DNA of 20,066 nt, from the IMG/VR virus record IMGVR_UViG_3300023272_000013, positions 1 through 20,066 of that record; one strand, written 5' to 3'. The notes under the pieces were generated by a model. It saw nothing but the letters and a program-made list of their open reading frames with translations, was not told the DNA's origin and did not search any database. The stretch is from a virus. Made by a program: the position numbers and the translations under genes. Shown in pieces: positions 1-20,066 of the stretch; positions within the stretch are counted from its first letter, which is position 1, and every line of letters begins with the position of its first letter.

Positions 1-843
1 TGGCGCTCCTGCGATCCTGGCCGCGAGGTTGTCGGCCGTTAGCGGGCTCTTGCCCTCGCGACGTCCGTCTGTCTCGTGGGCGGGTCGGACGCCGACGCAT
101 TCGTGATTGAGATAGATCGGCTTGCCGCAGGCGGAGCACTTCGGCCAAGCATCCACCGGCGAGCCGTTGGCGTCGAAGCTGGCGGGCGGATCGGTCTCCG
201 GTTGTGGCGCGATCATCACCGTTGCTGGATCGATTCGCGTCCGTGTACCGTCCGCCTCGATGCGGACGTACGAAGTCCCGTAGATCTGCAGATCGCGCGC
301 CGCCAAGTCGTCCTGCGTAGCTGCTGGCTTCGTTGCATCAGCTCCGACGTGCCGGCGAATCAGCTTATCGAACCATTGGCAGTCATCGCACGCGCATTGG
401 CATGACATGGCCCATGTGAGCCTGGCTTCGGCGATTGCCTTGAGCTGTGCGCTGTCACGCACCAGCTCCGCGAGCCTATCCACCAGCACATCACGCTCCA
501 GCGAGGCCTGCAGCAGCTTCGTTATTTTCTTATCTCTCGCCTCGATCTCCGCGAGCAGAACGACGCGGCCGTTTTCGTACCGAGCTACGTCTCGCTTCAG
601 TTCGGTAATCTCTGCCCGCAGCGCCAGCTCACGCTCAGCCGACATTCCCAGGAGACGGGCCTGCTCGATGTTCTCTCGCTCCAGCTCAGTGATGCGCTTC
701 AGTGATTCCACGAACAGGCGGAAATGACACAGGGGCTTGTGATACTTCGTCTCCGGCGTCTTCGTCAGGCAAGTGCAGCCCGCGACCTGTGCGAAGAACA
801 GCCGATCCGCAAGGCTCGTTTCAGCGGTGTGCGAGTCGGTCAT
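1..843 (-). CDS. Partial coiled-coil protein with Cys-rich zinc motifs (runs off left edge)
   Basis: The minus strand stays open from ATG at 843 to base 1 (281 codons, no stop), so this is the N-terminal part of a longer protein. The ATG overlaps the stop of the upstream gene as ATGA, the same coupling used along this operon. Residues about 42-140 are rich in Leu/Glu/Arg/Lys heptads and should form a coiled coil. Cys clusters flank it: C23, C25 and C40 with nearby His; C148, C150, C152, C155; and a zinc-ribbon-like CSAC at 236-239 followed by C249. I do not recognise the family and infer only a zinc-binding, possibly multimeric accessory protein. Confidence 0.8.
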   Translation of the reverse strand, partial: MTDSHTAETSLADRLFFAQVAGCTCLTKTPETKYHKPLCHFRLFVESLKRITELERENIEQARLLGMSAERELALRAEITELKRDVARYENGRVVLLAEIEARDKKITKLLQASLERDVLVDRLAELVRDSAQLKAIAEARLTWAMSCQCACDDCQWFDKLIRRHVGADATKPAATQDDLAARDLQIYGTSYVRIEADGTRTRIDPATVMIAPQPETDPPASFDANGSPVDAWPKCSACGKPIYLNHECVGVRPAHETDGRREGKSPLTADNLAARIAGAP

Positions 844-1043
844 GTTTCTACCCATATGCCGCGGACATCGCCGGCTTCACGTTCTGTGATTTTGATCGAG
901 TAATTCTCGTAGCAGCCAAGGTCGCCAAGTACGCGAATGCTCAATGTGTACTCATCGCCCCTGCGAATGATCCGAGCTTGCGCATCAGCCCATTCGGTCG
1001 CGAAACCGCGCTGCGTTTCTTTGGTCCGAATCTCTTCGCTCAT
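840..1043 (-). CDS. Small hypothetical protein, 67 aa
   Basis: The ATG at 1043 overlaps the stop of the upstream gene (ATGA at 1043-1040), and its own stop overlaps the next start at 843, so it is translationally coupled on both sides. The frame continues upstream to 1121, but that extension lies inside the neighbouring gene and is unlikely. The protein begins MSEEIRTKETQRG and holds a likely beta-rich middle with alternating charged and hydrophobic residues (EYTLSIRVLGDLG). No known domain is recognised. Function unknown; a leftward accessory gene. Confidence 0.65.
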   Translation of the reverse strand: MSEEIRTKETQRGFATEWADAQARIIRRGDEYTLSIRVLGDLGCYENYSIKITEREAGDVRGIWVET

Positions 1044-1249
1044 GATTGCCTCTCTGCCTGCTCTTCCAGGGAAATGGCAGCTTGCTCGCCTATATCCTGA
1101 AATTGCTCTGCCATGCCCCACTTTGCGTCTTCGAGTTGCTCGTCAGTTAGGGATCTCCGGAAGTCGAAGTCCAGAAAGTGCTCTGCCAGTTCCAAGCATT
1201 TGATATCGACCAGCGGGCGCTTCTTGTGTGCGGTGAGTGGTTCGCTCAT
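1040..1249 (-). CDS. Small acidic hypothetical protein, 69 aa
   Basis: The start at 1249 (MSEPLTAHKKRP) is chosen because it overlaps the preceding stop as ATGA; an open extension to 1303 lies within the upstream gene. The product is acidic and probably mostly helical (LTDEQLEDAKWGMAEQF), ending in a Glu/Gln/Arg-rich helix. No family is recognised. It is one of a chain of coupled accessory genes read leftward from the repressor. Confidence 0.65.
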   Translation of the reverse strand: MSEPLTAHKKRPLVDIKCLELAEHFLDFDFRRSLTDEQLEDAKWGMAEQFQDIGEQAAISLEEQAERQS

Positions 1250-1728
1250 GTCGCGTCGCTCCCGTCGCTGGGCTGATGCAGCCGCTTTGCCTCTACAATA
1301 CAATTGCTCACTTCCTGATCCTCATTGATGTGCGCAACTTGCTCACGCAGCACCTCTAACTCTCGCACTCTGTCGCGCAGCTTGGCGATGATTTCGTTGT
1401 ACTGCCTGATTTGATCCGAGGCGTCGTCGATCCGCTCATCCTTCTCGCGGCAGGCGGCGGTGAGGGAGGCAACCTTCGCCCTAAGCCACAGCTGCAGTGC
1501 ATGCGAATGTTCTAGCCGTGCCAGGTGCTCCTGCTCGCTGGGAAGCACAAATATTTTTCCCCATTTTGCCAGGAAGTCAGAAAGCTGCGGCTCGGTGGTT
1601 TCTTCCGCCGCTCTCAGCGCGCCGGCTTGCGTTTCTGCGGAGGGCGTCTCTGCAGGCTTGAGCGCCTTGCACATCACGCACGTACCTATGGAGCCCCACA
1701 GGTGGCCGTCTGTTTCACAGCTAGCCAT
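1246..1728 (-). CDS. Zinc-motif plus coiled-coil protein, 160 aa
   Basis: The N terminus has C4, H9, C17 and C20 in the pattern C-x4-H-x7-C-x2-C, a small zinc-finger-like knuckle with a Trp after the His as in many short phage proteins. Residues about 85-140 (REKDERIDDASDQIR and onward) are a clear coiled coil. The ATG at 1728 has a strong ribosome site, GGAGGAA, 7 bases upstream, and lies 8 bases inside the end of the preceding gene. The arrangement, N-terminal Cys motif followed by a coiled coil, echoes the left-edge partial gene, so the two may be functionally or evolutionarily related. Specific function unknown. Confidence 0.7.
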   Translation of the reverse strand: MASCETDGHLWGSIGTCVMCKALKPAETPSAETQAGALRAAEETTEPQLSDFLAKWGKIFVLPSEQEHLARLEHSHALQLWLRAKVASLTAACREKDERIDDASDQIRQYNEIIAKLRDRVRELEVLREQVAHINEDQEVSNCIVEAKRLHQPSDGSDAT

Positions 1729-1990
1729 TGCGCATTTCCTCCATTACTCCAGCCCCATGATTAAGCCCTTCCATGTACACAGCCACGAACTGAAGCCAGA
1801 GAGGGCGGTCGATGTTGCGGCCCACGGTTGGACCAATGACGCGCCACATAGCGAAGGTATCGATGCCGGCCGGCATGCGCGTGAAGCTTGAATACGGTAC
1901 GACGGGCACGACACACGGGCCGAAGCCGATACGCGTGGTTCGCTCCTTTGTCATCGCGACGTTCTTCTTTTTGGGAATCGCCTCGTTCAT
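1721..1990 (-). CDS. Hypothetical protein, 89 aa
   Basis: The ATG at 1990 overlaps the upstream stop as ATGA and the end overlaps the next gene by 8 bases. The first 20 residues are basic (MNEAIPKKKNVAMTKERTTR); the rest is mixed with several aromatic residues and no clear membrane segment. An internal Met at residue 13 is an alternative start. No domain recognised; the coupling to its neighbours is the main support for a real gene. Confidence 0.6.
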   Translation of the reverse strand: MNEAIPKKKNVAMTKERTTRIGFGPCVVPVVPYSSFTRMPAGIDTFAMWRVIGPTVGRNIDRPLWLQFVAVYMEGLNHGAGVMEEMRNG

Positions 1991-2283
1991 AGCGCCTCCA
2001 GCTTGGCGAGAGCGTAATGTATCGGGTCGATGTCATTGCGGTATCTCGGCGCACGCCCGGACAATGCCTTGAGAATCTTGCCCACACGCATGTCGCGGTC
2101 GTTGTCCCAATCATCGAATGCCTCTCCTGCAATGATCGGCACAGTGCGCAGTGCTTCCGCACACTCGACGAGGGCGAGCAGTGCATTAGCGGTGATGATT
2201 ACCGGCTGTTTCCTGGCAAGGCTTTCTCTGATCGTGATGCGGAATCCAGAGAGCACCGAATCCGAGGGCAGCAGCTCGCTCAT
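1987..2283 (-). CDS. Hypothetical protein, 98 aa
   Basis: Coupled to the upstream gene by ATGA at 2283-2280 and to the downstream gene by ATGA at 1990-1987. The middle (VIITANALLALVECAEALRTV) is a hydrophobic helix of the kind common in short phage proteins with an AALLA-ALRE pattern, more likely soluble than membrane-spanning because it holds Glu and Arg. It ends HYALAKLEAL. No function can be assigned. Confidence 0.65.
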   Translation of the reverse strand: MSELLPSDSVLSGFRITIRESLARKQPVIITANALLALVECAEALRTVPIIAGEAFDDWDNDRDMRVGKILKALSGRAPRYRNDIDPIHYALAKLEAL

Positions 2284-2723
2284 GCTTCCTCCAGTGCACC
2301 GCTTTTGATGATCTCGACAGCCTTGAGGCAGCGAGCGACATCAAACATGCCGACGTGACATTCCGCGCGCGGGATGCCCATCAGCTCGGCTAGCTTCTTG
2401 TAACGTCCACCGCGAGCCATGCCCTTGTTGTAGCGAGGGTCAGTCTGACGCTTCAGCATAAGGCGGCGCTCCCATATCGGATCGAACACGGCATGCACTG
2501 ACATCTTCGCGCGGCGCAGCTCAGCGTTTGCGAGACGACCCAGGGGCCGCACAGTGCCGGGGTGGCATCCAACGTAGGCATCGCAGGGTAGGCACGCCCA
2601 GAACTGCTTGGATGCAAGGTCAGGCCGATGCGGATAGATCACGTCGCCGCCCACGAGCTTTGCCTTTCCCTGACAGTAGTCGCATGCGACTCGCCCATCA
2701 GAAGGAATCAGCTCAGAATTCAT
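2280..2723 (-). CDS. Zinc-finger protein of the DUF3268 type, 147 aa
   Basis: The protein starting MNSELIPSDG carries paired cysteines C14/C17 (CDYC) and C44/C47 (CLPC), then C53 and a conserved GCHPGT-RPLGRLAN run and an ECHVGMFD segment near the C terminus. From family knowledge this layout matches the zinc-finger-containing DUF3268 proteins found in phages and prophages, whose biochemical role is not known. ATG 2723 is preferred over an extension to 2801 that would overlap the upstream gene almost fully. It overlaps the upstream gene end by 11 bases. A nucleic-acid-binding role is an inference from the zinc ribbon only. Confidence 0.8.
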   Translation of the reverse strand: MNSELIPSDGRVACDYCQGKAKLVGGDVIYPHRPDLASKQFWACLPCDAYVGCHPGTVRPLGRLANAELRRAKMSVHAVFDPIWERRLMLKRQTDPRYNKGMARGGRYKKLAELMGIPRAECHVGMFDVARCLKAVEIIKSGALEEA

Positions 2724-2901
2724 TCGACACCCCACTTGCGTCAGCGTCCTTGCGAAGGCCGCATTCCTTGCAGATGAACTCGCCGCTGCGCAGGCGCTCA
2801 ATCTCGGCGACGAGGCTGTGAATCACCATCCCCTCGGTGTAGATGGGATTCCAGTCTCGCCGGATCGCGGCTAGCTCTTCGGGTGTGAGTTGTTCGCTCA
2901 T
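2713..2901 (-). CDS. Small protein with single CxxC, 62 aa
   Basis: The ATG at 2901 overlaps the upstream stop as ATGA. The product starts MSEQLTPEELAAIRRDW, has a probable helix (GMVIHSLVAEIERLR) and a single ICKECG pair at residues 44-47. One CxxC pair could bind zinc only in a dimer or with other ligands. No family recognised. The helix plus Cys pair resembles other short accessory proteins in this operon. Confidence 0.65.
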   Translation of the reverse strand: MSEQLTPEELAAIRRDWNPIYTEGMVIHSLVAEIERLRSGEFICKECGLRKDADASGVSNEF

Positions 2902-3137
2902 TTCGCCACCAACTCCCAGCCGCTAGAATGCTTGTGCATGCGGCGCACGGACACCCAAGTAGGGTTCCTAAAGGTATCAATGCGCACCACTTTCACCCGC
3001 CCTGCATCGGCGTCAATCTCGCAGACCTGAACTTTGCGCAGGCCCTGCTGCCGCTTATCCATGTCCACCCATACCTGTCCGACGGCGACACGGATGCCGT
3101 CCTTTGTTGTCAGAGTGTCTTTCGTAGGCTTACTCAT
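2898..3137 (-). CDS. Small beta-rich protein, 79 aa
   Basis: The product opens MSKPTKDTLTTKDG and then reads VAVGQVWVDMDKR, a pattern (VGQVW followed by alternating strands and an RRM segment near the end) seen in short phage proteins likely to fold as a small barrel. Two starts are possible: TTG at 3140, 7 bases after GGGAG, or ATG at 3137, 10 bases after it; ATG is chosen. The ribosome site lies within the end of the sigma gene, so the two are probably coupled. Function unknown. Confidence 0.65.
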   Translation of the reverse strand: MSKPTKDTLTTKDGIRVAVGQVWVDMDKRQQGLRKVQVCEIDADAGRVKVVRIDTFRNPTWVSVRRMHKHSSGWELVAK

Positions 3138-3141
3138 CAAT

Positions 3142-3651
3142 TCATCTCTCCCAGGCTAGCAAACGCAGGCGAGCCTTTGCCTGTGTCAGATATTTTTCTA
3201 TGGTGAACACGCTCAGCCCAAGTTTCTCGGCGCATTCCTCGTAACTGAGACCATCCCTCTTGTGGGCCAGTAGCACTGCCGCGTGCGTTGGCGGTAGCTG
3301 TGCTATCGCTCTATCTATCTGTTGCTGAAGATTTAAGCGCTCCTCCTTGTCGTCCTCCAGGTATACGCCCGTGCCGTCAGCCGCATCATCTGCTAACTCA
3401 CTGTCGGTCGTGATGCATTTGCGCCTAGCATCTGATTCTATGTAGTGATCTGCCAGGATGTGAGACGCGACTCCGTAGAGGTAGGCGAGTGGTCTGTCGA
3501 TACATTTCTGATCGTCCTTCTCGCGCACCAGCCGAAGCCACACGTCTTGCGCCAAATCATTCACCTCGCGCGGATTTTTCAGGCGACACAACAGGTATTT
3601 GTGCAGCTGCTTGGCGTATAGCGTCGGCGCGACTCGTGCGAAATCGTGCAT
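3142..3651 (-). CDS. ECF-type RNA polymerase sigma factor (FecI-like), 169 aa
   Basis: Residues about 12-75 match sigma region 2 of extracytoplasmic-function sigma factors (DLAQDVWLRLVRE, then RPLAYLYGVASHILADHY), and residues about 112-165 match region 4 (AIAQLPPTHAAVLL, then GLSYEECAEKLGLSVFTIEKYL), the helix-turn-helix that reads the -35 element. The linker (80-108) is acidic. The length and two-domain form are usual for the family, closest by eye to the FecI group. The start has GGAG 6 bases upstream and lies 17 bases after the repressor stop, so both are probably on one transcript. No anti-sigma gene is seen. Expected role: bind host core polymerase and direct it to a distinct promoter set. 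Such a gene in a phage immunity region is unusual. Confidence 0.88.
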   Translation of the reverse strand: MHDFARVAPTLYAKQLHKYLLCRLKNPREVNDLAQDVWLRLVREKDDQKCIDRPLAYLYGVASHILADHYIESDARRKCITTDSELADDAADGTGVYLEDDKEERLNLQQQIDRAIAQLPPTHAAVLLAHKRDGLSYEECAEKLGLSVFTIEKYLTQAKARLRLLAWER

Positions 3652-3668
3652 GTCCTACTCCGTGGTAA

Positions 3669-3908
3669 CTAGTAATACCCGCCGTTCAGTAGCTCGCTCA
3701 CCGTCAGCTTGACGCCTTTTTTCTTGGCCAATTCGAGAAGCTCATCGAAGTGCCAACTCGGCACCCTGCCCCGCCTAACCCAGTTATTGACCCGGCTATG
3801 TGTGCAGCCGATCTGCCTTGCCAGCTCCCTTAATCCATCGAATCGCTTCACCAAAAGTTGGGGCGGTGTGAGCTTCTCTTTTTTCATTTGTCGGTTGCAA
3901 CTGGCCAT
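3669..3908 (-). CDS. Cro/YdaS-like HTH repressor, 79 aa
   Basis: Residues about 17-75 form a compact helix-turn-helix: LRELARQIGCTHSRVNNWVRRGRVPSW, then a helix and LTVSELL. The ARQIG...VNNW..RG.VP pattern is typical of Cro/YdaS-type phage regulators. There is no C-terminal cleavage or oligomer domain, so it is more like Cro or a minimal repressor than lambda CI. It sits divergent from the recT-like gene with only 52 bases between, the usual place for an immunity switch. A leftward promoter places transcription start about 3 bases before ATG 3908, making the message nearly leaderless; ATG at 3887 is the alternative start. Neither has a good ribosome site. Confidence 0.82.
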   Translation of the reverse strand: MASCNRQMKKEKLTPPQLLVKRFDGLRELARQIGCTHSRVNNWVRRGRVPSWHFDELLELAKKKGVKLTVSELLNGGYY

Positions 3909-3916
3909 CGATGTGG

Positions 3917-3941
3917 TACTGTATTCCTTAAGAGCACGGTA
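3917..3941. promoter_or_regulatory. Candidate operator in the divergent switch region
   Basis: TACTGT (3917-3922) and ACGGTA (3936-3941) form an imperfect inverted repeat (five of six pairs) with a 13-base centre that holds the palindrome CTTAAG (3927-3932). It covers the leftward promoter and any start for the rightward recT operon. A rightward promoter must lie close by; the best I see is weak (TTGCAA at 3895-3900 with TACTGT at 3917-3922, 16-base spacer). Operator function is inferred from position and symmetry. Confidence 0.4.
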
Positions 3942-3946
3942 GTCAA
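3918..3946 (-). promoter_or_regulatory. Leftward sigma70-like promoter for repressor and sigma operon
   Basis: Reading the minus strand: -35 TTGACT (3946-3941, five of six), 17-base spacer, -10 TACAGT (3923-3918, four of six). Transcription would begin near 3911, about 3 bases before the repressor ATG at 3908. The site overlaps the inverted repeat at 3917-3941, so it could be controlled by the repressor itself. Confidence 0.6.
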
Positions 3947-3960
3947 TAGGAGATTTAGAG

Positions 3961-4698
3961 ATGACGAACGCAGTTGTACCTTACGAACAGATAGAGCGCA
4001 TGGCTGTGAGTGTTGCTAACTCAAAATTGTTTGGCGTCAAAACAAAGGATGAGGCCATCGCAATCATGTTGTTGGCTCAGTCAGAAGGAATTCATCCCAT
4101 GACGGCCGTGCAAACGTATCACATCATCAACGGTAGGCCGTCGATGAAGGCGGATACGATGCTGGCCCGCTTCCAGGCGGATGGCGGCACCGTCGAATGG
4201 TCGACACTCAACGACCAGAAAGCGGAGGCGATCTTTCGTCACCCTCAGTCGCCAAAGCCTGTAACGATTGACTGGACCATTGAGCGCGCCCAGAAGGCTG
4301 GGCTCACGAAGAAAGATGTTTGGATAGGCTACGGTCGCGCCATGCTGCGCAGTCGCGTCATCAGCGAGGGCGTGCGGACTGTTCGCCCTGGAGTTATTGC
4401 CGGAATCTACACTCCAGAGGAACTGGTGTCGCTCGATCCTGATTCAGTTGTGCCTTCCTCTCAGGAAGAAGCCATCAACAACTTCGAGCGGCCCGCCCTG
4501 GCTCAGTCCGATGTGGACGACTTCCTCAAGGACATCACGAGCGCGCCTGACATGTCATCGCTCAAGGACAACTTCAGCGCCGCCTGGACGGCTGCGAAGA
4601 AAGCCGGCGATGAGCGGCGCATGTGGTCTCTGAAAACCGCTTACGCTGCGCGCCGCGACGAGCTGTCCATGGATCAGATGCCGCAGGAGCAAATCTAA
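3961..4698 (+). CDS. RecT-like single-strand annealing protein
   Basis: This 245-residue protein belongs by eye to the RecT/Bet-type phage recombinase group: KTKDEAIAIMLLAQSEG, then HPMTAVQTYHIINGRPS and MKADTMLARFQADGG in the first half, and a conserved W-x3-YGRAMLRSRVISEGVR segment before GIYTPEE. Such proteins anneal complementary single strands in phage recombination and DNA repair. The tail (about 165-245) is acidic and divergent, as is common. AGGAG lies 7 bases before the ATG. It is the first gene of the rightward block, and its stop overlaps the next start (TAATG) with a Gp157-like gene, a frequent recT partner. No separate exonuclease gene is seen in the window. Confidence 0.8.
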   Translation: MTNAVVPYEQIERMAVSVANSKLFGVKTKDEAIAIMLLAQSEGIHPMTAVQTYHIINGRPSMKADTMLARFQADGGTVEWSTLNDQKAEAIFRHPQSPKPVTIDWTIERAQKAGLTKKDVWIGYGRAMLRSRVISEGVRTVRPGVIAGIYTPEELVSLDPDSVVPSSQEEAINNFERPALAQSDVDDFLKDITSAPDMSSLKDNFSAAWTAAKKAGDERRMWSLKTAYAARRDELSMDQMPQEQI

Positions 4699-5204
4699 TG
4701 GCCTCGCCTCATCTGTACGAATTGGCGGCACAATTCCAATCTCTTAACGCGCTGCTCGATTCCGACGACATGCCGCCGGAGGTCGTGCTGGACACGCTAG
4801 ATGGCCTCGAAGGCGATATCCGCAACAAGGCGGTCGCGGTGGCACACGTCATCCTGTCGATGGAGGCGATGGCTGGTAACATCGAAGAGGCCATCAAGAA
4901 GCGTAAGGAGCGCGCTGAGCGCCTGAAGAAGCGAGCCGATAGCCTGCGTTCCTATCTTCAATTCCACATGCAGGCCACCAGCATTACCAAGATTGAGCAC
5001 GAGGATTTCACGCTCGCGGTAAAAAAGAACCAGCCGTCAGTCTACGTCGATGACGAGTCCGCGATTCCAGAGGAATACAAGATCGAGCCTCCGACGCCAC
5101 CTAAGCGCCTTGATCGCGTCGCCATCGCAAATGCCATCAAGGCAGGCGTCGAAGTTCCTGGCGCTCACTTACAGGCGCTAGAGCGCCTGAGTATCTCAAT
5201 CTAA
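4698..5204 (+). CDS. Gp157-like protein (Siphovirus Gp157 family), 168 aa
   Basis: Start MASPHLYELAAQFQSL is chosen because its ATG overlaps the recT-like stop. The protein has an N-terminal helix pair, a long Lys/Arg/Glu coiled coil (AIKKRKERAERLKKRADSLR, about residues 74-93), then the family's typical turn and ending: FTLAVKKNQPSVYVDD, IPEEYK, and a C-terminal AIKAGVEVPGA. This layout matches the Siphovirus Gp157 family (named after a Streptococcus thermophilus phage protein), whose role is not settled although it was linked to phage resistance. Its place beside the annealing protein suggests a part in DNA metabolism. Confidence 0.85.
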   Translation: MASPHLYELAAQFQSLNALLDSDDMPPEVVLDTLDGLEGDIRNKAVAVAHVILSMEAMAGNIEEAIKKRKERAERLKKRADSLRSYLQFHMQATSITKIEHEDFTLAVKKNQPSVYVDDESAIPEEYKIEPPTPPKRLDRVAIANAIKAGVEVPGAHLQALERLSISI

Positions 5205-5234
5205 CCGCATCCAGCAACGCAACGGGAGAGAAGA

Positions 5235-5534
5235 ATGAGCAAGCACACGCCGAGACCTTGGGTAGTCAACGAATTCCATACTGCCGTCTGGACTTCTCAT
5301 GACCCAGAACACGCCAAATCGATCTGTGAATGCCACTTCAACACAATTCTTGAAATTGAACGCGGTTATAACGGTTGCCACAAGTTAGAGGCTGAGGCCA
5401 ACGCCAAGCTCATAGCCGCGGCGCCGGAGCTTTTGGCATTGCTGATTGAGTTGGTGGATATCGAGGGGCCTCTGCCGGGTAACGCAGAGTGGGCTGCTAA
5501 GGTCCGCGCCGCCATCCACAAGGCCACGTTATGA
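5235..5534 (+). CDS. Small conserved phage protein, 99 aa
   Basis: Begins MSKHTPRPWVVNEFHTAVWT and contains EANAKLIAAAPELLALLIEL, a signature run shared by many short phage early proteins of unknown function. The ribosome site GGGAGAG precedes the ATG at good spacing. Its TGA overlaps the next ATG. No biochemical role is known for this type; expression as an early gene is inferred from position. Confidence 0.8.
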   Translation: MSKHTPRPWVVNEFHTAVWTSHDPEHAKSICECHFNTILEIERGYNGCHKLEAEANAKLIAAAPELLALLIELVDIEGPLPGNAEWAAKVRAAIHKATL

Positions 5535-5716
5535 GCGTGCCCAAGAAAACCAAGAAACGCATAGCAACAGCATGGCTACATACCATGTATTACGAAAGAG
5601 GTTGCGGCAACAACAAGAAGTTGACCTTCAGTAAGGACAATCCGTTTGGTACTCCTGGAGTAAATTACAGCGCAGAGTATCGTGTGATCTCCGTGCCTCT
5701 GTATAAGGATAAATAA
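5531..5716 (+). CDS. Small basic hypothetical protein, 61 aa
   Basis: The start is coupled to the preceding stop (ATGA) and its TAA overlaps the next ATG (TAATG). The N terminus is Lys-rich (MSVPKKTKKRIATAW) and the protein is basic overall. No domain recognised. The double coupling is the best support for translation. Confidence 0.65.
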   Translation: MSVPKKTKKRIATAWLHTMYYERGCGNNKKLTFSKDNPFGTPGVNYSAEYRVISVPLYKDK

Positions 5717-5964
5717 TGAGCGAGTCAGATACGCCGAGGACGGACGCGGCTGCGACCGAAATGGGGTATACGAACTCCCACTGTGTTCCAGCCGACTTCG
5801 CCCGCGACCAAGAGCGCACCATTGCGGAGCTGGTCGAGGCGCTGAGTGGCGTGGTTGACAGGTACACAGCTCTCGTTAATTGCGGAGACTGCGGCAATTG
5901 GGACCCAGAGCGCGAAGACGTCATCGTGCACGCTCGCGCCGCCATCGCGAGGGCCGAGAAATGA
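5716..5964 (+). CDS. Small conserved phage protein, 82 aa
   Basis: Opens MSESDTPRTDAAATEMGYT, the SDTPRTDAA opening shared by many short proteobacterial phage proteins, followed by FARDQERTIAELVEALSGVV, a helix typical of the same group, and a CGDCG pair near residue 57-60. Function unknown. Coupled to genes on both sides by overlapping start and stop codons. Confidence 0.75.
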   Translation: MSESDTPRTDAAATEMGYTNSHCVPADFARDQERTIAELVEALSGVVDRYTALVNCGDCGNWDPEREDVIVHARAAIARAEK

Positions 5965-6134
5965 GCGACGATAAATTCAATGATGTGCCGAAATTGAGCA
6001 TCAACGACGACGCCATACGGTTTAGCGTTTCAAGAGACCGTGAACTCATTGAAATTGGTTACGATTACGAGCCATGGCTTGGCAAGAACGAAGCGCAAGC
6101 CCTTCGCGACTGGCTCAACAAGGTGCTGCCATGA
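5961..6134 (+). CDS. Small hypothetical protein, 57 aa
   Basis: ATG 5961 overlaps the upstream stop (ATGA); an upstream extension to 5880 would lie inside the previous gene. The product (MSDDKFNDVPKLSINDD) likely has a short beta part and ends in a helix, KNEAQALRDWLNKVLP, a form seen in many short phage proteins. No function assigned. Next start follows with ATGA overlap at 6131. Confidence 0.6.
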   Translation: MSDDKFNDVPKLSINDDAIRFSVSRDRELIEIGYDYEPWLGKNEAQALRDWLNKVLP

Positions 6135-6280
6135 CCACCGAAGAAGCAAGAACCCGCCTGGTCAACGCGATCGAAGGCAGCGGCATTGATTACAGATCAG
6201 CGCATATGATCGTCTATAGCATCGTCGAACTGTTCCGCGCAGAGATGCTTGAGCAGGCGGACATGGAGAAGCGAAATTGA
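6131..6280 (+). CDS. Small helical hypothetical protein, 49 aa
   Basis: ATG 6131 overlaps the previous TGA. The protein MTTEEARTRLVNAIEGS is probably two or three helices, acidic, without cysteine or membrane segments. The end overlaps a TTG start at 6277. No family recognised; real by coupling and by its place in an unbroken gene chain. Confidence 0.55.
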   Translation: MTTEEARTRLVNAIEGSGIDYRSAHMIVYSIVELFRAEMLEQADMEKRN

Positions 6281-6513
6281 CCATCAAGAAAAAGCTCGAC
6301 GAGCTACTGCAGTGGTACGACGACAATGGAAAGGTCGTGACCACGGTGAAGGTCAACTGCCGTCCGCTCACGCTGCGTCGCTTCTGCGTGCGTGTTGACG
6401 GTAAAGAATTCTACAAAGGTCGCGAGATCGTTGCCGTCAAGGCGAAGCGACCGAAGAAGGTTGAAGAGTCGCAGATGTCGCTTCGCAGCTGTCGATATGG
6501 CGTGGAAGCGTAG
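6277..6513 (+). CDS. Small basic hypothetical protein, 78 aa, TTG start
   Basis: The most upstream credible start is TTG at 6277, overlapping the preceding TGA (TTGA). The product (M)TIKKKLDELLQWYDDN is basic and probably beta-rich in the middle (RRFCVRVDGKEFYKGREIV). Its last 17 bases overlap the next gene. No domain recognised. Use of TTG is inferred from coupling, as there is no ATG in a good position. Confidence 0.5.
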   Translation: MTIKKKLDELLQWYDDNGKVVTTVKVNCRPLTLRRFCVRVDGKEFYKGREIVAVKAKRPKKVEESQMSLRSCRYGVEA

Positions 6514-6691
6514 CGGCGATTTTCTGTTCAGCGGCGATGGGCGTTACGCCATCCATCGCACGTTACTATCGCATGGGCATAGCTATGCGCTTTACGACTG
6601 CGACCCGAAAACAGACTGGGCGCCCATCGAGCTGCTGTGCGTCAAGGACCAGGCGGCGAAGTGCAAGAAGTGGCTGGAGGAGAATGACTAA
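6497..6691 (+). CDS. Small hypothetical protein, 64 aa
   Basis: MAWKRSGDFLFSGDGRYAIH is followed by a mixed strand-helix region ending AAKCKKWLEEND. The start at 6497 has no strong ribosome site and overlaps the previous gene by 17 bases, so translation by coupling is likely. The pattern of a short sheet plus a final helix resembles small phage proteins of unknown role. Confidence 0.55.
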   Translation: MAWKRSGDFLFSGDGRYAIHRTLLSHGHSYALYDCDPKTDWAPIELLCVKDQAAKCKKWLEEND

Positions 6692-6778
6692 TTCAGGGAT
6701 TTACCTAGTAAAAGGTCTTGCATACCAAGACTACGCGGCGTAGATTCTGTACCCACAACAAGAATCAGCGGAGTCGAT

Positions 6779-7024
6779 ATGGTCACGGCATCAGTTTCAG
6801 CGCGGGCACTTCAAAAGTTCGACTGCTTAAGCAAGCGAGAGTTGGAGGTCGCACGCGGCATCGCTCACGGTCATCGGGCCGCAGACATCGCCGAAGAACT
6901 CGGCATTGATGTCAAAACCGTCCACACCTACCGCAGCCGCGTGCTGCTGAAACTCCAAGCGACCGGCTCAGCCCGAGTCGCCATCCTGGCATACGTCGCC
7001 GGAATTATCGATATCGAAATCTAG
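6779..7024 (+). CDS. LuxR/GerE-type HTH protein, 81 aa
   Basis: The protein is little more than a GerE-type DNA-binding domain: LSKRELEVARGIAHGH, AADIAEELGIDVKTVHTYRSRVLLKL, then AYVAGI. The pattern LS.RE.EV...A.G.....IA..L.....TV..Y...V..KL is that of LuxR-family C-terminal domains. No receiver or ligand domain is present. GGAG lies 5 bases before the ATG. It sits between early genes and the replicative ATPase and may tune early or replication transcription; its target is unknown. Confidence 0.85.
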   Translation: MVTASVSARALQKFDCLSKRELEVARGIAHGHRAADIAEELGIDVKTVHTYRSRVLLKLQATGSARVAILAYVAGIIDIEI

Positions 7025-7033
7025 GAGAGGTTC

Positions 7034-8623
7034 ATGAGCCTCTCGCTCCAAGGCCTGCCGTCCGAGATTACGGCTGAACATAAGTTCGTGGTCGTCGACA
7101 CGATGGCTGCTGCTGAGCAAGTGCAGCGGCTGCTGCCTGCGCAGGTGGTGCTGTGGCCTGAGACAGATCACACCCTAGACATGCTCCCACTGGAGTCGTG
7201 GATGCCGCTGCAAGGCAATGACGTGCTGCTGTGGGCCACCAATTCAGATGGCGCCAGGGCAGCCATGGCAACAGTGGCGCGCGCCATTGAGCGCGTCACA
7301 GATCGCGTGCGCATGGTCTACGTCAATGGAGAGGACCCGGGAGGTTTCTCCGCCAGTGAGATGGGTGGCTGGACCACGGCACAGCTGGTCGAGTGGGCCA
7401 AGCCGAGGACGAGGCAATACTCGAAGCCTGATCCAGCCCCCAGCTCCATGGATTCACTTTACGCCGAACCAGCCCCGCCATTCCCATTCGAGCGCGAGCC
7501 TGGCATGGATGATGAGCCAGGAACCGCAATTGCGGAAGAAACTGATAAGCCAGAACGCCGTCGCATCAAATGGACTGATCTGGAAGGCAAGACCCCACCC
7601 GAACGCAACTGGATCATCAGTCACTGGCTCACCCATGGCCCGACGCTGCTCGCCGGCCAGGGCGGCATCGGCAAGACATTGCTAGCTCAGATGATAGGCA
7701 CGGCCATCGCGATGGGGCGCCCGTACATCGATGAGGTAAAGGAACCCGCTAACGTCCTGTTCTGGGCATGCGAAGACGATCATGACGAGCTGTGGCGCCG
7801 CCAGATCGCCATCTGCAATCACATGGATATCCCAATGTCAGTGCTCGAAGACAAGCTGATCGTCGAGCCACGACTTGGCTTGGACAACGCACTCATGCTC
7901 CAGCAGTTTGCGCAGCCCACCTGGACACCGCTGCGCCAGGAGCTGCGACAACAGGTCAACGACTACAAAGCCAGCGTCCTTATAGTCGATAACATCGGGC
8001 AGTGCTTCGGCGGAAATGAGAATGACCGCCACCACGTCACCGCCTTCCTGTCAGGTCTTGTAGGCCTCTCTGACTCCCCCCTTGCCGTCCTCATGCTGGG
8101 GCACCCAGCGAAGGCTGCAGGCAGCGAATACTCAGGCTCAACCGCATGGGAAACCGCCGTCCGCATGCGCTGGTACATGGGGACCACGCTGCCAGACCAG
8201 AAGCCCGAGGAAGGCGAAGAGCCGGACAGCGCGATCCGCTATCTGTGTAAGCGCAAGGCGAATTACAGCCAACTCGATTACCGAGTCCTGACCTATACCG
8301 ACGGCGCCTACGCCTGTGATGCGCCCAAGAGCGGGCCATCCTTCGCCCAAAAGTACGGCGCAGGTGCTCGAAACCATGCCGCAGATACACTTGTGCAAGC
8401 CGCTATCGAGGAGTTTTTCCGTCAGCGTATTCGGGTAACTGCTGGTCAACGTTCCCCTGATTACTTTGTAGAGAAAATGAGGCAAGCGAAAATATCCCAG
8501 GACTACACCACGCGAGAACTCAACGAATCCCTCATGCGGCTGCGTATGGCAGGGAAAATTGTCGAGAAAGCAGTGGGCACATATGCAAATCGAGGGGCAA
8601 TGATGGGTTTGGCGCCCGCATAG
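7034..8623 (+). CDS. Replicative AAA ATPase/helicase (RepA/AAA_25-like) with degenerate TOPRIM-like N terminus
   Basis: Residues about 195-365 hold a RecA-like ATPase: Walker A GQGGIGKT at 208-215, FWACEDD at 243-249, Walker B VLIVDN at 315-320, and a LGHPAKAAG sensor-like run. This is the AAA_25/RepA-type module of phage and plasmid replicative helicases. Residues about 15-125 align by pattern with a TOPRIM primase domain (VLLW, then GARAAMA, and a GWTTAQLVEWA end), but the usual DxD acidic residues read TNS and the leading Glu-Gly is absent, so primase catalysis is doubtful. The C-terminal 110 residues look like a winged-helix segment. GGAGAGG precedes the ATG. Expected role: DNA unwinding or loading at the phage origin. 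Confidence 0.82.
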   Translation: MSLSLQGLPSEITAEHKFVVVDTMAAAEQVQRLLPAQVVLWPETDHTLDMLPLESWMPLQGNDVLLWATNSDGARAAMATVARAIERVTDRVRMVYVNGEDPGGFSASEMGGWTTAQLVEWAKPRTRQYSKPDPAPSSMDSLYAEPAPPFPFEREPGMDDEPGTAIAEETDKPERRRIKWTDLEGKTPPERNWIISHWLTHGPTLLAGQGGIGKTLLAQMIGTAIAMGRPYIDEVKEPANVLFWACEDDHDELWRRQIAICNHMDIPMSVLEDKLIVEPRLGLDNALMLQQFAQPTWTPLRQELRQQVNDYKASVLIVDNIGQCFGGNENDRHHVTAFLSGLVGLSDSPLAVLMLGHPAKAAGSEYSGSTAWETAVRMRWYMGTTLPDQKPEEGEEPDSAIRYLCKRKANYSQLDYRVLTYTDGAYACDAPKSGPSFAQKYGAGARNHAADTLVQAAIEEFFRQRIRVTAGQRSPDYFVEKMRQAKISQDYTTRELNESLMRLRMAGKIVEKAVGTYANRGAMMGLAPA

Positions 8624-8670
8624 CGGAATGCACAACTCTGCTCAGTTCAATGCTCAAATGCACACGACAA

Positions 8671-8699
8671 TTGACTTTGCACAAATGGGGGGATAAAAA
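8671..8699 (+). promoter_or_regulatory. Rightward sigma70-like promoter in the repeat island
   Basis: -35 TTGACT (8671-8676, five of six), spacer 17 bases, -10 TAAAAA (8694-8699, four of six). The start would fall near 8705-8707, in the loop of the hairpin, and transcription would reach the HTH gene at 8814. One heptamer copy (8678-8684) lies within the spacer, so a protein bound there would block or alter the promoter. Confidence 0.5.
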
Positions 8700-8732
8700 C
8701 CCGGCAGGTTTTTATATCCCCCCCCCATTGTG
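8680..8732. repeat. Strong G/C inverted repeat, possible origin structure
   Basis: A perfect 9-pair stem, ATAAAAACC (8693-8701) with GGTTTTTAT (8707-8715), has a 5-base loop. Below it, six G (8687-8692) face nine C (8718-8726) after a 2-base bulge, and the outer CACAA/TTGTG ends pair again. It is strong on both strands. It is followed neither by a plain T run nor by an open gene for 80 bases. Confidence 0.75.
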
Positions 8733-8739
8733 CGTTGAA
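8711..8739 (-). promoter_or_regulatory. Leftward promoter-like site facing the rightward one
   Basis: On the minus strand: TTCAAC (8739-8734), spacer 17 bases, TATAAA (8716-8711). It is the near mirror image of the rightward site because both lie in the inverted repeat arms. If active it would send an antisense transcript into the 3' end of the ATPase gene. Weaker -35 than its partner; may be only a product of the symmetry. Confidence 0.35.
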
Positions 8740-8784
8740 TTGTGCAGATTTTCTGAATTGTGCAATTGTGCAAGACGCGGAAAA

Positions 8785-8800
8785 TGTGTGATCTCACACA
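8785..8800. promoter_or_regulatory. Inverted repeat ahead of the HTH gene at 8814
   Basis: TGTGTGA-TC-TCACACA is a perfect 7-base inverted repeat with a 2-base centre, 13 bases before the ATG at 8814. It is a likely operator, possibly for the small HTH protein encoded just downstream. The spacing does not fit the CRP consensus well. Confidence 0.5.
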
Positions 8801-8813
8801 AGAAACGGGATAA

Positions 8814-9050
8814 ATGACACGCACAGCCCGCCTCTACAGCACCATCGGACGCCCCAGATCGCTGACTGACGCCCAGGTCGAGCGCATCATGGAATGGCAA
8901 CGCAACCTCAAGACCAAGGAGCAGCTGGCGGCTGAGATGGGGGTGCCGAAGAGCACGGTGGAGCACTGCCTGCGGCTGCGTGGGCAGTTCAAGAGGCCGC
9001 CGCCAGATAAGTGTAATCCACCTGTTGACGCCGAGACCGGTCACAGGTAA
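8814..9050 (+). CDS. Small HTH protein, 78 aa
   Basis: After GRPRSLTDAQVERIMEW the protein has a helix-turn-helix of resolvase/homeodomain-like form, TKEQLAAEMGVPKSTVEHCL (about residues 34-53), with a basic, Pro-rich tail. Such small HTH proteins are common phage regulators or replication accessory proteins. It lies directly after the repeat island and behind an inverted repeat at 8785-8800, so it may bind one of these; that link is inference. The site ACGGGA precedes the ATG. Confidence 0.75.
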   Translation: MTRTARLYSTIGRPRSLTDAQVERIMEWQRNLKTKEQLAAEMGVPKSTVEHCLRLRGQFKRPPPDKCNPPVDAETGHR

Positions 9051-9085
9051 TCTGTGCCCATCGACAACGCAACGGAGTGACTCAG

Positions 9086-9295
9086 ATGGCAACGGTCTAC
9101 ACGAACACCGGCGAAGTACTCTCGGCCGGCGCCTCTAACGGACAGGCAATCAAGTTCGCTCGCGAGTGGGCGGCTGAGCGAAAGGAGTTCGTTGTCCTTG
9201 ACGGGGATGACGGATCACAGTGGAGCGTCTATCCGAGCGGCGTGATCGTCGAAGAGAAGACCCTGGAAGGGACAACGGATCGCAGTTATCGATGA
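9086..9295 (+). CDS. Small hypothetical protein, 69 aa
   Basis: Start MATVYTNTGEVLS is chosen at ATG 9086, which has GGAG 8 bases upstream; an in-frame GTG at 9077 would sit on the ribosome site. The protein probably has a beta-alpha form (VVLDGDDGSQWSVYPSG is a likely strand pair). Its TGA overlaps the next ATG. No domain recognised. Confidence 0.6.
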   Translation: MATVYTNTGEVLSAGASNGQAIKFAREWAAERKEFVVLDGDDGSQWSVYPSGVIVEEKTLEGTTDRSYR

Positions 9296-9453
9296 TCTCC
9301 ACAAAAACAGCACGCGAGCGCAACCGCCTGCGCAAGCAGGCTCAACGCGAGCGGGACCGCAAGAGCGGCATGGTGCGCATTGAGACGCGCGTGCCGGCCG
9401 ATAAGGCCACTGAGGTGTTGCGGGTGATCAAGAGTGTACTTCGGGAGGCCTAG
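9292..9453 (+). CDS. Small highly basic protein, possible ribbon-helix-helix, 53 aa
   Basis: ATG 9292 overlaps the preceding TGA (ATGA). The N-terminal half is very basic (ARERNRLRKQAQRERDRKS) and the second half reads MVRIETRVPADKATEVLRVI, a strand followed by helices as in short ribbon-helix-helix proteins. Nucleic acid binding is plausible from charge and form. The TAG is directly followed by the next ATG at 9454. Confidence 0.6.
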   Translation: MISTKTARERNRLRKQAQRERDRKSGMVRIETRVPADKATEVLRVIKSVLREA

Positions 9454-9687
9454 ATGTACGGAGCCTTAGCGATGCTTGGAGCGCAAATAATCGAGAGAAC
9501 AACGCCTCGGCGTGGCGAGTGGCAGCCGATCGATACTGCACCGAGAAACCAGTTGATAGAGGTCTCTGATGGAGTAGACGAGAATTGTTACTACGCGCAT
9601 TGGTACCGAAATGCATGGATGGATACCTCGCGGAGTTTCAAGATAGTTGGAGTTACCCGTTGGCGTCCCATTGCTCCGCCGCGCTAG
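9454..9687 (+). CDS. DUF551-like small protein, 77 aa
   Basis: The protein contains WQPIDTAPRNQLIEVSDG, a HW pair at about residue 49, and ends TRWRPIAPP. The W-Q-P-I-x-T-A-P opening with a later HW and W.P.P end is that of DUF551-like phage and prophage proteins of unknown function. Some 23 residues precede the motif, so an internal start (for example the Met at residue 7) is possible. CGGGAGG lies before the ATG. Confidence 0.65.
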   Translation: MYGALAMLGAQIIERTTPRRGEWQPIDTAPRNQLIEVSDGVDENCYYAHWYRNAWMDTSRSFKIVGVTRWRPIAPPR

Positions 9688-9790
9688 GCGTGGTAAATTT
9701 GAGCACATCCCCAGAGCCGAGGGGTTAGCTAAGTTTCGGCCAAGCGCCGTGCAACCGAGGCGTCTGATTTCGGTTGAACAGTTCCCTCGG

Positions 9791-9859
9791 CCGCCTGCTT
9801 GCGTGACTCTCTCTTCCCTTTGCCTTCTCGCGAGGGCATCGGGTCACGCAGGCAGGCGG
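9791..9859. repeat. Long inverted repeat in the 9688-9890 gap
   Basis: CCGCCTGCTTGCGTGAC (9791-9807) pairs with GTCACGCAGGCAGGCGG (9843-9859) with one G-T mismatch, around a 35-base loop that itself holds the palindrome CTCGCGAG near 9827-9834. It lies 32 bases before the start at 9891. It may be a processed or attenuating RNA structure, a protein site, or a factor-dependent terminator; no T run follows. The remainder of the gap shows no convincing gene. Confidence 0.6.
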
Positions 9860-9890
9860 TCATCACGACAAAAATAAGCGGGAGTGAACG

Positions 9891-10046
9891 ATGAATACCG
9901 CAGACCAAGTGGATGGAATCGAGATTACGTATCTCGACCCAAATACGTGGGGGCCATTCTCTGTCACTGCATTGCAGCCAATCGTATATCTCTCGAAGGC
10001 GCAAATGCTGGAGCGGTATCCTGTCCCTACCGATGTACCGGCATGA
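9891..10046 (+). CDS. Small hypothetical protein, 51 aa
   Basis: ATG 9891 is preceded by GGGAG at good spacing and opens MNTADQVDGIEITYLDPNTW, with a protein-like mix of residues and no stop to TGA at 10044-10046. The stop overlaps the ATG at 10043 of the secreted protein gene (ATGA). This reading explains why the longer upstream extension of that gene (from 9884 in another frame) should be rejected. No family recognised; it may set translation of the downstream gene. Confidence 0.65.
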   Translation: MNTADQVDGIEITYLDPNTWGPFSVTALQPIVYLSKAQMLERYPVPTDVPA

Positions 10047-10669
10047 ACCGGGACGCCATCCGCCGCGAGCGCGACATCAGAAGCTGGCGCCAAGTCCGGC
10101 CACTGTTTTTGGCCATGATCCTGGTCTGGCTGTGTATCTGGGCGGTGCTGGCACAGTCAGCTGAGCTGACGCTTACCTGCACGCCACCGACCAAGAATAC
10201 GGACGGATCGGCAATCACAGGTACGATCAAGTACCGCTTCTACTGGGGCACGGCGCTGCCCCTGACGCAGACGGTGGACTCGTCGACCTGCGCCGCCAGG
10301 GTGACAGTGCCAGATCCAGTCGCCGGCCAGTCCGTCACGTATATCGCCCAGGCGACGGCGGCCGTCGGCAATGTCGAGTCAGCGCGGTCTAACACCGCGT
10401 CCAAGACGATCTCGAATCCGATCTCGACTCCAATCCCCACTCCTGAGCCTCCTGCTGGCCTCACAGTGAGGTCGCCGAACCTGAGCGCCTACCAGATAGG
10501 CCTGGCCAAGAAGAACGTCCTACAGGCCTTCGCAATCGGGCGGGTGCCCGATGGGACTAGGTGCACTACCCAGCGCTACCTCGACCTGTACGTGATCGAG
10601 GACAACACCAAGGCCATCCTGCCAGCTGGCACAAAGCGGCCCATTCAGATCCTGGCCAATTGCAGATAA
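10043..10669 (+). CDS. Exported fibronectin type III-like protein, 208 aa
   Basis: The start at 10043 is coupled to the preceding stop (ATGA). A basic N terminus (MNRDAIRRERDIRSWRQVR) precedes a hydrophobic segment at about 20-37 and an AQSA site near 37-40, so it is a signal peptide or a single membrane anchor. Residues about 41-125 resemble a fibronectin III fold: CTPPTKNTDGSAITG, then KYRFYWG, TYIAQATAAVGN and SNTASKTI. A Pro-rich linker (PISTPIPTPEPPAG) leads to a C-terminal domain of about 65 residues with Cys that I cannot name. Expected place: periplasm or outer face of the inner membrane. Possible roles include superinfection exclusion or host interaction; this is inference. Confidence 0.7.
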   Translation: MNRDAIRRERDIRSWRQVRPLFLAMILVWLCIWAVLAQSAELTLTCTPPTKNTDGSAITGTIKYRFYWGTALPLTQTVDSSTCAARVTVPDPVAGQSVTYIAQATAAVGNVESARSNTASKTISNPISTPIPTPEPPAGLTVRSPNLSAYQIGLAKKNVLQAFAIGRVPDGTRCTTQRYLDLYVIEDNTKAILPAGTKRPIQILANCR

Positions 10670-10702
10670 AATCCCCGGCCCTCAACAAGCCGGAGACTGG
10701 AA

Positions 10703-10828
10703 TTGGAAGAGCAGGAACCGGTCGATCTGACCGATCTGGGTGACGCAATGGTAGAGACCAAGCAGCAGCACCCGCTTGGCCCCTTCATCGACTCGGCATT
10801 TGGCTTTGGACGGCGACCCAACACCTGA
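10703..10828 (+). CDS. 41-aa peptide with lasso-precursor-like leader
   Basis: TTG 10703 has GGAG at 10692-10695, 7 bases upstream. The peptide has an acidic front, then DLTDLGDAMVETK, then QQHPLGPFIDSAFGFGRRPN and a final Thr. The LGDA..ETK run recalls the leader ends of proteobacterial lasso-peptide precursors (LG-x-A-S-x-ETK/R, Thr at -2). Against this, the presumed core starts with Gln rather than Gly/Ala/Ser/Cys, the first acidic residue is at core position 10, and no cyclase or protease gene is in the window. A member of some other small peptide family, or chance, are alternatives. Confidence 0.45.
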   Translation: MEEQEPVDLTDLGDAMVETKQQHPLGPFIDSAFGFGRRPNT

Positions 10829-10835
10829 GCAGAAT

Positions 10836-10994
10836 GTGCGTCTGGCTATCATCCATAGCTGTGACGAACAAACGCTGCTCAAGGGGGTAGTCAGCTGGAT
10901 GCGGCAATCAGGTCCATTGCTTCAGCCTCAGAGCTGCATAGAGCGAGCCCGACGCCGTCAACAGAGATCTGTCAAAAGCAACCGCGGCGCGTAG
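10836..10994 (+). CDS. Possible small basic protein, 52 aa (low confidence)
   Basis: From GTG 10836, 8 bases after the peptide stop, the frame reads VRLAIIHSCDEQTLLKGVVSW, then a basic tail ending RSVKSNRGA. The frame is also open upstream (TTG at 10806, 10800 or 10776) with no ribosome site at any of them. Residue mix looks protein-like but support is thin. The rest of the interval to 11067 holds the promoter at 11009-11038 and no other gene I can support. Confidence 0.3.
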   Translation: MRLAIIHSCDEQTLLKGVVSWMRQSGPLLQPQSCIERARRRQQRSVKSNRGA

Positions 10995-11008
10995 TGACTG
11001 GAGTGATC

Positions 11009-11038
11009 TTGACCATGTATGCATCATCGGATCATAGT
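11009..11038 (+). promoter_or_regulatory. Candidate promoter for the groES-like/late operon
   Basis: TTGACC (11009-11014, five of six) and CATAGT (11033-11038, four of six) are 18 bases apart. The start would fall near 11045, about 23 bases before the groES-like ATG at 11068. This is the first credible promoter before the continuous gene chain that runs through the terminase and head genes. Confidence 0.45.
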
Positions 11039-11067
11039 GCGCATACTTGAATCGACTACGTCACACT

Positions 11068-11436
11068 ATGCACTCAGACTCCATCGAATATTTACCGGCT
11101 GGCACCACCCTGCGCCCGTTGCGTGATCGAGTGCTCATCAAGCCGTTGCCGTGGGATGCGTCAAAGACGATTATTGCCATTCGTCACGGCCGTCCGGTTC
11201 GAGGTGAGGTCATTGCAGTCGGGCCAGGGTCGCATCCGAAGAAGTATCGCGAGAAGAAGTCGAAATACGTTTTGTCAAATCACTTCGTTCCGAGTGATGT
11301 GAAGCCAGGCGATATCGTCGAGCTGGGAGGGCTCAATGCATTCGACGGCCTTGGCTATTCGTTCCCGCAGGTCATGATTGGCAACGAACTTCACCTCCTG
11401 TGTCAGGAAGGCGATATCGCTGTGGTGCGTTCATGA
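11068..11436 (+). CDS. GroES/Cpn10-like co-chaperonin, 122 aa
   Basis: The chain LRPLRDRVLIKPLPWDAS (15-32), a hydrophobic IIAI in the mobile-loop position (35-38), GRPVRGEVIAVGPG (41-54), VKPGDIVELGG (78-88) and a final LHLLCQEGDIAVV (108-120) follows the GroES fold order: the opening strand, mobile loop, GEV-AVGPG strand and closing strands. A basic insert (about 55-72, KKYREKKSK) replaces the roof-loop region and makes it longer than the usual 95-100 residues. GroES caps GroEL during folding; phage versions such as T4 gp31 help fold capsid protein. ATG 11068 is chosen; an in-frame TTG at 11047 is possible and neither has a clear ribosome site. Its TGA overlaps the next ATG. Its place before the terminase genes supports a head-assembly role. 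Confidence 0.82.
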   Translation: MHSDSIEYLPAGTTLRPLRDRVLIKPLPWDASKTIIAIRHGRPVRGEVIAVGPGSHPKKYREKKSKYVLSNHFVPSDVKPGDIVELGGLNAFDGLGYSFPQVMIGNELHLLCQEGDIAVVRS

Positions 11437-11753
11437 ACGGCAACACGATGTATCTGGTGTGTGTGCACCATCCGGATAAGGCGGATTCTGTGCTACTGGC
11501 AGATCGATGCGATTCAGATGGCAAGAAGCACGCGTATACATCGATGGTAGGTGAGCGCAGACTGGCGAAGTTCTTCGAAAAGCATGCGCACTGCGGTGGT
11601 GGCTTCGATCATTTCACTATCGCCTATACCGAGCAGAAAGACCATGACGTCCCGAAGCCGGAACTGCTTGCCAATGGGGTCCATTTGGTTCTGCGCGAGG
11701 CAGCAAACAGCCCCGCTGCGCAACCCATCAATCCCCAGGAGCAAGCGACATGA
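11433..11753 (+). CDS. Hypothetical protein, 106 aa
   Basis: ATG 11433 overlaps the groES-like stop. The product opens MNGNTMYLVCVHHPDKADSV, has Cys and His scattered (HAHCGGGFDHF) without a standard zinc pattern, and ends in an Ala/Pro-rich tail. Probably an alpha-beta fold. No family recognised. Coupled to both neighbours, so likely made with the chaperonin and the terminase genes. Confidence 0.65.
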   Translation: MNGNTMYLVCVHHPDKADSVLLADRCDSDGKKHAYTSMVGERRLAKFFEKHAHCGGGFDHFTIAYTEQKDHDVPKPELLANGVHLVLREAANSPAAQPINPQEQAT

Positions 11754-12043
11754 CGACCACCACACACGCACCCAGCAAGGAATCAAAAGTAGAGCCACGG
11801 CACATTCCGCCTGGACAGGGCCCGCAAGAGCAACAGCAGCGTGCTGCTAATCGCGCCTCCAGCCCGCTGGACAAGCACGACGCAGCGTTTCTGAGCGTAC
11901 TGCGGCATTACAGCGTGCCCGGCGACGTAGATGCGGAGGACAAGTTCTCTGATGTGCGAGCGCAGATTGCATGGGACGCCTATCGCGTCGGTAGAGAGGG
12001 CATTGCGCTTGACCAACTGCCCGGTAAAACGCAGGGGCAATGA
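11750..12043 (+). CDS. Hypothetical protein, 97 aa
   Basis: ATG 11750 overlaps the previous TGA (ATGA). The first 40 residues are low-complexity, rich in Pro, Gln and Thr, and likely disordered; the rest (HDAAFLSVLRHYSVPGDVDA) looks helical and acidic, ending DQLPGKTQGQ. No domain recognised. Lies two genes before the terminase small subunit. Confidence 0.6.
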   Translation: MTTTTHAPSKESKVEPRHIPPGQGPQEQQQRAANRASSPLDKHDAAFLSVLRHYSVPGDVDAEDKFSDVRAQIAWDAYRVGREGIALDQLPGKTQGQ

Positions 12044-12219
12044 GCCTAGGACCGACACCACCACCGCCGGGCGAGTACGTTGTTACTCGTTCGAGCGGCT
12101 CATCCGAAGCGCTGGATGATGCTGAGCGCGTATTGCGCGCACAGGGCTGCAGGCGCTTTCGAGCTGAGCCACAGGCCGACGGTTCTGTGATCGTGCATGG
12201 ATACCTGAGGGAGTTATGA
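12040..12219 (+). CDS. Small hypothetical protein, 59 aa
   Basis: ATG 12040 overlaps the previous TGA and its own TGA overlaps the terminase small subunit ATG at 12216. The product (MSLGPTPPPPGEYVVTRSS) likely has a beta-alpha-beta form: EYVVTRSS, then ALDDAERVLRAQG, then GSVIVHGY. Coupling on both sides and a sensible fold support it. Function unknown. Confidence 0.65.
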   Translation: MSLGPTPPPPGEYVVTRSSGSSEALDDAERVLRAQGCRRFRAEPQADGSVIVHGYLREL

Positions 12220-12551
12220 GTCTCGACCGCCGCAAGCCGCTTGATCACGCCTTCCTTGAGTCGATGCGTGATCGCATTGAAGTCGCGAACATCGTGGACA
12301 AGCTGCAGGCCTGCGTGAAAGGCGAGCATGCAATGGGAAAAGAGCGGATCGCCGCTGCTCGAATTCTCCTGGCGAAAGTGATGCCAGATCTTAAGGCAGT
12401 CGAACACACAGACGACAGAAAACGCGAGTTGACTCGCGAGGAATTGATTGAGCGCCTTACCGCACTTCACGCCCGACCAGCTGCAAACTTTGAGCGACAG
12501 CCAGCTCAAGGAGATGCTGCAGCTGTCAACGGAGCTAAAGTTTCTCACTGA
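12216..12551 (+). CDS. Terminase small subunit-like protein, 111 aa
   Basis: The position directly before the large terminase subunit and the helical makeup identify it: MRDRIEVANIVDKLQACVKG, EHAMGKERIAAARILLAKVMP, DLKAVEHTDDR and ELIERL, with a disordered Ala-rich tail. Small subunits recognise the packaging site on phage DNA and start cleavage by the large subunit. The helical MGKERIAAARILLAK segment is like those of other phage small subunits. The 3' 104 bases overlap the terL gene in another frame. ATG overlaps the previous stop. Confidence 0.72.
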   Translation: MSLDRRKPLDHAFLESMRDRIEVANIVDKLQACVKGEHAMGKERIAAARILLAKVMPDLKAVEHTDDRKRELTREELIERLTALHARPAANFERQPAQGDAAAVNGAKVSH

Positions 12552-13911
12552 GACTAATCGGCTCGAAGACTACGCGCCCTATCCGAAGCAGCGCGAGTTT
12601 CACCGAGCTGGCGCGTCCTTCCGTGAGCGTCTGCTCATGGCCGGCAATCAGCTAGGCAAGACCCTCGCCGCCGCGATGGAAGTCGCCATGCACATGACGG
12701 GGCGCTACCCAGACTGGTGGGACGGATATCAGTTTGACCGCCCCACTCGCGGCATCTGCGGATCCGAGTCAGTGGAGCTGACCAAGAAGGGCGTGCAGCG
12801 CTTGCTGCTGGGCAATCCTGAGACGCCAGAGAGTTGGGGCACGGGATCAATACCGCGAGACGCATTGCTCGGAACCTCGCCCAAGCCAGGCGTCCCGAAT
12901 GCCGTCAGCTCCATCGTGGTCCGCCACATCAGTGGCGGCGAAAGCATCCTGACGATGGCTTCATACGACCAGGGGCGCACCAAGTGGCAGGCCGATACGC
13001 TCGACTTCGCTTGGTTCGACGAGGAATGCCCGGAGGAGGTCTACTTCGAGGGCCTAACCCGTACCAACGTCGTTCAGGGCCCGGTGTGGATCACGTTCAC
13101 GCCGCTGATGGGCATGACATCGGTGGTTCGCCGCTTCTACCCGACGGCCACCGGCATGCCTGGCACGCACGTCACTCACATGACGATCGACGATGCTGGG
13201 CACTACACCGCTGAGCAGCGGGCCGCCATCATCGCGAGTTACCCAGCACACGAACAGAAGGCGCGTGCCAAGGGGTTGCCGGCGCTCGGTTCGGGTCGAG
13301 TGTTTGTGATCGATGCCGATGAGATCCGCATCAAGCCGTTCCCGATCCCTGGCCATTGGCCGCAGATCGGTGGCTTGGACTTCGGCTGGGATCACCCAAG
13401 TGCGGGCGTCAGGCTGGTATGGGACCGGGACAACGACGTGATTTACGTGATTGCGGCGCACCGCAAGCGCGAGCAGACGCCCGCTCTGTTCTCCATGAGC
13501 GTGAAGCCGTGGGGCGCCTGGCTGCCCTGGGCATGGCCGCACGACGGTCTGCAGCACGACAAGGGATCAGGTGAGCAGCTCGCCAAGCAGTACAAGGACC
13601 ATGGGTTGAACATGCTGCCACAGCGCGCCACCTTCGATGATGGAACGAACGGCCTGGAGGCTGGTGTCGCCGACATGAGCGATCGCATGTTGACTGGGCG
13701 TCTCAAGGTCTTCTCCCACCTGGATGAGTGGTTCGAGGAGTTCGAGAACTACCACCGCAAAGACGGCCTGATTGTGAAAGAAGCGGATGACCTCTTGTCG
13801 GCAACGCGCTACGGGATCATGATGCGACGGTATGCAGTGGTGCAGAACAAGCCCGCACCGAACGTGACTCAGATTCAACGGCCGAGCAGCCCACAAGCGT
13901 GGATGTCATAG
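12448..13911 (+). CDS. terL: Terminase large subunit
   Basis: The 487-residue protein has both motor and nuclease parts. ATPase: Walker A AGNQLGKT at 65-72 and Walker B LDFAWFDEE with D191/E192. Nuclease, RNase H-like: first acidic residue D311 in GGLDFGWDHP, D366 in WPHDGLQHDKG, and a C-terminal EADDLLSATRYG. The family opening YAPYPKQREFH is intact. TTG 12448 with GAGGAA 4 bases upstream is chosen since the family usually has about 40 residues before PYPKQ; an ATG at 12514 would shorten it by 22. It packages DNA into the prohead through the portal and cuts it. Confidence 0.93.
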   Translation: MSALPHFTPDQLQTLSDSQLKEMLQLSTELKFLTETNRLEDYAPYPKQREFHRAGASFRERLLMAGNQLGKTLAAAMEVAMHMTGRYPDWWDGYQFDRPTRGICGSESVELTKKGVQRLLLGNPETPESWGTGSIPRDALLGTSPKPGVPNAVSSIVVRHISGGESILTMASYDQGRTKWQADTLDFAWFDEECPEEVYFEGLTRTNVVQGPVWITFTPLMGMTSVVRRFYPTATGMPGTHVTHMTIDDAGHYTAEQRAAIIASYPAHEQKARAKGLPALGSGRVFVIDADEIRIKPFPIPGHWPQIGGLDFGWDHPSAGVRLVWDRDNDVIYVIAAHRKREQTPALFSMSVKPWGAWLPWAWPHDGLQHDKGSGEQLAKQYKDHGLNMLPQRATFDDGTNGLEAGVADMSDRMLTGRLKVFSHLDEWFEEFENYHRKDGLIVKEADDLLSATRYGIMMRRYAVVQNKPAPNVTQIQRPSSPQAWMS

Positions 13912-13912
13912 C

Positions 13913-14218
13913 ATGAAATTCGAGGCTCCAGTGACCGCACCCAATACCTCGCAGGCCTTGCGCGATAGCGAGTCAACTGCACCGAAGGCGCTCAAGGCGC
14001 TGCTCATCCAGGCGGCCGATGAGCTGGACGATTGCCACCGGCTTATCGAAGACGCCGCCCGCGAACTCGACGAGGCGGCAGCGCTGAAGATCGGCTACAC
14101 GGACAGCGATAACCGCGTCAATGAGGTGGCTCGGCAGATCAGATCTACCCTGACCGGGCTGGGCGCCCGTATGCACTCGATGAAGCCGCGCACTGTTCCG
14201 GACCAGGTCAGCATCTGA
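13913..14218 (+). CDS. Hypothetical helical protein between terminase and portal, 101 aa
   Basis: Starts 1 base after the terL stop (MKFEAPVTAPNTSQALRD). Two long helices (KALKALLIQAADELDDCHRL, then a second rich in Glu/Ala) suggest a small coiled-coil bundle. Its TGA shares a base with the next ATG (TGATG). Genes in this place vary between P22-like phages; function unknown. Confidence 0.7.
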   Translation: MKFEAPVTAPNTSQALRDSESTAPKALKALLIQAADELDDCHRLIEDAARELDEAAALKIGYTDSDNRVNEVARQIRSTLTGLGARMHSMKPRTVPDQVSI

Positions 14219-14439
14219 TGAGTGATCCCATATCGATAACGGTCCGTATCGGAGAACACTATGCTAATGCCCTATGTTCAACAGATTACATGGAGCTTGA
14301 GTCAGAAGAATTTATCCGCCGTGTCATTCAACCGATGGTTGCCGTTTTACTAGATTCACAGGTCGGACCAACTGGAAAAACCAGACTTCAAGAACGCATA
14401 GATGCAGCAGTTAGAATCTCTGGATTGACAGACACATGA
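14218..14439 (+). CDS. Small hypothetical protein, 73 aa
   Basis: MSDPISITVRIGEHYANALC leads to an acidic helical middle (DYMELESEEFIRRVIQPMV) and a basic end. ATG overlaps the previous stop (TGATG) and its TGA overlaps the portal ATG (ATGA). The base composition is more AT-rich than its neighbours, which may point to a later insertion. No family recognised. Confidence 0.65.
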   Translation: MSDPISITVRIGEHYANALCSTDYMELESEEFIRRVIQPMVAVLLDSQVGPTGKTRLQERIDAAVRISGLTDT

Positions 14440-16589
14440 GCGCCACACCCGAAGACATCGATTCCGACAAGGACGCGACCAGCCATCAAGGCATCTTCGA
14501 GGAAGCGTGTGATCGACTGAAAATCGGGAGTGATGCGGAAAGCGAAAATCGTATCCGGCACCTCAATGCATTGAATTTCGTCGAGGGCGAGCAGTGGGAT
14601 GCTGATATTGCGAACAACCGCAAGATTGGCGGGCGCCCAGCGCTGACCATCAATCACACGAACACGTTCGTACAGCGCCTCAAGAACATGCTCAGGCAGC
14701 AGCGGCCTCGCATCAAGTGTCATCCCGTCGGCGGTGGCGCCCGAGTTGAAGATGCAACGGTTGTCAATGGCCTGATCCGGCATATCGAGACGCTGAGTAA
14801 CGCAAGCGTAGCGTATGACACTGGGGTTGAAGCAGCTGTCGATGGTGGATGGGGCTATTGGCGCATTGCGTCTGACTACATCGATTCAAAAAGCTTCGAC
14901 CAAGAGCTTAAAATCCTGCCGATACGCAACACGTTTACCGTGTACATGGATCCCGCATCGGTGATGCCGGCGGGAGAGGACCAGCAGTGGTGCATCATCA
15001 GCGAGAAGATGAAGCGCCGCGAGTACAAGCGAAAATACCCAAGGGCCTCCAATGCTGAGTGGAAGGCAGATGCACCTGGTGACATGACGCTTGATTGGGA
15101 GTCGAAGGAAGAGATTCGGCTGGCCGAGTATTATCGCATCCATGAAGTTCCGGACGTCCTGTACATGATGACTGACGGGCGGCCATGGCTGAAGTCTGAA
15201 CTCCCGGATGCAGAGGCGATGCTGGCCACGGGTTGGCGTATTGCTACGGGACAAGATGGTCGCCCCATTTCTCGCAACACATCAAGGCGCGAGGTGCAGT
15301 GGTTCCGCATTAATGGCACCACCGTAATCGATGAGCGCTCAAGCGCTGCAGCGAAGCGTACTGGCAATCCGGCCAACGGCCCGATTCCTGGTCGATTCAT
15401 TCCGGTCATCCGTTGCGAGGGCAACGTGCGCGATGTCAACGGGCGCGTGCGCCGTAAGGGCATGGTCGAGGACATGATGGATCCGGCCCGCATGTTCAAC
15501 TACTGGCGAACTGCGCAGACGGAGCGATACGCGCTGACGCCAAAGGCGCCATGGGTGGCTGCAGAGGGTCAGATCGAGGGTCATCCTGAGTGGAATGACG
15601 CCAACCAGAAATCCTATTCGGTGCTGGTCTACAAGCCTATTACGGCTGCCGACGGCATGACCGTGCTGCCACCTCCGCAGCGACAGAATCCTGCTCAGGT
15701 TGAAGCTGGCATGACTGAGGCCGCAGCCGGCGCGCAGCAGGATCTGATGGGAGTCGCTGGCCAACCGATTGAGAACCCAGAAATCCAGGCCCGCATCGTA
15801 TCCGGCAACAAGCATTTGCAGCGCCGTCAGGGAATGCAGGATCTGGTGCATTTCCAGTACTACGACAAGCAGACGCTCGCCATCATGTGGACCGGCATCA
15901 TTCTGCTGGAGCAAATCCCGTACATCTACGACACCAAGCGCATGCAGCGGATCATTGGGGAGGACGGCATTCCGCAGATGGTGGAGATCAACACGCCGGA
16001 AGATGGGGGCGAGCCAGGTTCTGCGCCGGCTATATACCGAGTGAAAAACAATCTGCAGCTGGGTCGCTATGACGTCGTCATGGACACGGGGCCCGGGTAC
16101 GCGACCAAGCGTGAAGAGGGCACAGAAGCCGTGCTCGGACTGCTCGGAACACCTCTGGGTGAGCCGATCGTCAAGACGGGCGCTGACATTGTCGTGCGGA
16201 ACATGGATTTCGCCGGTGCGGATGAGCTGGCAGACCGCTTGGTCGTCTCGAACCCTGAAGGCATGGAAAAAGTGATGAAGGGTCTGCCGAAGCAGGCTCA
16301 GGCCATCGTAGGCGCTCTGCAGGGCCAGATTCAGCAGCTCACGCAGGTCGTCAAGGAGCAGGCGCTGGAGATCAAATACAAGGGCCAGATCGAAGCCGCC
16401 AAGATGGAGACGACGCTCAAGACCAAGGAAATGGAGGACACGACCAAGCGCTACGACATCGATACCGATGCGGCCACCCGCCGCGACGTGGCCGAGATTG
16501 GCGCGGCAGCGCAGTTGCTCAACTCGCAGATGGAGTCCTCGCACGAGGAGAAGCAGGCCGACAAGTTGATTGCGAAGGGCGTGGATTAG
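14436..16589 (+). CDS. Portal protein, P22-like
   Basis: At 717 residues this matches the P22 gp1 portal (725) and its sequence pattern: an N-terminal helical part with NFVEGEQWDADIANNRK and RPALTINHTNTFVQRLKNML, then VAYDTGVEAAVDGGWGYWRI, and a stem region with AGAQQDLMGVAGQPIENPEI. The last about 110 residues (from AIVGALQGQIQQLTQVVKEQ) are a long charged coiled coil like the P22 barrel helices. Twelve subunits would form the ring at the unique vertex, the DNA channel and docking site for terminase and tail. Coupled to the gene upstream by ATGA; a 27-base gap separates it from the scaffold gene. Confidence 0.9.
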   Translation: MSATPEDIDSDKDATSHQGIFEEACDRLKIGSDAESENRIRHLNALNFVEGEQWDADIANNRKIGGRPALTINHTNTFVQRLKNMLRQQRPRIKCHPVGGGARVEDATVVNGLIRHIETLSNASVAYDTGVEAAVDGGWGYWRIASDYIDSKSFDQELKILPIRNTFTVYMDPASVMPAGEDQQWCIISEKMKRREYKRKYPRASNAEWKADAPGDMTLDWESKEEIRLAEYYRIHEVPDVLYMMTDGRPWLKSELPDAEAMLATGWRIATGQDGRPISRNTSRREVQWFRINGTTVIDERSSAAAKRTGNPANGPIPGRFIPVIRCEGNVRDVNGRVRRKGMVEDMMDPARMFNYWRTAQTERYALTPKAPWVAAEGQIEGHPEWNDANQKSYSVLVYKPITAADGMTVLPPPQRQNPAQVEAGMTEAAAGAQQDLMGVAGQPIENPEIQARIVSGNKHLQRRQGMQDLVHFQYYDKQTLAIMWTGIILLEQIPYIYDTKRMQRIIGEDGIPQMVEINTPEDGGEPGSAPAIYRVKNNLQLGRYDVVMDTGPGYATKREEGTEAVLGLLGTPLGEPIVKTGADIVVRNMDFAGADELADRLVVSNPEGMEKVMKGLPKQAQAIVGALQGQIQQLTQVVKEQALEIKYKGQIEAAKMETTLKTKEMEDTTKRYDIDTDAATRRDVAEIGAAAQLLNSQMESSHEEKQADKLIAKGVD

Positions 16590-16616
16590 AAAACAGCGGG
16601 TCATCGAGGATAATTT

Positions 16617-17585
16617 ATGCAGGTGGTAACATCTGAGAACGTCATGCAGCTGCATGAAACTGGAAAAGTTGATGCCTATAAGCCGCCAGAATCGAAGGCG
16701 GCAGAGACGAAGAAAGAATTGCCCGCAAGAAATGCGGACGGGTCATTTACAAAGCTTCCTGACGGTGATACAACCACACCCGCAGGTGCAACGCCTGAGA
16801 AGAACGAAAGCGATGAATATCCCGAGCATGTCCGCAAGGTCATCGGGAAAAAGCATCGAGAGATGAAAGAGGCCGAGGAGTTCGGGAAGCGTAGCTACCT
16901 CGAACGCATAGCGGCAGAAACGCGGGCAGAAAAGGCCGAGCGAGAGCTGGCCGAAATCAAAGCGAAATCGCGGCCCGTGCAGCAGTCGGAGGATAAGCCA
17001 CCGAAGGCTGAAGATTTCGCGACGGTCGCAGAGTTTACGGAAGCTCTAACGGACTACAAAGTCGCGAAGAAATTCGAAGCTGAAAAAGCCCGTCAAGAGA
17101 AAGAGCGCCAAGACGCAGAGAAGGCTACACGCGAACGAGAGTTCAACGCGCGAGTAGCAGCCGCCAAAACTGAGTTCGATGACTTTGACGATGTCATGGG
17201 CTCAATCGCTGGAACGGAGATGGATCGCGTTCATGGTGACGTGATTGAGTATCTCCAGGAAAGCGAACATGGCGCCCGTCTCATGTACACCCTGGCGAAG
17301 ACCCCGGAAACGCTCGATCGGTTACGCAAGCTGTCGCCGCGTCGGTTTATAGCCGAACTCGGCAAGCTGGAAACGAAGTGGGACAAGCAGCCAGAGAAGA
17401 CAGCATCGCTGTCAGATGTGGCCGCAAGTTCTGCAGCGGCTCCAGCGGTTTCAAAGGCCCCTGCACCGATACAGCCTTTGGATGGGAAAGGTTCGGCCGT
17501 GGAGAAAGACCCGGCGAAAATGACCTTCCAGGAGCTGCGCGAGCATAATCGGAAACGTGAAGCGGAGAAACGCGCACGTCGATGA
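16617..17585 (+). CDS. Scaffold protein, P22 gp8-like
   Basis: This 322-residue protein is highly charged, with long stretches of coiled coil (TRAEKAERELAEIKAKSR; KFEAEKARQEKERQDAEKAT), low aromatic content and a Pro/Ala-rich linker. It ends in a basic helix-turn-helix-like tail (MTFQELREHNRKREAEKRA), the type of segment through which P22 gp8 holds coat. Size (P22 gp8 is 303) and place between portal and coat fit. It would guide coat assembly into the prohead, then leave. GAGGA lies 6 bases before the ATG. Confidence 0.82.
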   Translation: MQVVTSENVMQLHETGKVDAYKPPESKAAETKKELPARNADGSFTKLPDGDTTTPAGATPEKNESDEYPEHVRKVIGKKHREMKEAEEFGKRSYLERIAAETRAEKAERELAEIKAKSRPVQQSEDKPPKAEDFATVAEFTEALTDYKVAKKFEAEKARQEKERQDAEKATREREFNARVAAAKTEFDDFDDVMGSIAGTEMDRVHGDVIEYLQESEHGARLMYTLAKTPETLDRLRKLSPRRFIAELGKLETKWDKQPEKTASLSDVAASSAAAPAVSKAPAPIQPLDGKGSAVEKDPAKMTFQELREHNRKREAEKRARR

Positions 17586-17591
17586 CGGATG

Positions 17592-17623
17592 CCGGTAAGG
17601 GGGATGCATAACCCTCTTTCCGG
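17592..17623 (+). promoter_or_regulatory. Stem-loop over the coat ribosome site
   Basis: CCGG (17592-17595) pairs with CCGG (17620-17623) and AGGG (17598-17601) with CCCT (17612-17615), with a small internal loop. The right arm covers the first bases of GGAG (17622-17625), the ribosome site 6 bases before the coat ATG. It could slow coat translation, act as an RNA processing site, or be a weak terminator; no T run follows. Confidence 0.4.
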
Positions 17624-17631
17624 AGTCCGCA

Positions 17632-18993
17632 ATGTCGAACAATCTGCTGACGATCAGCTACATCACAAACGAAGGGCTGCTCGTTCTCGAAAACACGCTG
17701 GTGTTTGCCGATAAGGTGAACCGCCAGTACAGCGACGAATTCGCGATCAAAGACGCGAAGATCGGCGCAACCGTCAACATCCGTCGCCCGCCTCGCTACC
17801 TGGGTACGTTCGGTCCAGCCCTCAACGTCGAGGATACCAACGAAACCTATGTGCCGGTCACGCTGCGAAATCAGTTCCACGTCGATGTTCAGTTCACGAC
17901 TGCAGATCTACTGCTGTCGATGGATCTTTTCAAGACTCGCGTACTTAAGCCAATGATGGCTACGGTTGCGAACCGCATCGACTCTGATGGCTGCTATTTC
18001 GGTTACCAGAACACCGCGCTTACGGTGGGCACGCCTGGCACGCCGAACCAGAACTACCTGACTTACGCGACCGCACGAGCACTGCTCGCGAACGAGGCTG
18101 TGCCCAAAGGCGAGACCCTGGTAAACATCCTTGATCCGCTGTCGATGGCGTATGCCACTGATGGCGTAAAGGGACTGTTCAATCCGCAGGGTGCGATCGG
18201 TGACTACGTGAAGGCGGGAATGATCGCTCGCCAGTTCGCTGGCCTTGACTGGTACGAAGATCAGAACATTGTGAGCTTCGTCACTGGCGCTCAGGGTGGC
18301 TCGCCGACGCTAAAGAACGTGGCTCAACCGGCGATCATCTCTACCGGCTGGGCACAGTCGGGGTTCCTGCAGACGACTGGCTGGACGCTCTCCACGGGCG
18401 TAGTCAAGGTGGGCGATATCATCCAGATTGCTGGCGTATATCCTGCCAATCCGCAGAGCCGCACGCAGTACGGCAATTCGCTCAAGACATTCGTGGTGCT
18501 GCCGCCTGGCGGCTACACGGCCAATCCGGTGGGCTCTGCAACCCCTGGCCCAACGTTTGCCACTGCCTCGCTTACCTACGGCACGTTCAATGCAACGACG
18601 GGCGTTTACAGCTCAGACTCAAGCACTGACTTGTCGCTGCTGATCGGTGAAGTCGTGATTACGGGTGGTCAGTTCCAGAACTCGTTCACTCCATCTGCAA
18701 TTTCGACGACCGCGCAGATCACGGTGAACGGTGCGGCTGCTGGCGTGAACGCAGCAAAGACCAGCCCACAGGGCCTGATCTTCCATCGTGATGCATTCGC
18801 GCTGGCATTCGCTGACTTGCCACTGCCTCGTGGTGTCGAGTCTGCGGCGCGTGCCAACGATGCAGACATCGGCATGTCGATGCGCATGGTCACGCAATAC
18901 ACCATCAACAACGACGCGATGCCGACTCGCTGCGACGTGCTGTACGGCTATGATGGCCTCTACCGTCAGTTCGCTGTCCGCGCACAGGGTTAA
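17632..18993 (+). CDS. Major coat protein, P22 gp5-like
   Basis: The 453-residue product opens MSNNLLTISYITNEGLLVLEN and continues with the P22 coat pattern: FADKVNRQYSDEF, AKIGATVNIRRPPRYLG and TTADLLLSMDLFKTRVLKP. An HK97 fold is expected. Residues about 235-385 (GVVKVGDIIQIAG through to FTPSAISTTAQITVNG) correspond to the extra I-domain of P22 gp5, here with low-complexity Gly/Thr/Ser loops. The end (RCDVLYGYDGLYRQFAVRAQG) matches the family's closing strand. P22 gp5 is 430 residues. GGAG lies 6 bases upstream. Expected to be the most expressed protein of the window. Confidence 0.9.
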   Translation: MSNNLLTISYITNEGLLVLENTLVFADKVNRQYSDEFAIKDAKIGATVNIRRPPRYLGTFGPALNVEDTNETYVPVTLRNQFHVDVQFTTADLLLSMDLFKTRVLKPMMATVANRIDSDGCYFGYQNTALTVGTPGTPNQNYLTYATARALLANEAVPKGETLVNILDPLSMAYATDGVKGLFNPQGAIGDYVKAGMIARQFAGLDWYEDQNIVSFVTGAQGGSPTLKNVAQPAIISTGWAQSGFLQTTGWTLSTGVVKVGDIIQIAGVYPANPQSRTQYGNSLKTFVVLPPGGYTANPVGSATPGPTFATASLTYGTFNATTGVYSSDSSTDLSLLIGEVVITGGQFQNSFTPSAISTTAQITVNGAAAGVNAAKTSPQGLIFHRDAFALAFADLPLPRGVESAARANDADIGMSMRMVTQYTINNDAMPTRCDVLYGYDGLYRQFAVRAQG

Positions 18994-19005
18994 CAGGAGA
19001 ACACC

Positions 19006-19287
19006 ATGCCTACATCAAATCCAGGACCGTCCATTACGACGGGTAGCACTATCGGCGGGCTCGGCTCGCCGTTCACGATGGGCGCGAGCGCTTCAAGCTT
19101 GCTGTCCTTCTACGGCGTGACGCCAATCGTGCAGCCAACCAGCGCAACGCAAGCGGCGCTGACGCTCACCACTGCTACTAGTGGCGGCTTTGGCTTCTCG
19201 ACCTCTGCGGCCTTCAATGCGTTTTCTGCGCAGTTGGAGAATATCCGGGCCAGCCTGGTCCTGCTGGGCCTGCTCAAAGGCTCGTAA
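19006..19287 (+). CDS. Capsid-associated small protein A, first of two tandem paralogues, 93 aa
   Basis: GGAG lies 6 bases before ATG, 12 bases after the coat stop. The N terminus is Gly/Ser/Thr-rich (TTGSTIGGLGSPFTMGAS), then FYGVTP, QAALTLTT and a C-terminal helix ending AQLENIRASLVLLGLLKGS. The last 19 residues are identical to those of the gene at 19333, and I count about 46 of 63 identities over the shared part. The form (loose front, short conserved strand, helix ending in LGLL) fits small head-decoration or fibre proteins placed after coat genes, but I cannot confirm the family. Confidence 0.75.
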   Translation: MPTSNPGPSITTGSTIGGLGSPFTMGASASSLLSFYGVTPIVQPTSATQAALTLTTATSGGFGFSTSAAFNAFSAQLENIRASLVLLGLLKGS

Positions 19288-19292
19288 CAACA

Positions 19293-19316
19293 AGAGGGGC
19301 CACATACGGCCCCTCT
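19293..19316 (+). terminator. Hairpin between the tandem paralogues
   Basis: AGAGGGGCC (19293-19301) and GGCCCCTCT (19308-19316) form a perfect 9-pair GC-rich stem with a 6-base loop, 6 bases after the first paralogue stop. It is followed by CTCTGAGGG rather than a T run. It may be a partial terminator or mRNA stabiliser that sets coat and first-paralogue levels above downstream genes. Confidence 0.5.
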
Positions 19317-19332
19317 CTCTGAGGGCTTACAC

Positions 19333-19614
19333 ATGGCAGCACCCGTAGGTACCGGTCGAGCGCTTGGCGTCGCGACCTCAGTCATGGAGTTCGATCAGAT
19401 CTCCATGACCAACAACGGCTCAAAGGCCGCTTTTTTTGGCATCACTCCAACCACTCAGCCAGCGAACGCTGCGCAAGCGGCGCTGACGTTGACCACGGGG
19501 GCGAGTGGTGGCATCGGATTCACTACGGTAACCGCATTCAACGCGTTCACCGCTCAGTTGGAAAACATTCGAGCATCCCTCGTGCTGCTTGGATTGCTCA
19601 AGGGCAGCGCATGA
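19333..19614 (+). CDS. Capsid-associated small protein B, second tandem paralogue, 93 aa
   Basis: GAGGG lies 7 bases before the ATG. The front (MAAPVGTGRALGVATSVMEF) differs from the first copy, but FFGITP, QAALTLTT, SGGIGFTT and the final helix are shared; the last 19-residue block is repeated exactly, then one extra Ala. The different front halves joined to a conserved tail suggest a duplicated subunit with a common anchoring part and a changed exposed part. Its TGA overlaps the next ATG. A host-capsid decoration role is inferred from place. Confidence 0.75.
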   Translation: MAAPVGTGRALGVATSVMEFDQISMTNNGSKAAFFGITPTTQPANAAQAALTLTTGASGGIGFTTVTAFNAFTAQLENIRASLVLLGLLKGSA

Positions 19615-20066
19615 CTCCGTTTCGCATTGAGGTTAAGTCTCAGTGCATCGCTGGGATTGAGCAGCTGCAAGCGAACGCAGCTGCCAACGCAGGCGCGCGG
19701 CAGATCGAAAAGGATTCATGCAGTGGCCGCAAGCTTGCGATTTGCGGCGGCGGTCCGTTGTTGGCGAATGATCTCGAAGCACTGCGGACGTGGGATGGAG
19801 ATATTTGGGCGATCAACTATACGGTCGAGTGGCTTCGAGATCGAGGTATCGATGCGACACTGTTCACTGTTGATCCGCAGCCCTTCGCAACGACTGCGGA
19901 CTCAGCAATCATATCTACCCTCTGCCACCCCAGCGTGTTTGAGAGCCTCGGAGATCGTGCGCTTGCGTTCAATTCGATTGAGTCACACGCGGACGGGTTC
20001 CCTGGCGGGACCGCATCGGCATCGCGTGCGCCGTCCATCAGTTTTTTCCTCGGCTACCGTGACGTG
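19611..20066 (+). CDS. Partial MptE/DUF115-like protein (cut by right edge)
   Basis: ATG 19611 overlaps the preceding TGA and the frame is open for 152 codons to the end. Residues about 41-90 read KLAICGGGPLLANDLEAL, then GDIWAINYTVEWL, RGIDATLFTVD: a Rossmann-like start with a GGGP turn, then W-A-I-N, then an acidic VD. This is the pattern of the 6-hydroxymethylpterin pyrophosphokinase MptE-like (DUF115) group, which phages carry near structural genes and whose phage role is unknown. The N-terminal 40 residues are variable. The rest of the protein lies beyond the window. Confidence 0.72.
   Translation, partial: MTPFRIEVKSQCIAGIEQLQANAAANAGARQIEKDSCSGRKLAICGGGPLLANDLEALRTWDGDIWAINYTVEWLRDRGIDATLFTVDPQPFATTADSAIISTLCHPSVFESLGDRALAFNSIESHADGFPGGTASASRAPSISFFLGYRDV

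Follow-up and report, generated by a model that had tools for sequence, protein, structure and literature searches.

ECF sigma factors are usually described together with their anti-sigma factors. Among the systems closest to the locus presented in this work are the FecI-FecR-TonB receptor systems of bacteria; in Escherichia coli, FecI requires an N-terminal fragment of FecR for its activity (PMC9249621), so a FecI-type factor without FecR may be inactive unless it has become adapted. Phage-encoded ECF sigma factors are already known (PMC7881722, PMC8948821), and phages of Bacillus constitute a precedent for sigma factors acting on a host network (PMC9429907). A full-text literature search returned no paper combining a phage or viral sigma factor with both FecI and FecR, and the FecR-free FecI lineage carried by the phages described here may be undescribed.

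The stretch of DNA analyzed in this work (the window) is a 20,066-bp IMG/VR virus record, about half as long as its full-length portal relatives. From position 3961 rightwards, it encodes a RecT-like protein, Gp157, an AAA helicase, GroES, TerL, a P22-like portal, a scaffold (named by its position and its homology to the scaffold of phage PBR31) and a P22-like coat protein. In the opposite direction, starting at 3908, small genes that abut or overlap form a chain made up of an HTH gene, the sigma gene and no fewer than seven small ORFs, among which is one for a DUF3268 protein (Table 1). Elsewhere in the window, an 81-aa protein (6779-7024) consists of a LuxR-type GerE DNA-binding domain alone, directly before the helicase gene, and the GroES-like protein (11047-11436), encoded in the packaging region, has homologues in many portal-related phages (34-63% identical). 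The intergenic region 8620-8813, before a small HTH gene (8814-9050), resembles an operator array, with five TTGCACAA-like sites between 8628 and 8773 and a 15-bp inverted repeat (GGGGGGATAAAAACC/GGTTTTTATATCCCC), and is possibly the real switch region; across the whole window, TTGCACAA-like sites are not commoner than chance.

Table 1. Features of the leftward operon and its divergent neighbor in the window.
Feature	Position	Strand	Basis or remark
Small ORF of 160 aa	1246..1728	-	Over part of its length, 34% identity with an ORF located after the sigma gene in phage contig G429
Small ORF of 89 aa	1721..1990	-	ORF list; leftward operon
Small ORF of 98 aa	1987..2283	-	33% identity with an ORF located after the sigma gene in phage contig G428
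DUF3268 zinc-finger protein (phrog_1934)	2280..2723	-	Profile match; leftward operon
Small ORF overlapping the 79-aa ORF	2713..2901	-	ORF list; leftward operon
Small ORF of 79 aa, directly downstream of the sigma	2898..3137	-	FecR's position in bacterial relatives
FecI-type ECF sigma factor, regions 2 and 4, no adjoining anti-sigma	3142..3651	-	Profiles, predicted fold, tree
Cro-like HTH protein with a carph-isopro domain; heads the leftward operon	3669..3908	-	NCBIfam NF046037
Candidate sigma70-type promoter TTGACT-17-TACAGT for the leftward operon	3918..3946	-	Placed correctly; matches of this type not commoner than in shuffles
RecT-like annealing protein; heads the divergent rightward operon	3961..4698	+	PHROG 561, 1.2e-21

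The sigma ORF encodes 169 aa from an ATG start, with GGAG 6 bases upstream, and the following family matches lie above the curated cut-offs: Pfam Sigma70_r4_2 (1.6e-14, 53.7 bits; cut-off 25.7), Sigma70_r2 (5.3e-6, 26.6 bits; cut-off 24) and Sigma70_ECF (5.6e-9, 36.6 bits; cut-off 21.1), and NCBIfam TIGR02937 sigma70-ECF (67.4 bits; cut-off 42.9). Only regions 2 and 4 are present, within the about 160-200 aa of ECF (group 4) factors, and the linker between them (residues about 70-104) is acidic. The AlphaFold2 model displayed a mean pLDDT of 84.9 and a pTM of 0.46, meaning that the mutual orientation of the two domains is not fixed; its top PDB matches in Foldseek are ECF sigma factors, and its region 4 fits that of E. 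coli sigmaE on -35 DNA (1.5 A, 59 columns). Profiles and predicted fold confirm the ORF as an intact ECF sigma factor, as the initial annotation had proposed from the two regions, the acidic linker and the normal length. The other local details of that annotation also agree with our results: the sigma follows the HTH gene on the same strand after exactly 17 bp (3669 vs 3651), and no anti-sigma was found in the window contig by profile searches. The protein could plausibly redirect the host RNA polymerase, as had been suggested. The annotation had recognized a phage-encoded ECF sigma, and had missed its FecI-type nature and the FecR that usually neighbors its bacterial relatives.

The closest named relatives of the window sigma are bacterial: the one in a gammaproteobacterial MAG is 53% identical to it, and the one in Peristeroidobacter soli 49%, with 144 and 97 matches to the window sigma in the respective genomes. 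Its score against the NCBIfam FecI equivalog (50.5 bits) is below the cut-off of 260, and thus it is not FecI itself. In 20 paralogue regions fetched from G028 and G029, nearly all display FecR directly downstream of the sigma and a TonB receptor divergent to it (L086 being the exception), which is the FecI-FecR-FecA layout. The closest bacterial sequence (L148) is 59% identical to the window sigma, and is accompanied by a DUF4880-only mini-protein in place of a full FecR; the Steroidobacter orthologues (L003, L149-L151) have no FecR directly downstream. At the two bacterial loci of sigmas nearest to the phage clade described below (L003, 8498-10459; L148, 7362-12186), the sigma, a DUF4880-only mini-FecR and a third gene, which we take to resemble a REP-associated transposase, stand close together.

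Among 50,697 phage records searched by tblastn, no phiEco32-group phage was found in the matches to the window sigma. Two of the better matches, Pseudomonas phage 'Y12' and a faecal contig, are themselves FecI-FecR-TonB receptor loci and thus probably host DNA, although deposited as phages (MT835580.1, L005, and OQ572413.1, L004); these two matches (H1 and H4) were rejected on that ground. Other matches were weak (25-33%).

The detection of phage relatives in IMG/VR required an alignment of 21 sequences (A2), as a three-sequence alignment found nothing; single-sequence scans with the sigma, the HTH protein and the RecT-like protein gave no matches either. With A2, six phage contigs of 38-72 kb were recovered, with sigmas 55-62% identical to that of the window (a seventh, distant match, L102, with 34%, was left aside), and a second scan using a phage-only alignment returned the same six contigs and no more. 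Phage genes in these contigs include a terminase in three, a P22-like portal in two, and a DNA polymerase together with a tape measure in one. Integrases occur in two of the six, with an excisionase as well in one of those two, and few genes are shared among the contigs, except between G426 and G429. According to these genomes, at least six other phages, mostly unrelated, carry this kind of sigma, which is therefore probably a means of redirecting the host RNA polymerase, perhaps towards host genes instead of phage genes. Its gene lies among small genes, probably early ones, of structurally different phages.

In a maximum-likelihood tree, a single clade unites the seven phage sigmas (93/90, recovered in 94% of bootstrap trees). 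It is nested in a starred 98/93 group of otherwise bacterial sigmas from Steroidobacteraceae, most of them FecR-linked, which places the window sigma within the FecI type; its branch length is 0.64. Among the phage sigmas, pN ranges from 0.14 to 0.33 vs a pS of 0.66-0.89, with synonymous sites saturated. Amino-acid change in these proteins is strongly constrained, and the gene is retained for a function. A profile of the phage sigmas reached E 1e-40 in 9 of 217 genomes of the family of G029 and, among 369 genomes of its class, only in G029, the reference genome itself. These matches point to a host of the window phage in Steroidobacteraceae; coat-protein homologues were found in just 2 of 396 genomes of the order, so it is mainly from the sigma that we infer the host.

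The partners that accompany the bacterial factors were searched for at the phage loci. FecR was not found in the six other phage contigs, nor DUF4880, the cytoplasmic part of FecR, in any of the seven, the window included, in searches with positive controls. Likewise, no TonB-dependent receptor was found among the window ORFs examined, or when the L002 receptor was compared by tblastn with the sigma loci of the six phages. The 79-aa ORF directly downstream of the window sigma is unlike FecR or DUF4880, and domain searches assigned no known domain to it.

The gene upstream of the sigma had been read as a Cro/YdaS-like repressor in an immunity operon, from which the sigma would be made in the lysogen or at induction. 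Its Cro-like character was upheld, as the protein scores 48.6 bits against NCBIfam carph-isopro (NF046037; cut-off 38) and is 33% identical to an annotated Cro-like protein of phage phiLM21, whereas its match to Pfam YdaS_toxin, with 23 bits, is below the cut-off of 30. The phiLM21 Cro stands divergent from the phiLM21 repressor, and the resemblance of the HTH protein to this Cro is suggestive of an early operon. The 20 kb window fragment showed neither a CI repressor nor an integrase, which leaves both the immunity operon and production in the lysogen unproven. The repressor-sigma pair did not recur in other phages, where the initial annotation had suggested looking for it: the sigma was found in six contigs and the pair in none, with no HTH homologue in the DNA examined around any of the six other phage sigmas, so the pair is particular to the window contig. 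Instead, these loci and the window have in common a series of small ORFs, including two weak homologues of window ORFs 1246-1728 and 1987-2283. Across 196 genomes of the order to which G029 belongs, a search with the HTH protein, run without a positive control, gave no match.

The bacterial sigmas nearest to the phage clade have an upstream element in common, TTG(T/A)CGG-N15-GTCGGTA, which at the lone sigma of P. soli (L003) lies about 160 bp upstream. The spacing of its GTCGG-type blocks is exactly 20 bp in each of the ten copies, which are distributed over seven sigma loci; four of these loci are orthologues, so that the independent number is about four; TTGTCGG-N15-GTCGGTA was first seen by eye in the same loci from which it is reported. 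In nine whole genomes, 9 of 15 exact matches to the element lie at such sigma loci vs 6 matches anywhere for a reversed control pattern, indicating that the element goes with its sigma; more distant FecI paralogues do not have TTGTCGG-N15-GTCGGTA. The element is a putative promoter. The region 4.2 helix KY(L/V/I)TQ is common to the phage sigmas and to all motif-bearing bacterial sigmas except L152 (KYLTL), and that of the window sigma differs from L068 at F149 and I151. Inverted repeats in the divergent regions of FecI paralogues were considered as operators or terminators; at the closest loci, these repeats turned out to be the bipartite element. The divergent intergenic regions of the G028 FecI paralogues (L068-L087) often contain an inverted repeat between the sigma and the TonB receptor, whose sequence varies by paralogue (e.g., GTCGGTA, GTTGGTA, GTCAGTA, GGGGTAG) while complementarity is kept; these repeats are possibly paralogue-specific divergent promoters co-varying with the sigma.

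Although the DNA-reading helix has hardly changed in the phage sigmas, the element was absent from about 350 kb of phage DNA in the seven contigs, where the top scores of a bipartite matrix reached at most 16.3 vs 30-40 for the training sites and 14-19 for shuffle maxima. A half-site search with AAAGTCGGTA showed no phage promoter, and an unbiased dyad search of the intergenic regions of the seven contigs, delimited by rough gene calls, yielded nothing shared beyond GC-rich noise. The shared phage promoter motif envisaged by the initial annotation was thus not recovered by any of these three approaches, which could miss a diverged motif.

As the element is absent from the phage contigs, the main targets of the phage sigma are most likely host promoters, and we tentatively favor, at a level somewhat short of probable, a phage-carried, FecR-free FecI-type sigma aimed mainly at such promoters. 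The sigma lineage would come from Steroidobacteraceae-like bacteria, would have lost FecR, and would circulate among different phages of putative Steroidobacteraceae hosts. In the window phage, the sigma would be made from a leftward operon, probably an early one, in which its gene comes second after that of the Cro-like regulator; a host sigma70 promoter probably drives this operon. Since FecR is not there to retain or activate the sigma, its output would be set by transcription; alternatively, a host FecR or DUF4880 fragment could act on it in trans. Bound to the host core RNA polymerase, the phage sigma would read TTGTCGG-N15-GTCGGTA-type promoters, most likely at the host's own sigma locus and the linked surface-receptor genes. 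Host, timing, retained specificity and the host regulon as target are presumed in this scheme. Against host promoters as targets, the element hardly occurs in the bacterial genomes outside its own sigma locus, which would imply a small host regulon; the specificity of the phage sigmas could also have changed. The most complete version of the host-promoter reading, namely that a FecI lineage devoid of FecR, after a single capture, is now common to different phages (in part temperate) and activates host TTGTCGG-N15-GTCGGTA cell-surface-signalling promoters during infection or lysogeny and thereby bypasses the nutrient-sensing control of the host regulon, is conceivable, with some doubt.

The main rival, possible although we are hesitant to adopt it, is a sigma for phage gene expression, whose holoenzyme would read diverged phage promoters as the phiEco32-type phage sigmas do. 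This role is established for the ECF-like sigmas of phages phiEco32, 7-11 and Privateer (PMC8948821, PMC7881722), and the divergence of the phage sigmas from the bacterial ones, to which the branch of the window sigma (0.64) attests, would be in keeping with it. However, no contig contains the bacterial-type element and no dyad is common to their intergenic regions, 27 portal-related phages do without a sigma scoring over the family cut-off, and the presence of the sigma in structurally different phages is more like that of an accessory gene than of a late-gene switch. A decoy, which would bind host FecR or DUF4880-only proteins, or compete for core polymerase, and disturb cell-surface signalling with no initiation of transcription, seems unlikely: conservation of region 2 and of the promoter-reading helix of region 4.2, together with the constraint on the whole gene, would not be needed by a pure decoy, even though the phages carry no partner, FecR/DUF4880 proteins abound in the putative hosts (G029 alone has 100 matches to DUF4880) and the nearest bacterial sigmas adjoin DUF4880-only mini-proteins. 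Finally, the sigma could be a host passenger acquired recently or the product of an assembly chimera, in either case devoid of a phage function. In favor of this, the nearest non-phage relatives are bacterial and two phage-database matches turned out to be host FecI-FecR-TonB DNA; we consider this reading highly improbable, given seven separate phage contigs in one clade, low dN vs saturated dS, GC and GC3 values close to those of neighboring phage genes, operon-like spacing, and searches that found neither FecR nor DUF4880.

In seven structurally mixed phage genomes, the sigma was kept and its control protein was not. If the sigma acts on host promoters, it would give the phage a compact means to take over a receptor or nutrient regulon, a reading that the predicted promoter renders directly testable. 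If true, the phage sigma would also be a natural FecI that is active in the absence of FecR, and would be relevant to the question of why the E. coli protein depends on a FecR fragment.

Compared with FecI-FecR-TonB receptor systems, the window sigma shows up to 53% identity to a FecR-linked FecI-type sigma, and 59% to the bacterial sigma beside a DUF4880-only protein, with the same domain layout and with the phage sigmas nested in the same clade; it differs in being phage-carried, with no FecR, DUF4880 protein or TonB receptor found. The sigmas of phiEco32, 7-11, GAP52 and Privateer are likewise phage-encoded and ECF-like, without an evident anti-sigma, but belong to another lineage with fold-level similarity only (20% identity to GAP52); furthermore, 7-11 and phiEco32 have promoters for their own sigma in the phage genome, whereas none were found in the window-type phages. 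The sporulation-like sigmas of Bacillus phages (PMC9429907) resemble the window sigma as host-like factors kept by phages and able to act on a host gene network, but are of the sporulation type and belong to phages of Bacillota, whereas the window sigma is of the FecI type and related to that of a Gram-negative family.
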